Positions 1 to 64,000 of a stretch of DNA of 64,000 bases are shown piece after piece. A model generated the notes under the pieces. It saw only the letters and a program-made list of their open reading frames with translations, did not search any database and was not told where the DNA came from. Each line of letters starts with the position of its first letter. The stretch's first letter is position 1. This DNA is from Planococcus sp. PAMC 21323. Its GTDB lineage: Bacteria; Bacillota; Bacilli; Bacillales_A; Planococcaceae. The translations under genes and the position numbers were made by a program. The stretch spans positions 1,984,001-2,048,000 of the forward strand of contig NZ_CP009129.1 in NCBI RefSeq assembly GCF_000785555.1, read 5' to 3'.

Positions 1-128
1 CGCTGCCGCGGATCAAGAAAGTCCGTTACCTTTGGTGAATAACGGTCTTCAACTTCACGAAGCCATCCAGAAACTTGTTCAATAAACTGCTGCTCTTCTT
101 TTCTGAAATGCTGAAATATCTCTTCCAT
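1..128 (-). CDS. ylmH: YlmH, S4-domain RNA-binding protein (N-terminal part only)
   Basis: The gene runs off the left edge, so only about 42 N-terminal codons are visible. They read MEEIFQHFRKEEQQFIEQ and continue to a LDPRQ segment, which resembles the start of Bacillus YlmH, an S4-like RNA-binding protein linked to ribosome rescue and division. The ATG is preceded by AAGGAGCATTGAT, a good ribosome-binding site. It follows ylmG as in other Firmicutes division clusters, but a strong hairpin terminator lies between them. The S4 domain itself is C-terminal and outside the window, so the call rests on the N-terminus and position. Confidence 0.85.
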   Translation of the reverse strand, partial: MEEIFQHFRKEEQQFIEQVSGWLREVEDRYSPKVTDFLDPRQ

Positions 129-161
129 ATCAATGCTCCTTCAAACCAGTTTTTCAAGAAA

Positions 162-186
162 AAAACCTCACGTCACGTGAGGTTTT
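162..186 (-). terminator. Intrinsic terminator between ylmG and ylmH
   Basis: An 11-bp perfect inverted repeat (AAAACCTCACG, 3-nt loop) is followed on the minus strand by a T-run. It lies just after the ylmG stop and before the ylmH ribosome-binding site, so ylmH is probably reached by read-through or has its own promoter. Confidence 0.8.
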
Positions 187-189
187 GAA

Positions 190-453
190 TCAAGCAAAGA
201 ACCTAAATAATACGATAATCCCTTGGCTTGCCAAATTTAAAGTAAAAATCGCGACAATCGGTGAAATATCAATCATACCGATTGGTGGGATAAAACGTCT
301 AAAAATATCTAAATAAGGATCAGTAATTTTGGAAATCATTTGTCCAAAACTAGACTCTTTAATGCTAGGTACCCAACTCATAAATACACTCACAATTAGA
401 ATGTAAAAATAGATATTAATAGCTGATAGTATTAAATTTAATAACGTTAACAT
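190..453 (-). CDS. ylmG: YggT family membrane protein YlmG
   Basis: An 87-residue protein with two hydrophobic segments (about residues 3-27 and 62-85). Between them is the family stretch DPYLDIFRRFIPPIGMIDISP, typical of YggT/Ycf19 proteins. In Gram-positives it sits next to sepF and is thought to help division or chromosome placement; its molecular role is not established. It follows sepF by 20 nt in the same direction and ends just before a terminator. The length is normal for the family. Confidence 0.9.
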   Translation of the reverse strand: MLTLLNLILSAINIYFYILIVSVFMSWVPSIKESSFGQMISKITDPYLDIFRRFIPPIGMIDISPIVAIFTLNLASQGIIVLFRFFA

Positions 454-473
454 ATTCTTTTATGGCACCTCTC

Positions 474-959
474 TTATTGTTGCTCGTCGTAATAATAATC
501 TGAAATGGCGCCATCCACTTCTACAGTGTCTGGTACGCATAAGAAAATATCCGTTCCAATACGTTGAATGTCTCCACCAAGAGCATAAACAGTTCCACTT
601 AAAAAGTCGATAATCCGCAGACCTTGATCTTTTTCAATGCGTTGAAGGTTGACAACTACGGCTTGCTTGTTTTTTAAGCTTTCTGCGATATCTTGTGCTT
701 CAGCATAAACCCTCGGTTCTGCTAAGCTAACTTTTGAAGATTTTGAAGCTCCTTGCATACTGACTAAATTAGACACATTGGTCTCCTCCACTTTCTGGTG
801 CCGTTCTTTCGGTGCTTTTTTCTGCTCTTGTATAGCAGCTGGCTTTTCATATCGCGGAGCAGGTTTTTGTTGTTTAACGGGTTGCTCACGTACTTGTTGT
901 TCTTCTTCTTCATACTCATCTAAATAAAAGAAATTTTTGAATTTGTCTTTCACGCCCAT
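474..959 (-). CDS. sepF: SepF, FtsZ-interacting septum protein
   Basis: A 161-residue protein with an N-terminal amphipathic start (MGVKDKFKNFFYLDEYEEEE) that in this family anchors to membrane. A charged, Gln/Pro/Lys-rich linker covers about residues 20-75, and a C-terminal DUF552 domain begins near residue 80 (AQDIAESLKNKQAVVVNL, RIIDFLSGTVYALGG). SepF binds the FtsZ C-terminal tail and supports late septum assembly; the matching FtsZ tail is encoded 1 kb away. Its start overlaps the end of ylmE by 10 nt, indicating translational coupling. Confidence 0.95.
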   Translation of the reverse strand: MGVKDKFKNFFYLDEYEEEEQQVREQPVKQQKPAPRYEKPAAIQEQKKAPKERHQKVEETNVSNLVSMQGASKSSKVSLAEPRVYAEAQDIAESLKNKQAVVVNLQRIEKDQGLRIIDFLSGTVYALGGDIQRIGTDIFLCVPDTVEVDGAISDYYYDEQQ

Positions 960-1627
960 TTTTTTGCCTCACTTTCTGCCCCAACCAATGCTGTACCAAT
1001 TCGGACAAAACTAGCTCCTTCTTGAGCAGCAATTAAGTAGTCGTTAGACATGCCCATCGAACATTCTGTACATGGTGCATGTGCCCATTTTTTCTCAGAC
1101 ACTTGAAGTTGGAGTGATTTTAATCCTTTAAATGCTTCACGAATTATAGTTTCATCAGTTGTATTTGGTGCCATAGTCATCAATCCAACCACTTTAATAT
1201 TGTCATAAGTTTCGAGCGATTTGATAAAGTTTATCGTATCTTCGGGTTCGATACCACTTTTCGACTCTTCTCCTGACACATTTACTTGAACAAAACAGTT
1301 TATAGGTCGGTTTGCACGCTTTTGAATTTCTTTTGCCAAACTTAATCGGTCTAACGAATGTAAATAATCAATTTCGTTTATGACATCTTTTACTTTTCTC
1401 GTTTGTAGATTGCCTATATAATGCCAAGACACATCTTCATCAATCGCTTCGATTTTTTTTGTCAATCCTTCTGGACGGTTTTCACCCAGATGATGAATCC
1501 CTGCTTGAATCGCTTCTTCTGTGCGTTCAATGCCAACTTGTTTTGTTACTGCAATAATCTGTATCGTGTCATTTATAGCAGATAATTGTTCTGTAATTTC
1601 TTCAAATTTAGGTTTGATTGGTTTCAT
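950..1627 (-). CDS. ylmE: YggS/YlmE family PLP-binding protein
   Basis: A 225-residue protein of the YggS/PLPBP family, which binds pyridoxal phosphate and affects B6 and amino-acid homeostasis. The PLP lysine lies in AVTKQVG near the N-terminus. HLGENRPEG, WHYIGNLQTRKVK and FVRIGTALVG are the conserved family motifs, and the single alanine-racemase-like barrel is complete. It is the first gene of the ylmE-sepF-ylmG unit, with a good promoter at 1661-1689. B. subtilis has ylmD and the sigma-factor genes between ftsZ and ylmE; here they are missing. Confidence 0.93.
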   Translation of the reverse strand: MKPIKPKFEEITEQLSAINDTIQIIAVTKQVGIERTEEAIQAGIHHLGENRPEGLTKKIEAIDEDVSWHYIGNLQTRKVKDVINEIDYLHSLDRLSLAKEIQKRANRPINCFVQVNVSGEESKSGIEPEDTINFIKSLETYDNIKVVGLMTMAPNTTDETIIREAFKGLKSLQLQVSEKKWAHAPCTECSMGMSNDYLIAAQEGASFVRIGTALVGAESEAKKWA

Positions 1628-1660
1628 CTAGTCACAACTTTTCTTATAGAAGTCCAATAT

Positions 1661-1689
1661 ATTGTACCAAGTTTTAATTGATTTATCAA
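1661..1689 (-). promoter_or_regulatory. SigA-type promoter of ylmE-sepF-ylmG
   Basis: On the minus strand TTGATA and TACAAT are 17 nt apart, ending about 33 nt before the ylmE ATG. The -35 element lies inside a 20-bp palindrome at 1674-1693 (TTAATTGAT, 2-nt centre, ATCAATTAA), a possible operator. Confidence 0.7.
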
Positions 1690-1710
1690 TTAAGCTCTTT
1701 CTCTACAAAA

Positions 1711-1737
1711 AAACAGCTGCCCAACCGGCAGCTGTTT
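1711..1737 (-). terminator. Terminator after ftsZ
   Basis: An 11-bp stem AAACAGCTGCC/GGCAGCTGTTT with a 5-nt loop is followed by a T-run on the minus strand, directly after the ftsZ stop. It ends the long mraZ-ftsZ cluster. Confidence 0.88.
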
Positions 1738-1740
1738 GGA

Positions 1741-2934
1741 TTAACGTCTCTTTTGACGATTGCGTAAGAAAGTCGGAATGTCTAATGCATCGTCGCTATG
1801 TTTTTCTTGTCTTTGTGGCTCTTGGTTATAATAAGGTGGTTGTTCTTCACGACGTTGCTCGTCACGACGCTGATCTTCACGGCGTGCATCACGGATTGAA
1901 GGCGCTGGAGCCTGTTGTTGAATCGACTGCACACGGCTTGAATTCAATCCAGATCCTCTTGGCGTTCTTGGTTGTAGCTGCTCTTCATTAAATCCAGTCG
2001 CAATAACTGTCACGATAATTTCATCTTTCAAGTTATCGTTAATAACAGAACCGAAAATCATGTTAACTTCTTCATCAGATGCAGAAGCTACAATATCAGC
2101 TGCTTCTTGAACTTCATAAAGGCTAAGGTTAGATCCGCCTGTAATGTTCATTAAGACTCCTTTAGCACCGTCAACTGAAACTTCAAGTAATGGACTTGAA
2201 ACAGCTTTTTTAGCCGCTTCAGACGCACGGTTTTCTCCAGAAGATACACCGATTCCCATAAGTGCAGAACCTTTGTTAGACATAATCGTTTTAACGTCGG
2301 CGAAATCCAAGTTGATCAATCCAGGAACGGCGATCAAATCAGAGATACCAGATACACCCTGGCGTAAAACATTATCCGCTTCGCGGAAAGCTTCAAGCAT
2401 TGGTGTGTTTTTATCAACGATTTCAAGTAAACGATCGTTTGGAATAACAATCAATGTATCAACTGATTCTTTCATCGTTGCAATACCACCGATTGCTTGT
2501 GTTGAACGTTTACGACCTTCGAAAGTAAATGGACGAGTAACGACACCAACAGTCAATGCCCCAAGTTCTTTTGCGATTCCAGCAATAACTGGTGCCGCAC
2601 CAGTTCCTGTTCCGCCGCCCATTCCTGCAGTTACGAATACCATATCGGCTCCGCGCAATGCTTCTTCAATTTGCTCTTTGCTTTCTTCTGCTGCTTTTTT
2701 ACCTACATCAGGGTTAGCACCGGCTCCAAGACCGCGTGTCAATTTACCACCAATTTGAAGACGCACTTCTGCTTTAGATAAGTTTAAAGCTTGAGCATCT
2801 GTGTTTACTGCTATAAATTCTACACCTTGTACTCCGTGTTCGATCATACGGTTTACGGCATTGTTACCACCGCCACCTACCCCAATAACTTTAATTACGG
2901 CTAGTGCATCAATATTTGTATCAAATTCCAACAT
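1741..2934 (-). CDS. ftsZ: Cell division protein FtsZ
   Basis: A 397-residue tubulin-like GTPase that forms the Z ring. The GTP-binding site is seen as [13 protein letters not shown] near residue 18 and the tubulin signature [10 protein letters not shown] at 106-115. The T7 synergy loop is [15 protein letters not shown]. After the core at about 315 there is a disordered linker rich in Arg, Gln and Glu, then the conserved tail [17 protein letters not shown] that binds FtsA, SepF and other partners. The gene lies 59 nt downstream of ftsA and is followed by a strong terminator. Confidence 0.98.
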
Positions 2935-2993
2935 TCTTTTTCCTCCTAAGATTGCTTAGCTTTTATAGTTGCAAGCTAGATGCAACATTGATT

Positions 2994-4277
2994 TTATTCA
3001 AAGAATCGATCAAACATCTTTTTAGCTTTTGTTACGACACCTTCAGAATTTTGCTTTGGCTGCTTTTGCTTCTTAGGTTGTTGTACTTCTTGATGTTCTA
3101 CTTTTGCAGCTCCGGCAACAGCTCCAGCGTTTCCAATACGGCCATAGAAAACATCTTCCATGTATGCATATTGAATTAAGCCAACTGCTGTCGTGTACTG
3201 TGGTTCGCGAACGCCGATAAATTCTGGTGTAAATAGACGAACGCGAGTTTGCAGAATATTACGCGCAAGTTCTGGCAGTCCATCCAATTTAGCCGTGCCG
3301 CCTGTTAAAACGACTCCTCCTGGCAAGTCTTGTACGCCTAAGCGGTAAAACTCATCTAAAATCAGTTCAAAAAGTTCTTCCAGGCGAACTCCGATTATTT
3401 CAGATATGTATTTTTGATTATACTGTTCTGTTGAATCAGATCCAATAACTGGAACTTCAAAAACTTCATCTTCTGAAGCATCTTCAAAAAACGCATGACC
3501 ATGTTCAAGTTTAATTTTTTCAGCTTGATCTGTCGGTGTCTTTAAAATAATGGACAAATCTTTTGTAACGTGGTCGCCTCCAACTGGAATTACGGTAGAA
3601 GCAGTTAAGTGGCCTTCTTGGAAGATAGATATAGAAGTAGATCCTCCGCCGATATCGATACACGCTGTGCCATGATTTTTCTCATCTTCAGTCAACGCAT
3701 AACTTCCTGCTGCAAGCGGTTGAACGTAAATATCACGTATTTCAAGCCCCGCTCTTTCTACGCATCGAAGTACGTTGTGTAAAATTGTTTTTGAAGTTGT
3801 CACCATTGTACCATCCATTTCAAGGCGAATACCAATCATGCCTCGAGGATCTTTGATTTCTCCTAAATGGTCAACAATGTATTGCTCAGGAATGATGTTT
3901 ACCAATTCCCGTTCTGGTGGTATTGACATTACTTGTGCCGCTTCTAATACACGATCTAAGTCCTCATCGGTAATTTCACGATTTTCACTGTTTACTGCCA
4001 CAATCCCTTTAACTGGTTGCAATACTGCTTTGTTAGCTGGGATTCCTAATACTACTTCGTGAATCGATTTACCGATCATGCGCTCTGCTTGATCAACAGC
4101 TTTTTTAATGGACTGAACCGTTGCATCTATGTCAACAATCGCACCTTTTTTTATCCCATTAGATTTTACATTTCCGACACCAATTACATTCAATGACTTG
4201 TTAGCCATTTCTCCGATTAAAACTTTAACGGAAGACGAACCGATGTCTAAACTTACATATAATTCTGATTGACTCAA
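2994..4277 (-). CDS. ftsA: Cell division protein FtsA
   Basis: An actin-fold ATPase that tethers FtsZ to the membrane. The N-terminus carries the phosphate-1 motif (SLDIGSSSVKVLIG) and the middle has CIDIGGGSTSISIF. The C-terminus ends in a basic amphipathic stretch (VVTKAKKMFDRFFE), the membrane-targeting helix. I choose a TTG start at 4277 (427 residues) because GGAGGTG lies 7 nt upstream and the reading begins MSQSELYVSLDIG as in relatives. A longer reading from 4364 would add about 29 unconserved residues before the ribosome-binding site. It precedes ftsZ in one transcription unit. Confidence 0.95.
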   Translation of the reverse strand: MSQSELYVSLDIGSSSVKVLIGEMANKSLNVIGVGNVKSNGIKKGAIVDIDATVQSIKKAVDQAERMIGKSIHEVVLGIPANKAVLQPVKGIVAVNSENREITDEDLDRVLEAAQVMSIPPERELVNIIPEQYIVDHLGEIKDPRGMIGIRLEMDGTMVTTSKTILHNVLRCVERAGLEIRDIYVQPLAAGSYALTEDEKNHGTACIDIGGGSTSISIFQEGHLTASTVIPVGGDHVTKDLSIILKTPTDQAEKIKLEHGHAFFEDASEDEVFEVPVIGSDSTEQYNQKYISEIIGVRLEELFELILDEFYRLGVQDLPGGVVLTGGTAKLDGLPELARNILQTRVRLFTPEFIGVREPQYTTAVGLIQYAYMEDVFYGRIGNAGAVAGAAKVEHQEVQQPKKQKQPKQNSEGVVTKAKKMFDRFFE

Positions 4278-4379
4278 TTCGTGGCACCTCCTTATTAAAC
4301 TACTGTACTTATATTCTATTGCATATCGTGCACCTTGTCTAAGAAAATCGCAAATCTTAAACAAATTTCCTCGAATTAT

Positions 4380-4742
4380 TCAAATTGTTTCTCTAACTTC
4401 TTTTTTTTCAGCCCATTTTGCCAATATTATGCGTCGAATGACTGCAATATTTTGAAATAGCCGCACACCAAATGCAAATATCGCAGCTAAATACAAATCT
4501 ACGCCTAGATGAACACCGAGAAAAGCAAGACCCGCTGCTAATGCAATGTTGAAAAAGAATCCAGAAACAAATACTTTATCATCATACACTTGTTGTAGAT
4601 GAGCACGTATTCCGCCAAAAAGTGTATCGAGTGATGCTAATACGGCTATGGACAAATAATTGGCATATTCTGGCGGTATTTGCATGTCCGTTAGAAGTCC
4701 TAGCGATATACCGAGTATTAAACCTAAAATGGATAGCCACAT
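4380..4742 (-). CDS. sbp: Small basic protein Sbp (DUF1290)
   Basis: A 120-residue membrane protein with three to four hydrophobic segments. Its conserved core includes NYLSIAVLASLDTLFGG, FVSGFFFNI and GVDLYLAAIFAFGVRLFQN, closely resembling B. subtilis Sbp. The family is found next to ftsA in many Firmicutes and its function is unknown. It follows the DUF881 gene by 2 nt, so it is co-translated within the division operon. The gap to ftsA is about 100 nt and holds no clear terminator. Confidence 0.92.
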   Translation of the reverse strand: MWLSILGLILGISLGLLTDMQIPPEYANYLSIAVLASLDTLFGGIRAHLQQVYDDKVFVSGFFFNIALAAGLAFLGVHLGVDLYLAAIFAFGVRLFQNIAVIRRIILAKWAEKKEVRETI

Positions 4743-4744
4743 CG

Positions 4745-5461
4745 CTATTCCTCCTCTATCGCTTGTAAATATTTAGTATCGATAATGCCGTCATATGCTT
4801 CAATTATCATATCGCTTTGTGGCGCCGAAACTGTTAGTGACATATTATCGATATAAAAATCATCTAGAATTCGTGATCCTAATAAATGATTATACAGTTT
4901 TTCCGAGTCTTCCATCGACTTCGAAATAATTTTTATCGAAAATGGTGGTGTTTCAACTGGTTTTGCATTTACAGACGTCTGACCGTTTATATCTCGTATC
5001 GATGTTGTATTTATGATCCGTTTGCCATCTACCGAAACATGAATTGCTTCATATCGATTGATTTCATTGACTAATCGGATCAGTAAATCTGGCGAAATTC
5101 CTTCGATTTCCAATCCTAACGCAACCGCTTCCATCGATGGTTCCACTAAAACTTCAAATCCAGGCCCAGTTGTTTCTGATAAACCAACAGCCGATCTAAG
5201 TTCTCCAGCTGTTTCACGTAATGCTTGCTCAGGGCTTTCATCTGCAGCTGTATTATATTTGTTTAAAGTTTCATCGAGACTACCTACTTCTGAAAGCAAT
5301 TGAGAATGCAGTTTTTTCTCTCTTGATAACTCTTGTCTGACTTCCCACACATCCCGCGTATCACGCCTGTCTGGTTCATTGATCGTGTTGTATTGTACTG
5401 CGGTCATTAACCCGATTAAAAACATGATCGACGTAAAACGAGTAAAGATTTTTCTTTTCAC
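4745..5461 (-). CDS. ylxX: DUF881 family protein, YlxX-like
   Basis: A 238-residue protein with one N-terminal membrane anchor (about residues 8-24), a coiled region (about 40-75) and a DUF881 domain (LSETTGPGFEVLVEP, DLLIRLVNEINRYEAIHVSVDGKRI). The gene is one of two adjacent DUF881 paralogues, as in B. subtilis ylxW-ylxX. The function is not established; the anchor and position suggest an extracytoplasmic accessory role in division. The ATG is preceded by AGGAGG. It lies 2 nt upstream of sbp. Confidence 0.85.
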   Translation of the reverse strand: MKRKIFTRFTSIMFLIGLMTAVQYNTINEPDRRDTRDVWEVRQELSREKKLHSQLLSEVGSLDETLNKYNTAADESPEQALRETAGELRSAVGLSETTGPGFEVLVEPSMEAVALGLEIEGISPDLLIRLVNEINRYEAIHVSVDGKRIINTTSIRDINGQTSVNAKPVETPPFSIKIISKSMEDSEKLYNHLLGSRILDDFYIDNMSLTVSAPQSDMIIEAYDGIIDTKYLQAIEEE

Positions 5462-5477
5462 AAAACTTCCTCCTTAC

Positions 5478-6203
5478 TCATGATTCCGTAAGTAAAGCAG
5501 GCATTTTAACGATTAATCCTTCGTCCAATGTAACGATAATATTATCATTAACTAATTGATCCATAATCCCACCGGTTAACTTAATTGACGAAGACAACAC
5601 TTTTGGTTCACCGATAGCTTCGATAATAAAAGGAGCTGGGTATTGCACACCATCTACCGTAATTACCGGTCCCGTACACACAATATAGGAATTGCTATGA
5701 ATACGTTGACCGTTAATAGAAATCGCCTCAGCACCCGAGATGTACAATTCGTTAATCACTTGGAAAACATGACTTTCGTGAACGATATAATCATTTGGGT
5801 TAACTGAATTAGGGTTGTAATCACCGTCTTGTAGCGTTACTTTCAAACCGCTTCCTTGCACTGGCACAAGACCAAGATATCTCCTTAGTTCTTCTGCTTC
5901 TTTTGCGTATTCAGTATAACGATTTTCTCCATCTGCAAAAGATTTTTCGTATTCTTGAACATCACTTTGTTTGGCTTGTAATTCATCTCGCAAAGCTTTG
6001 TTACGCTCTTGTTGCACAATCAATTCTTTCCGGTATCGTTCTTCTTGTTCAAAAAAAGCACCACCTGTATAACCTTCCTCTTCTTTTGTAGAACTGGATA
6101 AGCTATAGGAGTAGGCCATAATAAATCCAAGAACTAAAAATACCAATGAAAAAACAATCGATTTGCTAATATTTTTTCGGTTATTCCTCTTCGGCGTTTT
6201 CAT
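5478..6203 (-). CDS. ylxW: DUF881 family protein, YlxW-like
   Basis: A 241-residue paralogue of the next gene. It has a basic N-terminus, one membrane segment at about residues 13-32 (SIVFSLVFLVLGFIMAYSYS), a long coiled coil at about 50-95 and then the DUF881 domain (GLKVTLQDGDYNPN, VINELYISGAEAISINGQRI). It overlaps the end of divIB by 23 nt, indicating tight translational coupling. Like YlxX its biochemical role is unknown; the shared architecture suggests the pair arose by duplication. Confidence 0.85.
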   Translation of the reverse strand: MKTPKRNNRKNISKSIVFSLVFLVLGFIMAYSYSLSSSTKEEEGYTGGAFFEQEERYRKELIVQQERNKALRDELQAKQSDVQEYEKSFADGENRYTEYAKEAEELRRYLGLVPVQGSGLKVTLQDGDYNPNSVNPNDYIVHESHVFQVINELYISGAEAISINGQRIHSNSYIVCTGPVITVDGVQYPAPFIIEAIGEPKVLSSSIKLTGGIMDQLVNDNIIVTLDEGLIVKMPALLTES

Positions 6204-6969
6204 CTTCTATTGGATCCTCCTCTGCAAAACCATAAGCATCTGCATAAGAGCGGAAAAATATTCCAACTTCCATATCGATTACGCCTTTTTGATCTTTTTC
6301 TAATTGCGCAATGACAGATGGATAATAGTTTATCTTGTCAGCCAATGTGCTCAAAATCCCACGTACTTCGTTGCCATCATTCATATATAACGTAACAAAG
6401 TCCGCATCTTGTTCTTCTGAATCTAAAATAATTTGAGAAATTAATTGAAGAACCTCTGGCTTGATATCCGTTAATTGATCAATCAATTTGCCTCTTTTTT
6501 TCTCGTCATCAAAATTCGAGTAAATTGGACCATCGATCACCGTTACCGGTTGCTTAAGCGCTAAATTATTCGATAATACAATTTGGTAACTGTTGCCACG
6601 GTCTAAATAACCCATTTGAACGTATTCTTTTAATTCGATTTCAACACCGGTCAACCAGTTTTTTTTAACGGATGCGCCTTCCACCCATTCCAGCTTTTCA
6701 AGTTTTTGCGCTACAGTTCGTGTGTCAAAAGACCACATTGAATCTCCGTTCGCTAATCCACTTGCTGCCTGATAGCTTTCTTGATTAAAAAGAACAGCGC
6801 CTTTAATAGTGATGGTCTGGATCTCACTGTACTTCGACTGGCTGTATAAAAGAATGGCAAGCAAAGTGAGAAATATGATCAACAGCGCCACAAACTTGCG
6901 ATTGGTTCTTTTTTTCCGTCGATCGCGGAGCGATGGGATGCGTTCTTCGATGTCAATCACTTTGTCCAT
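6181..6969 (-). CDS. divIB: Cell division protein DivIB/FtsQ
   Basis: A 262-residue bitopic division protein. A charged cytoplasmic tail (about 1-25) is followed by a membrane segment (FVALLIIFLTLLAILLYSQ), a POTRA domain starting near residue 50 (IQTITIKGAVLFNQESY) and the FtsQ domain. The C-terminus is a short acidic tail. DivIB forms a trimer with FtsL and DivIC and helps activate septal peptidoglycan synthesis by PBP2B and FtsW, both encoded in this window. It lies 19 nt after murD. Confidence 0.93.
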   Translation of the reverse strand: MDKVIDIEERIPSLRDRRKKRTNRKFVALLIIFLTLLAILLYSQSKYSEIQTITIKGAVLFNQESYQAASGLANGDSMWSFDTRTVAQKLEKLEWVEGASVKKNWLTGVEIELKEYVQMGYLDRGNSYQIVLSNNLALKQPVTVIDGPIYSNFDDEKKRGKLIDQLTDIKPEVLQLISQIILDSEEQDADFVTLYMNDGNEVRGILSTLADKINYYPSVIAQLEKDQKGVIDMEVGIFFRSYADAYGFAEEDPIEDENAEEE

Positions 6970-6988
6970 AATTGCTGCCCCTTATCTT

Positions 6989-8353
6989 TTATTCGTTCGC
7001 TTCCGTCATTTGGTGGACCGCGGAAATGAATGCATCTCCTCTAATTTCAAAGCTATCATATTGATCCCAACTGGCACATGCGGGCGACAATAAGATGGTA
7101 TCGCCATCTGCTGAAGCTTTGATTGCTTTTTCGACAGCATCATCCATTTTGCCCGCTTGGACAATAACCGGTACGCCGCTTTCATCTGCAAATGTTGTAA
7201 ATCGTTTAGCTGTCTCTCCAAAAGTCACCAATACCTTGACGCGGTCCATAAATGGACGGATTTCATCCAATGAATGGTTACGTTCTAAGCCACCAGCCAA
7301 CAAAATAATATTCTCTGGAAAAGCTTCTAAAGCACTTTTTGTCGCCAAAGCATTGGTGGCTTTTGAATCGTTGTAAAATTTACGACCTTGCCATTCTTTA
7401 ATAAATTGAGAACGGTGTTTTACCCCTGTAAATGACGTTAAAACACGAATAATCGTTTCTTTTGTACCGCCTTGTAATAAAGTTGCCGCTGTCGCAGCTA
7501 AAATATTTTCTAAATTATGCTGACCTGCCAACATAATTTTCGAACGTTCAATTAGCTTTTCACCTTGCCAATATACATATTTATCATCCGCACTGACACT
7601 TTCTTCAGTACGTCCCTTGAGTGTAAAAGGCACTAGTTTAGCTTTGCAACTCTTTGCATGTTCGACTAATAATGGTTGATCAGCATTATAAATAAAATAA
7701 TCATCCGCTGTTTGATTTAAAGTAAGTTTCATTTTAGATTCTCGGTAATCTTCAATCGTCCCGTGATAATCCAAATGTGCTTCATATATATTGGTAATAA
7801 TTGCGATTGTCGGTCGGAAAGATACCGTCCCTTTTAACTGGAATGACGAAAGTTCAGTCACAATGATATTTTTTTCTTTCGCTTTTTCAGCTACTCCACT
7901 CGCCACTGTTCCGATATTCCCAGCAATTAATGGGTTTTTATTGTCTTGATTTAACATATGGAACAATAATGTCGTAGTCGTTGTTTTGCCGTTTGAACCA
8001 GTGATGCCGATAAACGGCGCTTCACTAATTAAATAAGCTAATTCAATTTCTGTCCATACGGGGATGTTCTTTTGCATTGCCGATTGAATTAGAATATTTG
8101 TATATGGAATACCCGGGTTTTTAACAACCAATTCAAAACCTTCTTCTAGAAGGTCTTCTGGATGTCTGCCGCAAATGACGGTAACCCCCATATTTAATAA
8201 TTCCTGTGCTTCAGGATTTTCTTCAAATGGCTTAGAATCATTGACAGTTACAAATGCACCTAGCTTATTTAAAATTCGGGCTGCAGTAAATCCACTTTTA
8301 GCTAACCCAAGTACAAGAACTTTCTTTTGATATAAATGTGGAGCTTCTTTCAT
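6989..8353 (-). CDS. murD: UDP-N-acetylmuramoylalanine--D-glutamate ligase
   Basis: A 454-residue Mur ligase that adds D-Glu to UDP-MurNAc-L-Ala in the cytoplasm. The N-terminal Rossmann domain begins VLVLGLAKSGFTAARIL. The ATP-binding P-loop is GITGSNGKTTTTTLLF and the Mur ligase signature continues NIYEAHLDYHGTIEDY. The C-terminal domain includes FYNDSKATNALATKSAL. It abuts mraY directly with no intergenic base. B. subtilis has spoVE, murG and murB after murD; here divIB follows immediately. Confidence 0.97.
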   Translation of the reverse strand: MKEAPHLYQKKVLVLGLAKSGFTAARILNKLGAFVTVNDSKPFEENPEAQELLNMGVTVICGRHPEDLLEEGFELVVKNPGIPYTNILIQSAMQKNIPVWTEIELAYLISEAPFIGITGSNGKTTTTTLLFHMLNQDNKNPLIAGNIGTVASGVAEKAKEKNIIVTELSSFQLKGTVSFRPTIAIITNIYEAHLDYHGTIEDYRESKMKLTLNQTADDYFIYNADQPLLVEHAKSCKAKLVPFTLKGRTEESVSADDKYVYWQGEKLIERSKIMLAGQHNLENILAATAATLLQGGTKETIIRVLTSFTGVKHRSQFIKEWQGRKFYNDSKATNALATKSALEAFPENIILLAGGLERNHSLDEIRPFMDRVKVLVTFGETAKRFTTFADESGVPVIVQAGKMDDAVEKAIKASADGDTILLSPACASWDQYDSFEIRGDAFISAVHQMTEANE

Positions 8354-9322
8354 TTACATTACCTCCAAAAAGACGGCAATTGCCGCACTGATAAGACCGA
8401 CTGACCAGAATACAAGGACTACTTTCCATTCCGACCATCCGCTCAATTCAAAATGATGATGAATAGGGCTCATTTTAAAGATTCGTTTTTGACGCAATTT
8501 AAAACTACCTACTTGCAAAATAACAGAAGCTGTTTCAATTACAAACACTAATCCAATTATTAACAGTAATAATTCTTGTTTTAGCAAAATCGAAACCATT
8601 GCTAATGCGCCACCTAATGCTAATGAGCCTGTATCCCCCATAAAGACTTTAGCTGGGTATTTGTTAAAAATTAAAAACCCAAGCAATCCTCCTGTCACAG
8701 AGAAAGTGAAAATTGCGATAGCCATTTCATCTTGATAAATTGCTAACGCGCCAAAAGCTGCAAATGCAATAGAAGCAGTTCCTGCTACTAAACCATCAAG
8801 TCCGTCTGTTAAATTAACCGCATTGGAGAACCCAACCAACCAAAAGATGATAAAGAACACATATAGCCATGATAACTCAATGGAAAAGTTTGTAAAGGGG
8901 ATATTGACCCCTGTCTCAAAGTTACCATTACTTAAAACAAGGAATGATACGACTGCAATTATTATTTGAGCGATTAACTTTTGTAGCGAAGTTAATCCCA
9001 GGTTTCTCTTTAATACCACTTTGATAAAGTCATCCAAAAAGCCAATCAATCCGTAACCGAAAAGAACTAATAATAAAATCCATATTTTAGCTGATAATCC
9101 CCCAGCAATCAAAGCGACCACCAAAACAGTAATAATAATAGAGATTAAGAAAACAAGTCCTCCCATAGTGGGAGTACCTGTTTTCTTCATATGTGATTCA
9201 GGTCCTTCTTCTCGTATGCTTTGTCCAAATTTCATTCTTTTTAATAAAGGAATAAATAACGGCATTAGTACAACCGTTAGTAACAAAGTAATTCCGAGAC
9301 TCATTAATATAAAAGTATTCAT
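8354..9322 (-). CDS. mraY: Phospho-N-acetylmuramoyl-pentapeptide transferase
   Basis: A 322-residue integral membrane enzyme with about ten membrane spans that transfers phospho-MurNAc-pentapeptide to undecaprenyl phosphate, making lipid I. Visible family motifs are KKTGTPTMGG, the catalytic aspartates in GYGLIGFLDDFIKV and in NAVNLTDGLDGLVAG, and MSPIHHHFELSGW near the C-terminus. The length is standard. It lies between pbpB and murD; the murE gene usual at this position in B. subtilis is absent. Confidence 0.97.
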   Translation of the reverse strand: MNTFILMSLGITLLLTVVLMPLFIPLLKRMKFGQSIREEGPESHMKKTGTPTMGGLVFLISIIITVLVVALIAGGLSAKIWILLLVLFGYGLIGFLDDFIKVVLKRNLGLTSLQKLIAQIIIAVVSFLVLSNGNFETGVNIPFTNFSIELSWLYVFFIIFWLVGFSNAVNLTDGLDGLVAGTASIAFAAFGALAIYQDEMAIAIFTFSVTGGLLGFLIFNKYPAKVFMGDTGSLALGGALAMVSILLKQELLLLIIGLVFVIETASVILQVGSFKLRQKRIFKMSPIHHHFELSGWSEWKVVLVFWSVGLISAAIAVFLEVM

Positions 9323-9347
9323 TTATATAACTCCTTTAAACACAAGG

Positions 9348-11702
9348 TTACTCAGTTGATCTATTTGTTTCTGATTCTGTATTTTCTTGTGTTTCTATAT
9401 TTTGTTGTGTATTCGTATCGATTTCTGACTCTGCTTGTATTTCGATTTCAGTTTCTTCTACTGTATTTTCTGATTCAATACCATCTAAACTTTCTTGCTC
9501 AACCTGATTTTGATTATTGTCTTCTTTCTCTTTTGCTTGCGCGGGATAAAAAATCTCCGGCGGATAAAGTTCAATAATCACCGAATCACCTGCCACCACA
9601 AGTTGACCTTTTTCGATACTTTGTGTCATTGCATAGCCTTGTCCCGCAATTTCTAGTGCTAAACCGCTTAATGATTGGTAAGCAAGCAACTCACGTTTCG
9701 ACCATCCTGTGAAATCAGGTAAAGTTGTATCGCCATCTGTTTTCAGAATCACTTGTCCATCCTTCAAAGCGGTATTTCCAGCTTCAGGATACTGAGAAAC
9801 AACTTTCTCACTATCTCCTGTAACAACAACTTCTATTCCTAATTTTTGTAATTTTTCAGTAGCTTGTGTTACTGTACTGCCAGTATATTCTTCCATTTGA
9901 ACTGTTACTGCTTCAGCCATATTTTCGGGTTCGATGTTCAAATACTTTAAGCTATTCTCCATAACTGAAGTGAAAATTTTTGCTACTGGTACAGAACCAT
10001 ACTCGTTAGCTGGCACATTAGGTTGTTGAACACCGATATAGATAAGCAATTCCGGATCATCTGCAGGAGCCATACCTAAAAAGGAGAACAAGTAATTATT
10101 TCTACCTGTTAAATATCCGCCACCTTCTTTTGGTACTTGTGCTGTTCCGGTTTTTCCTGCGACTGTATAGTCTTTTAATGCAAACCCTCTCGCTGAACCC
10201 ACATCAGAAGTGACAGTCGAAGCTAATACTTCTTTAACTTGATTAGCGGTTTCAGCTGAAATCGGCTGGCCTGCTTCTTGTGGTTCGCTTTTAACTGTTA
10301 CTTCTCCTGTATCGGAGTTTTTGATTTGATCGATTACATACGGTTTCATCATGACCCCGTCATTGGCAATAGCAGACGCCGCTTGAATCATTTGAATAGG
10401 TGTAACTGTAGAACCTTGCCCGTATGCAGTCGTTAATTTATTTATCGGCCATTGGTTCAAGATTTTACCTGATGCTTCTTTAGGCAAATCGATGCCTGTT
10501 TGTTCTCCAAAACCAAAAGCATCTACATAATTCATGAAGGTATCTGCTCCGAGACGTTCTAGCAAATAAGCCATTGAAACGTTGGATGAACGTTGGAATC
10601 CTTCTAAGAATGAGATCGTCCCCCACCCTTGACCGCTATTGTGATCTCCTATTTTACTATCAAGTAAAGTATATGTCCCTGACTTATAAGTAGCATTAGG
10701 ATCCCATTTACCTTCTTCAATAGCTGCGGCTAATGTAAACATTTTCATCGGTGAACCGGGTTCAATCGTTAATTCGATACTTTCATTTAGCCAATTGTCT
10801 GATAGACCTTCTCGCGTATTCGGGTCAAATGTTGGACGTTGAGACATTGATAAAATTTCACCTGTTTTAGGATCTGCGATTACTGCGATCATTCGCGTTG
10901 GGTCGTACTCTTCTTGCACACCAGTCATTGCATCTTCTAAGAAATTTTGCAACGTTTTATCCAATGTGAGTTGAACGTCCGCTCCGTTCACGGCTGGCGT
11001 GATCACCGATTCATTATTTGGCAGTAAAAAGCCCCACTTATCCGTATCAAATTCCATTTTGCCATTTATCCCAGTTAACACGTCGTTATGAATCGATTCA
11101 AGACCCATTCTTCCCGTTGTTTTTGTTTCTCCATTTTCTAGCTCTTCTTTCATTGCATAGCCAATTAAATGCGAAGCAAAAACACCATTAGGATATAACC
11201 TTTTTAAATCTCGAACAAATAGAAGACCTGGAATATCTTCTTCCTTCATGGCTAGCATCTGCGTATGACTAATTTCACGACCAGCAGAACCAAATTCTAC
11301 TTGATAGCGATCTTTTTCGACACCACTCTTTAAAATTTCTAGAATTTTTTCTTCAGAGGTATCCAAATATCCCGCTAATTTCTTAGCAGTTTCTTCAGTA
11401 TCTACAACATGTTGCGGATCACTTGCTTTTTGCGTAACCGATTCATCGAGCACTGCGACTAGCTTATAGGTAAGTGTATCTTCAGCTATTATTTCGCCAT
11501 TGCGATCGATAATGCGCCCGCGTTCAGCCGTCAACACTTCTTCTTGACTGTATTTCGCTGCAGCTTTAGCAGCCAATTCTTGTCCTTCCACTTTCCCCGT
11601 GGCTTGTATTGTTACAATTCTCGCCAATAAAAGGAAAAAGAGCCCTGCGAATAACAAAAATAGCAGAAAGGCTCCTCCTTGAAACCGAAACTTTTTCTTC
11701 AT
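9348..11702 (-). CDS. pbpB: Division-specific transpeptidase PBP2B with PASTA domains
   Basis: A 784-residue class B penicillin-binding protein. It has one N-terminal membrane anchor (about residues 11-30), a dimerisation domain, and a transpeptidase domain with the active-site motifs SPMK (317-320), SSN (372-374) and KTGT (517-520). Two PASTA domains follow (about 605-725). After them is a roughly 50-residue low-complexity tail dominated by Glu, Gln, Asn, Thr and Ser. The enzyme crosslinks septal peptidoglycan with FtsW. Its start overlaps the ftsL stop by 4 nt. Only one PBP gene is present; the sporulation paralogue spoVD is missing. Confidence 0.95.
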   Translation of the reverse strand: MKKKFRFQGGAFLLFLLFAGLFFLLLARIVTIQATGKVEGQELAAKAAAKYSQEEVLTAERGRIIDRNGEIIAEDTLTYKLVAVLDESVTQKASDPQHVVDTEETAKKLAGYLDTSEEKILEILKSGVEKDRYQVEFGSAGREISHTQMLAMKEEDIPGLLFVRDLKRLYPNGVFASHLIGYAMKEELENGETKTTGRMGLESIHNDVLTGINGKMEFDTDKWGFLLPNNESVITPAVNGADVQLTLDKTLQNFLEDAMTGVQEEYDPTRMIAVIADPKTGEILSMSQRPTFDPNTREGLSDNWLNESIELTIEPGSPMKMFTLAAAIEEGKWDPNATYKSGTYTLLDSKIGDHNSGQGWGTISFLEGFQRSSNVSMAYLLERLGADTFMNYVDAFGFGEQTGIDLPKEASGKILNQWPINKLTTAYGQGSTVTPIQMIQAASAIANDGVMMKPYVIDQIKNSDTGEVTVKSEPQEAGQPISAETANQVKEVLASTVTSDVGSARGFALKDYTVAGKTGTAQVPKEGGGYLTGRNNYLFSFLGMAPADDPELLIYIGVQQPNVPANEYGSVPVAKIFTSVMENSLKYLNIEPENMAEAVTVQMEEYTGSTVTQATEKLQKLGIEVVVTGDSEKVVSQYPEAGNTALKDGQVILKTDGDTTLPDFTGWSKRELLAYQSLSGLALEIAGQGYAMTQSIEKGQLVVAGDSVIIELYPPEIFYPAQAKEKEDNNQNQVEQESLDGIESENTVEETEIEIQAESEIDTNTQQNIETQENTESETNRSTE

Positions 11703-12061
11703 TGTCCAGGCACTACCTTTACATTTTGCTCATTTAGTTTAAGGCCAAGTTCTTTCGCTTTAGCCCAAATGCGCGAATATGAAGACAGTTCACTTACTTG
11801 TACGGACAAATCTGTATTTTGCTTCGATGTTTCATTGACTGATTGTTCAATTTTTTGAATTTCTTGAGTTGATGCTTGAATCGTTGCTTGATTCTGCAAA
11901 ACCAGCAATGCACACATAATACAGACTGCTACAAAAGTTGTATACAGAATTTTTTCGCCTTTAGTGACTAAACCTTTTTTTCTAATCGCCTGTTGCTGTA
12001 TCGGGTTTTTAGCTGCGGCCGACTGTTGGATGTAATCTTCTGTTCTTGCATTCAGTGCCAT
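11699..12061 (-). CDS. ftsL: Cell division protein FtsL
   Basis: A 120-residue bitopic protein: a basic cytoplasmic part (about 1-36), a single membrane segment (about 37-57), then an extracytoplasmic coiled coil (IQASTQEIQKIEQSVNETSK) and a conserved-looking end (IWAKAKELGLKLNEQNVKVV). FtsL is short and poorly conserved, so the call rests on architecture and its position between rsmH and pbpB. It joins DivIB and DivIC in the divisome. Confidence 0.88.
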   Translation of the reverse strand: MALNARTEDYIQQSAAAKNPIQQQAIRKKGLVTKGEKILYTTFVAVCIMCALLVLQNQATIQASTQEIQKIEQSVNETSKQNTDLSVQVSELSSYSRIWAKAKELGLKLNEQNVKVVPGQ

Positions 12062-12073
12062 CTGAACACGTCC

Positions 12074-13012
12074 TTACTCGTTTATTTTTTCTGCAATCCG
12101 CAGTTTAGCGGACCTAGATCGATTATTATGCTCTAATTCTTCTTCAGAAGGTAAGATTGGTTTTCTTGTAATTAATTTTAAGATAGGTTCCATTCCATCA
12201 GGAATTACCGGTAAATTCGGTGGCAATTCAGGTAAAGAAGAGGCTTCTTTGAAAATCGCTTTACAAAGTCGATCTTCTAACGAATGGAAAGTAATGACGC
12301 TAATTCTTCCGCCTATTGCTAAAAGACTTACTGCATCTTGTAAAGATGTTTCGGCTGCACCTAATTCATCGTTTACTGCAATTCGAATGGCTTGGAACAC
12401 TCTTTTAGCGGGGTGGCCACCTTTGCGACGAGCAAAGGCAGGAATGCCATCTTTAATGCATTCAACCAACTGACCAGTGGTTTCGATCGGCTGTTTTTCT
12501 CTTGCCGCTTCGATTTTACGCACGATTTGCTTAGAAAATTTCTCTTCGCCGTAACGATAAAAAATTCTTACTAAATCTTCGAAAGACCATTCATTTACTA
12601 CATGGTATGCGCTTAGTTCTGCGCTCTGGTCCATTCGCATATCCAAAGGTGCATCGTTGTGGTAACTAAACCCTCTTTCTGGTGTATCCAATTGTGGAGA
12701 AGAAACGCCTAAGTCATAAAGTATGCCATCAACTTTTTCTACTCCATGCATTTCCAATTCTTCTTTTAAAAATTTAAAGTTGGCATGGATAAATGTAATT
12801 CTATGTAAATACTCTTGTAGTTTTTCTTTTGCATGAGCTATTGCCGTTGCGTCTTGATCGAAACAATATAAATGACCTTGGTCAGATAATTGCTGAACCA
12901 AATATTCGCTGTGCCCTGCTCCGCCCAGTGTACAATCAACATATATGCCATCAGGACGAACGTTCAGACCATCGACAGTTTCATGCAGTAAAACCGTGGT
13001 GTGATTGAACAA
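12074..13012 (-). CDS. rsmH: 16S rRNA (cytosine(1402)-N4)-methyltransferase
   Basis: A SAM-dependent methyltransferase that modifies C1402 in the ribosomal P site. The start of the family is [16 protein letters not shown]; motif I is [12 protein letters not shown], and [22 protein letters not shown] and ITFHSLEDR are signature motifs. I place the start at a TTG (13012, 312 residues) because the protein then begins exactly as in relatives and a GGGGGGA stretch lies just upstream. An in-frame GTG at 13030 would add six residues but lies only 2 nt from the mraZ stop and lacks its own site. Confidence 0.94.
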
Positions 13013-13032
13013 TCCATTCCCCCCGTTCACTT

Positions 13033-13464
13033 TTAAAAGTCAAAATCAGTTAAATTTTCCGCGATTTCACTAAAGGAATCTTCGGATGCTGCAAAATAGC
13101 TTTCCCATGAATCTTTTGCCCATATTTCAAAACGGTTGGACACACCTAAGATAATGCATTCTTTTTCAAGTTTCGCGTAAGAAATTAATGTCGTCGGTAT
13201 ATTGACGCGCCCTTGCTTATCAAGTTCCACTTCAGAGGCACCTGAGAAAAAAAAGCGTGTAAAAGCACGTGCGTCTTTTTTAGTGACCGGCAGTTCTTTG
13301 AGCTTTTCTTCAATTTTCTGCCATTCGTCCATAGTGTAGCCAAATAAACATTGATCCAGACCTCGCGTAATCACAAAATGATCACCCAAGAGTTCACGAA
13401 ATTTAGCCGGTATAATTAACCGTCCTTTTGTATCAACGCTATGTTGATATTCTCCCATGAACAT
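13033..13464 (-). CDS. mraZ: Transcriptional regulator MraZ
   Basis: A 143-residue protein with two SpoVT/AbrB-like repeats, seen as [16 protein letters not shown] (about residues 7-22) and [15 protein letters not shown] in the second half; [12 protein letters not shown] lies between them. MraZ represses the division cluster by binding direct repeats upstream of its own gene, and such repeats are visible at 13496-13521. The start MFMGEYQ at 13464 matches the family; a further 15 in-frame codons upstream are not conserved and overlap the regulatory repeats. Confidence 0.95.
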
Positions 13465-13495
13465 ATCCTTCACCCCACTTATTGTAATAAATGTA

Positions 13496-13521
13496 CCACA
13501 ATCCCCCACTTGTCACCACTT
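13496..13521 (-). promoter_or_regulatory. MraZ-box: three 10-bp spaced direct repeats
   Basis: On the minus strand AAGTGG, AAGTGG and TTGTGG follow each other with an exact 10-bp period, 32-57 nt before the mraZ ATG. MraZ is known to bind G-rich repeats of this spacing upstream of its own operon. A TACAAT -10 candidate lies just downstream, so bound MraZ could block the promoter. Confidence 0.65.
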
Positions 13522-13581
13522 GTTTTTGAAATATTTCACTTTTGTTACAAAAAAAAATCTCAACAAGTTATTTTGACATAA

Positions 13582-13607
13582 AAAAAGCCTGCATATGCAG
13601 GCTTTTT
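13582..13607 (-). terminator. Terminator after bshC
   Basis: An 11-bp perfect stem AAAAAGCCTGC/GCAGGCTTTTT with an ATAT loop and flanking A and T runs. It separates bshC from the mraZ promoter region. Confidence 0.85.
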
Positions 13608-13610
13608 CAC

Positions 13611-15230
13611 TTAAAAATAAATAATTTTATGATTTTTGTCATAACTAAGCGGTAGTGCTAAAAGTTCTGTAACAAGCCCAGTTCCATACTGATTCATAAA
13701 AGTAAATGGGTTATAAATTCGTTCTTGAAACCCACCATTTGGCAGTAATTCATTTTCGATCGCATCGTAATGTCCGAACTCTATGCTGTTTTGAAGGATT
13801 ACTTCATCTTGCAATTTGTTTTTCAAGAACTTTAATTGCTTAACATGAAATTGTAAATTCTTCTCAACTATTGGCGTTAATCCTTTGCTGATAGAAGATA
13901 ATTCTTGATTGATTTGCTCATAGGCTTTTTCTAATTCAAGTTCAACATTCTTAATTAGTATTTCAGCTTCTTGCTCACGTATCGTCTCCATCAATTGGTT
14001 TCTCTTCGATGATACTTGACGGTCATTAACCACAGCTGAAAAATCCAAGTCGTATTTTTTTAGCAAACTTTGTGTTTGCCGGTTTACTAAAGTTAAGCTT
14101 AGTCGAGGCATAATTACCGGCAATTCCATATCGAATAACTCAAAAGCTCCTTTTAAAGCTGCCCAATAAGCAATTTCGCCAGGACCTCCAACAAAAGCAA
14201 GTACAGGAAAAACCATTTCCTGCATTAACGGACGAGTCACCACATTATTACTTAATAGCTCCGGCGTTTTATCTGCTATATCAAGAAGTTGCTGTTTTGT
14301 AAAGCGTATGGAGCCGTTATTCGCTACAAACTCGTGGCCTTCGCGTTCTAATAATAAACGCTCTCCTTTGATCGTGATAAAAAGATTTGCAGCTGTCTCT
14401 TCTGCACCTATTACTGCGTTATAACCATCTTCAATAAGTGACTTTTCTGTTTCAGTAACGGTCTTGGCAATGTCAACTGTATGCTCAATCATTTTCACGA
14501 AATAAGGAGATTCGTATTGTCTGAATGCTTTATCTGCAGCATCTATATACAGTAGCCCTTCTTCTTGAAAGAAATAATGAAGAAGTGCAACAAAAAAATC
14601 AGTGAAAGATTGGGCTTCTTCTAATAAACCATAGGTCAATTCCTGAATCTCTTTGGAATGTTCTGTTTCAGGTAGGCTACGGAAAAACTCTTCTAAAAAA
14701 GAAGCTGTTTTCAGTTTATTGAGATTTGCAGTTGAAGCTGATTTTTTTCCGTATTCGGCATAGGGAATATTCAATTTATCTATCCGCCCATTTACTTCTC
14801 GGTAAAGATGGCTAACTTCAGCCAAATCATGATCCTCTCCAGCAATCCAAAAAACTGGGACAACTGGTGTTTGTAGTTGTTCAGTAGCTTGTTTTGCAAG
14901 AATAATGACAGATATTGCTTTATGTACCGTATATAAGGGTCCAGTTAAAATTCCCGCTTGCTGACCTGTAATTACTACAGGTGCGCCTGCTTCAAAATCA
15001 GCTAAATTTTGCTGTGCCGCTTCAGATAATTTTTCAGGTTTCATATAATCACGAACAATGCCTGCTAATCTTGAGCGGTCTACAGAATGGTATTTAAGAC
15101 TCTTTAATCTTTTTTCAAACGACTCTATTTGTGGATCGTATGAAAAGTATCTTTGAAGCCCCGATTGACTATTTATATAATCGCTCATCAATTTACTAGA
15201 TGGTTCTACGTACTTTTCCTCTACTTTCAT
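13611..15230 (-). CDS. bshC: Bacillithiol biosynthesis cysteine-adding enzyme BshC
   Basis: A 539-residue protein of the BshC/YllA family, which adds cysteine to glucosaminyl-malate in the last step of making bacillithiol, the main low-molecular thiol of these bacteria. Family features include PVVITGQQAGILTGPLYTVHKAIS, FWIAGEDHDLAEV (HxGH-like nucleotide site region), VFPVLAFVGGPGEIAYWAALK and a coiled-coil region near residues 400-450. The length is standard. It sits directly upstream of mraZ as in B. subtilis. A strong terminator closes the gene. Confidence 0.94.
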   Translation of the reverse strand: MKVEEKYVEPSSKLMSDYINSQSGLQRYFSYDPQIESFEKRLKSLKYHSVDRSRLAGIVRDYMKPEKLSEAAQQNLADFEAGAPVVITGQQAGILTGPLYTVHKAISVIILAKQATEQLQTPVVPVFWIAGEDHDLAEVSHLYREVNGRIDKLNIPYAEYGKKSASTANLNKLKTASFLEEFFRSLPETEHSKEIQELTYGLLEEAQSFTDFFVALLHYFFQEEGLLYIDAADKAFRQYESPYFVKMIEHTVDIAKTVTETEKSLIEDGYNAVIGAEETAANLFITIKGERLLLEREGHEFVANNGSIRFTKQQLLDIADKTPELLSNNVVTRPLMQEMVFPVLAFVGGPGEIAYWAALKGAFELFDMELPVIMPRLSLTLVNRQTQSLLKKYDLDFSAVVNDRQVSSKRNQLMETIREQEAEILIKNVELELEKAYEQINQELSSISKGLTPIVEKNLQFHVKQLKFLKNKLQDEVILQNSIEFGHYDAIENELLPNGGFQERIYNPFTFMNQYGTGLVTELLALPLSYDKNHKIIYF

Positions 15231-15307
15231 TCAAAAAGTCCCCTTTTCCCTTTACATTCAAAATCTACTATAGCAAACGCATCTATTAAATAAAAAAAAT
15301 ACGCCTG

Positions 15308-15685
15308 CTAAATTGATTTAACGATAATGGAAACAAGACCTACTATCCACACAAGGGCATAAAGTGTGGCCAATAGCAAAAAGTAAGTTCTCCACAATTT
15401 ACGTAAAAACGGAATGATTTCAAGTTCTTTAGTTGATCTCCATTCGATAACCAACATGACAATTGCTAATATGAGCGCTATAAAATAAATATATGCTGAG
15501 GTGGAAAAGCCCCATAGAAACTCAATACTTGCAGATACAGAAAAGAACAATAAGAATGTTGTAATATCTGATGCAAAAACTAATGCTTTTTGTTTTTTTC
15601 TTTTTATAGAAAAGAGATAGACAAGAATAAATAAAAGAAAAGGAATATATAAAAATACGGAAGCAATTGCATTTACTATTGTCAT
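15308..15685 (-). CDS. Four-span membrane protein, probably DUF3397
   Basis: A 125-residue, almost wholly hydrophobic protein with about four membrane segments (about residues 10-26, 36-58, 63-82, 98-122) and short basic loops (SIKRKKQK, WRSTKEL). Small DUF3397 membrane proteins occur at this spot beside panE, bshC and mraZ in Bacillales, which supports that family, though no diagnostic motif is clear. It overlaps the panE stop by 4 nt, so it is translated with panE. The function is unknown. Confidence 0.65.
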   Translation of the reverse strand: MTIVNAIASVFLYIPFLLFILVYLFSIKRKKQKALVFASDITTFLLFFSVSASIEFLWGFSTSAYIYFIALILAIVMLVIEWRSTKELEIIPFLRKLWRTYFLLLATLYALVWIVGLVSIIVKSI

Positions 15686-16545
15686 GTTCTTACCTCAATG
15701 GTTTTCAAAAGGTGATAAAACGCTTTGAATAAAGGCAATTCTAACTTTGAACGATTTAATACATACAACATAAGACCATCAACCTCCATTGGATCATTAG
15801 CTAAACGGTCAGCATACATCCTCGATACTTTTGCGGATTCTGCTGCACACATAGTCGCTACATGTTCGATTGGCTGCAGCCTCTCAATTTCTGGAAATGC
15901 CAAATATAATTCATTATACAAATTTCGGAACAATTCATAAGCATGTGGGTTTGTAATCAACTCACCTAAACGTATCTTCATCATAGCGGTTAGCGGATCA
16001 ATCAAACTGCTAAGCAATACGCTTTCAAACAGCGACTTTTCAATATTATCTACCCACTCACTCTGCCAAGCAGTGGTGTGAAGCAGTGGTTGGAATTCTT
16101 CTAACTGCCCTTTTATTAACCCAAAAATTAGTTGAACCGTTTTATTAAAACTAATTTCATTATCACTTAATTTGATACAATCTGTCTCCAATATAGCGGC
16201 GGCAATATGCCTATGTGATAATGCATGGGCTTTTTCTAAATAAAGCATACCTTGTTGTAAAAAAACGATTTTATTACTTGGACGGCGAATTTTTAACAAC
16301 CTTAAAATAGGTTGCAGTTCTTCGTAGTTAACTGTAACAAGAATAAAAGCATCTGGATCGATTTGTTCGAAATCTGTATAAGCATCTACTTTTTGGCAGC
16401 TTTCACCATGTATAATTCCTTGCTTGTTAATCAAAGCGGCTTGCTCTTCGTGCTGTGTAATCACTTGCACTTCATGGCCCGCTTTTTTCAGTAGATAAGC
16501 TGGTAGCAATCCACTGACTCCAGCTCCGATAATTGCATATTTCAC
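15682..16545 (-). CDS. panE: 2-dehydropantoate 2-reductase family protein
   Basis: A 287-residue ketopantoate reductase-like protein. The N-terminal NADP-binding Rossmann fold starts MKYAIIGAGVSGLLPAYLL, and VTVNYEELQPILR and VFLQQGMLY fit the family. The C-terminal helical domain is present. The enzyme reduces 2-dehydropantoate to pantoate in the pantothenate and CoA pathway. The sequence is divergent: the usual NG motif after the Rossmann core reads QQGM here. B. subtilis has its paralogue ylbQ at the same locus. A role on another 2-keto acid cannot be excluded. Confidence 0.75.
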   Translation of the reverse strand: MKYAIIGAGVSGLLPAYLLKKAGHEVQVITQHEEQAALINKQGIIHGESCQKVDAYTDFEQIDPDAFILVTVNYEELQPILRLLKIRRPSNKIVFLQQGMLYLEKAHALSHRHIAAAILETDCIKLSDNEISFNKTVQLIFGLIKGQLEEFQPLLHTTAWQSEWVDNIEKSLFESVLLSSLIDPLTAMMKIRLGELITNPHAYELFRNLYNELYLAFPEIERLQPIEHVATMCAAESAKVSRMYADRLANDPMEVDGLMLYVLNRSKLELPLFKAFYHLLKTIEVRT

Positions 16546-16584
16546 GGAATCACTCCTTACAGTGCCACAAATTTTTCTTAAAAA

Positions 16585-16613
16585 AGAAGCCTGCCCATAT
16601 TAGGCAGACTTCT
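16585..16613 (-). terminator. Terminator after the acyl-CoA carboxylase operon
   Basis: An 11-bp stem AGAAGTCTGCC/GGCAGGCTTCT (one G-U pair) is followed by T-run on the minus strand, just after the carboxyltransferase stop. Confidence 0.82.
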
Positions 16614-16625
16614 AATCATAACTTA

Positions 16626-18176
16626 TTATACAGGATAAATCGGATGTTTTCGATATGGCAACGGCAAATCTTTTGTTTCGTAAAACGATAAGCGCTGAGA
16701 AAGTACTGAACGTAATTGGTGCGGTGCCACAATTTCGTCAACGATCAATTCAGATGCCAAGCGATAAATATCGATTTCCTCTTTGTATTCTTGATGTTTT
16801 TCCTGAACATATTTAAGACGTTCTTTTGGATCTTCAATTGCTTCAATCTTATTAGAATACACAGCGTTTACAGCAGCCTCAGGACCCATTACCGCAATTT
16901 GTGCTGTAGGCAACGCAATGCAGACGTCCGGCTCAAATGCAGGGCCTGCCATGGCGTATAATCCAGCACCGTATGCTTTACGGACAATCACCGAAATTTT
17001 CGGCACAGTTGCAGAACTCATTGCTGCGATAAACTTGGCGCCGTGACGAATAATTCCAGCACGTTCAACTTTCGTTCCAATCATGAAACCTGGAACGTCT
17101 GCTAGGAATAATAACGGAATTGAGAATGCGTCACAAAGATTAATAAATTTCGCACCTTTATCAGCTGAGTCACCAAACAATACGCCACCTTTTACTTTTG
17201 GTTGGTTGGCAAGAATACCGACAACTTGTCCGTCAATACGTGCAATTCCAGTAATCAATTCGCCCGCAAATAATTTCTTAATATCAAAGAAACTGCCTTC
17301 GTCAACCAATTGATCGATCAGTTCATACATATCAAAAGGAGCGTTTTGGTTTTCTGGGATAATCGCTTCAAGTGAACGGCCCGCTTTTGCTGCTTTTGCT
17401 TCAATTTTTTCAGGCTTGATTGCAAAGTTAGCTGGGAAGTTTGTTAAGTAGCGACGCGCTTCTGAAATGGCTTCTTCTTCCGTAGCTACTAATACGTCAC
17501 CGACACCACTGACAGTACAATGCATGCGTGCTCCGCCCATTTCTTCAAGCGTTACTTTTTCACCAATAACTTTTTCAGCCATACGTGGCGATCCTAGATA
17601 CATAGAAGCATTGCCTTCAACCATGATCACGATGTCACAAAAAGCTGGAATATACGCACCACCTGCTGCAGATGGACCGAATAGTAAACAAACTTGTGGC
17701 ACCATTCCTGACATTCTTACTTGGTTATGAAAAATTTTTCCGGCGCCGCGACGGTTCGGGAACATGTCCAGTTGATCTGTAATACGCGCACCAGCAGAGT
17801 CTACTAAGTACAACATAGGCACTTGCATTTTTTCTGCAGTTTCTTGAATACGAATAATTTTTTCAACAGTGCGTGAACCCCAAGAACCTGCTTTAACCGT
17901 AGAATCGTTCGCCATGACACAAACTGTTTCGCCGTTAACTTTACCAATAGCTGTGACAACGCCATCAGCCGGAAGGTCGTCTGCCTCAACATTAGCAAAA
18001 CGTCCATCTTCTGCGTAGTTTTCATCATCAAATAATAATTTCAAACGGTCACGAACAAATAGTTTATTGCTTTCTTTCATCTTCTCGTGATATTTTTGCT
18101 GCCCCCCAGCAAAAATTTTTGCAAGCTTTTGTTCTAAACGCTCATTATATCCTATTGTTTCAGTCGTTTTTGTCAT
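16626..18176 (-). CDS. Acyl-CoA carboxylase, carboxyltransferase subunit
   Basis: A 516-residue carboxyltransferase with the two crotonase-like halves of the PccB/MccB family. CoA- and biotin-binding loops appear as DSAGARITDQ and FGPSAAGGAYIPAFCD in the first half, and FLADVPGFMIG and VIVRKAYGAGLYAM in the second. Stretches such as GNASMYLGSPRMAE resemble B. subtilis YngE as I recall it, so the substrate may be methylcrotonyl-, propionyl- or another acyl-CoA; it cannot be settled by sequence alone. It is the last gene of an operon with a biotin carrier and a biotin carboxylase. Confidence 0.88.
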   Translation of the reverse strand: MTKTTETIGYNERLEQKLAKIFAGGQQKYHEKMKESNKLFVRDRLKLLFDDENYAEDGRFANVEADDLPADGVVTAIGKVNGETVCVMANDSTVKAGSWGSRTVEKIIRIQETAEKMQVPMLYLVDSAGARITDQLDMFPNRRGAGKIFHNQVRMSGMVPQVCLLFGPSAAGGAYIPAFCDIVIMVEGNASMYLGSPRMAEKVIGEKVTLEEMGGARMHCTVSGVGDVLVATEEEAISEARRYLTNFPANFAIKPEKIEAKAAKAGRSLEAIIPENQNAPFDMYELIDQLVDEGSFFDIKKLFAGELITGIARIDGQVVGILANQPKVKGGVLFGDSADKGAKFINLCDAFSIPLLFLADVPGFMIGTKVERAGIIRHGAKFIAAMSSATVPKISVIVRKAYGAGLYAMAGPAFEPDVCIALPTAQIAVMGPEAAVNAVYSNKIEAIEDPKERLKYVQEKHQEYKEEIDIYRLASELIVDEIVAPHQLRSVLSQRLSFYETKDLPLPYRKHPIYPV

Positions 18177-18202
18177 TTCATTGTCCCCTTTGTTTAAAAC
18201 GA

Positions 18203-18418
18203 TTACTCGCCTACTGTGATCAACAAATCGCCTTCGTTAACAAAACCGCCCACTTCAACGTGAACTTTTTCAACTGTTCCGCCAAATTCAGCTTCTACCG
18301 GAATTTCCATTTTCATTGATTCGATTGTTAAAACAGCTTGTCCTGGAGTAATTGCTTGTCCTTCAGCTGCTAATACATTTAATACCGTTCCTGCCATTGA
18401 CGCTTTAAGTTCTTTCAT
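18203..18418 (-). CDS. Biotin carrier (biotinyl/lipoyl attachment) protein
   Basis: A 71-residue single biotinyl domain. The biotin attachment site is ESMKMEIPVEA, with the modified lysine at residue 32. The flanking beta strands GTVLNVLAAEGQ and VEVGGFVNEGDLLI are complete. It carries carboxybiotin between the carboxylase and the carboxyltransferase encoded on either side. Its ATG overlaps the stop of the biotin carboxylase gene by 4 nt. It matches the short YngHB-type carriers rather than the longer AccB. Confidence 0.92.
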   Translation of the reverse strand: MKELKASMAGTVLNVLAAEGQAITPGQAVLTIESMKMEIPVEAEFGGTVEKVHVEVGGFVNEGDLLITVGE

Positions 18419-19764
18419 AATGTGTGTTCCTCCTTAGTTTTTTCCATCCATTGTGGCAACACTGCAGTAGCATAGTCACCCGAAACAAATTGTTCTGAAC
18501 CAATAAAATCCTTAAACAAAGAAATATTGGTTTTTACACCATTAATTGTAACATCATTAAAAAATGCTTGTGACTTCGACAATGCTTCTTCACGATTCAC
18601 ACCGTGAATAATAATTTTAGAAATCATCGGATCATAAAAAGGTGTGACTAAATTACCTTCTTCGTAACCTGTTTCGATTCGTGCTCCTTCTCCCCATTGA
18701 AGCTTTTCAAGCTTGCCTGGTGATGGGAAAAAGGTTTTAGGATCTTCCGCATAAACACGGTATTCAATTGCATGTCCATGCGTTTGAATCGTATCTTGTG
18801 CCGGAAGTTTTGCACCATTAGCGACATTTAATTGCCATTCAACCAAATCAAGTCCAGTAACTTCTTCAGTAACCGGATGTTCGACTTGCAAACGTGTATT
18901 CATTTCTAAGAAATAAAATTCATTGTTGGCATCGACGATAAATTCGACAGTTCCTGCATTCGTATAATTCACAGCTTTCCCAGCCTTAAGTGCAGCTGCA
19001 CAAAGCTGTTCACGCACTTCTTCCGGCAAGTTTGGTGAAGGTGATTCTTCGATTACTTTCTGGTTGCGGCGTTGAACAGAACAATTTCGTTCATATAAAT
19101 GAACGAGGTTGCCATGATGATCACCAAAAATTTGGACTTCGATGTGACGTGCATCTGCAATGAATTTTTCGAGATAAACTACATCGTCTCCAAAATAAGC
19201 TTTGGCACGATTTTTGACTGAGTCAAATTGCTGAGTGAGCGCTTGCTCACTTTCACAACGAACCATGCCAATGCCGCCGCCGCCCGCACTAGCTTTTAGC
19301 ATGAGCGGATAACCGATCGTCGCCGCTTCGTGTAAAGCATCTTCTAGCGTTTTAACGCCTTCTTCAGTTCCGGGTACTACCGGCACTCCAGCTTGTATCA
19401 TCGTTTTACGCGACTCAATTTTGTCACCCATTTTTTCAATGATATCACTTGAAGGTCCTATAAAAACCATCCCCGCTTCTGCAACTTTACGAGCAAAATC
19501 GGCATTTTCAGACAGCAACCCATAGCCAGGGTGAATTCCGTCAGCTCCACGTTCTTTTGCTTCTTTTATGATTTTTTCAACTTGTAAATAAGACTGTACG
19601 ACCGGATTTGGACCGATCAGTACAGCTTCAGTAGCTTCACTAACGTAAGGCAGATCCCCATCAGCCTCAGAGTGAATTGCTACCGTTTCGATCCCAAGAC
19701 GATTACACGTGCGAATAATTCTACGTGCAATCTCTCCTCGGTTCGCAATTAGGATTTTTTTCAT
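18415..19764 (-). CDS. Biotin carboxylase subunit of acyl-CoA carboxylase
   Basis: A 449-residue ATP-grasp enzyme that carboxylates biotin on the carrier protein using bicarbonate and ATP. The order is N-domain (KILIANRGEIARRIIRTC), ATP-grasp with glycine-rich loop KASAGGGGIGMV, catalytic region LYERNCSVQRRNQKV, EMNTRLQVEHPVTE, and the C-terminal domain. It resembles AccC, but its operon partners are an acyl-CoA carboxyltransferase and not AccAD or AccB, so a catabolic acyl-CoA carboxylase is more likely than the fatty-acid enzyme. Confidence 0.9.
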   Translation of the reverse strand: MKKILIANRGEIARRIIRTCNRLGIETVAIHSEADGDLPYVSEATEAVLIGPNPVVQSYLQVEKIIKEAKERGADGIHPGYGLLSENADFARKVAEAGMVFIGPSSDIIEKMGDKIESRKTMIQAGVPVVPGTEEGVKTLEDALHEAATIGYPLMLKASAGGGGIGMVRCESEQALTQQFDSVKNRAKAYFGDDVVYLEKFIADARHIEVQIFGDHHGNLVHLYERNCSVQRRNQKVIEESPSPNLPEEVREQLCAAALKAGKAVNYTNAGTVEFIVDANNEFYFLEMNTRLQVEHPVTEEVTGLDLVEWQLNVANGAKLPAQDTIQTHGHAIEYRVYAEDPKTFFPSPGKLEKLQWGEGARIETGYEEGNLVTPFYDPMISKIIIHGVNREEALSKSQAFFNDVTINGVKTNISLFKDFIGSEQFVSGDYATAVLPQWMEKTKEEHTL

Positions 19765-19929
19765 ATTTGAAATACCCCCTATGTTTTCTCCCTTCTATAG
19801 CATATACGAATTTTGTAAGCGATTTCAACTATTCACTAAAATATTTCTTTTATTTTGTGTTTTTTATTTGTTTTGGTTTATAAATCGATCATTACGAGCT
19901 AGTATAATCCTTTTTCATTTTCAAAAAAA

Positions 19930-19952
19930 GAAACCTTCACTAGAAAGGTTTC
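19930..19952 (-). terminator. Terminator after the crotonase-fold gene
   Basis: An 8-bp stem GAAACCTT/AAGGTTTC with a 7-nt loop and a T-run on the minus strand. It overlaps the stop codon of the upstream gene and separates it from the carboxylase operon. The remaining 165 nt up to the biotin carboxylase start are AT-rich with no other gene. Confidence 0.8.
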
Positions 19953-20703
19953 ATTTTTTCGGTTTATTAAGAAAGCGATCAACCGCATCGTGATGAGGGT
20001 CTTTTTCCCATAAAACGGCACATCTTTGAACTTCTTGTTCAACACGTTCTTGTAAATCTGTTTTTTGCCATTTGCGAATAGCCATTTCTTTATAAGCTCG
20101 GTGAACATCTGGATGAATATTTTTCATACGTTCGAAAAATATTTCGATGTCTTGCTCTTCATGAATAATAGCCGATGCCCAACCTAGTTCTTTTAATTCG
20201 GGTGCTGTATAAACTTTAGCTTCACTAAGCATTTTTAATGCTTTGTCATGCTGTAAATTTTCTAACAAGTATGTACCGCCACCCCATCCACTGGTAATAG
20301 CAAGCGTACCTTGGATAAAGCCACATTTTGCATGATCCCATACAAGCCTATAATCACATGCTGTAGCGATTTCACACCCTCCACCAACAGCAACACCATT
20401 AACAATGGCAACTACCGGTACAGGCAGCGTTTTGATCGAATACAGCACATCGCTTACCCGTTTGAGCATGCCATAAGCCTGTTGTTCTGTCCGAAGAGTA
20501 TGAAAAACGGATAAATCTCCACCTGAACAAAAAGCTTGTTTACCCGAAGCGGTAATGATGACCATCCGGACTAAAGGGTGTTTTGCTCTTTCTACTAGTT
20601 TTTCAAGACCTTCGGTTACTTCAATATTAATGGCGTTGCGAATTTCAGGTCGGTCAATCGTAAATGTCATAATGCCGTCCGTTAGATTTATCGTATAAGA
20701 CAA
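19951..20703 (-). CDS. Crotonase-fold (enoyl-CoA hydratase/isomerase) protein lacking the usual catalytic glutamates
   Basis: A 250-residue crotonase superfamily protein. The CoA and oxyanion-hole motifs are intact: FCSGGDLSV near residue 59 and GVAVGGGCEIATACDYRL at 103-120. The positions that hold the two acid-base glutamates of enoyl-CoA hydratases appear as Gly132 (in GFIQGTLAITSGWGGGT) and about Lys157 (in HDKALKMLSEA). Simple hydration of enoyl-CoA is therefore unlikely. The GW/GGGT region and the ALKMLS stretch recall ECHDC1, an ethylmalonyl/methylmalonyl-CoA decarboxylase, as I remember it. It lies just upstream of the acyl-CoA carboxylase operon, whose side products such a decarboxylase would remove. 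Confidence 0.8.
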   Translation of the reverse strand: MSYTINLTDGIMTFTIDRPEIRNAINIEVTEGLEKLVERAKHPLVRMVIITASGKQAFCSGGDLSVFHTLRTEQQAYGMLKRVSDVLYSIKTLPVPVVAIVNGVAVGGGCEIATACDYRLVWDHAKCGFIQGTLAITSGWGGGTYLLENLQHDKALKMLSEAKVYTAPELKELGWASAIIHEEQDIEIFFERMKNIHPDVHRAYKEMAIRKWQKTDLQERVEQEVQRCAVLWEKDPHHDAVDRFLNKPKK

Positions 20704-20750
20704 TAGAATCCCTCTCTTCTGCCAAAATCTACTTATTTATATATAGAGAA

Positions 20751-20787
20751 AAAGGCTATCGAGAGCCATGGCCTCTCAATAGCCTTT
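20751..20787 (-). terminator. Terminator after rpmF
   Basis: A stem of AAAGGCTAT paired with ATAGCCTTT plus an inner GAGAG/CTCTC stem, with a T-run on the minus strand. It ends the DUF177-rpmF unit. Confidence 0.85.
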
Positions 20788-20804
20788 CAGCAGCAAATAC
20801 TGTT

Positions 20805-20981
20805 TTATTTGCTTGCTACTACTTCTTTCCCTTTGTATGATCCACATGCTTTGCAGACGTGGTGAGCCAATTTACTTTCGCCACAGCTTGGGCAAATTAC
20901 CATGCCCGGCACTGACAATTTAAAATGTGTACGGCGCTTTCTTTTAGCGGTTTTGGACGTTCTTCTAGCTGGTACAGCCAT
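20805..20981 (-). CDS. rpmF: 50S ribosomal protein L32
   Basis: A 58-residue L32 starting [19 protein letters not shown]. The zinc-ribbon is complete: CPSC, nine residues, then CKAC, so this is the zinc-binding (C+) type. I choose the ATG at 20981 because the mature family start is MAVP and AGGAGG lies 9 nt upstream; a further in-frame start three codons upstream overlaps that site. It follows the DUF177 gene by 24 nt, as in most bacteria. Confidence 0.97.
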
Positions 20982-21005
20982 TGGTGACACCTCCTTACAC
21001 TAATT

Positions 21006-21539
21006 CTATTCATCTGACTGATCAAAATACTTTGCTAAATCAGCAAGTCTTGGATCCGGTTTTGGTGGTGCCGCTTCTTTCTCTGCTTCGTACTCTTCGT
21101 CTGTTGAATACGACCAATCATTTCCGCCTTTTATAACGGCTTGATCAGCGTCTTCCTTAAATACTTGAATCGGAATCTCTAGCAAAACGAGTTCTTCTAG
21201 TATCGGCTGAAGATTAATAACTTCAGTTTCTACAAAGTGAACATCACTAAGCTTATCTTCTTGGCCATTACCAGACCAATCGAAGATTTCAACCGTATCA
21301 ACATTTATCGGAAACTCAACATCCTCCCAAGTTCTAGCACAAGGTAGCGTGAGCATACCTTCGAGATGGAGTTGGCACGTTAATTGTTGCGAACCAATTG
21401 TGCAATTTCCTGTAACATGTACAGGTGAAATTTTCCGAATATCGCTATTCCGTGATTTCACTGCATCCAAATGAACCATTTGGTCAATTGGTAGTCCGTC
21501 TTTGCGATGCTTTTGTAGCTGTTGAATCGCTATTTTCAT
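21006..21539 (-). CDS. ylbN: DUF177/YceD family protein (YlbN)
   Basis: A 177-residue YceD/DUF177 protein. It contains VTGNCTIGSQQLTCQLHLEGMLTLPCARTWEDVEFPI, with the spaced cysteines of this family, and the ILEELVLLEIPIQ motif, and it ends in an acidic DPRLADLAKYFDQ stretch. The family is almost always encoded just upstream of rpmF and is implicated in 23S rRNA accumulation or 50S assembly. It is led by a near-perfect promoter at 21568-21596. Confidence 0.92.
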   Translation of the reverse strand: MKIAIQQLQKHRKDGLPIDQMVHLDAVKSRNSDIRKISPVHVTGNCTIGSQQLTCQLHLEGMLTLPCARTWEDVEFPINVDTVEIFDWSGNGQEDKLSDVHFVETEVINLQPILEELVLLEIPIQVFKEDADQAVIKGGNDWSYSTDEEYEAEKEAAPPKPDPRLADLAKYFDQSDE

Positions 21540-21567
21540 AAGTAATCACCTCAAGACAACAAAGTTG

Positions 21568-21596
21568 ATTATATAATGCACAGAAAAAGATGTCAA
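21568..21596 (-). promoter_or_regulatory. Consensus SigA promoter of ylbN-rpmF
   Basis: The minus strand shows TTGACA, 17 nt, TATAAT, an exact match to the SigA consensus, about 29 nt before the DUF177 ATG. High ribosomal-protein-like expression is expected. Confidence 0.88.
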
Positions 21597-21605
21597 GAAA
21601 AAATC

Positions 21606-21635
21606 TTGTCACTCTATTTCAAACATCGGTATACT
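21606..21635 (+). promoter_or_regulatory. SigA-type promoter of tmcAL
   Basis: TTGTCA, 18 nt, TATACT on the plus strand, about 30 nt before the tmcAL ATG. Its -35 element is back-to-back with that of ylbN-rpmF, nine bases apart. Confidence 0.7.
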
Positions 21636-21665
21636 AGAGTTAATTCTACCAAAGAGGTGAGCAGA

Positions 21666-22865
21666 ATGAAAGCTGTAGGAATTATTGTTGAGTACAATCC
21701 TTTACATAATGGTCACCTTCATCACGCACAGCAAGCACGTACCGAGTCTGGGGCTGACCTTGTCATTGCCGTTATGAGCGGTCAGTTTTTGCAACGCGGT
21801 GAACCGGCATTTGTCGATAAATGGACACGTACTCAAATGGCTCTTGATGCTGGCATTGACTTAGTAATTGAACTTCCCTATATTTATGCGACAGCCCAAG
21901 CTTCTGATTTTGCTAAAGGTGGTGTCGCATTGCTTGACGCAATTGGTTGCGAATCTTTTTGCTTTGGAAGCGAACAAGGTCAAATAACTCCTTTTTTGAA
22001 TTCTCTGCAGCTTTTAACTGAGCATGCGGCTGAATACCAAGCATTTATCCATGAAGCTATCCAAACTGGGATTAGTTATCCAAAAGCTTTAAACAATGCT
22101 TATCTCTCACTGATAGGTGATCAGGTTGAATTTGCTGACTTGACACAACCTAATAATATTTTAGGGTTCCATTACCTCGAGGCTGCTCAACGTCTAGGTT
22201 CTTCTATTAGACCATTGACCATTCAGCGAATTGGCGCAAATTTCCATGATCCGATCAAGGAGGGACTACCGATTGCTAGCGCTACAGGTATCCGCGAAGC
22301 TTTCTTTAAAGGAAATTCCGTAGAGGAATTGTCTACTTATATGCCACAAAGCTCAATTACAGCTTTACTAAAAGCTGAGCAAGAATACGGCAACTTTGGC
22401 AGCTGGGAGAAATTTTATCCATTACTTCGCTTTACAATTTTACGTGAAGGTCCTGAAAGCTTAAAATCTTTCGCTGAAGTAACAGAAGGTATTGAAAACT
22501 TAATCTACCAATCTGCAAAAACTGCAGATAACTTTGAAAATTTTATGTCCCTCGTCAAATCAAAACGTTATACTCGTACACGAATACAGCGTATGCTGAC
22601 TCATATTTATACAGGCTTTACTTGGGAAATGCTACGCTCTTATCAATTACCTAGCTACATTCGCCTTCTCGGCATGTCTAGTACTGGGAAAAACTATTTA
22701 AACCATAAAAAAAAGAATATCAGGCTTCCCCTCATTAGCCGCGCAGCTGATCTGAGCGACTCAATGGGAAAACTAGATATTCATGCGACTACGATGTATT
22801 TGCAAGGTATGGGATCTGTCGATTTGAAGAAAGAATTTACGACTCCACCAATTTATCGAGGTTGA
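21666..22865 (+). CDS. tmcAL: tRNA(Met) cytidine acetate ligase TmcAL (YlbM)
   Basis: A 399-residue nucleotidyltransferase-fold protein. The N-terminal motif GIIVEYNPLHNGHLHHA holds the HNGH signature, and MSGQFLQRGEPAFVDKW follows. RIQRMLTHIYTGFT lies in the C-terminal part. In B. subtilis TmcAL makes N4-acetylcytidine at the wobble base of elongator tRNA-Met using acetate and ATP. I start at 21666 with AGAGGTG upstream; 30 in-frame codons upstream are not conserved. Its last 13 nt overlap the convergent ylbL gene. Confidence 0.93.
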   Translation: MKAVGIIVEYNPLHNGHLHHAQQARTESGADLVIAVMSGQFLQRGEPAFVDKWTRTQMALDAGIDLVIELPYIYATAQASDFAKGGVALLDAIGCESFCFGSEQGQITPFLNSLQLLTEHAAEYQAFIHEAIQTGISYPKALNNAYLSLIGDQVEFADLTQPNNILGFHYLEAAQRLGSSIRPLTIQRIGANFHDPIKEGLPIASATGIREAFFKGNSVEELSTYMPQSSITALLKAEQEYGNFGSWEKFYPLLRFTILREGPESLKSFAEVTEGIENLIYQSAKTADNFENFMSLVKSKRYTRTRIQRMLTHIYTGFTWEMLRSYQLPSYIRLLGMSSTGKNYLNHKKKNIRLPLISRAADLSDSMGKLDIHATTMYLQGMGSVDLKKEFTTPPIYRG

Positions 22866-23878
22866 AGCCCTTCCAAAAAACCTAAGGCATCTTCAATTGT
22901 ATCTACAGGAATAACTTTCATGTCTGTGCCGATTTTCTCTGCAGTTTCGACAGCTATTGTATAATTGCTATCGCCCCCACCTTCTACCGGTTCGTTCGGT
23001 GCAAAGAAAATATCGATATCTGCGGAATCGGCTGCCATGATTTTTTGGTCAATTCCACCGATTCTTCCGACAGAACCATCACTTTCCATTGTTCCAGTGC
23101 CCGCAATGTCATATCCTTTCGTAATGTCCTCTTCTACCAATTGATTAAGAATTTCCAGTGTAAACATCAACCCCGCCGATGGACCACCAATTTTTTCCGA
23201 ATCAATTTCAACTTCAGGAGTCGTTTGAATGCTCTTATCTTCTACAAAAGAAATCCCTAAGCCGATTCGCTTCGGGTCGGTTGGCAATGGTGCTAATTTG
23301 ATTTCCGTACTAATTTCTCGCTCTTCTCTTTCATAAAGTACTTTTACCGTTTCGCCATCTTTCTTATCACTTAAGTAATCAATCAACTGTTGCATCTCCG
23401 TATATTTAGTGCCATCGATTTCAAGTACACGATCACCTGGCGCTAAAATATCATCCGCTGCCCCACCATCTAGGACACTTAAAACAAAAACGCCATTATT
23501 GTTAATTTCATATGGTAATTCTGCTTGTTCAAAAGCTATTTGCAATGCATTTACTTGTGAATCAGACATTAGTTTTAATTGACGTACATTGTATTCTTCA
23601 TCGCTTTCGTGAGGACTTCGTACCTGCTCTGGTTGTAACACTTTGTAGCCATCTTGGAGTTTTGCCCAGACATATAAAGCAGGTGTTGCCGTCAGCATCG
23701 ACACCGTCATTAAACTAAGCGTTCCTTCGTCATCTTCATCTCCATCTACCACTTTAACTAATGGTGCTAGCTCATATGCACCGCCTGGCTTTGTCACATA
23801 AGCATCTAGCTGATAAGAGGATAAGTAAACGACTAGTGCCATCACGATAAGAAAAATAAATAATCGTTTGTTTTTCAT
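22853..23878 (-). CDS. ylbL: PDZ-domain Lon-like serine protease YlbL
   Basis: A 341-residue membrane-anchored protease. An N-terminal membrane segment (about residues 5-20) is followed by a PDZ domain (about 110-190; VLSVLDGGAADDILAPGDRVLEIDG) and a Lon-like proteolytic domain. The catalytic serine lies in IGGPSAGLMF and the lysine in RIGGIDQKIMAA. In B. subtilis YlbL with CtpA degrades the division inhibitor YneA after DNA damage. Its 3' end overlaps the 3' end of tmcAL on the other strand. Confidence 0.93.
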   Translation of the reverse strand: MKNKRLFIFLIVMALVVYLSSYQLDAYVTKPGGAYELAPLVKVVDGDEDDEGTLSLMTVSMLTATPALYVWAKLQDGYKVLQPEQVRSPHESDEEYNVRQLKLMSDSQVNALQIAFEQAELPYEINNNGVFVLSVLDGGAADDILAPGDRVLEIDGTKYTEMQQLIDYLSDKKDGETVKVLYEREEREISTEIKLAPLPTDPKRIGLGISFVEDKSIQTTPEVEIDSEKIGGPSAGLMFTLEILNQLVEEDITKGYDIAGTGTMESDGSVGRIGGIDQKIMAADSADIDIFFAPNEPVEGGGDSNYTIAVETAEKIGTDMKVIPVDTIEDALGFLEGLQPR

Positions 23879-23931
23879 AGTATCCCTCCTTTTAGCGACC
23901 TATATACTTTTTATATTTTGAAATAAGAAAA

Positions 23932-23950
23932 AAGCCACGAATTTCGTGAC

Positions 23951-23952
<2 letters not shown>
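23932..23952 (-). terminator. Terminator after coaD
   Basis: A 9-bp stem AAGTCACGA/TCGTGGCTT (one G-U pair) with a 3-nt loop and T-run on the minus strand. It overlaps the coaD stop. Confidence 0.78.
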
Positions 23953-24998
<1,046 letters not shown>

Positions 24999-25078
24999 AC
25001 TATCGCCTCTAACTTTATTGATTTTCTTAATGCATTTTAATCGCCTAATGGTAAAATGGAGACTGGAAAGGACGTGAA

Positions 25079-25462
25079 ATGATGATTCAACGTTTTATTG
25101 AGCTAGGAGAAGGGTACGGAGATATCTATGAACTCCGCGAACTTATCACAAGTAATCAACAACGCTTTATGCATGGATTTGTATTTGTTTCGACCAATCC
25201 ACAAGGTCAAGATGTATTGTCAATTGCTGCGGCATTCAAACCAGCTTCAGAAGGAAACTTTATGCCGATCTATCTTTGCCGCGAAGGAATTCCAATGGAT
25301 TCAAAGCGCTTAGCGGTTTTTGAGGAAATTGTCACCAAATTGGGACATACGCCAATCAAAATGGAAGTTAAGCACTCATCCATATATGCAGATAAAAAAT
25401 TCTATCACAGTCATTTAATTTCAGTTTTAAGATTAAATCATTATATTCCGCCAATGCAATAA
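25079..25462 (+). CDS. Conserved hypothetical protein, possibly DUF7147
   Basis: A 127-residue soluble protein starting MIQRFIELGEGYGDIYELREL. I recall this N-terminus from small Bacillales proteins found beside ylbG and rsmD (assigned to DUF7147, sometimes misnamed methylthioribose kinase). It has no cysteine pattern, membrane segment or catalytic motif that I recognise beyond a mixed alpha/beta look. There are two adjacent ATG codons; the second (25082) matches the recalled family start. It is divergent from rsmD and convergent with ylbG, sharing no intergenic base with the latter. Confidence 0.65.
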   Translation: MMIQRFIELGEGYGDIYELRELITSNQQRFMHGFVFVSTNPQGQDVLSIAAAFKPASEGNFMPIYLCREGIPMDSKRLAVFEEIVTKLGHTPIKMEVKHSSIYADKKFYHSHLISVLRLNHYIPPMQ

Positions 25463-25735
25463 TTAAAGACCGATTTTGTAATCGTATTCTTTTGCTTTAT
25501 CCGGCTTGGCGTTTTCATATTCGGTTTTTAAAAATGGGCGATAAGATTCTAGTACTTGTTTGACGTAAGGTAATTTATTTAATTTTGTTTTAGTCGGTTC
25601 AATCATATCTTGGTCCATATAAAGAACCACATATTTTAATTTTCGGGAGATAAAATGAACATGTCCGAACTTTCTTAGCGATTTCGCTTGTTTCAAATGA
25701 TGCACATAGACAATGAGCCCTTGGCGATCATGCAT
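25463..25735 (-). CDS. ylbG: UPF0298/DUF2129 family protein YlbG
   Basis: A 90-residue protein matching the YlbG family: [36 protein letters not shown] and the helix [20 protein letters not shown]. It is a small soluble protein of unknown function, usually next to ylbF or rsmD. Its stop directly abuts the convergent upstream gene with no terminator between them. Confidence 0.9.
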
Positions 25736-25866
25736 AACTATCCCTCTTTTCTTAGCTTCTAGAATACCATAGGAAAGAAAAAAGCCGCAACCGAATAAAC
25801 TGTCAGTATAGTCCTTTATTCGATATACTGTTTTTATGATAGAAATCTAAGGAGGGAATTTACAGA

Positions 25867-26775
25867 ATGGGAAAAAAGACGAAAATCGGTTTAGCAGCTG
25901 CAGCTGTTGGAGCAGCGGCTTGGGCAGGTTCTAAAGTTTTGGCAAACCCTAATCAACGTCCTGCAAAAGAAGTATTAAATTACGAACGTCCGATTGTTCT
26001 TGCACATCGAGGTGGCGCTAAATTAGCACCTGAAAATACACTTGCAGCATTTAATCATTCAGCCGAGCTCGGAGTTAATGGCTTTGAAGTTGATATTCGC
26101 ATGACAAGTGACGAAGAAATTCTTGTTTTCCATGATGAATACATCGATCGCACAACAGATGGTGCAGGAAGAGTGGCTGACTTAACTCTCGAACAATTAA
26201 GAACTTTTGATCTTGGGTATCATTTTATTGATTTAGATGGCCAACATTCTTATCGTGGAAAAAACGAAAAAGTTGTATTACTGCGTGAACTAATTGAAAA
26301 GTTCCCACAAATGTATATCAATATTGATATTAAAGATGCTCCTGAAACATATGAAGGAAGTTTAGTGCCTTCAAAATTATGGCGCTTGATCGATTCACTT
26401 GGTGCACACGATCGAATAGTCGTGACTTCTTTTTATGACGAACAAATCGATCGTTTCAATTTATATGCACAAAACCGCATAGCTATTGGTGCAGGAGAAA
26501 ACGAGATTAGAAAAGCTTATACAGCTTTTACTAGCCAGTTTGGTCACTTGTACCAGCCGCGTGCAGATGTATTTCAAATCCCTACTAAATCTTCTGTTTT
26601 CCGACTAGACTCGGCACGATTTATTGCGTTTTTGGACAACTTGAATATTCCTGTACATTACTGGGTTATTGATGAACCAAATGCGATGAGAACTTTAATC
26701 GCAGCTGGAGCAAAAGGTATCATTACCGATCGTCCTGATTTAGCTTTATCACTTATATCAGAATTAGAAGTTTAA
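25867..26775 (+). CDS. Glycerophosphodiester phosphodiesterase
   Basis: A 302-residue GDPD-family enzyme. An N-terminal hydrophobic stretch (IGLAAAAVGAAAWAGSKV) probably anchors or exports it. The catalytic TIM-barrel motifs are visible: LAHRGGAKLAPENTLAAF (HR..G..ENT), FEVDIRMTSDEEILVFHDEYIDRTTDG (ExD and the second histidine) and the late VHYWVIDEPNAM. It would cleave glycerophosphodiesters to sn-glycerol 3-phosphate and an alcohol at the cell surface. AAGGAGGG precedes the start. It is not a standard member of the B. subtilis ylb region. Confidence 0.9.
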   Translation: MGKKTKIGLAAAAVGAAAWAGSKVLANPNQRPAKEVLNYERPIVLAHRGGAKLAPENTLAAFNHSAELGVNGFEVDIRMTSDEEILVFHDEYIDRTTDGAGRVADLTLEQLRTFDLGYHFIDLDGQHSYRGKNEKVVLLRELIEKFPQMYINIDIKDAPETYEGSLVPSKLWRLIDSLGAHDRIVVTSFYDEQIDRFNLYAQNRIAIGAGENEIRKAYTAFTSQFGHLYQPRADVFQIPTKSSVFRLDSARFIAFLDNLNIPVHYWVIDEPNAMRTLIAAGAKGIITDRPDLALSLISELEV

Positions 26776-26783
26776 TTGGATTA

Positions 26784-26816
26784 AAAAAAGTGCAACGCAA
26801 GCGTTGCACTTTTTTT
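26784..26816. terminator. Bidirectional terminator between GDPD and ylbF genes
   Basis: An inverted repeat of AAAAAAGTGCAACGC and its complement, with flanking A and T runs, lies between two convergent genes. Confidence 0.88.
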
Positions 26817-26825
26817 ATGGAATTA

Positions 26826-27272
26826 TTAAGCGGAGCAAGAACAACCGCCGCCTGTACCACAGCTTCCACCACATGAAGAATCTGATGAGAAAAATGGATT
26901 TGTAGACGGTATTTTAACTGCTTCAGATACAGATCTGCCAATAATGAAACTTACTTGATCGATTAAATCTTGTAATTCATTTTCCATTAAACGCAGATTG
27001 GCTACTTTTTCATTGAGATCTAAGCGTCGCTTATCCACACGGATTTGCTTCATCACTCGAGAATATTCAGGGTGGTATTTCCCAAAGCGCTGAACTTCTT
27101 CGTATTGGTCTTTTAATCTGGCAAAAGCAAGAATTTCGTTCGCTAGATTTTTATCGTTATAGACAGAGGCATGAGCTTCTCGATAAAGGTCAGCTTGCTC
27201 TGATTGTAGGATCATTTGGCTTAACTCGTCTGCAAAGTCAGTTATTTCAGCCCATTCGTAGGTCATAATCAT
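26826..27272 (-). CDS. ylbF: YlbF/RicF family regulator with C-terminal cysteine cluster
   Basis: A 148-residue helical protein of the YlbF/YmcA family. The helical core includes FADELSQMILQSEQADLYREA, FARLKDQYEEVQRFGKYHP and LMENELQDLIDQVSFIIG. A short tail after residue 130 holds four cysteines (134, 138, 144, 146) in a Gly/Ser-rich context. In B. subtilis RicF, RicA and RicT form a complex with Fe-S clusters that directs RNase Y and affects competence and biofilm; the cysteines fit such cluster binding. GGGAGGAAA precedes the start. Confidence 0.92.
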   Translation of the reverse strand: MIMTYEWAEITDFADELSQMILQSEQADLYREAHASVYNDKNLANEILAFARLKDQYEEVQRFGKYHPEYSRVMKQIRVDKRRLDLNEKVANLRLMENELQDLIDQVSFIIGRSVSEAVKIPSTNPFFSSDSSCGGSCGTGGGCSCSA

Positions 27273-27346
27273 AGCATTTCCTCCCTTACATTTTAATCAT
27301 AGCAGATATTTTCGCATTTCACTACAGACTTGAAAGGATTGTCAAC

Positions 27347-27829
27347 ATGAATAAACTTGTCGAGCAATTCGCGCACATTATAAAACAAAGTAGCAATGAA
27401 GATATCCAAATTTTAAGCGATTATTTAAACAACTTCGAGAAAAAGCAGCAAGGTGAATTTTCTACCTATTTAAGCGCTAGTTTAAATATGACACGCAACT
27501 TAGAAGACCACTCTTCTGTTGTTTCTATACCGAATACTCCTTTTATCCACAATACAATGGCTATACCTCACGGTGGAATTCTTGCAGTGCTAATTGACAC
27601 AGCTATGGGTACTCTGGCGAATAGCAAGTGTTTAGAGGGGTTTAGCGCTGTTACAACTAACTTGACGATACATTACTTAGCAGTGGCAGATGAAGCCTCT
27701 ATAAGTGCTCATGCACGGTTAATACGCAATGGCAGACATACCATGGTCATTGAAAGTGATATTTTGCAAGAAGATGGCAAACATATAGCCACTGCTACTG
27801 GCTCATTTTTTATTGTTCCAAAAAAATAA
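27347..27829 (+). CDS. PaaI-family hotdog thioesterase
   Basis: A 160-residue protein with a helical N-terminal part and a hotdog domain at about 55-155. The motif HNTMAIPHGGILAVLIDTAMGTLA, with the HGG loop and conserved acidic residue, places it in the PaaI/YbgC-like acyl-CoA thioesterase group; VTTNLTIHYLAVAD and ATATGSFFIV complete the fold. The substrate is not predictable. A clean start follows AAAGGATTG. It is convergent with ylbC and shares a terminator with it. Confidence 0.82.
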   Translation: MNKLVEQFAHIIKQSSNEDIQILSDYLNNFEKKQQGEFSTYLSASLNMTRNLEDHSSVVSIPNTPFIHNTMAIPHGGILAVLIDTAMGTLANSKCLEGFSAVTTNLTIHYLAVADEASISAHARLIRNGRHTMVIESDILQEDGKHIATATGSFFIVPKK

Positions 27830-27859
27830 CCTGTTATTGCTCAGAGGCAATAACAGGTT
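27828..27859. terminator. Bidirectional terminator overlapping both gene ends
   Basis: A 13-bp stem AACCTGTTATTGC/GCAATAACAGGTT with a 6-nt loop sits between two convergent genes and runs into the last codons of ylbC. Confidence 0.85.
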
Positions 27860-28898
27860 TTTCTTCCAGAAAAATTTGAGTATAGTATTTACCAAATACC
27901 CCAACACCTGTTTGATCGTATTCGTCACTAAGAAGGGTATTTCGATGAGCCTCTGAATTAATCCAGCCATGAACTGTTTCTGCCGGGTCGTAATAACGTG
28001 CAGCCGTATTTACAGCTGCCTGTTTAAAACTAATATCACTTTCTTGTAAACGTGCGTGCAAGTCTTTAAACTCTATTTCTTCTGAAGTGAAATTTTGCTT
28101 TGCCATGTCTTCACTGTTAGCCTCTGCTACCGCACTTATTTGTGGATTATAAGTTAGCGGTCTTGCTCCATGTTTTAGGCGATATATATTAACGAGATCT
28201 ATTACTTGTCTAGCGTTTGCTTCATCTATAGATTGTTGCATGATTGATGAAGGTGTTTGAACCGGAAGCAATTCTCCAGAAAACATCATGTCGTATGGCA
28301 AATGTCTAACCAAGGTTTCTGTATCCATAAAACGGACTGCCTCTAAAACACGATCAATAGAATCAATATATAACTGCGCATAAACATCATCAAACTTCAC
28401 TAAAATACGTTTATCCATATCTTCGGCAGTAACATTAAATGTATAAATACTATCTTCGTATTTAACCGTTACTTCATTTTCTAAAATTGTAAATCTATAC
28501 AGTTCGTCGAGGGTCTGGCCAATTTTATAGGGTGTAACGTCAACAGCAGTACCTGTTGTATAAGCTTGAACGACGTTACCGTCTTTAATCCCAGCCATTG
28601 TATACTGGGCATAACTAGCATTATAAACCCACCAATCATAGCCGTACGCTGATGATTCTATCCGGTCAGGTTTTCCGTACTGCTCGATCCATTTGTCACT
28701 TGATTTACCTATATAACTTGATATTCCTGTAGATGGGCGATCCACATTTAACGATTCATCGGTTATTTGATCACTAGGCATTGGCTCTGCTGTTCGCGGA
28801 GCTTCTAGAATATCGTTTTCATTAACTGATGGATCTAAGTAAAATAAACCGATAAGAACTATCGATAGAAATATCATAATACGCAATAAGTCTTTCAA
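27834..28898 (-). CDS. ylbC: CAP-domain protein YlbC
   Basis: A 354-residue protein with an N-terminal membrane anchor or signal (LRIMIFLSIVLIGLFYL), a CAP-associated N-terminal domain (about 70-210; YIGKSSDKWIEQYGKPDRIE) and a C-terminal CAP/SCP domain (VIDLVNIYRLKHGARPLTYN, HGWINSEAHRNTLL, GVGVFGKYYTQIF). The role of these secreted proteins is unknown. I choose a TTG start at 28898: AAAGGAG lies 8 nt upstream, and the earlier in-frame start lies ahead of that site. Confidence 0.88.
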   Translation of the reverse strand: MKDLLRIMIFLSIVLIGLFYLDPSVNENDILEAPRTAEPMPSDQITDESLNVDRPSTGISSYIGKSSDKWIEQYGKPDRIESSAYGYDWWVYNASYAQYTMAGIKDGNVVQAYTTGTAVDVTPYKIGQTLDELYRFTILENEVTVKYEDSIYTFNVTAEDMDKRILVKFDDVYAQLYIDSIDRVLEAVRFMDTETLVRHLPYDMMFSGELLPVQTPSSIMQQSIDEANARQVIDLVNIYRLKHGARPLTYNPQISAVAEANSEDMAKQNFTSEEIEFKDLHARLQESDISFKQAAVNTAARYYDPAETVHGWINSEAHRNTLLSDEYDQTGVGVFGKYYTQIFLEEKPVIASEQ

Positions 28899-29042
28899 TC
28901 GAGCAGCTCCTTTACTATTGTATCTTCTCAATTATACCAGTCGCCTCTACACTGACACAATCTAGCCATTGCAACAACTTAAATTATGATCTATTATTAA
29001 AGGAGTATGTAGTCTTTTTTGTTATAGAGGAGGAGAGATCCT

Positions 29043-29408
29043 ATGTATTTTGAAAATACAGGACTTGAAAACATTCACGTAGATATCGCTTTACTTGAAA
29101 GCATCATGAACAACCATGCCTTGACTAAAGAAGGCCAGTGGGATTACGAGCGAGTCACTTATGATCGCAAGTTTATCGTACGCGAAGGCACTTATTATTT
29201 GCGCGTATTTGCTTATGCTACTGATGGAGATGTAGATTCAAATGATGCGACAATGCGCGTTATGAAACCAGTACTAGGTAAACACTATTATCCACATGGT
29301 GTAGAGTACGGCGAAGACGAACATTTCCCAGAACATTTGATTAAAACTTGCATCGGAATTTTGGATTCTATTAAAAAAGAAGTCAAAGCTTTCGAAATCA
29401 GCGTATAA
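29043..29408 (+). CDS. YugN-like family protein
   Basis: A 121-residue soluble protein beginning MYFENTGLENIHVDIALLESIM and containing the aromatic core WDYERVTYDRKFIVREGTYYLRVFAYA, typical of the YugN-like family. B. subtilis YlbA at this position belongs to the same family as I recall. The function is unknown. It has a strong GAGGAGGAGA ribosome-binding site and its own terminator, so it is a monocistronic gene. Confidence 0.82.
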   Translation: MYFENTGLENIHVDIALLESIMNNHALTKEGQWDYERVTYDRKFIVREGTYYLRVFAYATDGDVDSNDATMRVMKPVLGKHYYPHGVEYGEDEHFPEHLIKTCIGILDSIKKEVKAFEISV

Positions 29409-29412
29409 AAAA

Positions 29413-29448
29413 AAGTCCGCAGTTCAACAATTGAACTGCGGTTTTTTT
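29413..29448 (+). terminator. Terminator after the YugN-like gene
   Basis: An 11-bp stem CCGCAGTTCAA/TTGAACTGCGG with a CAA loop is followed by seven T residues. Confidence 0.9.
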
Positions 29449-29494
29449 AAAACAATCTTTAAATACTTCAACTTCCTAAGGAGGATTTCGATAA

Positions 29495-30550
29495 GTGAAG
29501 TGGTTAACGAAAAAAACAGTAACGATTGCTATCATAATAGCCGTTTTAATCTTAATATCAGTATACATATTACCTGTATCGATTCCATTGATAGTTGCAT
29601 TAATTACCGCTATCTTTTTGGAACCTTTTGTAAATTTCATACATAAAAGATTCAAATGGCATAGAAAGTCTGCTGTTATATCCGTGTTTATTTTATTTTT
29701 ATTAGTTGTATCAGCCTTGTTGTATTGGATTGTCACACAATTAATAGGGAGAATTATACAATTCACGAAAATGGTACCGGAATATACGAATTCACTTTCT
29801 GTCATGTGGGATGAATTCCAACGATTTTTCTTTCGCTCAACACAAGATATGCCTGTCGAAGTCGTATCCTCATTTGAAACAGAATTAGTTAGTTTTATGG
29901 AAGGCATACGGAATTGGGTCTTATCCATTATAAATTACGATACCGTTTCAAATTTATTGACCGGCATTCCTTCGTTTCTTGTAAGCTTTATCGTCTTTTT
30001 AATTGCATTGTTCTTATTTATGCTCGATTTACCAGATCTAAAAACTTTGCTTTTTAAACGTTTAAAAGATTCAACTGCTGAGAAAGTTCGTTTTATGTTT
30101 GCTCGCTTAAATAAAGTGATCTTTGGTTTCTTAAAAGCACAATTTCTTGTTAGTTGTATTATTTTTATTGTTTCACTTATAACTTTAGCTTTTATTGTTC
30201 CAGAATATGCATTGGTTATGTCACTTGTCATTTGGGTTGTCGATTTTATTCCTATTCTAGGCTCGATCATCGTTTTAACGCCATGGTTTGCTTACGAATT
30301 TATCACAGGTGATGTTGTGTTTGGAACACAATTGGCAATCTTAGCACTTGTTCTGTTAATTATTAGACGAACAGTGGAACCTAAAGTGATGGGTACACAG
30401 ATTGGTCTATCTCCTTTAGCGACTTTAATCGCTATGTTCATTGGTCTTCAACTTCTTGGATTCCTCGGGTTCTTTATTGGACCTTTAATTGTGATTCTTT
30501 TCACTTCAGCACGTGAAGCAGGTATGATAAAAATAGATTTTAAAGTATAA
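29495..30550 (+). CDS. AI-2E family transporter
   Basis: A 351-residue membrane protein of the AI-2E/PerM exporter family with about seven to eight spans: two near the N-terminus, a large loop (about 90-145) and a C-terminal bundle. The conserved VPEYALVMSLVIWVVDFIPILGSII segment and EPKVMGTQIGLSPLATLIAMFIGLQLLG are diagnostic. Members range from exporters of small molecules to Na+/H+ antiporters; this one resembles the YtvI branch. The start is GTG with AAGGAGGAT upstream. A long terminator follows. Confidence 0.87.
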   Translation: MKWLTKKTVTIAIIIAVLILISVYILPVSIPLIVALITAIFLEPFVNFIHKRFKWHRKSAVISVFILFLLVVSALLYWIVTQLIGRIIQFTKMVPEYTNSLSVMWDEFQRFFFRSTQDMPVEVVSSFETELVSFMEGIRNWVLSIINYDTVSNLLTGIPSFLVSFIVFLIALFLFMLDLPDLKTLLFKRLKDSTAEKVRFMFARLNKVIFGFLKAQFLVSCIIFIVSLITLAFIVPEYALVMSLVIWVVDFIPILGSIIVLTPWFAYEFITGDVVFGTQLAILALVLLIIRRTVEPKVMGTQIGLSPLATLIAMFIGLQLLGFLGFFIGPLIVILFTSAREAGMIKIDFKV

Positions 30551-30594
30551 AAAAAGGAATCTCTTAGTGGTAGACCACTAAGAGATTCCTTTTT
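30551..30594. terminator. Bidirectional terminator between AI-2E and ctaM genes
   Basis: A long inverted repeat (about 21 bp arms centred on AG, including GGAATCTCTTAGTGG) with A and T runs lies between two convergent genes. Confidence 0.92.
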
Positions 30595-30595
30595 T

Positions 30596-31057
30596 CTATC
30601 CACCTAAAATAGCTTTAAACACTGAAGTAGTGTGGCCACCTTCGTAAAATACATAAAGCAATAAATAAACCATAACTCCTGTTATCGCTGTAGAAAACCA
30701 CACGACACTCGTGATTGGTCCAATTTTACGATGTTTGGCTAATTGATTTTTCCAACCCCAATAGATCGTAATCAAGCCCATGATGCCACCTGTAGTCGCC
30801 AAAGTGATATGGAATATTAGAAATACCGTATAAAAAATTTTTAACTCATCAGGGCCACCAAATGCGGTATTTCCAATGAATATTGTTCGAGACATGTATA
30901 TGATAAAGAAAGTTAATGCAGCAGCACCCGCTGCTACCATTACTTTCTTATGAGCTTCAATTTTACGACGACGAACTAAATTCCAGCCAATCGCTACTAA
31001 AATTGCGCTTAATACAATAAAAAATGTACTAATCGTTGGCAATAGCGGCAAATTCAT
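30596..31057 (-). CDS. ctaM: DUF420 membrane protein CtaM
   Basis: A 153-residue membrane protein with four spans and the DUF420 pattern: LPTISTFFIVLSAILVAIGW, RRRKIEAHKKVMVAA, and histidines in IFHITLATTGG and NQLAKHRKIGP. In Staphylococcus aureus CtaM (YozB in B. subtilis) is needed for assembly of active aa3-type oxidase. It follows ctaG by 26 nt on the same strand, forming a two-gene unit at the end of the oxidase locus. Confidence 0.88.
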   Translation of the reverse strand: MNLPLLPTISTFFIVLSAILVAIGWNLVRRRKIEAHKKVMVAAGAAALTFFIIYMSRTIFIGNTAFGGPDELKIFYTVFLIFHITLATTGGIMGLITIYWGWKNQLAKHRKIGPITSVVWFSTAITGVMVYLLLYVFYEGGHTTSVFKAILGG

Positions 31058-31083
31058 TTTAAGTTATTCTCCTTTATAGTTCG

Positions 31084-32007
31084 TTATGCGTTGTGTCTGT
31101 GGAAATCCATATCTTTTCGATCTTGCAAGGTTTTAGCAGTAATTTCATCTGCATTATCTGTCTCATTTTTTAGCCACTCATGGAAGACCATCCAAATGAA
31201 AGCAGTAAAAACAAGCTCTTGAATAATTTTCATTGTAATCCCGCCTGTACGTTGATCTTCAAGCGTAGACATACTTGAAAATAATTCCGGACCAGACAAA
31301 TTCAATTGTGACAATGTTCCAGCAGGAACACATAATGCCATAGCTTGCAACCAGGCTTCTCCATCTGTATAAGTCGCATAAAAAGGCGTTCCACTAAATA
31401 TAATCATGGCACATGCTGGCGTTACTAAAACACTTAACCCAAACAAATAACCTAATTTTTTTAAGCCGTGGAATTTGTGCATGCCCTCAACTCGATTGAC
31501 AACTGGCCACCAATAAAACAAAGCGGATGTAAACAAAATAATATTAACAAGTCCATGAAGCCAAATATCTTTTTTAACAAAGTCAAACACCATCGGAATG
31601 TGATAAAACGAAAAGACCATTCCAAACAAAATTAAAGCTAACATGGGATTTGTAAATAAGTTGAATAATGGTCTAACGACAGGAAGAACAATAAATGCTC
31701 TCCAAATGTAAGTTGGAATCCCCATAATCAACAGCGGAGCTGCTAATAGCAACAACAAAGCCATCTGAACCATATGCATGGTAAATAAGATATGACCATA
31801 TAAATCAACTGGTGAACCTTTTATGATATAAAGTAAAATCATGCCTGAAACAAAAAAAGTAGCTTCTTTTTTAGTAAGAGCTTGATTGTCTTTAAACTTA
31901 CCACGCCACTTCACAGTGATTAAGAAATATAATATCGTTACCAAAACGAGGACTGCTAAGTAAATAGGACTCCATAGAGCCTGGAACCCGAAGATACTAA
32001 TTGGCAT
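31084..32007 (-). CDS. ctaG: Cytochrome c oxidase assembly factor CtaG
   Basis: A 307-residue caa3-type CtaG with about seven membrane spans. Typical parts are MPISIFGFQALWSPIYL, HILFTMHMVQMALLLLLAAPLLIMG and FYHIPMVFD; the histidines and methionines fit its role in delivering copper to the CuB site. I choose the ATG at 32007, with GGAGG 7 nt upstream, over an in-frame start at 32040 that lies in the promoter. It has its own promoter and is separated from ctaCDEF by a terminator. Confidence 0.93.
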   Translation of the reverse strand: MPISIFGFQALWSPIYLAVLVLVTILYFLITVKWRGKFKDNQALTKKEATFFVSGMILLYIIKGSPVDLYGHILFTMHMVQMALLLLLAAPLLIMGIPTYIWRAFIVLPVVRPLFNLFTNPMLALILFGMVFSFYHIPMVFDFVKKDIWLHGLVNIILFTSALFYWWPVVNRVEGMHKFHGLKKLGYLFGLSVLVTPACAMIIFSGTPFYATYTDGEAWLQAMALCVPAGTLSQLNLSGPELFSSMSTLEDQRTGGITMKIIQELVFTAFIWMVFHEWLKNETDNADEITAKTLQDRKDMDFHRHNA

Positions 32008-32038
32008 GTTTGGTACCTCCTTTTCCTCAAGTACCCTC

Positions 32039-32067
32039 ATTATATAGCGGCAGACAAACTATATCAA
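32039..32067 (-). promoter_or_regulatory. SigA-type promoter of ctaG-ctaM
   Basis: On the minus strand TTGATA, 17 nt, TATAAT, about 32 nt before the ctaG ATG. The rest of the gap up to the ctaF terminator (32068-32192) shows no gene or motif that I recognise. Confidence 0.78.
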
Positions 32068-32192
32068 TGAACGAACTATGAACAATTAAAATCTAGCTGC
32101 ATGCCTATTTAAGACTTTTTACTAGGCGTCCCTATGGAAGACTTATTCAAGCTCTACTACTTGACCCAACGTATTCATTAAATTCATGTAAA

Positions 32193-32220
32193 AACCCCTT
32201 ACCTTTACAGGTAAGGGGTT
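32193..32220 (-). terminator. Terminator after ctaF
   Basis: An 11-bp stem AACCCCTTACC/GGTAAGGGGTT with a 6-nt loop and T-run on the minus strand ends the ctaCDEF operon. Confidence 0.9.
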
Positions 32221-32231
32221 TAAAATAGAGA

Positions 32232-32564
32232 CTACCACCAAATGATTGTAACAAATGTTAGAACCGTGATGAAAGCTACAAACATACCAGAATACATAAA
32301 GAACGCTACCATCCCGTGTCCTTTACCACTCATGTGCATAAAGTAATACAATTGAAGAACTACTTGAATAGCTGCCAATAATAGAATGATTGGTACGATC
32401 AAGTAAACTGAGAATCCAGCAGCAACCATTGTAAAAGCAATTAATGTTAAAAAGATCATAATTGCGAAAGTTGCTAAATTACCTCTCATTTCTTCTGCTC
32501 TTTTTTTCTTAATATATTCGAATTCTTTCTGTGATCTTACATGAACATGTGTGTCGTGTGCCAT
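32232..32564 (-). CDS. ctaF: Cytochrome c oxidase subunit IV (CtaF)
   Basis: A 110-residue membrane protein with three spans. It begins MAHDTHVHVRSQKEFEYIKKKRAEEMRG and includes VLQLYYFMHMSGKG, characteristic of bacterial caa3/quinol oxidase subunit IV. Its ATG overlaps the ctaE stop (TAATG). An upstream in-frame start at 32612 would lie inside ctaE and is not conserved. Confidence 0.93.
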   Translation of the reverse strand: MAHDTHVHVRSQKEFEYIKKKRAEEMRGNLATFAIMIFLTLIAFTMVAAGFSVYLIVPIILLLAAIQVVLQLYYFMHMSGKGHGMVAFFMYSGMFVAFITVLTFVTIIWW

Positions 32565-33190
32565 TATCCGATCACTCCCATCAAATAGACGACAGTAAAG
32601 ATGAATACCCATACTACGTCAATAAAATGCCAGTATAAAGATGCAAGATAGAATTTCGGTGCATTATACATATTCAATCCGCGTTTTGAGTTACGGATCA
32701 TCAATGCGATAAACCAGCTAAGACCAAACAGTACGTGAGCACCATGAGTCCCGACTAAAGTATAAAACGCAGAGCTAAATGCACTGTTTGTAAAACCAAA
32801 GCCTAAGTGGACGTAATGATTAAACTCATAAATCTCTAAACCAAGGAATGTTAATCCTAATAGGACTGTAATTCCTAACCAAGCCTGCATGGCTTTAAAA
32901 TTATAGTTTTTCATATGGTACATAGCATAAACACTAGTTAATGAAGAAGTTAAGAGAATCATCGTCATTGCAAAAACAAGTGGTAGTTCAAAAAGTCCAG
33001 CGGCAGAAAATTCCATGCCGCTTGGTCCTTTATCTTTTAATGCAAGGTAAGTTGCAAAAAGTGAAGCAAATGTTACTGTCTCTGCAGCAAGAAGCAACCA
33101 GAAACCAATAAACTTATTTTTACCTTCCAACGTAGCCGTCTCAGGATGATCAGGCCAAGATTGAGGAGTATATTTTTGCTTAATGTCCAT
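32564..33190 (-). CDS. ctaE: Cytochrome c oxidase subunit III (CtaE)
   Basis: A 208-residue membrane protein with five spans. KFIGFWLLLAAETVTFASLFATYLAL, YTLVGTHGAHVLFGL and SLYWHFIDVVWVFIFTVVYL are conserved subunit III motifs. I choose the ATG at 33190 (MDIKQKYTPQ), which overlaps the ctaD end by 11 nt; an in-frame start seven codons earlier lies deeper inside ctaD. Subunit III stabilises the oxidase core. Confidence 0.95.
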   Translation of the reverse strand: MDIKQKYTPQSWPDHPETATLEGKNKFIGFWLLLAAETVTFASLFATYLALKDKGPSGMEFSAAGLFELPLVFAMTMILLTSSLTSVYAMYHMKNYNFKAMQAWLGITVLLGLTFLGLEIYEFNHYVHLGFGFTNSAFSSAFYTLVGTHGAHVLFGLSWFIALMIRNSKRGLNMYNAPKFYLASLYWHFIDVVWVFIFTVVYLMGVIG

Positions 33191-35060
33191 CTGTGTTGCC
33201 TCCTTTCGCATCTTCTAGTAATTCTTCTTTTGTAATGTAGAAACCTAAATCATCTTTCAGTGAACGAAGTAACATTGAACCGAACATTAATGCCAATCCG
33301 CCAATCAATACAGCTAACGCCCAAGGCTTGCCGTCTAAGAAGTACAATGCTCCGAATGATGCAATGAACATTCCAAGTGAAATCACGAAAGGAATAATTG
33401 AACCATTTGGCATGTGTATATCACCAAGAGGCTCAGCATAAATCATGCCTTTTTTGTTGCCATCCATTTTTTCGATCCAGTACGTATCAAGACCACGAAC
33501 TAATGGCGTTTGTGCAAAGTTATAAAACGGTGGTGGTGATGGAATAGCCCATTCTAATGTACGGCCATCGCCCCATGGATCATTACCCATACGCTCGTTT
33601 TTAATCGTTGTCAATACAACGTTCACTAACAGGATAATAATACCAATCGCCATCAATAATGCACCAGCAGAACTGATTGCGTTAAATAGATCCCAGCCTT
33701 GGTCAGCTCCGAACGTGTAAACACGACGTGGCATACCCATTAAGCCTAGGAAATGCTGAATAAAGAAAGTCATATGGAATCCGATAAAGAAGAACCAGAA
33801 TGTCCACATTCCTAATTTTTCACTAAGCATTGTTCCAAACATTTTTGGCCAGTATAAATGAGTACCAGCTAAAATCGCTAATACTACACCACCAACAATA
33901 ACGTAATGGAAGTGAGCTACGATAAAGTAAGAATCGTGCAATTGGTAATCCAAAGGCGCGATTGCTTGCATGATTCCTGTTACCCCACCCGCTACGAATG
34001 TAGGAATGAACGCTACAGCATAAATCATTGGAACTGTGAACGAAATGTTCCCGCCCCAGATAGTTAATAACCAGTTAAAGATTTTGATACCTGTTGGAAC
34101 CGCAATGATCATAGTTGCTAGAGCAAAAACAGCGTTAGCTGTTGGCCCTAAACCGACTGTGAACATATGGTGAGCCCAAACCATGAATCCGTAAAATCCG
34201 ATAAGGATTGTAGCGAAAACAAGTGCAGTGTAACCGAAAAGACGTTTACGAGAGAAAATTGCAAAGATTTCAGAGAAAATACCGAAAGCTGGCAAAATCA
34301 AAATGTAAACTTCAGGGTGACCGAAGATCCAGAATAAATGTTCCCAGATAATCGTGTTCCCGCCCATTTCAACTGCAAAGAAGTTTGCATCAAACATACG
34401 GTCAAAGACCATGAAGAAAAGTCCAACTGTAAGTGGTGGGAATGCCAATAAAATCAAAGCGGAAGCAACAAAAGTTGTCCAAGTAAATAATGGCATTCTC
34501 ATATAAGTCATACCTGGCGCACGCATATTAATAATCGTAACAAGGAAGTTAATCCCTGCGATTAATGTACCAAAACCAGATATCGTTAATCCAAGTGCAT
34601 AAAAATCAATACCATGACCTTCTGATGCAAGTGCTAGCGAAGCATAGTTCGTCCAACCTGCATCCGGTGCGCCTCCCATAAACCATGAAAGGTTTAAGAA
34701 AACTCCACCAAAGAAGAATAACCAGAACCCAAGTGAGTTAAGGAATGGGAAAGCTACATCACGCGCACCAATTTGCAAAGGCATAACCGCGTTCATGAAA
34801 GCTAATAGTATCGGCATGGCTGCCAAGAAAATCATTGTCGTACCATGCATTGTTATAACTTCGTTAAATGTTCCAGCACTTAGGAAATCATTTCCTGCTT
34901 TAGCTAACTGGATACGGATCATCATTGCTTCAATACCACCGACTAGGAAGAAGAAACCACCTGACAAGAGATACAAAATCGCAATTTTCTTATGGTCGAC
35001 CGTTGTCATGAAGTCCCATATTGTAGCGCCGAAGCCCTTTTTCTGAGCAATAGAACTCAC
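33180..35060 (-). CDS. ctaD: Cytochrome c oxidase subunit I (CtaD)
   Basis: A 626-residue heme-copper oxidase catalytic subunit. Heme and CuB ligands are visible: EVITMHGTTMIF (low-spin heme a ligand), HPEVYILILPAFG (CuB His and crosslinked Tyr), VWAHHMFTVG (two CuB histidines) and HDSYFIVAHFHYVI (heme a3 and a ligands). About 13-14 membrane spans end in a soluble tail of the caa3 type. It reduces oxygen to water and pumps protons. Confidence 0.98.
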   Translation of the reverse strand: MSSIAQKKGFGATIWDFMTTVDHKKIAILYLLSGGFFFLVGGIEAMMIRIQLAKAGNDFLSAGTFNEVITMHGTTMIFLAAMPILLAFMNAVMPLQIGARDVAFPFLNSLGFWLFFFGGVFLNLSWFMGGAPDAGWTNYASLALASEGHGIDFYALGLTISGFGTLIAGINFLVTIINMRAPGMTYMRMPLFTWTTFVASALILLAFPPLTVGLFFMVFDRMFDANFFAVEMGGNTIIWEHLFWIFGHPEVYILILPAFGIFSEIFAIFSRKRLFGYTALVFATILIGFYGFMVWAHHMFTVGLGPTANAVFALATMIIAVPTGIKIFNWLLTIWGGNISFTVPMIYAVAFIPTFVAGGVTGIMQAIAPLDYQLHDSYFIVAHFHYVIVGGVVLAILAGTHLYWPKMFGTMLSEKLGMWTFWFFFIGFHMTFFIQHFLGLMGMPRRVYTFGADQGWDLFNAISSAGALLMAIGIIILLVNVVLTTIKNERMGNDPWGDGRTLEWAIPSPPPFYNFAQTPLVRGLDTYWIEKMDGNKKGMIYAEPLGDIHMPNGSIIPFVISLGMFIASFGALYFLDGKPWALAVLIGGLALMFGSMLLRSLKDDLGFYITKEELLEDAKGGNTDGH

Positions 35061-35090
35061 ACTGTTAACCTCCCTTTTTTAACTTTTATT

Positions 35091-36188
35091 CTACTCTTCT
35101 ACTGATAAGCCCATTAAATATGCTGCAAGAGCATCAAGTTCTTGATCTGATAATTCTTTGCCATCGTTCAATGAAGCTGCCTCAGGCATTAAGTTACCTG
35201 GCTTATATTCTTGTGGATCTTGAATCCAATTTTTAAGATTTTCTTCATTGTGTTCCAAGTATCCAGCAACACGGTTACGATCACCAAATGTTGCTAAGTT
35301 AGGGCCTTGCATAAGATTCCCTTCACCTACACCAGAAGTTGCGTGGCAAGAAATACAAGAAAGACCATCTTGTCCAAACAATTCTTCACCTTGTAGCGCA
35401 AGATCTCCTTCAACTGCAGCCGGTTCCTCAGCTTGCATTGCTGTTACCCATTGATCAAACTCTTCACGATCAACTGACTTCACTTTGAAATCCATCAATG
35501 CGTGAGAAGGTCCACATAGCTCAGCACATTTACCATAAAATACGCCATCTTCAAGTTCGGCAGATTCTTTAGCAAACTCTAAGTAAAATGTGTTGACGTT
35601 TTCAGGGTTTACATCTAGTTTACCACCAATAGATGGAATCCAGAATGAGTGTTTAATATCGGCAGAAATTAAGTTAAAGTATACACGCTCATCAGTTGGA
35701 ACAACTAATTCTTGAGCAGTTACAATTCCTTGTTCAGGATATTCAAATTCCCACCAGTAAAGTTTACCAGTTACGTTAACTGTTAAGTTAGACGATTTTC
35801 CGTCTTTAGCTTCCACATCCATCGTTGATGTATCTGCTAAATCAAAAGTAGAATAAACTGTTGGAACTGCAAGAATTAATAGAAGGACTATTGGAATTGC
35901 TGTCCAGATAAATTCTAATTTCGCACTTCCTTCAACTTGTTCAGGAATCATGTCTTCTCCCACTTTAGAACGGCGGAATTTAACAATAGCTAAAACAAAT
36001 ATGATCAATACAACAATAATAACAAACGTCATGATAACTGTTGATAGGATCAATAAGTCAAATTGATCTTGAGCTACTTTACCTGCTGGTATTAATGTCG
36101 AAATCTCTTCACGTCCACATCCCGCAAGAACTAATAATAACGCGGACATCAATGCGAAAAGTCGCCATTTTTTAATTCCTTTCATCAT
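35091..36188 (-). CDS. ctaC: Cytochrome c oxidase subunit II with fused cytochrome c (CtaC)
   Basis: A 365-residue lipoprotein (lipobox LAGC, Cys24) with two membrane spans, a CuA domain and a C-terminal cytochrome c domain. CuA ligands are His180, Cys221, Glu223, Cys225, His229 and Met232 (CAELCGPSHALM). The heme c site is CISCH at 278-282, with a likely Met ligand in GNLMPEA. The fusion defines a caa3 oxidase that accepts electrons from cytochrome c. It heads the ctaCDEF cluster downstream of ctaB. Confidence 0.97.
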   Translation of the reverse strand: MMKGIKKWRLFALMSALLLVLAGCGREEISTLIPAGKVAQDQFDLLILSTVIMTFVIIVVLIIFVLAIVKFRRSKVGEDMIPEQVEGSAKLEFIWTAIPIVLLLILAVPTVYSTFDLADTSTMDVEAKDGKSSNLTVNVTGKLYWWEFEYPEQGIVTAQELVVPTDERVYFNLISADIKHSFWIPSIGGKLDVNPENVNTFYLEFAKESAELEDGVFYGKCAELCGPSHALMDFKVKSVDREEFDQWVTAMQAEEPAAVEGDLALQGEELFGQDGLSCISCHATSGVGEGNLMQGPNLATFGDRNRVAGYLEHNEENLKNWIQDPQEYKPGNLMPEAASLNDGKELSDQELDALAAYLMGLSVEE

Positions 36189-36239
36189 AGCTTGTCATAC
36201 CCCTCTCTCATTTAAATAGTTTCTTTTTAGAAATGGTTT

Positions 36240-37157
36240 TTAGATGAAAACAGCAAAAATGATCATTGAAACAAATAGAATGGTCATATAGTTCAATGAA
36301 TAGATAAACATTGTCTTCGCCCATTTCAAATCATCAGCCGCTTTAAATCCTCGAATAGCTAATACTAACCACCCGATATTTAAAAGTGTAGCTAAGATAA
36401 TGAAGCCTGTCCCAAGTTCCATTAATAGGAATGGCAGAGGGAAAAGCATTACAACCCATGCAAGCATCGATTTCTTTGTTCTGTGAAAACCTTTTATTAC
36501 CGGTAGCATAGGAATATTCGCTGCCCGATACTCTTCTGTTCTCTTCATAGCCAAAGCATAAAAATGCGGTGGCTGCCAAATGAACATAATTAAGAATAAT
36601 GCCCAAGCTCCCGTTCCAAGTGTCGGTTCTACTGCAGCCCATCCGATTAGTGGAGGAATCGCACCAGAAATGCTTCCTACAATCGTATTGCTGACATGGC
36701 GTCTTTTTGACCACATGGAATATAAAACGACATAAGCTAAAACTCCGGCAATTCCTAATACACCAGCGGATACAGAAGCGGAGAACAAAAATATTTCGCC
36801 TATAACGATGAAAGAAATTGCTAGTGCCAATACAGCTGATGGCTTGAATCTTCCTGTTACTGTTGGACGCCCCTTCTTACTTTCCATTAAAGGATCTATA
36901 TCCGTATCAATATAGTTATTCATCGCTGCAGATCCTGCAATAATCAGCGCTGATCCAAAAATAGTGTAAACAAGGATATCCAGCTCGTTAAGAAAATGTC
37001 TGTCCGAAAACTGAAATGCGAGCCACAAGCCTGTAAAGACTGTAATTAAATTAGAATTCACAATTCCAATTTTGATAAGTGCCAAAAAGTCTTTAAGAAA
37101 TGTTGTCGTTTCCGGTTCTTCGTGTGAATTTGCAGACATTGCCCGGCCATTTGACAT
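36240..37157 (-). CDS. ctaB: Protoheme IX farnesyltransferase (heme O synthase)
   Basis: A 305-residue UbiA-type prenyltransferase with about eight to nine membrane spans. The two Asp-rich regions are visible as NNYIDTDIDPLMESKKGRPT and the second in MKRTEEYRAANIPMLP with FIWQPPHFYALAM before it. It converts heme B to heme O. I choose the ATG at 37157 since AAGGAGGGA lies 6 nt upstream; ten codons further upstream are not conserved. It is divergent from ctaA, which makes heme A from its product. Confidence 0.95.
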   Translation of the reverse strand: MSNGRAMSANSHEEPETTTFLKDFLALIKIGIVNSNLITVFTGLWLAFQFSDRHFLNELDILVYTIFGSALIIAGSAAMNNYIDTDIDPLMESKKGRPTVTGRFKPSAVLALAISFIVIGEIFLFSASVSAGVLGIAGVLAYVVLYSMWSKRRHVSNTIVGSISGAIPPLIGWAAVEPTLGTGAWALFLIMFIWQPPHFYALAMKRTEEYRAANIPMLPVIKGFHRTKKSMLAWVVMLFPLPFLLMELGTGFIILATLLNIGWLVLAIRGFKAADDLKWAKTMFIYSLNYMTILFVSMIIFAVFI

Positions 37158-37346
37158 ATAAGTCCCTCCTTTCAAAGTTGTAAGCATATTCCGCTAACCA
37201 TAACTATATCTAAATTCCAGTCTTTTTTCTACATATAACTGAAATTTCCTGATAAAAGAGATGATTTTCACGTAATTGGTCACACTCTATGCATCTCCTA
37301 TCATACCTTAACACTTACACTATTTTAAGATAGAAAAAAAATAGTT

Positions 37347-37364
37347 TTTGAACAGTTTGTGAAG
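37347..37364 (+). promoter_or_regulatory. ResD-like tandem half-sites in the ctaA-ctaB gap
   Basis: The 346-nt gap at 37158-37503 holds no gene. It is very AT-rich and contains TTTGAACAG directly followed by TTTGTGAAG. ResD of B. subtilis binds TTTGTGAA-like sites and controls ctaA/ctaB, so this is a candidate activator site. The assignment rests on motif resemblance only. Confidence 0.35.
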
Positions 37365-37503
37365 CCACTGTTATTATGTCCAAATCTTGAAACTTTCTAC
37401 TATTGTTGATTTCTCGTTGTATTATGAGGAAATATTCGCTATTATCGAGTATGCAGGTATATGGACGTTGAAAATTTTTCTATAAGAAAAAGTAGGTGGT
37501 ATT

Positions 37504-38424
37504 TTGCAGCAAAATAGATATATAAAATGGTTTGCCGTCGCAGCTACGATAGGCATGTTGTTAATACTTCTCGGCGGGGCTCTTGTAACTAAGACCGACA
37601 GCGGTTTAGGATGCGGGCGCAATTGGCCAGATTGCAATGGCAAATTGATTCCAGATAATATTACAACGGAAGTATTAATCGAATTTTCTCATCGTCTTGT
37701 AACTGGAGTCGTTGGTATATTGATCGTAATCTTGGCTGTTTGGGCTTGGAGAAAGTTTGGTCATGTTCGTGAAACGAAGTTTCTTGCTATTATGGCTGTA
37801 TTCTTTTTAGTCTTACAAGCATTGATTGGGGCGGCTCAAGTGTTATGGGGACAAGGTGACTTTATCCTCGCTCTTCATTTCGGAATCTCCTTACTATCGT
37901 TTGCTTCTATCTTGTTATTGACACTTTTGATTTTCGAAGTCGACCGGAAGTTCGATGCAGACCGGGTGCAAATTGGAAAAAAATTACGGTATCACACAAT
38001 TGGTGTAGCGTTGTACTCTTACATTGTGGTTTATACAGGAGCTCTAGTACGGCATACCGACTCTAGTCTAATTTGTTCGGATTGGCCTTTATGCCGAAAT
38101 GATGACTTTGCATTACCTAGCAATATGTATGAATGGGTGCAAATGGGTCATCGTGCAGCAGCAGGCTTGATCGTCATCTGGTTAGGATATATTGCTTGGC
38201 ACGCTATTAAAAACTACAAAGACCAACGGGTTATTTATTGGGGTTGGACAATTGCTTTCATTATTGTTCTTCTTCAAGCAACAACAGGTATGTTAGTTGT
38301 ATTAACAAAACTAAACTTAGTTGTCGCTCTTCTCCATTCGTTATTGATTTCAATGCTTTTTGGCTTGTTATGCTACATGGTATTGTTAGTATCGCGGAGT
38401 CGAATAAAAACATCTTCTAAATAA
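37504..38424 (+). CDS. ctaA: Heme A synthase CtaA
   Basis: A 306-residue eight-span membrane protein that oxidises heme O to heme A. Conserved features are LLGGALVTKTDSGLGCGRNWPDCNG with the loop cysteine pair, EFSHRLVTG (heme ligand His), FGISLLSFASILLL, VRHTDSSLICSDWPLC and MGHRAAAGLIV in the second half. The start is a TTG with AGGTGG close upstream; no ATG lies near the conserved N-terminus. It is divergent from ctaB. Confidence 0.94.
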   Translation: MQQNRYIKWFAVAATIGMLLILLGGALVTKTDSGLGCGRNWPDCNGKLIPDNITTEVLIEFSHRLVTGVVGILIVILAVWAWRKFGHVRETKFLAIMAVFFLVLQALIGAAQVLWGQGDFILALHFGISLLSFASILLLTLLIFEVDRKFDADRVQIGKKLRYHTIGVALYSYIVVYTGALVRHTDSSLICSDWPLCRNDDFALPSNMYEWVQMGHRAAAGLIVIWLGYIAWHAIKNYKDQRVIYWGWTIAFIIVLLQATTGMLVVLTKLNLVVALLHSLLISMLFGLLCYMVLLVSRSRIKTSSK

Positions 38425-38460
38425 AAACAAGGCAGGCGCATAATGCGTCTGCCTTGTTTT
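38424..38460. terminator. Bidirectional terminator between ctaA and pycA
   Basis: An inverted repeat AAAACAAGGCAG with inner GCGCA/TGCGT arms and flanking A and T runs lies between the convergent gene ends. Confidence 0.88.
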
Positions 38461-41400
38461 TATTTTTTCTCCAGTTCAATTAACAAATCACCTGTTGAAA
38501 TACCATCACTAGCAACTACATGGATTTCTTGAATTGTTCCATCAAACGGCGCTTGAACCGTCGTTTCCATTTTCATAGCTTCAGTGACAAGTAAATGATC
38601 GCCACGTTTTACTTTGGCACCTTTTTCTGTGAGCACTTTTAATACAGTCCCCGGCATTGTAGCAGCAATATGACTTTCATTTGTCGGAATTGCTTTTGGT
38701 TTTGCTGTACTATCCGCTTCTACTGTCATATCTTGAATGCTTACTTCACGAGGCTGACCATTTAATTCGAAATAAATGATGCGTGTTCCGTCTTTTTGAG
38801 GTTCGCCTACAGAAACCATCTTGACCATTAACGTTTTGCCTTTTTCAATTTCCACTTCGATTTCTTCGCCTAATCTCATGCCGTATAAGAATGTCAAAGT
38901 GTCTAAGACGGATACATTACCAAATTGAACATTGGTAGCTGTATATTCATCAAATACTTTCGGATATAACGCGTAAGCTAAGATTTCATGGCTTGTTAAA
39001 GGACGTTCCAATTTATCATACAAAGTCTTTTTGATTTCATCGAAATCTGCTGGTTCTAAAAGTTCACCTGGACGAACAGTAATTGGCTTACGTTCTTTTA
39101 AGATGACTTTTTGCAGCTCTTCTGGGAATCCACCATGTGGCTGCCCGATATACCCTTCAAAGAATTCAATAACTGATTCTGGGAAGTCGATTGTTTTTCC
39201 GCGAGAAATCACAGTTTCTTCATCCAGCTCATTTTGCACCATGAACAACGCCATGTCTCCTACTACTTTAGAAGAAGGAGTTACTTTCACGACATCTCCA
39301 AACAACATATTCACGCGTGAATACATCGATTTAACTTCTTCCCAACGCAAGCCTAATCCTACTGCTTTAGCTTGTTGTTGAAGGTTACTATACTGGCCAC
39401 CTGGCATTTCATGCTCATAAATTTCTGAATGCGGGCTATTCATGCCACTTTCAAAATCAACATAGTATTTACGAACGTCTTCCCAATAATGGGACAACTT
39501 TTCAAGATTCTTCACATCTGAACGAATTTCACGGCTTCCACCGCTCATCGCATAATGTAGAGAACTTGCACTTGGTTGTGATGTAAGGCCCGCCATCGAT
39601 CCAAGAGCTGTATCAACAATGTCCACTCCTGCTTCAATCGCTTTTGAGTACATATAAATTCCGTTACCACTCGTATCATGCGTGTGAAGGTGAATTGGCA
39701 ATGATACTGTATCTTTAAGTTCAGATACTAAACGATATGCTGCTTCTGGTTTTAACAGACCAGCCATATCTTTAATCGCTAAAATATGTGCGCCTGCTGC
39801 TTCTAATTCTTTGGCCATATCTTTATAATATTGAACGGTATATTTGTCTCGACTTGGATCTAAAATATCACCAGTATAGCAAATCGCAGCTTCTGCAATT
39901 TTGCCAGATTGACGAACTTCATCAATCGCCACTTCCATCCCTTTGATCCAGTTTAAGCTATCGAAAATACGGAATACATCGATTCCTGCATCTCCCGATT
40001 TTCGGACAAATTCACGAATCACATTATCAGGGTAATTTTTATAGCCTACTGCGTTTGCACCACGGAACAACATTTGGAACAAAACATTCGGTATATCTTT
40101 ACGAAGTTTGATCAAACGCTCCCATGGATCTTCTTTTAAGAATCTGTAAGACACATCGAACGTTGCGCCTCCCCACATTTCAAGAGAAAATAAATCGTGT
40201 TGCAAACGTGCAGTTTCTTTCGCAATTCCAAACAAATCATGTGAACGAACACGCGTAGCTAGTAATGATTGGTGAGCATCGCGGAATGTTGTGTCCGTAA
40301 TTAATACATCTTTTTGTTCGTGAATCCATTTTGTTAAACCTTCTGCTCCTTGTAAATCGAAAATCTGCTTCGTGCCATTTGGTGCCGGAGCCAATAAATC
40401 GACTTCTGGTTTACGTGGAGCAGTATGGATTGGTTTATTTTTCTTTTCAATTCCCGGGAATCCGTTTACGGTTACATTGCCAATATAGCTTAATAACTTA
40501 GTTCCACGGTCTTGTCTTACTGGGAATATAAATAACTCTGGCGTTGTATCAATAAAGCTTGTGTCAAACTCGCCTTTTATAAAGTTCTTATGTTTTACCA
40601 CATTTTCTAAGAAAGGAATATTTGTTTTAATACCACGAATTCGGAATTCTTGTAAGTTCCGATCCATTTTAGCTGCGGCTTCTTTGAACGTTAATGCCCA
40701 AGTTGAAACTTTTACTAAAAGTGAATCATAATATGGTGAGATTATTGCTCCTTGGAAACCATTTCCTGCATCCAAACGCACACCAAATCCACCACCTGAA
40801 CGATAAACCATTAGCTTTCCAGCATCCGGCATAAAATCATTTAATGGATCTTCAGTAGTAACACGAGACTGAATCGCAAATCCAAATAATGGAATTTCGC
40901 TTTGTTCAGGGATTCCAACTTCTTCACTGTGAATCATATGTCCTCTAGCAATATGAATCTGTGCATGAACAATATCGATGCCAGTAATCATTTCCGTAAT
41001 AGTGTGCTCTACTTGAATACGTGGATTTACTTCAATAAAGTAAAATTCGTCATTTGCTACAAGAAATTCGACTGTGCCGGCATTTATGTAGTCTATATTT
41101 TTCATTAATTTGACTGCGGCATCACAAATTTCGTTACGCAATTCGTTACTAATTGAGTTAGAAGGGGCAATTTCTACCACTTTTTGATGACGGCGTTGAA
41201 TTGAACAATCTCTTTCATACAAATGGATGACGTTGCCTTCTGAATCGCCTAAAATTTGAACTTCAATATGCTTAGGCTTCTCAACAAATTTTTCGACATA
41301 CATTTCATCTGAACCAAAAGCTGCTTTGGCTTCAGACTTTGCACGTTCGTAAGAGGATGCTAATTCTTCGTGAGATCTGACAATACGCATTCCGCGGCCT

Positions 41401-41900
41401 CCGCCGCCAAGAGATGCTTTAATCATTAATGGAAAACCTGCTGTTTTACTGAACTCTTCAACTTCCTCTAAAGACTCAACCGGGCCATCTGTACCTGGAA
41501 TAACCGGGATGCCTGCCGCAATTGCTTGAGTACGGGCTTTAACTTTGTCACCGAACATATCCAAATGTTTTGAAGTTGGACCGATAAAAACGATGCCTTC
41601 TTCTTCACAACGTCTTGCAAAATGGACATTTTCAGATAAAAAGCCATAGCCGGGATGAATTGCATCTACACTCGAATCTTTTGCTATACGGATGATATCT
41701 TCAATATCCAAATATGCATCGATCGGCTTTTTACCCTTACCTACTAAATAGGATTCATCTGCCTTGTAGCGGTGAAATGAACCACTGTCTTCTTGAGAAT
41801 AAATCGCAACTGTTTGAATTTTCAGTTCTGTACAAGCGCGGAAAACCCGAATAGCGATTTCTCCGCGGTTGGCCACTAAGATTTTGTCAATCTTCTTCAC
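38460..41900 (-). CDS. pycA: Pyruvate carboxylase
   Basis: A 1146-residue multifunctional biotin enzyme that converts pyruvate to oxaloacetate. Order: biotin carboxylase (ILVANRGEIAIRVFRAC, KASLGGGGRGMRIV), carboxyltransferase from about 530 (DTTFRDAHQSLLATRVR, EMWGGATFDVSYRF), a pyruvate carboxylase-specific tetramerisation region, and a biotin carrier domain with TEAMKMETTV. I choose the GTG at 41900 because the AAAGGG site is too close to the in-frame GTG at 41912. It follows ftsW by about 15 nt with no terminator, the same neighbourhood as in B. subtilis. Confidence 0.97.
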   Translation of the reverse strand: MKKIDKILVANRGEIAIRVFRACTELKIQTVAIYSQEDSGSFHRYKADESYLVGKGKKPIDAYLDIEDIIRIAKDSSVDAIHPGYGFLSENVHFARRCEEEGIVFIGPTSKHLDMFGDKVKARTQAIAAGIPVIPGTDGPVESLEEVEEFSKTAGFPLMIKASLGGGGRGMRIVRSHEELASSYERAKSEAKAAFGSDEMYVEKFVEKPKHIEVQILGDSEGNVIHLYERDCSIQRRHQKVVEIAPSNSISNELRNEICDAAVKLMKNIDYINAGTVEFLVANDEFYFIEVNPRIQVEHTITEMITGIDIVHAQIHIARGHMIHSEEVGIPEQSEIPLFGFAIQSRVTTEDPLNDFMPDAGKLMVYRSGGGFGVRLDAGNGFQGAIISPYYDSLLVKVSTWALTFKEAAAKMDRNLQEFRIRGIKTNIPFLENVVKHKNFIKGEFDTSFIDTTPELFIFPVRQDRGTKLLSYIGNVTVNGFPGIEKKNKPIHTAPRKPEVDLLAPAPNGTKQIFDLQGAEGLTKWIHEQKDVLITDTTFRDAHQSLLATRVRSHDLFGIAKETARLQHDLFSLEMWGGATFDVSYRFLKEDPWERLIKLRKDIPNVLFQMLFRGANAVGYKNYPDNVIREFVRKSGDAGIDVFRIFDSLNWIKGMEVAIDEVRQSGKIAEAAICYTGDILDPSRDKYTVQYYKDMAKELEAAGAHILAIKDMAGLLKPEAAYRLVSELKDTVSLPIHLHTHDTSGNGIYMYSKAIEAGVDIVDTALGSMAGLTSQPSASSLHYAMSGGSREIRSDVKNLEKLSHYWEDVRKYYVDFESGMNSPHSEIYEHEMPGGQYSNLQQQAKAVGLGLRWEEVKSMYSRVNMLFGDVVKVTPSSKVVGDMALFMVQNELDEETVISRGKTIDFPESVIEFFEGYIGQPHGGFPEELQKVILKERKPITVRPGELLEPADFDEIKKTLYDKLERPLTSHEILAYALYPKVFDEYTATNVQFGNVSVLDTLTFLYGMRLGEEIEVEIEKGKTLMVKMVSVGEPQKDGTRIIYFELNGQPREVSIQDMTVEADSTAKPKAIPTNESHIAATMPGTVLKVLTEKGAKVKRGDHLLVTEAMKMETTVQAPFDGTIQEIHVVASDGISTGDLLIELEKK

Positions 41901-41915
41901 ACCGCAGCACACCCT

Positions 41916-43082
41916 TTACTTTTTCGTTTTTTCGTATTTGTTGAACATGGAAACATTCATTAATACTCCCATAGATAAAGATAACAAAATTACGGAAGTT
42001 CCGCCATAGCTGATAAACGGAAGCGTAACACCTGTTAATGGAATAATCCCGGTTAAACCACCTAAATTGACAAAAGATTGAATCCCGATCATGCTCGCAA
42101 CACCCGCCGCTAACATTCTAGCTAACGGATCATGAGTGGTCATCGCAATCCAAAGTCCTCGTAATACAACAAAACCTAATCCACCTAAAACAAAGACTAC
42201 TCCTAGTACTCCTAGCTCTTCAGCAATAACTGACATGATAAAGTCAGTGTGTGGTTCTGGTAGGTATCCTAGCTTTTGAATCGATTGCCCTAAGCCTAGA
42301 CCGCTCAGTCCTCCAGAGCCAATTGCTAAGTAACCATTAACAATTTGGAAACCAAATCCTAACTCATCCGAAAACGGATTAAAGAAAGCATCTAATCGAC
42401 CCAGACGTTTTTCAGTAAAAATACGATCTCCCGCAAAAATCATAAACGGAATGATGATGATTGAAGCAGCAGCAACAAAGACTGCAGAAAGGCGTATAAA
42501 TGGCTTTAAACGAACACCACTTGCCGACATTACTGACAGTCCGACCGCACCAATAATTAACATCGACCCAAGATCCGGTTCAAGAAACACAGAAAATAAA
42601 ACAAGCGTTAAAATAATAACTGGCGGTATAATAGCCTCATTTAATTTATTAATGGTGCCGTTATGAAATTTATTAGCAAAAACACCGGACAAATAAAGAA
42701 TTATTCCGACCTTCGCTACTTCAGACGGCTGAATGTTCGCAAACCCTAAGCTGATCCAACTTTGCGCTCCTCCAGCTGCAAATCCAATAAAATGAACTGC
42801 AACCAATCCCGTAAAGACTACGATTAAAATGGTTTTCATCATCCATCGTTTTTTAAAATGCTTGTATGGAAAAACAGCCGCAATCGCAAAAACAGGAAAC
42901 GCAATTGCTAAGTTGATCAATTGTTGTATGTAAAATCGGTCAGGCTCAGAGCCATAGTAATTGACCGACCAGGCCATACTAGAACTATAAATCATGATCA
43001 GGCCAAATATCGTTAAAGCCAAATAAGCGAAAAATAAAGGATAGTCTATGTATTTTGCGTACTTCTTGATGTAAGATTTCAT
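41916..43082 (-). CDS. ftsW: FtsW/RodA/SpoVE family peptidoglycan glycosyltransferase, probably FtsW
   Basis: A 388-residue SEDS protein with ten membrane spans that polymerises septal glycan strands with PBP2B. Signature regions include MIYSSSMAWSVNYYG, FANIQPSEVAKVGIILYL, LLEPDLGSMLII-like FLEPDLGSMLIIGAV, GYLPEPHTDFIMSVIAEELG and the C-terminal TGVTLPFISYGGTSV. Synteny with pycA, ylaN and yla genes identifies it as the vegetative ftsW (ylaO). The division cluster here lacks spoVE, making this the only SEDS gene in the window. Confidence 0.93.
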   Translation of the reverse strand: MKSYIKKYAKYIDYPLFFAYLALTIFGLIMIYSSSMAWSVNYYGSEPDRFYIQQLINLAIAFPVFAIAAVFPYKHFKKRWMMKTILIVVFTGLVAVHFIGFAAGGAQSWISLGFANIQPSEVAKVGIILYLSGVFANKFHNGTINKLNEAIIPPVIILTLVLFSVFLEPDLGSMLIIGAVGLSVMSASGVRLKPFIRLSAVFVAAASIIIIPFMIFAGDRIFTEKRLGRLDAFFNPFSDELGFGFQIVNGYLAIGSGGLSGLGLGQSIQKLGYLPEPHTDFIMSVIAEELGVLGVVFVLGGLGFVVLRGLWIAMTTHDPLARMLAAGVASMIGIQSFVNLGGLTGIIPLTGVTLPFISYGGTSVILLSLSMGVLMNVSMFNKYEKTKK

Positions 43083-43123
43083 TTTTATACCTCTTTTAGT
43101 TTGATGGATGATGAATTAGTAAA

Positions 43124-43152
43124 AAAACTCAAACAAAATTCGTTTGAGTTTT
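43124..43152 (-). terminator. Terminator after ylaN
   Basis: An 11-bp stem AAAACTCAAAC/GTTTGAGTTTT with a 7-nt loop and T-run on the minus strand separates ylaN from ftsW. Confidence 0.85.
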
Positions 43153-43155
43153 AGA

Positions 43156-43437
43156 TCATTTATTTGTATACGCATCGTGAAGAATTGAAAGTTTCTTCTC
43201 AAGCGTATCCATTAAATTTTTTCCAGCCTCACGTTCGATTAATCCCAGCTTAACCGCAAAATCAATTTCGCGTGATAGACCGAACATTTGGGTGTCCAGC
43301 ACCTCTTCGTATAAAGGACAAGATGGTAACGTTAAGTGATCCATCTGCACCTTGATTAATTGCTCGATTTTTTCTGCATCCGCTTTGAGGAGTTCTAAAG
43401 CCTTCAAATGGTATGTTTGTTCTTCTGTACGTTCCAT
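43156..43437 (-). CDS. ylaN: YlaN family protein (DUF1507)
   Basis: A 93-residue helical protein. [59 protein letters not shown]-type features (notably [19 protein letters not shown]) define YlaN. Recent work on B. subtilis and S. aureus links it to iron binding and relief of Fur repression. I start at the ATG at 43437 with GGGGGAG upstream; 22 further in-frame codons are not conserved. It is monocistronic with its own terminator. Confidence 0.93.
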
Positions 43438-43606
43438 GAGGACTCCCCCATTTTTATGAGTTTTCTTCTCTATTTTCCTGTTTAAAGTGTATCTTTTACA
43501 CAAGGAAAATGCAAGCCTCTTAAACGAAAGAGATGAATCCCTTTAGGAACTTGACACGAAAAGGTATACTAGTAAAAGAGCGACTATCTAAATGGAGGGT
43601 TTACCC

Positions 43607-44113
43607 ATGGAATTTATCATACCTTTTAAAGGCGAAGTGAAATTTAAATTGATATTAGATCCGACTGTCTGGATTTTTGACGATCGCAAATTGAATTTAG
43701 AGACATATTTCCAAGAAGAGCGGATCGAGAAAGACGAGCTCGAGGAATATAAACGAGGGATGGGTGAACATTGGTCTCGTGAAATTATGGAAGGAAATAC
43801 TGTTCCACCTACATTGAATTCAGAAAAGACATACAAGAGTAAAGAAAAGAAAGAAATGCTAACAGGCACTTTTGGAATCTTGTTCAAGCCATTTCTTTTA
43901 AATGCAGAACCTTTTGAGCATGCAAAACGTGTTGTTTTTGAAACATTACACGGAGAATTTGAATTTCCGATTGATCATGCTGAGCAGTTAATTTTCAAAT
44001 TTAGTGATCATGGAAAACCCTTGAAAGAAGACGGCCCTGTCCATGTGCTGCTTCCGGATGGATCTAATCAAGAAAATCCCATTACTGATATCCAAGCCAT
44101 CCGAGTCGAATAG
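43607..44113 (+). CDS. ylaL: YlaL-like protein
   Basis: A 168-residue soluble protein starting MEFIIPFKGEVKFKLILDPTVWIFDDRK, with a conserved-looking GTFGILFKPFLLNAEPFEHAKRVVF. The position beside ylaN and ylaI and the N-terminus support YlaL of Bacillus, which databases sometimes call a peptidyl-prolyl isomerase without good evidence. I choose the ATG at 43607 with GGAGGG 7 nt upstream; the earlier in-frame ATG at 43592 overlaps that site. The function is unknown. Confidence 0.75.
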   Translation: MEFIIPFKGEVKFKLILDPTVWIFDDRKLNLETYFQEERIEKDELEEYKRGMGEHWSREIMEGNTVPPTLNSEKTYKSKEKKEMLTGTFGILFKPFLLNAEPFEHAKRVVFETLHGEFEFPIDHAEQLIFKFSDHGKPLKEDGPVHVLLPDGSNQENPITDIQAIRVE

Positions 44114-44125
44114 GAGTGATCAAGC

Positions 44126-44329
44126 GTGCGAGTTAAATGCGTAATCTGTGATAAAATTGAAGAGTTGGTCGATGATACACTTCAGGCTAAGCGCCTGCGT
44201 AACAGACCGATCCACACTCATATGTGTGTGGAATGCCACGACCGCATTACTGAGCGCACGAAAGAACGCTTAGCAACTGGTTCTTTCCGCTTTTACCGAA
44301 GCTCTCGTAGCATTGAGGATGACTTCTGA
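44126..44329 (+). CDS. ylaI: YlaI family zinc-binding small protein (DUF2197)
   Basis: A 67-residue basic protein with two CxxC pairs, CVIC near the start and CVEC in the middle (THMCVECHDRITERTKER), an expected zinc site. It ends FRFYRSSRSIEDDF. This matches Bacillus YlaI, whose function is unknown; a nucleic-acid or ribosome contact is only a guess from its charge. The GTG start follows GGAGTGATC. Its TGA overlaps the next ATG. Confidence 0.88.
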   Translation: MRVKCVICDKIEELVDDTLQAKRLRNRPIHTHMCVECHDRITERTKERLATGSFRFYRSSRSIEDDF

Positions 44330-44778
44330 TGAAACTCTTAAAAGGTGTTTGGATTGGATTTTGGAGCGGATTGATTTTAGGACTTTTATTGAAATGGATT
44401 CAATCCGTTACCGGTGAAAATGTTTATACACTTTTATTGAATATCGATTTTATCCCGATAATCGGAAATGTTCAGTGGTCTGAGGTAACCGAGTTTATCT
44501 TCCACATGATCGTTTCTCTAGTGATTGGTATTGTTTTTGTTTTTTTAGCAAAACGTCGAAAATATACGTTTGGCCAATTAGTAATTCTTAGTTTACTAAT
44601 TTCTATACCTCTTCCTTTCTTGTTCTTTATCTTGTCATCACTTGCTGTCACTGCAGATGTGCCAGCAGTTAACGATTGGAATGCATTTTTGTATTGGGTA
44701 TTTGGCCATCTAACATACTCGTTACTGTTATCGATTTTTTATAAAACGTTTGAACGCAAAAACGCTGTATCTCATTGA
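44329..44778 (+). CDS. Small integral membrane protein, not recognised
   Basis: A 149-residue protein with four predicted membrane segments (about 5-25, 55-78, 88-108, 118-140). A basic KRRKY loop follows the second span. I do not recognise the family. It is translationally coupled to ylaI (ATGA overlap). Its 3' end is unusual: the last codons and stop lie inside a 33-bp palindrome shared with the convergent ylaH-like gene, so both proteins end in NAVS plus one residue. Confidence 0.7.
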   Translation: MKLLKGVWIGFWSGLILGLLLKWIQSVTGENVYTLLLNIDFIPIIGNVQWSEVTEFIFHMIVSLVIGIVFVFLAKRRKYTFGQLVILSLLISIPLPFLFFILSSLAVTADVPAVNDWNAFLYWVFGHLTYSLLLSIFYKTFERKNAVSH

Positions 44779-44791
44779 GATACAGCGTTTT
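44759..44791. terminator. Bidirectional terminator inside two convergent coding ends
   Basis: 16-bp perfect arms AAAACGCTGTATCTCA and complement around one T. Both flanking stop codons lie inside it (TGA at 44776-44778 on plus, 44772-44774 on minus). T runs follow in both directions. Confidence 0.88.
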
Positions 44792-45101
44792 CGCGTTTTT
44801 CGCGCCATAGGCGGACTTTATAAAGAATCAGTATGAGCGCTGCAATAACAAGCCCTTCAACAACCGGTAAGAAAAAGGCTAAAAACGTAAGCCCTAAACC
44901 ACCAATTGCTAAAAATAGGCCAATTGCCGCATTTTTTCCAAGTGATAACTTTTTAGCAAATCCTAATTTATATACAAAAGCCGAAAGCAGGAAAATTACC
45001 GCAAATAATGCGTATCCTGCCATTTCAAAACTCGGCAAATTTTGATATAAAATTCGGGCTACCGGATACATACTGTCATAGACAAAAGCTTGTTCGTCCA
45101 C
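44772..45101 (-). CDS. ylaH: YlaH-like membrane protein
   Basis: A 109-residue membrane protein with three hydrophobic segments (about 24-44, 56-76, 78-96). The N-terminus VARILYQNLPSFEMAGYALFAVIFLLSAFVYKLGFAKKL-type pattern and the position directly downstream of typA fit the YlaH-like family. The function is unknown. The stop lies in the shared palindromic terminator and the gene overlaps its convergent neighbour by 7 nt. Confidence 0.78.
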   Translation of the reverse strand: MDEQAFVYDSMYPVARILYQNLPSFEMAGYALFAVIFLLSAFVYKLGFAKKLSLGKNAAIGLFLAIGGLGLTFLAFFLPVVEGLVIAALILILYKVRLWREKRENAVSQ

Positions 45102-45125
45102 GTATTATACATCCTTCCTATTCAC

Positions 45126-46973
45126 TTATTCTTCGATGGCAACTTTCTTTTTCTTAGCCATACGTTCACGTTCGTTTTTATCAAGAATTTTCTTACGTAA
45201 ACGAATCGTTTGTGGTGTGATTTCACAATACTCATCATCATTCAAGTATTCTAGTGCTTCTTCAAGACTCATTAAACGCGCTTTTTTCATCGTCGTTGTT
45301 TGGTCTTTGTTAGCTGAACGGATGTTTGTTGCAGCTTTGATTTTCACGATATTTACAGTAAGGTCGCTATCGCGGTTATGTTGTCCAACGATCATGCCTT
45401 CGTAAATTTCAGCGCCAACTTCAACAAATGAAGTTCCGCGATCTTCGATACCCATTAAGCCGTAAGTCGAAACTTTACCGCGCTCCATAGATACCAATAC
45501 GCCTTCACGACGTCCGCCAACACGACCAGAAGCAACTGGCTGATAGCTATCAAATGTGTGGTTGATAATTCCGTATCCACGAGTTTGTGTTAAAAATTCA
45601 GTCGTATAACCGATCAATCCACGAGCTGGTACGTTAAACACCATACGGACTTGTCCGCTACCATTGTTGATCATATCCAACATTTCGCCTTTACGTTCAC
45701 CTAAAGACTCAATAATGTTACCAGTGTATTCTTCAGGCACATCTACTTGAACGCGTTCTACTGGTTCGCAGCGAACTCCGTCAACCATACGTACAATAAC
45801 TTCTGGTTTTGATACTTGAATCTCAAATCCTTCGCGACGCATGTTCTCGATTAAAATCGACAAATGCAATTCTCCGCGTCCAGAAACTACCCAAGCGTCA
45901 GGAGAATCTGTATTGTCTACACGCAACGATACGTCAGTTTGTAATTGCGCATCCAAACGTTCTTGAATTTTTCTTGAAGTAATCCATTTACCTTCTTTAC
46001 CTGCAAATGGGCTGTTATTAACTAGGAAAGTCATTTGTAGAGTTGGCTCATCAATGCGCAAGACCGGCAATGCTTCGCGATGTTCTGAAGGACAAACCGT
46101 CTCTCCTACGTTAATGTCTTCCATGCCCGAAACGGCAATCAAGTCGCCAGCTTCTGCTTTTTCGATTTCCACCCGTTTAAGGCCCATGAAACCGTGCATT
46201 TTCGTAACACGGAAGTTTTTGAATGAACCGTCAAGTTTCATCAATGAAACCGATTGGCCAACTTCGATCGTTCCGCGGAATACGCGGCCGATTCCGATAC
46301 GTCCAACATAATCACTATAATCAAGAAGAGCTACCTGGAATTGAAGTGGCTCATCTCTATTATCGATTGGCGCTGGGACGTGTTCCAGGATCGCATCATA
46401 AACAACTTGCATGTTTTCTTCTTGATCAGCAGGATCTGAAGAAAGACTTGCCGTACCGTTCATACCTGATGCAAAAATAACCGGGAATTCCAATTGATCG
46501 TCATTCGCTTCAAGTTCAATGAACAATTCGATGACTTCGTCAACCACTTCTTCAGGACGTGCAAAGTCACGGTCAATTTTATTTACAACTACGATTGGCT
46601 TGAGGTTTTGTTCTAATGCTTTTTTCAGTACGAAGCGCGTTTGCGGCATACAGCCTTCATAAGCGTCAACTACTAATAGAACACCATCAACCATTTTCAT
46701 GATACGTTCAACTTCTCCACCGAAATCCGCGTGTCCTGGTGTATCCAAGATGTTGATTTTAGCGTCTTTGTATTGAATTGCAGTATTTTTCGCAAGAATT
46801 GTAATTCCGCGTTCTCTTTCGATATCGCCAGAATCCATCGCGCGTTCATCAACATGTTCGTTTGAACGGAAAGTACCGGATTGTTGTAGAAGTTGATCCA
46901 CTAGCGTTGTTTTACCATGGTCAACGTGGGCAATAATTGCAATGTTTCTTAGGTCGTTACGTAATTTAGTCAT
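45126..46973 (-). CDS. typA: Ribosome-associated GTPase TypA/BipA
   Basis: A 615-residue translational GTPase. G motifs are [14 protein letters not shown] (G1), GITI (G2), [12 protein letters not shown] (G3) and [12 protein letters not shown] (G4), followed by EF-G-like domains and the TypA-specific C-terminal domain ([36 protein letters not shown]-like region). It assists 50S assembly and stress or cold growth. I choose the ATG at 46973, which has GGAGTG 7 nt upstream; 18 codons upstream overlap the promoter. Confidence 0.96.
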
Positions 46974-47084
46974 AATTTCACTCCAATATTCTTTTTTCAT
47001 GCCTATAACTGTGCTAGTATAGCACATATAGGTGTAAAACCCTAAGATTTTATTTCAGGCGGGAAGCTACAGGAGGAAAATCCA

Positions 47085-47282
47085 GTGATAAACCTACTAA
47101 AAAACATAAAATGGATCTTTGTTTTTTATTCTTTAGCAGCTATAGTGGCAATGGTTTTGATTGGCTTAGCTATTGGCTTACGCAGCGTAATAGGCGTATT
47201 TGCAGCGATCTTCATGCTCGTTTTTGTCATGGGAATGGGATTCAAGAAGAAAAAAGAAATGCGGGAAGCCGGATTACTATAA
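47085..47282 (+). CDS. ylaF: YlaF-like small membrane protein (DUF5325)
   Basis: A 65-residue protein with two membrane segments (about 10-30 and 33-51) and a basic, charged C-terminus KKKKEMREAG. It matches the position and look of B. subtilis YlaF, next to and divergent from typA. The function is unknown. The start is GTG with AGGAGGAAAA upstream, and a terminator follows at once. Confidence 0.8.
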   Translation: MINLLKNIKWIFVFYSLAAIVAMVLIGLAIGLRSVIGVFAAIFMLVFVMGMGFKKKKEMREAGLL

Positions 47283-47286
47283 TTAT

Positions 47287-47317
47287 AAAAAAAGATGCGA
47301 AGTTCCGCATCTTTTTT
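47287..47317. terminator. Bidirectional terminator between ylaF and yktC
   Basis: A stem AAAAAGATGCG paired with CGCATCTTTTT around a 6-nt loop sits between convergent genes. Confidence 0.85.
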
Positions 47318-48108
47318 TACTTGAATTTTATATATTTTTCTAATAGTTCGCGGTGAATTGTCGGATTAGCTGCTATAAAGGTATCTTGTTTTAATAGATT
47401 TGCCTGATCTCCTTTAAAATTGGTTGTTATTGCTCCAACTTCCTTAGCAATGACCATCCCCCCCGCAATGTCCCAAGGCGATAACCGCATCGACATATAT
47501 GCATCTACACGGCCACTGGCCATATAAGCGAGTTCAAGTGCAGCTGAACCATAAGAACGTGTACCTCGGACATCTCGTATCAATTGGATGATTGCATCAT
47601 TGTCTAAATAGCGATTGGGAATTGCCCATGTAGCATTCATCGCCACGATTGATTCAGCTATAGTCGTTTCTATGAGCGGTTTCATCTGCTCGTCATTGTA
47701 ATAAGCCCCACCGTCTTTTACTCCATGATACAAATCATCATTGACAACGTCATATATATATCCTAGTTTTCCTACTCCATCTTCATATATTCCTAGCGAT
47801 ATAGCAAAGTTGCGTTTTTGATGAACAAAATTCATGGTGCCGTCGATTGGGTCAAGCAACCAAATAGTTCCTTTAGTACTTTGGATATCGTCTCCAAATC
47901 CTTCTTCACCAAAAATTCGATGTTCTGGAAAATCTCTGCGAATCCGCTCAATAAAAAATTGCTCGATTTCCTTATCCATATTCGTCACTAAATCATTGGC
48001 ATTGGATTTTGTTTCGATTGTGATATCCGTTAAAAAAGAATTACGAATTCGGTGACCTGCTTCTTTAATTAGTGACTTTATGTATTTATCCATAGCGTGT
48101 AGATCCAT
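47317..48108 (-). CDS. yktC: Inositol monophosphatase family protein (YktC/SuhB)
   Basis: A 263-residue Mg-dependent phosphatase. Metal sites are seen in FGEEGFGDD, the signature WLLDPIDGTMNFVHQ and the C-terminal SPWDIAGGMVIAKEVGA. B. subtilis YktC can hydrolyse inositol monophosphate and NADP as reported for the family. The physiological substrate cannot be told from sequence. GGGAGG lies 9 nt before the ATG. Confidence 0.92.
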   Translation of the reverse strand: MDLHAMDKYIKSLIKEAGHRIRNSFLTDITIETKSNANDLVTNMDKEIEQFFIERIRRDFPEHRIFGEEGFGDDIQSTKGTIWLLDPIDGTMNFVHQKRNFAISLGIYEDGVGKLGYIYDVVNDDLYHGVKDGGAYYNDEQMKPLIETTIAESIVAMNATWAIPNRYLDNDAIIQLIRDVRGTRSYGSAALELAYMASGRVDAYMSMRLSPWDIAGGMVIAKEVGAITTNFKGDQANLLKQDTFIAANPTIHRELLEKYIKFK

Positions 48109-48145
48109 TTATAAACGCCTCCCTATTTAGCTTTATTATAACGAA

Positions 48146-48181
48146 AAAGGCATCTGCTGTCTTACTCTAGCAGATGCCTTT
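48146..48181 (-). terminator. Terminator after the small coiled-coil gene
   Basis: A 13-bp stem AAAGGCATCTGCT/AGCAGATGCCTTT with a 10-nt loop and T-rich tail on the minus strand. Confidence 0.82.
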
Positions 48182-48195
48182 AATGTATAGATGAA

Positions 48196-48390
48196 TTAGA
48201 GCGCATGGAGGGCCTCCAGTTCTAGGTGAATTTCTTGAAGTCGCTGTTTACTTTTAGACACTTCATGGTCGTCCTTTTGCTGCATTGCATCAAACAGTGA
48301 AGCAAGTTCATAATCGAGTTCTAACTTTAATACATGTACATATTCCTTCTCTACATCCGCTTTACGGATTATCTGAACCATCTGTTTCAT
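48196..48390 (-). CDS. Small helical protein, YkzI-like by position
   Basis: A 64-residue, highly charged, all-helical protein (KADVEKEYVHVLKLELDYELASLF, KSKQRLQEIHLELEAL) without membrane segments or cysteines. I do not recognise a functional domain. Its place beside yktC matches ykzI of B. subtilis. The ATG at 48390 has AAAGGGGTG upstream; a start six codons earlier overlaps that site. It has its own terminator, and the 168 nt upstream to yktB hold the two divergent promoters. Confidence 0.7.
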   Translation of the reverse strand: MKQMVQIIRKADVEKEYVHVLKLELDYELASLFDAMQQKDDHEVSKSKQRLQEIHLELEALHAL

Positions 48391-48558
48391 AATGAGCACC
48401 CCTTTCATACCAAACTCCGAAAATTCTGACTATTTTTGTTACATCTCAATAATACCACTTTATTCTAAGAAAATCCATTGCTTAAAACGTATTTATATTC
48501 TTTTTTCCCAAACTTCGTTAAAATGAAACCTGATTACTAACTTAAGGGAGGATTTTTT

Positions 48559-49200
48559 TTGAAGCCTTATTGGACTGAACAAGATTTCGATGTTTTTAAC
48601 ACTCCAGGACTAGAGGCTCGAATGTCTGCATTGACTCAGCTTATCCGTCCAAAATTCGCAGAACTTGGAACTGAATTTTCATCATTTTTTTCTGGAAAAA
48701 CAGGAGACGAATTTTTCCCGCATGTTGCTAAACATATGCGCCGAACTGTAAATCCACCCAACGATAGCTGGGTAGCCTTTGCTCCATATAAAAGAGGATA
48801 TAAAGCTGTGCCTCATTTTCAGATTGGTATGTGGGAAAGTCACGTATTTGTTATATTAGCTGTTATATATGAAGCCCCTAATAAAACAGCTATGGCTGAA
48901 AATTTATTGCACTCTGATGTTCTTAAAAATTTATCGGGTGATTTTACAGTTTCCGGAGATCATATGAAGCCACAATCCAATTCTTTAAATGATTTGGGCG
49001 ACCAAGGTCTTGAGAAACTAATCACACGCTTGCGTGATGTAAAGAAAGGCGAGTTTGTCATCGGACGCCATTTGACTAAAGACCAGGCTGAATTTTTTAA
49101 TAAAGAACAATTTTTTCAGTTTGCAGAAGAAACGTTCGAGACGTTGCTTCCTATTTACAACACCTTACTCCAAACCAAAAAAGAACCTGTCAGCCGCTAG
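48559..49200 (+). CDS. yktB: UPF0637 family protein YktB
   Basis: A 213-residue protein of the DUF1054/UPF0637 family. It begins MKPYWTEQDFDVFNTPGLEARM and contains HMRRTVNPPNDSWVAFAPYKRGYKAVPHFQIGMWESHVFVI, the hallmark of YktB. The function is unknown; the fold is a monomeric alpha/beta domain. The start is TTG with GGGAGGA 6 nt upstream. Its stop lies in the shared terminator. Confidence 0.92.
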   Translation: MKPYWTEQDFDVFNTPGLEARMSALTQLIRPKFAELGTEFSSFFSGKTGDEFFPHVAKHMRRTVNPPNDSWVAFAPYKRGYKAVPHFQIGMWESHVFVILAVIYEAPNKTAMAENLLHSDVLKNLSGDFTVSGDHMKPQSNSLNDLGDQGLEKLITRLRDVKKGEFVIGRHLTKDQAEFFNKEQFFQFAEETFETLLPIYNTLLQTKKEPVSR

Positions 49201-49217
49201 GGCTACAGGTTCTTTTT
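49178..49217. terminator. Bidirectional terminator between yktB and yktA
   Basis: Two-part stem: AAAAAGAACCTGT with its complement and inner AGCC/GGCT. The yktB TAG stop is in the loop. Confidence 0.85.
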
Positions 49218-49221
49218 AAAT

Positions 49222-49500
49222 TTATTTCTTTTTTAATAGGATTTTTCCGTCATCTGTTCCAGCTTTCATTTCTTTAATAACCGGAAAGCAAGCATATCCA
49301 CTTTCTTCTTCAAATTCACGCAAATGTGTTTTTTCTTCAGATATAGCAGGAACCACCTGCTTGAATTTGCGATAACGCGTTAATAAATCTTGTCTGTTGA
49401 TGCCTTTTTCATAGGCCATTTCAATTGCTTCAAAAAAATTGACAACATCAATAATTTCTTCTGTTGACCATTCAATTGAAAATGGATAGGAATAATCCAT
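49222..49500 (-). CDS. yktA: UPF0223 family protein YktA
   Basis: A 92-residue helical protein starting MDYSYPFSIEWSTEEIIDVVNFFEAIEMAYEKG, followed by YRKFKQVVPAISEEKTHLREFEEESGY, matching UPF0223/YktA. It is soluble and its function is unknown. It follows the flavin oxidoreductase gene by 15 nt on the same strand and ends in a lysine-rich tail. Confidence 0.9.
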   Translation of the reverse strand: MDYSYPFSIEWSTEEIIDVVNFFEAIEMAYEKGINRQDLLTRYRKFKQVVPAISEEKTHLREFEEESGYACFPVIKEMKAGTDDGKILLKKK

Positions 49501-49515
49501 TTTTCATCCCTCTTT

Positions 49516-50481
49516 TCATCTAGTGATTGACCATTTTTCACGGATTTCTTCAGCCTGCTTGACCATGCCTTCGATCAATTCTTGAACAGTCGGTACATTC
49601 TTGATCAATCCAGTTACTTGCCCTGCCCAACCAAATCCTTGGTCTTTATCTCCATTATAGATGAAACGTTTGTTGGCTTCACCACTAATGTATTCTTTTA
49701 AGGCTTCATAGGTCGGAGTCTGACTTTCAATTTCCAAAATTTTGTCCGTCCAGCTATTTTGCAGAGTTCGAGCTGGAGCACCTATACTACGTTTAATAAT
49801 GACCGTATCGTTCTCGGAGCTATCAACCAATTGTTGTTTATAAGCGTTTGACGCATGCACACATTCTTTTGTAGCAATAAAGCGTGTTCCCATTTCAATT
49901 CCTTCTGCACCTAAGGCATGAGCGGCCATCCAACCTCTTCCATCGCCAATTCCACCTGAAGCAATAACAGGAATTTTCACCGCATCCACTACTTGAGGAA
50001 TCAACACCATCGTACCAATATCATTACGCCCTAAATGTCCACCACCTTCTTGACCAACGACCATCACAGCGTCCGCACCAAGACTTTCTGCTTTTTCAGC
50101 TTGTCGTCTTGCTGCTACGAGAACTAATTTTTTAATATCAGTTCCTTTCAGCTGTTCAAATATTGGTGTGGGGTTTCCACCCGTCATGGAAACGACAGGT
50201 ACTTTTTCTTCAATTGCTACGTCTAGCATATGAGAAAATGCGCGGCCATGATCACCAATCGCAAAATTAACGCCAAAAGGTTTATCCGTCAACTTTCTAA
50301 CTTTATGAATTTCAGCTCTCAATTCTTCTGGTGTAGAAAGACTCATCGCCGTAATTTGACCTAGTCCTCCCGCATTCGAAACTGCCGCCGCTAGTTCTGC
50401 ATACGCTAAATAAGCTAAGCCACCTTGAATAATCGGATAGCGGATTCCAAGTAGCTCGGTTACCTTTGTATTGAATTCCAT
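49516..50481 (-). CDS. NAD(P)H-dependent flavin oxidoreductase (nitronate monooxygenase/FabK-like)
   Basis: A 321-residue TIM-barrel flavoenzyme. FMN-binding features are YPIIQGGLAYLAYAELAAAVSNAGGLGQI, MVVGQEGGGHLGRND and VIASGGIGDGRGWMAAHALGAEGIEMGTRFIAT. These define the group that holds nitronate monooxygenases and FabK enoyl-ACP reductases; the exact activity is not clear. I choose the ATG at 50481 because the family begins there, and 27 upstream codons are not conserved. It is divergent from speA. Confidence 0.85.
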   Translation of the reverse strand: MEFNTKVTELLGIRYPIIQGGLAYLAYAELAAAVSNAGGLGQITAMSLSTPEELRAEIHKVRKLTDKPFGVNFAIGDHGRAFSHMLDVAIEEKVPVVSMTGGNPTPIFEQLKGTDIKKLVLVAARRQAEKAESLGADAVMVVGQEGGGHLGRNDIGTMVLIPQVVDAVKIPVIASGGIGDGRGWMAAHALGAEGIEMGTRFIATKECVHASNAYKQQLVDSSENDTVIIKRSIGAPARTLQNSWTDKILEIESQTPTYEALKEYISGEANKRFIYNGDKDQGFGWAGQVTGLIKNVPTVQELIEGMVKQAEEIREKWSITR

Positions 50482-50615
50482 CAACTCACTCCTTTTCTCT
50501 CTATACCAAATGTATTCGCTTCCATATTGGAAAATCCTTTTATTTATACTATAGAGGGTCACATCATGCTATAATTCTTTTTGTTTTCATTTTATTTAGC
50601 GAGGTGGGCTTATCA

Positions 50616-52085
50616 TTGTCTCAATTAGAAACTCCGTTATTTGATGCACTCCTAAAGCATCGAAATCGGCATCCAATCCAATTCCATATTCCTGGTCATA
50701 AAAAAGGACAAGGCGTCGATCCCGCATTCCGGGAATTTGTCGGCGATAATATACTTTCCATTGATTTGATCAATATTGCACCTTTGGACGATTTACATTC
50801 TCCAAAAGGCGCAATTAAAGAAGCGCAAGAACTCGCTGCCAAAGCTTTCGGGGCAGACCATACATTCTTTTCTGTACAAGGTACAAGTGGCGCAATCATG
50901 ACGATGATTCTGAGCGTTGTGGGACCCAATGATAAAATTTTGGTTCCAAGAAACGTTCATAAATCGATTATGTCTGCTATCGTTTTTGCTGGAGCTATCC
51001 CGATTTTTATTCACCCAGAAGTTGATACAGAACTTGGGATTTCACACGGGATTTCTGCAGAAGCTGTAGAAAAAGCATTGGACGAATATCCAGATACCAA
51101 AGCCGTATTGGTTATTAACCCTACTTATTTTGGTGTAGCTGCAGATTTAAAACGAATTGTTGATATTGCCCATGAACGAAATGTACCTGTCTTAGTTGAT
51201 GAGGCACACGGTGTTCATATTCATTTTCACAAATCATTGCCCGTTTCAGCAATGTCGGCAGGTGCAGATATGGCTGCAACCTCTGTCCACAAACTTGGCG
51301 GTTCCATGACTCAAAGTTCCGTATTGAATGTACGTGAAGGCCTTGTGTCACCAAAACGCGTACAGTCTACATTATCTATGCTAACCACGACATCAACGTC
51401 TTATCCAATTTTAGCTTCTCTTGATACAGCAAGACGTCAGTTAGCAGTTCATGGATATGATTTGATCGACCGGACCATTCGATTAGCTCAAGATGCGCGA
51501 AAACGAATCAATAAAATTCCTCATCTATATTGTGTTGGGAAAGAAGTTTTAAATTCGTCTGCTACTTTTGATATGGACCCAACAAAATTATTAATTAGCG
51601 TTAAGAATTTAGGCATCACCGGGCATCAAGCCGAGGAATGGCTAAGAGAAAATGCTAATATTGAAATCGAACTTTCCGATTTATACAATATTCTTTGTTT
51701 AGTTACGCTAGGCGATAGCCGCAAAGAGGTAAATCTTCTGATTAATGCTCTTCAGCGCATGAGCGAAACCTTAGATAGCGATGCCGCGGTTGTAGAACCT
51801 GTTGTCATGATTCCGGATATTCCAAGACTTGCTATGACTCCGCGAGATGCTTTCTACGCAACGACAGAAGTTATTTCAATCAATGACGCTGTTGGACGTA
51901 TTTCTGCAGAATTTATTATGGTCTACCCGCCAGGTATTCCTATATTTATTCCAGGTGAAATCATCACCGAAGAAAACATCAATTATATTCACATGAACGT
52001 CGCTGCTGGATTGCCAGTACAAGGACCCGAAGACGACACTTTGCAAATGCTACGGGTCATAAAAGAACAACAAGCGATTAGGTAA
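50616..52085 (+). CDS. speA: Orn/Lys/Arg decarboxylase family, arginine decarboxylase SpeA
   Basis: A 489-residue PLP enzyme of the fold-type I group. SQLETPLFDALLKHRNRHPIQ-type start with FHIPGHKKGQGVDPAF matches B. subtilis SpeA. PLP contacts are VDEAHGVH and AATSVHKLGGSMTQSS with the Schiff-base lysine; the C-terminal domain includes YPPGIPIFIPGE. It decarboxylates arginine to agmatine for polyamine synthesis; lysine activity is an alternative. I choose a TTG at 50616 with GAGGTG 9 nt upstream over the GTG at 50604, which lies within that site. Confidence 0.93.
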   Translation: MSQLETPLFDALLKHRNRHPIQFHIPGHKKGQGVDPAFREFVGDNILSIDLINIAPLDDLHSPKGAIKEAQELAAKAFGADHTFFSVQGTSGAIMTMILSVVGPNDKILVPRNVHKSIMSAIVFAGAIPIFIHPEVDTELGISHGISAEAVEKALDEYPDTKAVLVINPTYFGVAADLKRIVDIAHERNVPVLVDEAHGVHIHFHKSLPVSAMSAGADMAATSVHKLGGSMTQSSVLNVREGLVSPKRVQSTLSMLTTTSTSYPILASLDTARRQLAVHGYDLIDRTIRLAQDARKRINKIPHLYCVGKEVLNSSATFDMDPTKLLISVKNLGITGHQAEEWLRENANIEIELSDLYNILCLVTLGDSRKEVNLLINALQRMSETLDSDAAVVEPVVMIPDIPRLAMTPRDAFYATTEVISINDAVGRISAEFIMVYPPGIPIFIPGEIITEENINYIHMNVAAGLPVQGPEDDTLQMLRVIKEQQAIR

Positions 52086-52089
52086 ATAA

Positions 52090-52211
52090 GAAAAGTGAAA
52101 GTGCCTGCTCAGCTCTGACAGGCATAAGGTGACCCAGCAGTGTGGCGTTCTTTGCCACGCAGCTGGGTTGACTTATGTCCCGAGGAGCTAGGCACTTGCA
52201 ACTGGACAACT
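52090..52211. repeat. Structured intergenic repeat, unit A copy 1
   Basis: About 120 bp able to fold into one long nested hairpin. Pairs seen: AAGTGCCT (52099) with AGGCACTT (52190), AGCTC (52111) with GAGCT (52185), CATAAG (52123) with CTTATG (52172), ACCCAGC (52132) with GCTGGGT (52162) and GTGGC (52142) with GCCAC (52154). No ORF with a ribosome-binding site was seen. It begins 5 nt after the speA stop. Confidence 0.85.
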
Positions 52212-52333
52212 AGAAAAGCGGAAGCAGCCATGGAGATTCGACAGGCATAAGACGCACTGACGAAGTGGCGTGTTTTCAGCCACACAGCCAGAGTGGCTTA
52301 TGTCCCGAGAATCTGGCTGCTGGAGACTCGACA
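52212..52333. repeat. Structured intergenic repeat, unit B
   Basis: The same architecture as unit A with different paired bases: AGCAGCC (52223) with GGCTGCT (52315), AGATTC (52234) with GAATCT (52309), CATAAG (52246) with CTTATG (52297), CACT with AGTG, and GTGGC (52265) with GCCAC (52279). The blocks GACAGGCATAAG and CTTATGTCCCGA are shared with A. Confidence 0.85.
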
Positions 52334-52335
52334 CA

Positions 52336-52457
52336 GAAAAGTGAAAGTGCCTGCTCAGCTCTGACAGGCATAAGGTGACCCAGCAGTGTGGCGTTCTTTG
52401 CCACGCAGCTGGGTTAACTTATGTCCCGAAGAGCTAGGCACTTGCAACTGGACAACT
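52336..52457. repeat. Structured intergenic repeat, unit A copy 2
   Basis: A copy of unit A shifted by exactly 246 bp, with two differences over the unit (52416 A for G, 52430 A for G). Both changes leave the listed stems intact. Confidence 0.85.
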
Positions 52458-52495
52458 AGAAAAGCGGATGCAGCCGTGGAGATTCGATAGGCATA
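52458..52495. repeat. Structured intergenic repeat, truncated unit B
   Basis: Only the 5' arm of a B unit, ending just after GGCATA, with three differences from the complete B. It cannot form the outer stem. The direct repeat with 52212-52249 ends here, next to the pdaA-like gene terminator. Confidence 0.75.
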
Positions 52496-52510
52496 GCTCT
52501 ACAAAACATA

Positions 52511-52543
52511 AAACGATCCACAGATTTTTTCTGTGGATCGTTT
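52511..52543. terminator. Bidirectional terminator before the deacetylase stop
   Basis: A 13-bp stem AAACGATCCACAG/CTGTGGATCGTTT with a 7-nt T-rich loop, flanked by A and T runs. It serves the minus-strand deacetylase gene and could also stop speA read-through. Confidence 0.88.
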
Positions 52544-52544
52544 T

Positions 52545-53378
52545 TCATATTCCTTCGATTTCTTTCGGATCAACAAAGTCATAACCTTTATCTTCTAAAC
52601 CTTGAATAATTCCTGGTAAAGCTTCGACTGTCCAATCTCGATCGTGCATCAATAAATTGGCTCCATTATTCAAATACTCGGTATTAACCATAATATCTGT
52701 TAAAGCTTGAGCGTTTTGATATTGCTTTTCCCAATCATAACCGTATGTCCAGTTCATCAACACCATTTTTTCGTCTGACACCAAGTGTTTACTGAAATCA
52801 GTATTAGAACCAAATGGGGCACGGAAAAACTTTGGTTTTTCGCCTGTAATTTCTTCTATTAATGCACTTACTTTCAAAATTTCTTCTTGCTGTTGTTGTT
52901 CAGTTAATCCTTTTAAATCTTGATGACTATATGTGTGATTGCCAATCACAAAGCCCATTTCATGAATTTTTTTAAGCTGTTGTTGTTTTTCTTCTGTAGC
53001 TAAAAAATGACCATTTACAAAGAAAATCGCAGGAATATCTTGGCTTTTTAAAATTTCAGCCATTTCCAATGAATGCTTGTCCGGCGCATCATCAATTGTC
53101 ACAAGCACGACTTTTTCATTTGCCTCAGCAATTGGCTGTATCGACCAATTGGCTGTATTTAGCTTGTATTGCGGTTCCGCTATTTGACCTTCTTCTTTTG
53201 TTTCATCTTCCACTACTTCTTCTTTTTGTTCTGTTTGTGCTTCTTGTTTTTTTGTTTCATTATTATTACTTACATTTTCTGTTTGTTTTACATCATTTGA
53301 AGACTTATTAGTGTCCTCTCCACATGCTGTAAGTAATAATGAAACCGCTGCGATAGCCACCCATTTTTTATGTACCAT
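52545..53378 (-). CDS. Polysaccharide deacetylase family lipoprotein
   Basis: A 277-residue lipoprotein (signal WVAIAAVSLLLTAC, lipid Cys). After it is an acidic, Asn/Lys/Glu-rich linker to about residue 70. The NodB deacetylase domain follows with VLVTIDDAPDKHS (metal Asp region), GNHTYSHQDL (two His ligands) and FFRAPFGSNTD. It probably removes acetyl groups from a cell-wall or surface polysaccharide. The ATG at 53378 has AAAGGGTG 7 nt upstream; 18 in-frame codons upstream are unconserved. It is a single-gene unit. Confidence 0.87.
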   Translation of the reverse strand: MVHKKWVAIAAVSLLLTACGEDTNKSSNDVKQTENVSNNNETKKQEAQTEQKEEVVEDETKEEGQIAEPQYKLNTANWSIQPIAEANEKVVLVTIDDAPDKHSLEMAEILKSQDIPAIFFVNGHFLATEEKQQQLKKIHEMGFVIGNHTYSHQDLKGLTEQQQQEEILKVSALIEEITGEKPKFFRAPFGSNTDFSKHLVSDEKMVLMNWTYGYDWEKQYQNAQALTDIMVNTEYLNNGANLLMHDRDWTVEALPGIIQGLEDKGYDFVDPKEIEGI

Positions 53379-53437
53379 TTCAAAACACCCTTTCAATAAA
53401 CAAATCTTACCATGAGAATCTAATTGTGCCAAAAAAA

Positions 53438-53460
53438 AAGAGCCGCAATAGCGGCTCCTT
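53438..53460 (-). terminator. Terminator after pdhD
   Basis: A 7-bp stem GAGCCGC/GCGGCTC with an AATA loop and a nine-base T-run on the minus strand ends the pdhABCD operon. Confidence 0.88.
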
Positions 53461-53466
53461 TATAAT

Positions 53467-54876
53467 TTACTTAATGATGTGAATTGGTGTTCCTAGTGCT
53501 ACTTCAGCAGCTTCCATAGTGATTTCAGCCAATGTTGGGTGAGCGTGAATTGTCATTGCGATATCTTCCACAGTCATTCCTGCTTCGATTGCAAGACCAA
53601 TTTCAGCGATCATATCTGATGCGCCAGCTCCAACAATTTGTCCGCCTAATAGCAAACCGTCAGATTTACGTGAAACTAGTTTCACAAATCCTTCAGAAGC
53701 ATTTAATGCAAGTGCACGGCCGTTAGCTCCGAATGGGAACTTAGCAGCTGTTACTTCAAACCCTTCAGTTTTTGCTTGCTCTTCAGTTAAACCGACGCTT
53801 GCAAGTTCAGGATCTGTAAAGCATACTGCTGGAATTGCTAAATAATCAACTTCTGATTTTTCGCCAGCGATTGCTTCAGCAGCAATTTTGCCTTCGTAAG
53901 AAGCTTTATGAGCCAATTGCAAACCTGCTACAACATCACCGATTGCATAGATATTCGGGATATTTGTACGGCATTGCTTGTCAACTTCAATCAAGCCACG
54001 GTCAGACATTTTCAAGTTTAATTCTTCAAGTCCCATTTCGTCTGTGTTTGGACGACGGCCAACTGTTACAAGAACATAATCCGCTTCAAGCGTTTTTTCT
54101 TCTCCGCCTGCTTCATATGTTACTTTAACGCCAGTATCACTTTCTTCTACACCTTTAGCAGATGCTTTTGTGATCACTTCAACGCCTTTTTTCTTCAATC
54201 CTTTTTTAACGATTGCTGTCATTTGTTTTTCAAATCCAGCAAGGATATCAGGAGCGCCTTCAAGGATAGTTACTTCAGATCCAAGGTTAGCGTAAGCAGT
54301 TCCAAGCTCAGTACCGATATAGCCACCGCCAATAACGATAAGCTTGCCTGGAATTTCTTGAAGAGCTAATGCGCCAGTAGAATTAATGACACGTTTTGTG
54401 AATTTGAAAGTTGGAATTTCAACTGGACGAGACCCTGTAGCAATAATTGCGTTTTTGAATTTATACGTTTGTGCTGAATCTTCATCCATAATACGAACAG
54501 TATTTTCATCTACGAAATAAGCTTCGCCACGTAAGATTTCGACTTTGTTGCCTTTTAGAAGTGACTCAACGCCGCCTGTCAATTTCTTAACAACGCCATC
54601 TTTGAATGCTTGCGCTTTTTCAAAGTTGATTGAAACTTCTTTAGCCACAATACCCATATCATCTGAGTGTTGAGCTTCTTCAAAACGATGTCCAACAGAA
54701 ATCATTGCTTTAGAAGGGATACAGCCAACGTTTAAACAAACGCCACCAATATATTCTTTTTCAACGATTGTTACTTTTTGACCAGTTTGTGCTGCACGAA
54801 TAGCTGCAACATAACCGCCAGGGCCAGAGCCAATTACGAGCGTGTCTGTTTCGATTGGAAAATCTCCTACTACCAT
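53467..54876 (-). CDS. pdhD: Dihydrolipoyl dehydrogenase (E3)
   Basis: A 469-residue FAD enzyme that re-oxidises the lipoyl groups of E2. FAD fold: [18 protein letters not shown]; redox-active disulfide: [16 protein letters not shown] fold: [21 protein letters not shown]; second FAD motif: [18 protein letters not shown]-terminal catalytic His-Glu in [14 protein letters not shown]. It lies 5 nt after pdhC. It probably also serves other 2-oxo-acid complexes. Confidence 0.97.
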
Positions 54877-54881
54877 AAGTT

Positions 54882-56261
54882 TTACGCCTCCATTAATAGT
54901 AATTCAGGTTCACTTAATAAACGTTTAATATGATTTAATGCATGCTGCGCTGTTGCGCCATCGATCATTCTATGATCAAAGCTTAATGATAATGCTAACA
55001 CAGGTGCTGCTACAATTTCACCATTTTTAATTACAGGTTTTTCTGCAATGCGGCCAATTCCAAGAATCGCCACTTCTGGGTGGTTAATAACTGGTGTAAA
55101 CCATTGTCCACCTGCAGAACCGATATTCGTGATTGAGCATGATGCGCCCTTCATTTCTGCAGCTGATAGTTTACCATCACGTGCTTTTGTAGCTAAACCA
55201 TTAATTTCATCTGAAATTGCAAATACTGATTTACGGTCTGCGTTTTTAATGACAGGAACCATTAAGCCTTTTTCTGTATCTGCTGCAATCCCGATATTGA
55301 AATAATGCTTTTGAATAACCTCGCTTGTTTCATCATCAAATGATGTGTTTAAAGCTGGGAATTCGCGCAATGTGCTGACCAATGCTTTGACCACGTATGG
55401 CAAATAAGTCAACTTGATATCTTTTTCTGCTGCAATGTCTTTGAACTTTTTGCGATGCGCTACAAGTTCAGTCACATCTACTTCGTCCATTAACGTTACG
55501 TGAGGAGCTGTATGTTTCGAATGAACCATTGCTTTCGCAATCGCTTTACGAATTCCAGACATTTTCTCACGTGTTTCAGGGAATTCACCTTCAGGAGCTG
55601 CTGCTTTTGGCGCCGCTGCTGTTTCAGTGCTTTCTTCTGTAGTTTCTTGTGGTGCTTCAGAAGTTTCAGTTGTCGCTGCTTTTTGATCACCATTCATAAA
55701 GGCTTCAACATCTTCTTTTAAAACGCGACCGTTATTGCCAGAACCCGTTACTTGTTTAATATCCACTTCATTGTCGCGCGCAAATTTGCGGACAGATGGC
55801 ATTGAGATTACACGAGCCGTTGGATCAGCTTCTTTTGTTTCTTTAGGCTGTTCTCCAGCACCCGTTTCTTCTTTTGGTGCTTCTTCTTTAGCAGGTGCTT
55901 TATCCACATCTTTGCCAGATTCAGCAGTACCAGCTTGCACTTGCTCTTCAGTTTCCTCTTTTACTTCAGGCTCGGCTTCTTTCTTGTCACCGTGTCCTCC
56001 TTTAAAGCTCATTTCTTCAGCATCTGGAGCATCGATGCGAACTAATACATCGCCTACTACCGCAACTGTTCCTTCTGATACCAATACTTCTTCAACCGTT
56101 CCTGAAACTGGTGAAGGAATCTCGACTACTGCCTTGTCATTTTGTACTTCAACAAGGATATCGTCTTCTTCGATTGTATCTCCCGCTTTTACGAACCATT
56201 TTACGATTTCACCTTCATGGATACCTTCTCCGATATCCGGCAAACGAAATTCAAAAGCCAT
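54882..56261 (-). CDS. pdhC: Pyruvate dehydrogenase E2, dihydrolipoyl acetyltransferase
   Basis: A 459-residue E2. One lipoyl domain (about 1-78) carries the lipoyl lysine Lys43 in [10 protein letters not shown]. An acidic Glu/Lys/Thr-rich linker follows, then the peripheral subunit-binding domain ([19 protein letters not shown]), an Ala/Glu/Thr linker, and the catalytic domain ending with [13 protein letters not shown] (active His). It transfers acetyl groups to CoA. I choose the ATG at 56261; a GTG three codons earlier lies within the AAAGGGTGA site. Confidence 0.96.
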
Positions 56262-56289
56262 GTATATCACCCTTTCGGTTCTGTCTAAT

Positions 56290-57267
56290 TTAAAAAGTAA
56301 GTACTTTCTTCGCTGTTTCTATTATATCCTTCGAATTTGGCAACCAAACTTCTTCCGCTTGTGAGAACGGGAAGATTGAGTCTGGCGCAGTTACACGAAG
56401 AACAGGTGCTTCTAAAGTTAGAATTGCACGATCTGTAATTTCTGCTACAACACTCGCAGCAATTCCGGCTTGTTTTTGAGCTTCTTGAACGACCATTGCA
56501 CGGCCAGTTTTTTCAACAGACGCAATAATAGTTTCAATATCAAGCGGTTGGATTGTACGAAGATCGACTACTTCAACTGAATAGTTTTCTTTTTCAAGTT
56601 CTTCTGCAGCTTTCATACTTTCTTGTACCATTGCGCCGTAAGCGATAATTGTTAAGTCTTTACCTTCACGTTTCACGTCAGCTTTGCCTAAAGGAATTGT
56701 ATATTCTTCTTCAGGTACTTCTTGACGGAATGAACGGTATAGTTTCATGTGCTCTAGGAAAATAACTGGATCGTTATCGCGAATAGCTGAGATCAGCAAA
56801 CCTTTAGCATCGTATGGTGTAGAAGGTATAACTACCTTTAATCCTGGCTGAGCTGCCATTAATCCTTCTAACGAATCCGCGTGCATTTCAGGTGTATGAA
56901 CACCACCACCAAATGGAGAACGGATTGTTACAGGAGAAGTTAAACTTCCGCCACTACGGAAACGCATACGCGCCATTTGTCCGCTAATAGAATCCATAAC
57001 TTCAAAAACAAATCCGAAAAACTGGATTTCTGGAACTGGACGATATCCTTGTAAAGCTAACCCGATTGCCAAACCGCCGATACCTGATTCAGCTAGTGGT
57101 GTATCAAAAACACGGTCTTCGCCGAATTCTTTTTGTAGACCTTCAGTTGCACGGAATACACCGCCGTTGTTTCCTACATCTTCACCGAAAACAAGAACAT
57201 TTTCATCGTTCTTCATCTCTGTTTTCAGAGCGTCGGTAATTGCTTGGATCATTGTTAATTGTGCCAT
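56290..57267 (-). CDS. pdhB: Pyruvate dehydrogenase E1 beta subunit
   Basis: A 325-residue transketolase-like subunit. Features are [46 protein letters not shown] (catalytic Glu for ThDP), [15 protein letters not shown] and [15 protein letters not shown]. With E1 alpha it decarboxylates pyruvate. It lies 3 nt after pdhA. Confidence 0.97.
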
Positions 57268-57270
57268 GGC

Positions 57271-58401
<1,131 letters not shown>

Positions 58402-58457
58402 TTATCTGTATTAAAATAATTTCATACAATTTATGATACAATTTCGCATTCCTTCTT

Positions 58458-58486
58458 AGTATACGTTACGACAATAACACGGTCAA
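58458..58486 (-). promoter_or_regulatory. SigA-type promoter of pdhABCD
   Basis: On the minus strand TTGACC, 17 nt, TATACT, about 75 nt before the pdhA ATG, leaving a leader of about 65 nt. Confidence 0.78.
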
Positions 58487-58560
58487 TCATAGAGGACCTG
58501 ACTTTTTTGCACTATACTAATAGATAGAAAATTCAGCCTTACTAAACTGTATTAGTCCAT

Positions 58561-58592
58561 TTGCGCAACTGTATTATAATACAGTTGCGCAA
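58561..58592. promoter_or_regulatory. Perfect 32-bp palindrome upstream of pdhA
   Basis: 16-bp arms TTGCGCAACTGTATTA and exact complement with no central spacer. No T-run follows on either strand, so it does not look like a terminator. A further half-copy, ACTGTATTA, lies at about 58547. It sits between ykyA and the pdhA promoter and may be an operator. Confidence 0.55.
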
Positions 58593-58617
58593 TTTCACTT
58601 CTTTTATAGCACAGAAA

Positions 58618-58638
58618 AAGCAGCCATTAAGGCTGCTT
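58618..58638 (-). terminator. Terminator after ykyA
   Basis: An 8-bp stem AAGCAGCC/GGCTGCTT with a 5-nt loop and T-run on the minus strand, touching the ykyA stop. Confidence 0.8.
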
Positions 58639-59281
58639 ATTCCTCATTTTCAGTTATTTTTTCTAAAGTTTCATCCTTTAGTTCATTAACCTGTTTCGTT
58701 AACTCATTAAATTCTGTCACAGCTTTTTGAACTACCGAGTTTTGCTCATTTACCTCTGTCGCTTTTTCTTGTAAGTCCTGCAGTTTGCTGTCCTCTTCTT
58801 TTAACATCTCATATAGTTCTTTCTGAAGTCCGATCAGTTTTTCATAAGCTAAGACAAAATCATCATGCGCTGTAAAACGTTCTTCCATTTTTGCTTTTAG
58901 TACTTCTAAATCTGATTGAACTGATTTGTCTTCAGCTTTTTCAATCACTTGATCGATTCCAGCTAAATTTTCTTCAGCCGATTGCATTGATTCTTTTTCA
59001 GTTTTCAAAAACGCTAAACGCTCTTCTGCCGAATCAAGCGCTTCTTGAGCTTGCTCTGCAACTTTGTCCTGCTCTTCTTGAGTTAACGCCATAATATCTG
59101 CAAACAACTTTTGTTCTGCTTTTTCACGCTTCTCTAAGTCATCCTGAACCTCACGATACTCCTCTTCGGCTTCGAATGTATCATTGAGTACTTTGTCCAA
59201 ATCTCCACGAATGCCTGAATCAGAACAAGCTGTCAAAAAGAGAAGAGTAGAAAGACTCAACGCTATACGTGTTTTCCTCAT
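58637..59281 (-). CDS. ykyA: YkyA family lipoprotein
   Basis: A 214-residue lipoprotein (signal IALSLSTLLFLTAC) followed by an almost entirely coiled-coil, Glu/Lys/Gln-rich body (DDLEKREKAEQKLFADIMAL, QEQDKVAEQAQEALDSAEERL). It matches the cell-wall-binding YkyA family, which lies between def and pdhA in Bacillus as here. The role is unknown. It is divergent from def. Confidence 0.88.
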   Translation of the reverse strand: MRKTRIALSLSTLLFLTACSDSGIRGDLDKVLNDTFEAEEEYREVQDDLEKREKAEQKLFADIMALTQEEQDKVAEQAQEALDSAEERLAFLKTEKESMQSAEENLAGIDQVIEKAEDKSVQSDLEVLKAKMEERFTAHDDFVLAYEKLIGLQKELYEMLKEEDSKLQDLQEKATEVNEQNSVVQKAVTEFNELTKQVNELKDETLEKITENEE

Positions 59282-59426
59282 TTAATTCACCCCTTATTTA
59301 CCATGAATTAACTATAATCTTTGGTTATATAAAAGACAATACAATCTGACGGCTTTTCTTTTTTCAAACTAATTGTTTTGCGTTATACTTGTATGTATAG
59401 CGAGCCATTTGAAAGGATGAAATTAC

Positions 59427-59993
59427 TTGATACGAATGAAAGACATTATACGTGAAGGTCATCCTACACTCAGACTACGTGCAGAAGAAGTGCAACTCCC
59501 GCTTTCTGAAGAAGATCGTAAACTCGGTGAGGACCTTTTAGAATATGTAATAAACAGCCAAAATGATGAATTGGCTGAAAAATATGATTTACGTCCAGGA
59601 GTCGGAATTGCAGCCCCTCAAGTAAATCAGGCAAAACGAATTTTCGCATTGCATTTTGATGATAGCACTGGAGAAGATTTGAGCCTTGTCGTGGTTAATC
59701 CCAAAATCATTAGCCATTCTGTTGAAAAAACGTATTTGGCTGCTGGCGAAGGTTGTTTGTCTGTTGATCGCGCAGTTTCTGGTTATGTGCCAAGATATGC
59801 AAGAATCACTATTAAAGGGTTCAACTTAGACGGCGAAGAAATTAAAATGCGTTTAAAAGGTCTTCCTGCTATCGCTTTTCAACACGAATTAGACCACTTG
59901 AACGGTATAATGTTCTTTGACCACATTGATTCTAAAAATCCGTTTGCCGAAATTGAAAATGCAATTGCAATCGAAAGAGACTCAGCTGAATAA
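59427..59993 (+). CDS. def: Peptide deformylase
   Basis: A 188-residue metalloenzyme that removes the formyl group from nascent proteins. The three motifs are GVGIAAPQV (58-66), EGCLS with metal ligand Cys110, and QHELDHLNG with His153, Glu154 and His157. It is a type 2 (Gram-positive) deformylase by length and insertion. The start is a TTG at 59427, giving MIRMKDIIREGHP as in B. subtilis DefB, with AAAGGA upstream. Its stop lies in the shared terminator. Confidence 0.96.
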   Translation: MIRMKDIIREGHPTLRLRAEEVQLPLSEEDRKLGEDLLEYVINSQNDELAEKYDLRPGVGIAAPQVNQAKRIFALHFDDSTGEDLSLVVVNPKIISHSVEKTYLAAGEGCLSVDRAVSGYVPRYARITIKGFNLDGEEIKMRLKGLPAIAFQHELDHLNGIMFFDHIDSKNPFAEIENAIAIERDSAE

Positions 59994-60010
59994 GCTGAGT
60001 CTCTTTTTTC
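59976..60010. terminator. Bidirectional terminator between def and ykrA
   Basis: A 12-bp stem AGAGACTCAGCT/AGCTGAGTCTCT with a 5-nt loop that includes the def stop, followed by a T-run on plus and matching A residues for minus. Confidence 0.86.
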
Positions 60011-60781
60011 TTATATTAACTTTAAATATTTGAAGGCATTTGCTAAACCGTCATGATCTACATGACCCGTAACATATGACGCACGTTTTTTGGTTTCTTC
60101 GTGTCCATTTTCCATAGCAACACTAAATCCAGCTACATCCATCATAAGAAGGTCATTCAAACCATCACCAAATGCAATCGTATCTTCGATAGCATGTCCA
60201 GTTGCTCGGATCAAATGCTTAATGCCGCTTGCCTTTGATCCCCCTTTAGGTGTGATATCACAAGATACTCGGTGCCAGCGAACAAAGTCAACTTCTTTAA
60301 AAGTATCATGATATTGCTGTTCTTCATCTTTTTCACAAAAAACGAGCGCTTGATAAATTTCATTATTTAGATGAAAATCTTCTTCCATTTCAGGATGAGG
60401 TATTTTCAAGGTCTTAATGCTTTCATCGATATCAGGATGATAATCAATAGAAGAAATCATTTTTTCTTCATTCATAAATACGAGTGGATGATTTTGTTTT
60501 TCTGCATACTTATAGATTTCTTTTAGCATTTCTGTATCAACGGCTTCTTTATGAACCGTCTCACCTTTATGCGATATATATTGACCATTAAACGTAATAT
60601 AAGTATCGATTTCTAGTTCTTCCAAGATTTCTTTAATCATAAATGGCCCTCTGCCTGTGGCAATTGCTAAATCATGGCCGTTTAGACGCGCTTGTCGCAA
60701 TGCTTGTTTGGCAGATTCCGGTAGCTTCTTGTGTGAATCTAATAGTGTTCCATCAATATCAAGCAATAATAATTTAGGCAT
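60011..60781 (-). CDS. ykrA: Cof-type HAD family phosphatase YkrA
   Basis: A 256-residue HAD hydrolase of the Cof type. Motif I is LLLDIDGTLLDSHKK with nucleophile Asp, motif II IATGRGPFMI, and motif IV FGDGLNDLLMMDVAG; a C2 cap lies between. Such enzymes dephosphorylate sugar phosphates or flavin nucleotides; the substrate is unknown. It lies next to def as in B. subtilis. Confidence 0.9.
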   Translation of the reverse strand: MPKLLLLDIDGTLLDSHKKLPESAKQALRQARLNGHDLAIATGRGPFMIKEILEELEIDTYITFNGQYISHKGETVHKEAVDTEMLKEIYKYAEKQNHPLVFMNEEKMISSIDYHPDIDESIKTLKIPHPEMEEDFHLNNEIYQALVFCEKDEEQQYHDTFKEVDFVRWHRVSCDITPKGGSKASGIKHLIRATGHAIEDTIAFGDGLNDLLMMDVAGFSVAMENGHEETKKRASYVTGHVDHDGLANAFKYLKLI

Positions 60782-60834
60782 TTTTAGTCTCCATTCTTAA
60801 TGTAAGTAATAGTAATTTCATAGTTCTTGATTCT

Positions 60835-60862
60835 TTGCAATTATCAGAAAAAGAGTTATAAT
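60835..60862 (+). promoter_or_regulatory. Promoter of the 23-codon ORF
   Basis: TTGCAA, 16 nt, TATAAT, 21 nt before the ATG at 60884; the transcript would have a leader of only about 15 nt. Confidence 0.6.
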
Positions 60863-60883
60863 TGCTTTGAGGAGTGATGCGCC

Positions 60884-60955
60884 ATGTTGAAACGTTTGAA
60901 AAGAAAACTTCTCAGACAACTCAATGGCATCATGAATAAAAAGAAAATAGCATAA
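60884..60955 (+). CDS. Very small basic protein (23 residues)
   Basis: The ORF encodes MLKRLKRKLLRQLNG and ends MNKKKIA, a cationic amphipathic peptide with eleven Lys/Arg among 23 residues. It has GAGGAGTG 8 nt before the ATG, a promoter with TATAAT upstream and a hairpin terminator 6 nt after the stop. This complete compact unit makes a real gene plausible. I do not recognise it. An alternative is that the unit is a short non-coding RNA. Confidence 0.5.
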   Translation: MLKRLKRKLLRQLNGIMNKKKIA

Positions 60956-60961
60956 TCGTTT

Positions 60962-60996
60962 TAGCCCTTCTATATAAATAAGGAGGGCTATTCTTT
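60962..60996 (+). terminator. Terminator after the 23-codon ORF
   Basis: A 10-bp stem TAGCCCTTCT/AGGAGGGCTA (one G-U pair) with a 9-nt loop and a T-rich tail. It separates the small ORF from rpoY. Confidence 0.75.
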
Positions 60997-61066
60997 ATTT
61001 TAGTCTAATGTCATGATAATATAAAGGAAGTGCATTTATTTGAGCGTGGAAAAAGGAGAGCAAACT

Positions 61067-61279
61067 ATGATTTTTAAAGTATACTACCAAGAAAACCGTT
61101 TTGAAGTACCTGTTCGTGAGAACACACAAAGCCTTTATGTGGAAGCAGCATCCGAGCGCGAAGTCCGACACCACCTAAAAGACCGCAACTATAACATTGA
61201 ACTTGTTCAATTACTTGAAGGAAACCATCTAGAGTATGAACAGTCGAGCCAAAATTACGAAGTTGAGAGCATCGAATAA
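61067..61279 (+). CDS. rpoY: RNA polymerase epsilon subunit RpoY
   Basis: A 70-residue protein starting [34 protein letters not shown]-like, closely following the pattern of Bacillus YkzG/RpoY. It binds RNA polymerase near the beta' jaw. I choose the ATG at 61067 with AAGGAGAG 7 nt upstream; a TTG at 61040 would add nine unconserved codons. It lies 2 nt upstream of rnjA, the usual Bacillales pair. Confidence 0.93.
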
Positions 61280-61281
61280 CA

Positions 61282-62949
61282 ATGAAATTTGTTAAAAATG
61301 ATCAAACGGCTGTATTTGCACTCGGCGGACTGGGTGAAATCGGCAAAAATACGTATGGTGTTCAATTCCAGGATGAAATTATCCTGATCGACGCCGGCAT
61401 TAAATTTCCGGAAGACGATTTGCTCGGAATCGATTACGTTATTCCAGATTATACGTACTTAGTAAAAAATGTTGATAAAATTAAAGGCCTTTTTATAACA
61501 CATGGTCATGAAGATCACATCGGCGGTATTCCTTATTTACTTAAGAAAATAAATATACCCGTCTATGGTGGGAAGTTAGCGCTAGGTTTATTGCGTAAAA
61601 AATTGGAAGAACACGGCTTATTGCGTCAAACGAAAATGACTGAAATCGGCGAAGACGATATCATCAAATTCCGCAAAACTGCTGTTAGTTTTTTCAGTAC
61701 AACACACAGTATCCCTGATGCATTCGGTGTTGTTGTTAAAACACCACCCGGCAACATCGTACACACAGGCGATTTCAAATTTGATTTCACGCCAGTTGGA
61801 GAACCTGCCAATTTACTAAAAATGGCTCAAATCGGTAGCGAAGGTGTTTTATGTCTTTTATCCGACAGTACAAATGCAGAAGTTCCTGACTTTACAATGT
61901 CTGAACGTAAAGTTGGCGAATCTATTAAAGAAATTATGAGAAAAGTAGATGGTCGCTTAATTTTCGCTACTTTCGCTTCGAATATTTACCGTTTACAACA
62001 AGTAACTGATGAAGCTGTTGCACAAGGCCGCAAAATTGCTGTTTTTGGTCGTAGTATGGATAATGCCATGACAATTGGTCGTGAGCTAGGCTATATTAAT
62101 GCTCCTGAAGATGCATTTGTGGATACTCAAACGTTAAATCGTTTACCTGCAAACGAAGTGCTAATTCTTTGTACAGGTTCTCAAGGTGAACCGATGGCAG
62201 CTCTTTCACGAATTGCTAGTGGTACACATCGTCAAATTCAAATTCAGCCAAACGATACGGTTGTCTTCTCGTCTTCTCCAATTCCGGGTAATACGAGCAG
62301 CGTTAACCGCACGATTAATTTATTATTCCGCGCTGGAGCAGATGTTATTCACGGATCGCTTAACAACATCCATACATCTGGTCACGGTTCAGAACCTGAA
62401 AACAAATTAATGTTGCGTTTAATCAAACCAAAATACTTTATGCCAATCCACGGTGAATTCCGCATGTTAAAAACACATGCTGGATTAGCTGTTGAATGTG
62501 ACGTTCCTGTGGAAAACACATTTATCATGGAAAATGGTGAAGTACTTGCTTTAGGTCAAGACGAAGCTTCTATAGCAGGCCGCATCCCTTCTGGTGATGT
62601 TTACATCGACGGTAGTGGTATCGGAGATATCGGCAATATCGTATTACGCGATCGCCGTGTTCTTTCTGAAGAAGGTTTAGTTATTGTAGTTGTAAGTGTT
62701 GATATGGAAAAAAATAAAGTGGTTTCAGGTCCTGATATTATTTCACGTGGATTTGTTTATATGCGTGAGTCAGGTACAATGATTTACGAAGCACAACAAA
62801 TGCTAAATCGCCATTTAAATAAAAAAATCCATAGCAAAAATACCGATTGGGCAGAATTGAAAAATGATATCTCAGATGTTCTTGGACCGTATTTATACGA
62901 GAAAACAAAACGTCGTCCGATGATTTTGCCAGTCATCATGGAAGTTTAA
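61282..62949 (+). CDS. rnjA: Ribonuclease J1
   Basis: A 555-residue metallo-beta-lactamase/beta-CASP nuclease with 5'-3' exonuclease and endonuclease activity, part of the mRNA decay machinery. The metal motif HGHEDH is at 74-79. Other motifs are [42 protein letters not shown] and [21 protein letters not shown]. The C-terminal domain is present. The length matches RNase J1. It is translated with rpoY and ends at a strong terminator. Confidence 0.97.
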
Positions 62950-62970
62950 TTTCAATTATTTCAGATAATC

Positions 62971-63007
62971 AAAAGGTGTATGGGAGTTACTTCCATACAC
63001 CTTTTTT
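62971..63007 (+). terminator. Terminator after rnjA
   Basis: A 13-bp stem AAAAGGTGTATGG/CCATACACCTTTT with a 9-nt loop and T-run. Confidence 0.9.
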
Positions 63008-63014
63008 AATACAA

Positions 63015-63049
63015 AAAACCTGTAGAGGAATTTCTCCCCTACAGGTTTT
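63015..63049 (-). terminator. Terminator after ktrC
   Basis: An 11-bp stem AAAACCTGTAG/CTACAGGTTTT with T-run on the minus strand, immediately after the ktrC stop; it is separate from the rnjA terminator 8 nt away. Confidence 0.86.
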
Positions 63050-63050
63050 A

Positions 63051-63716
63051 CTAGTTCATCATTTTTTTCTCAAAGCGGTTAATATCCGCATCCGATCCAA
63101 TAATGATCAAAATGTCTTCTTGTTCAATTTCCATATCTGCTTGCGGGGAAACAATAATGTCATCTCCCCTTTTGATCGCTACGATGTTAATCCCATAACG
63201 CGCTCGAATATCGAGGCCGATCAATGTATAACCAGCTAATTTCTGATTTGCTTTAATCTCCATAATCGAGTGCTCATCTGATAGCTCTAAATAATCGAGT
63301 ACGTTGTTCGACAGAATATTGTGAGCGATTCGTATACCCATATCACGTTCAGGATGAACGACTTTATCTGCGCCAATTTTACTTAACACTTTAGCATGAT
63401 AGTCATTTTGCGCTTTTACCGTAATTTTTTTTACACCGATTTCTTTTAACATCAAGGTGGTTAAAATACTAGCTTGAATATTTTCACCGATTGCCACAAT
63501 AACATGCTCAAAATTGCGAATTCCTAACGACTTTAATACTGACTCATCTGTGGTATCCGCCACTACGGCTTGCGTCGCGATAGACGAAAATTCATCCACT
63601 CGTTCAGAATCTTTATCAATTGCCATTACATCAGCATCTTGTTCAATTAACTCTCGTACAATACTGCCGCCAAAACGCCCAAGTCCAATGACTACAAATT
63701 CCTTTTTCATATCCAT
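63051..63716 (-). CDS. ktrC: Potassium uptake RCK subunit KtrC/KtrA
   Basis: A 221-residue cytosolic regulator of a Ktr potassium channel. The RCK-N Rossmann domain begins FVVIGLGRFGGSIVRELIEQDADVMAIDKD and binds nucleotides; the RCK-C domain starts near residue 135 (SIMEIKANQKLAGYTLIGLDIRARYGINIVAIKRGDD). Its neighbourhood to rnjA matches ykqB (ktrC) of B. subtilis. In that system c-di-AMP also binds the RCK-C domain. No membrane partner gene is in the window. Confidence 0.93.
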   Translation of the reverse strand: MDMKKEFVVIGLGRFGGSIVRELIEQDADVMAIDKDSERVDEFSSIATQAVVADTTDESVLKSLGIRNFEHVIVAIGENIQASILTTLMLKEIGVKKITVKAQNDYHAKVLSKIGADKVVHPERDMGIRIAHNILSNNVLDYLELSDEHSIMEIKANQKLAGYTLIGLDIRARYGINIVAIKRGDDIIVSPQADMEIEQEDILIIIGSDADINRFEKKMMN

Positions 63717-63836
63717 CCTCCAAATGTTCTAGTAGCTTTATTTTACCATATATCATCCATACTAATTCTTAGCTTGTCTTTTATTTGAAAATCTTTTATA
63801 AATGCGCACCATATAAATTATATAACTAATAAAAAA

Positions 63837-63854
63837 CCCCGCTTATCGGCGGGG
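63837..63854 (-). terminator. Terminator of the right-edge gene
   Basis: A 6-bp stem CCCCGC/GCGGGG with a 6-nt loop followed by a T-run on the minus strand. The stop codon of the gene lies in the loop. Confidence 0.8.
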
Positions 63855-64000
63855 ATCTAATGGGCGTTTCGGCCGGTTTTCACAGTATTCACAACTAATA
63901 TCGGTGCAAGGTTCTTCGCGCCATTCATTACAACTTGCGCAGTAACTTGCATCAAATTCATCATCAAACGTTAATGCATCTAAACAAGTATGACAATACG
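63843..64000 (-). CDS. Cysteine-rich, probably zinc-binding protein (C-terminal part only)
   Basis: The gene runs off the right edge; the visible 51 codons translate as a C-terminus with CHTC, CASC and a CxxxxCEYC group (seven cysteines in all), ending RPKRPLDPRR. Paired CxxC motifs suggest zinc ribbons. I do not recognise the family. The gene lies on the same strand as ktrC and ends within a terminator hairpin. About 126 nt between it and ktrC hold the ktrC promoter region. Confidence 0.6.
   Translation of the reverse strand, partial: YCHTCLDALTFDDEFDASYCASCNEWREEPCTDISCEYCENRPKRPLDPRR

Follow-up and report, generated by a model that had tools for sequence, protein, structure and literature searches.

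An apparently uncatalogued family of approximately 120-nt interspersed hairpin repeats in Bacilli, frequently placed directly behind stop codons

An apparently uncatalogued family of hairpin repeats occurs in Bacilli, and one of its arrays occupies positions 52,090-52,496 of the window analysed here, a 64,000-nt stretch of the Planococcus sp. PAMC 21323 genome (contig NZ_CP009129.1, positions 1,984,001 to 2,048,000). The array has the composition A-B-A-b', with the last of its four units truncated and the others full, and is flanked by the speA stop codon on one side and the terminator of that gene on the other. Our preferred interpretation, held with slightly more confidence than doubt, is that of apparently uncatalogued interspersed repeats of approximately 120 nt that form a long interrupted hairpin as RNA, with a probable role in 3' untranslated regions (3' UTRs), and that would have spread by rare insertion and subsequent tandem growth.

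The ORF list and the sequence place the array 4 bases beyond the TAA stop codon (52,083-52,085, + strand) of the co-directional upstream speA-like gene, which encodes 493 aa (50,604-52,085). All units lie on the + strand. Unit A1 (52,090-52,208) is a full hairpin running from GAAAAG to GGACA and corresponds to a covariance-model match of 125.2 bits (G000:C1:2036087-2036212; G000 denotes the genome of the window). Unit B (52,213-52,333) is a second full hairpin in which the outer and second stems differ from those of A (127.2 bits, G000:C1:2036210-2036337), and unit A2 (52,336-52,454; 126.5 bits, G000:C1:2036333-2036458) lies 246 bp from A1 and differs from it at 2 of 123 positions. The truncated unit b' (52,459-52,496) consists of the initial ~38 bases of a B unit, its best match within the array being the second unit. 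A 15-bp terminator hairpin (52,510-52,544), common to speA and the convergent gene at 52,545-53,432, follows and is conserved in relatives whether or not they carry the array. The A-B-A-b' arrangement with near-identical A units that an earlier note had read from the letters is therefore real, and all of the stems it named were found: an outer stem AGTGCCT/AGGCACT in A versus AGCAGCC/GGCTGCT in B, a second stem AGCTC/GAGCT in A versus AGATTC/GAATCT in B, and CATAAG/CTTATG and GTGGC/GCCAC in both. Features beyond that note are the position of the array between stop codon and terminator, the recurrence of this placement in the family and the recurrence of a truncated last copy.

The predicted folding energies were -64.5 kcal/mol for A (z -6.3) and -45.2 kcal/mol for B (z -3.4), both far below those of shuffled sequences, and when positions 52,080-52,550 were folded as a whole (z -9.6) each full unit formed one separate hairpin. 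No intrinsic terminator, i.e. a hairpin with a T-run, was called within the array; the unit tails are CTGGACAACTA-like and the repeat hairpins are not followed by a T-run. A CRISPR pattern of short repeats and unique spacers was likewise not found in the array, where units of ~120 nt are separated by just a few bases.

A blastn search with the A-B stretch located 27 places in the genome of the window, and a covariance model built from 29 distinct units of this genome (34 consensus pairs) returned 73 matches, reverse-strand echoes of the palindrome included; numbers of this size exclude a chance origin. With the echoes removed, the 3.2-Mb genome has a total of about 48 full or fragmentary units, which are distributed over 29 loci as head-to-tail groups of one to four. 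The repeat was present in all 24 genus genomes first examined, with between 6 and at least 87 model matches in each of the 23 genomes other than that of the window. At order level, a broader covariance model detected it in 174 of 250 genomes, representing 14 of 19 genera, and at class level in 38 of 301 genomes, among which nine families besides that of the window were represented. Carriers include Planococcus, Sporosarcina, Jeotgalibacillus, Bhargavaea, Domibacillus and Mesobacillus, and the GGCATAAG core that the earlier note mentioned for other Bacillales was indeed found there. A weak model match (36.8 bits, L154:2097-2286) was also seen in a record of the actinobacterium Arthrobacter beigongshangensis REN13; Planococcus REN8, which has a similar strain name, carries the repeat, and the REN13 match may represent contamination or chance.

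Searches against Rfam release 15 gave no family above the gathering threshold in the window, and a permissive search gave only chance-level matches to short hairpin families. The literature searched, which excluded most subscription papers, turned up bcr1, ERIC, REP and general stem-loop surveys, and contained no description of the repeat sequence (GACAGGCATAAG, GGAAGCGCC), including under repeats of Planococcus/Sporosarcina or Geobacillus. A family with very clear covariation in hundreds of Bacilli genomes is yet absent from Rfam, and the covariance model from this analysis could serve to annotate it.

Conservation of the fold was evident in the pattern of substitutions. Among the 29 units of the window's genome, 98.7% of pair cells were standard pairs and two-sided changes occurred in 22 of the 34 pairs, values reached by none of 500 shuffles; when the partner strand was slid out of register, pairing fell to 25-42%. 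A more diverse set of 56 units showed two-sided changes in 27 of 31 pairs, again with no shuffle as high. The argument that paired changes imply selection on structure is thus strongly supported across the family, and the outcomes that would have spoken against it did not materialise, as loci are many and the other copies keep the paired arms. The letters of the internal loop, GAC[AG] opposite CCGAG, are conserved beside stems that vary freely. In addition, the GAAAAG[C/T] start covaries with a CT[G/A]GACA tail (columns 9-10 with 133-135 of alignment A4; C-G in 41 and U-A in 9 of 56 units), which indicates that the unit ends also pair.

The earlier note had left open whether the structure is maintained in RNA or in extruded DNA. 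G-U pairs are tolerated when a structure is maintained in RNA, and the complementary strand would read A-C at the same sites. Imperfect pairs in the window's genome comprised 56 G-U versus 3 A-C. In 144 units of other strains the counts were 223 versus 46, or 104 versus 46 after removal of two pairs at which G-U is very common. The alignments behind all of these counts were scored for structure on this strand, a choice that tips them somewhat towards G-U. Single stem changes between orthologous copies with checked flanks showed the same tendency, with G-U to A-C counts of 15:1 for the genomes G014 and G015, and of 21:4 and 15:2 for the window's genome against each of the two, the three comparison sets not being independent. 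The excess among orthologous changes was alike in sense arrays and in others, and arrays of the window's genome that are antisense to their neighbours had the same bias, in small numbers. The excess of G-U over A-C indicates a fold kept as RNA of the strand that begins with GAAAAG (the + strand here), and its presence among orthologous changes indicates that the fold is still maintained where the copies sit. In an extruded DNA cruciform the two strands are used equally, and no such excess would arise; between the two alternatives, the data point to RNA. A mutational strand bias large enough to produce the excess seems unlikely.

The location of the arrays relative to genes was equally asymmetric. 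In the window's genome, 19 of 29 arrays begin at the stop codon of a co-directional upstream gene, with the proviso that a simple script was used for gene calling and some neighbours may be missed; in most of those inspected by eye, a terminator-like hairpin comes next. Across all loci collected, 68 of 170 distinct array starts lay at a co-directional stop codon whose end fell at -8 to +3 relative to GAAAAG, mostly at -4 to +1, while just 6 had one at a distance of 21-60 nt. The mirror arrangement is almost absent, with only 2 convergent stop codons within -20 to +8 of the array 3' end. The remaining starts, by inspection, often follow the T-run of a terminator or a degenerate unit, or are adjacent to the region where a divergent gene starts, and about 10 of the 29 arrays in the window's genome are antisense to both neighbours. 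With respect to replication, as judged by GC skew, the orientation is even (68 leading, 74 lagging); a replication-strand bias considered on account of the window's genome, where 17 of 29 arrays looked lagging-sense, was discarded on this larger set.

These observations bear on the possibility that the repeat is a purely selfish DNA element of MITE- or REP-like type. In that case a trans-acting transposase would recognise the hairpin as single-stranded DNA, and the stop-codon position would merely be one at which insertion is harmless. Dispersed and polymorphic loci and the toleration of antisense copies would fit such an element, and REP/IS200-type elements also have strand-specific hairpins (PMC6006769). 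However, filtering for sites where insertion is harmless would place copies ahead of terminators, but would account neither for starts within ~5 bases of the stop codon nor for how rare the opposite orientation is. The changes made after divergence preserve a fold for which a dead insert would have no use, and replication-strand bias is lacking. The Y1 transposase domain PF01797 had no match in the window's genome, compared with matches in 5 of 14 controls; a search for the reverse transcriptase domain PF00078, taken as the mark of retroelement-derived repeats, also gave no match there (3 of 14 controls matched). Taken as a whole account, the purely selfish element has perhaps a minor chance of being correct, although antisense copies and quick turnover make a selfish component likely in addition to any RNA role.

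The tight association with stop codons is the least explained fact about the repeat, and raises the question of how a small sequence arrives precisely behind stop codons. A speculative and rather improbable answer is a machinery that would recognise the 3' end of coding sequences via translation or transcription, for example through a ribosome at the stop codon of an mRNA, and insert the repeat in sense, copies then being kept as RNA modules of the 3' end.

Turnover could be followed at orthologous loci. The comparison at speA that the earlier note had proposed showed the array to be missing in 18 of 23 relatives, nearly all of these loci having a stop codon and then the terminator a few bases on, although GTAGAAAAGC in one of them (G002) may be a remnant. 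The other 5 of 23 carry arrays of differing composition, all beginning directly behind the stop codon. Between G014 and G015, whose flanks are mostly 90-98% identical, nearly all comparable loci are common and the unit number is often different; the window's genome and G014 share most loci, with some private to each. One site of the latter kind lies at about 43,105 of the window, which is empty except for a short unrelated stretch, and at which G014 has a two-unit array (G014:C1:2298427-2298674). Loci are therefore likely to be gained and lost rarely, and tandem expansion and contraction to be frequent. The same scatter of speA occupancy, the fast-changing unit number and the many copies antisense to neighbours weigh against a host-encoded RNA module, in which the repeats would be bound by a single RNA-binding protein or RNase and make up a post-transcriptional regulon, spread by selection for regulation and not by self-propagation; the conserved loop letters beside varying stems and the fold preserved in place speak for it, and we regard it as unlikely overall.

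Variation of unit number at fixed loci and the existence of near-identical unit runs, such as the five to six consecutive units at 120-bp spacing in G170, could also suggest that a terminator-like hairpin expanded in tandem in place, repeatedly and independently, with no dispersal. Unlinked loci, however, have long A-B stretches in common at 90% identity, the same sequence core recurs across families and no T-run follows the hairpins. The shared stretches and core rule out independent origins; in-place expansion is refuted as the sole explanation and has a negligible probability. A further GAAAAG start was seen after 102 of 161 arrays, versus 15 and 3 in control windows, and often leads into a truncated copy. 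Arrays usually end in such a copy (e.g. 52,459-52,496 of the window), which in several loci matches the first rather than the last unit. Strictly cyclic arrays, in which the last copy would in every case repeat the first unit, were suggested by the window's genome and did not prove general.

As to mobility, MITEs are marked by terminal inverted repeats and target-site duplication; the outer arms of the present units pair, and no clean duplication could be read from comparisons of filled and empty sites. The mobile element that the earlier note envisaged is borne out only in its outcome, by empty loci in relatives and varying unit number. Distant blastn searches of phage and plasmid collections with a consensus-like unit found no match, and hence no vehicle for the repeat is visible.

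Under the preferred interpretation of an interspersed 3'-UTR repeat, the units would belong to the 3' UTR of the host gene's mRNA, and new loci would be seeded by rare insertion through a putative machinery, with the arrays then growing and shrinking as tandem repeats. The most likely effect of the stacked hairpins at the 3' end of the mRNA would be to delay degradation in the 3'-to-5' direction or to set a processing point, and by analogy with the report for ERIC in Yersinia they could be expected to shield or define that end. A fold kept in place as RNA raises the question of whether stacked 3'-UTR hairpins tune mRNA life. Against this interpretation, the approximately 10 of 29 antisense arrays cannot be ordinary 3' UTRs of their neighbours and yet have the same G-U bias, a finely tuned role for each individual array is hard to reconcile with how fast unit numbers change, and searches for a machinery, covering Y1 transposase and reverse transcriptase, and for a clean target-site duplication gave nothing.

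Several known repeats share parts of this description. ERIC/IRU elements of Enterobacterales and Vibrio are ~127 bp long and are reported to form RNA hairpins that act on neighbouring genes in Yersinia (PMC2267715). The present repeat is similar in form only, being an intergenic, dispersed (29 loci), long imperfect hairpin of ~120 nt, and differs in hosts and presumably in sequence, in its tandem arrays, in its frequent start right behind stop codons and in its interchangeable outer stems. The bcr1 repeat is reported as specific to the Bacillus cereus group, and is described as structured, intergenic, ~150 nt long and of mobile-element character (PMC2267715, referring to Okstad 2004); it shares with our family a structured intergenic nature and a Bacilli host, and is set apart, by description, by our family's host range of mainly Planococcaceae plus several other families. 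In length, shape and dispersal the repeat may work like ERIC or bcr1, and kinship to either is not implied. REP elements associated with RAYT (Y1) are also dispersed extragenic hairpins with strand-specific features; the unit described here is far longer, and two marks of REP/RAYT or IS200/IS605-derived repeats that were looked for, PF01797 in the window's genome and replication-strand bias, were both absent. Bhal-1 of Bacillus halodurans (74 nt, 36 copies; PMC2267715) is likewise a structured intergenic repeat family of a Bacillaceae genome and, compared by description only, is shorter than the present repeat.

Within the family itself, a second type of inner core, CGACAAGCGCTGGAGGGC ... GAAGCGACTCGAGGGGCT, was observed in the same outer shell and mixed with A/B-type units within arrays (L133:1798-1923, L162:538-665, L170:4137-4264, L191:7128-7254, G000:C1:350810-350936 and G000:C1:2573481-2573608).
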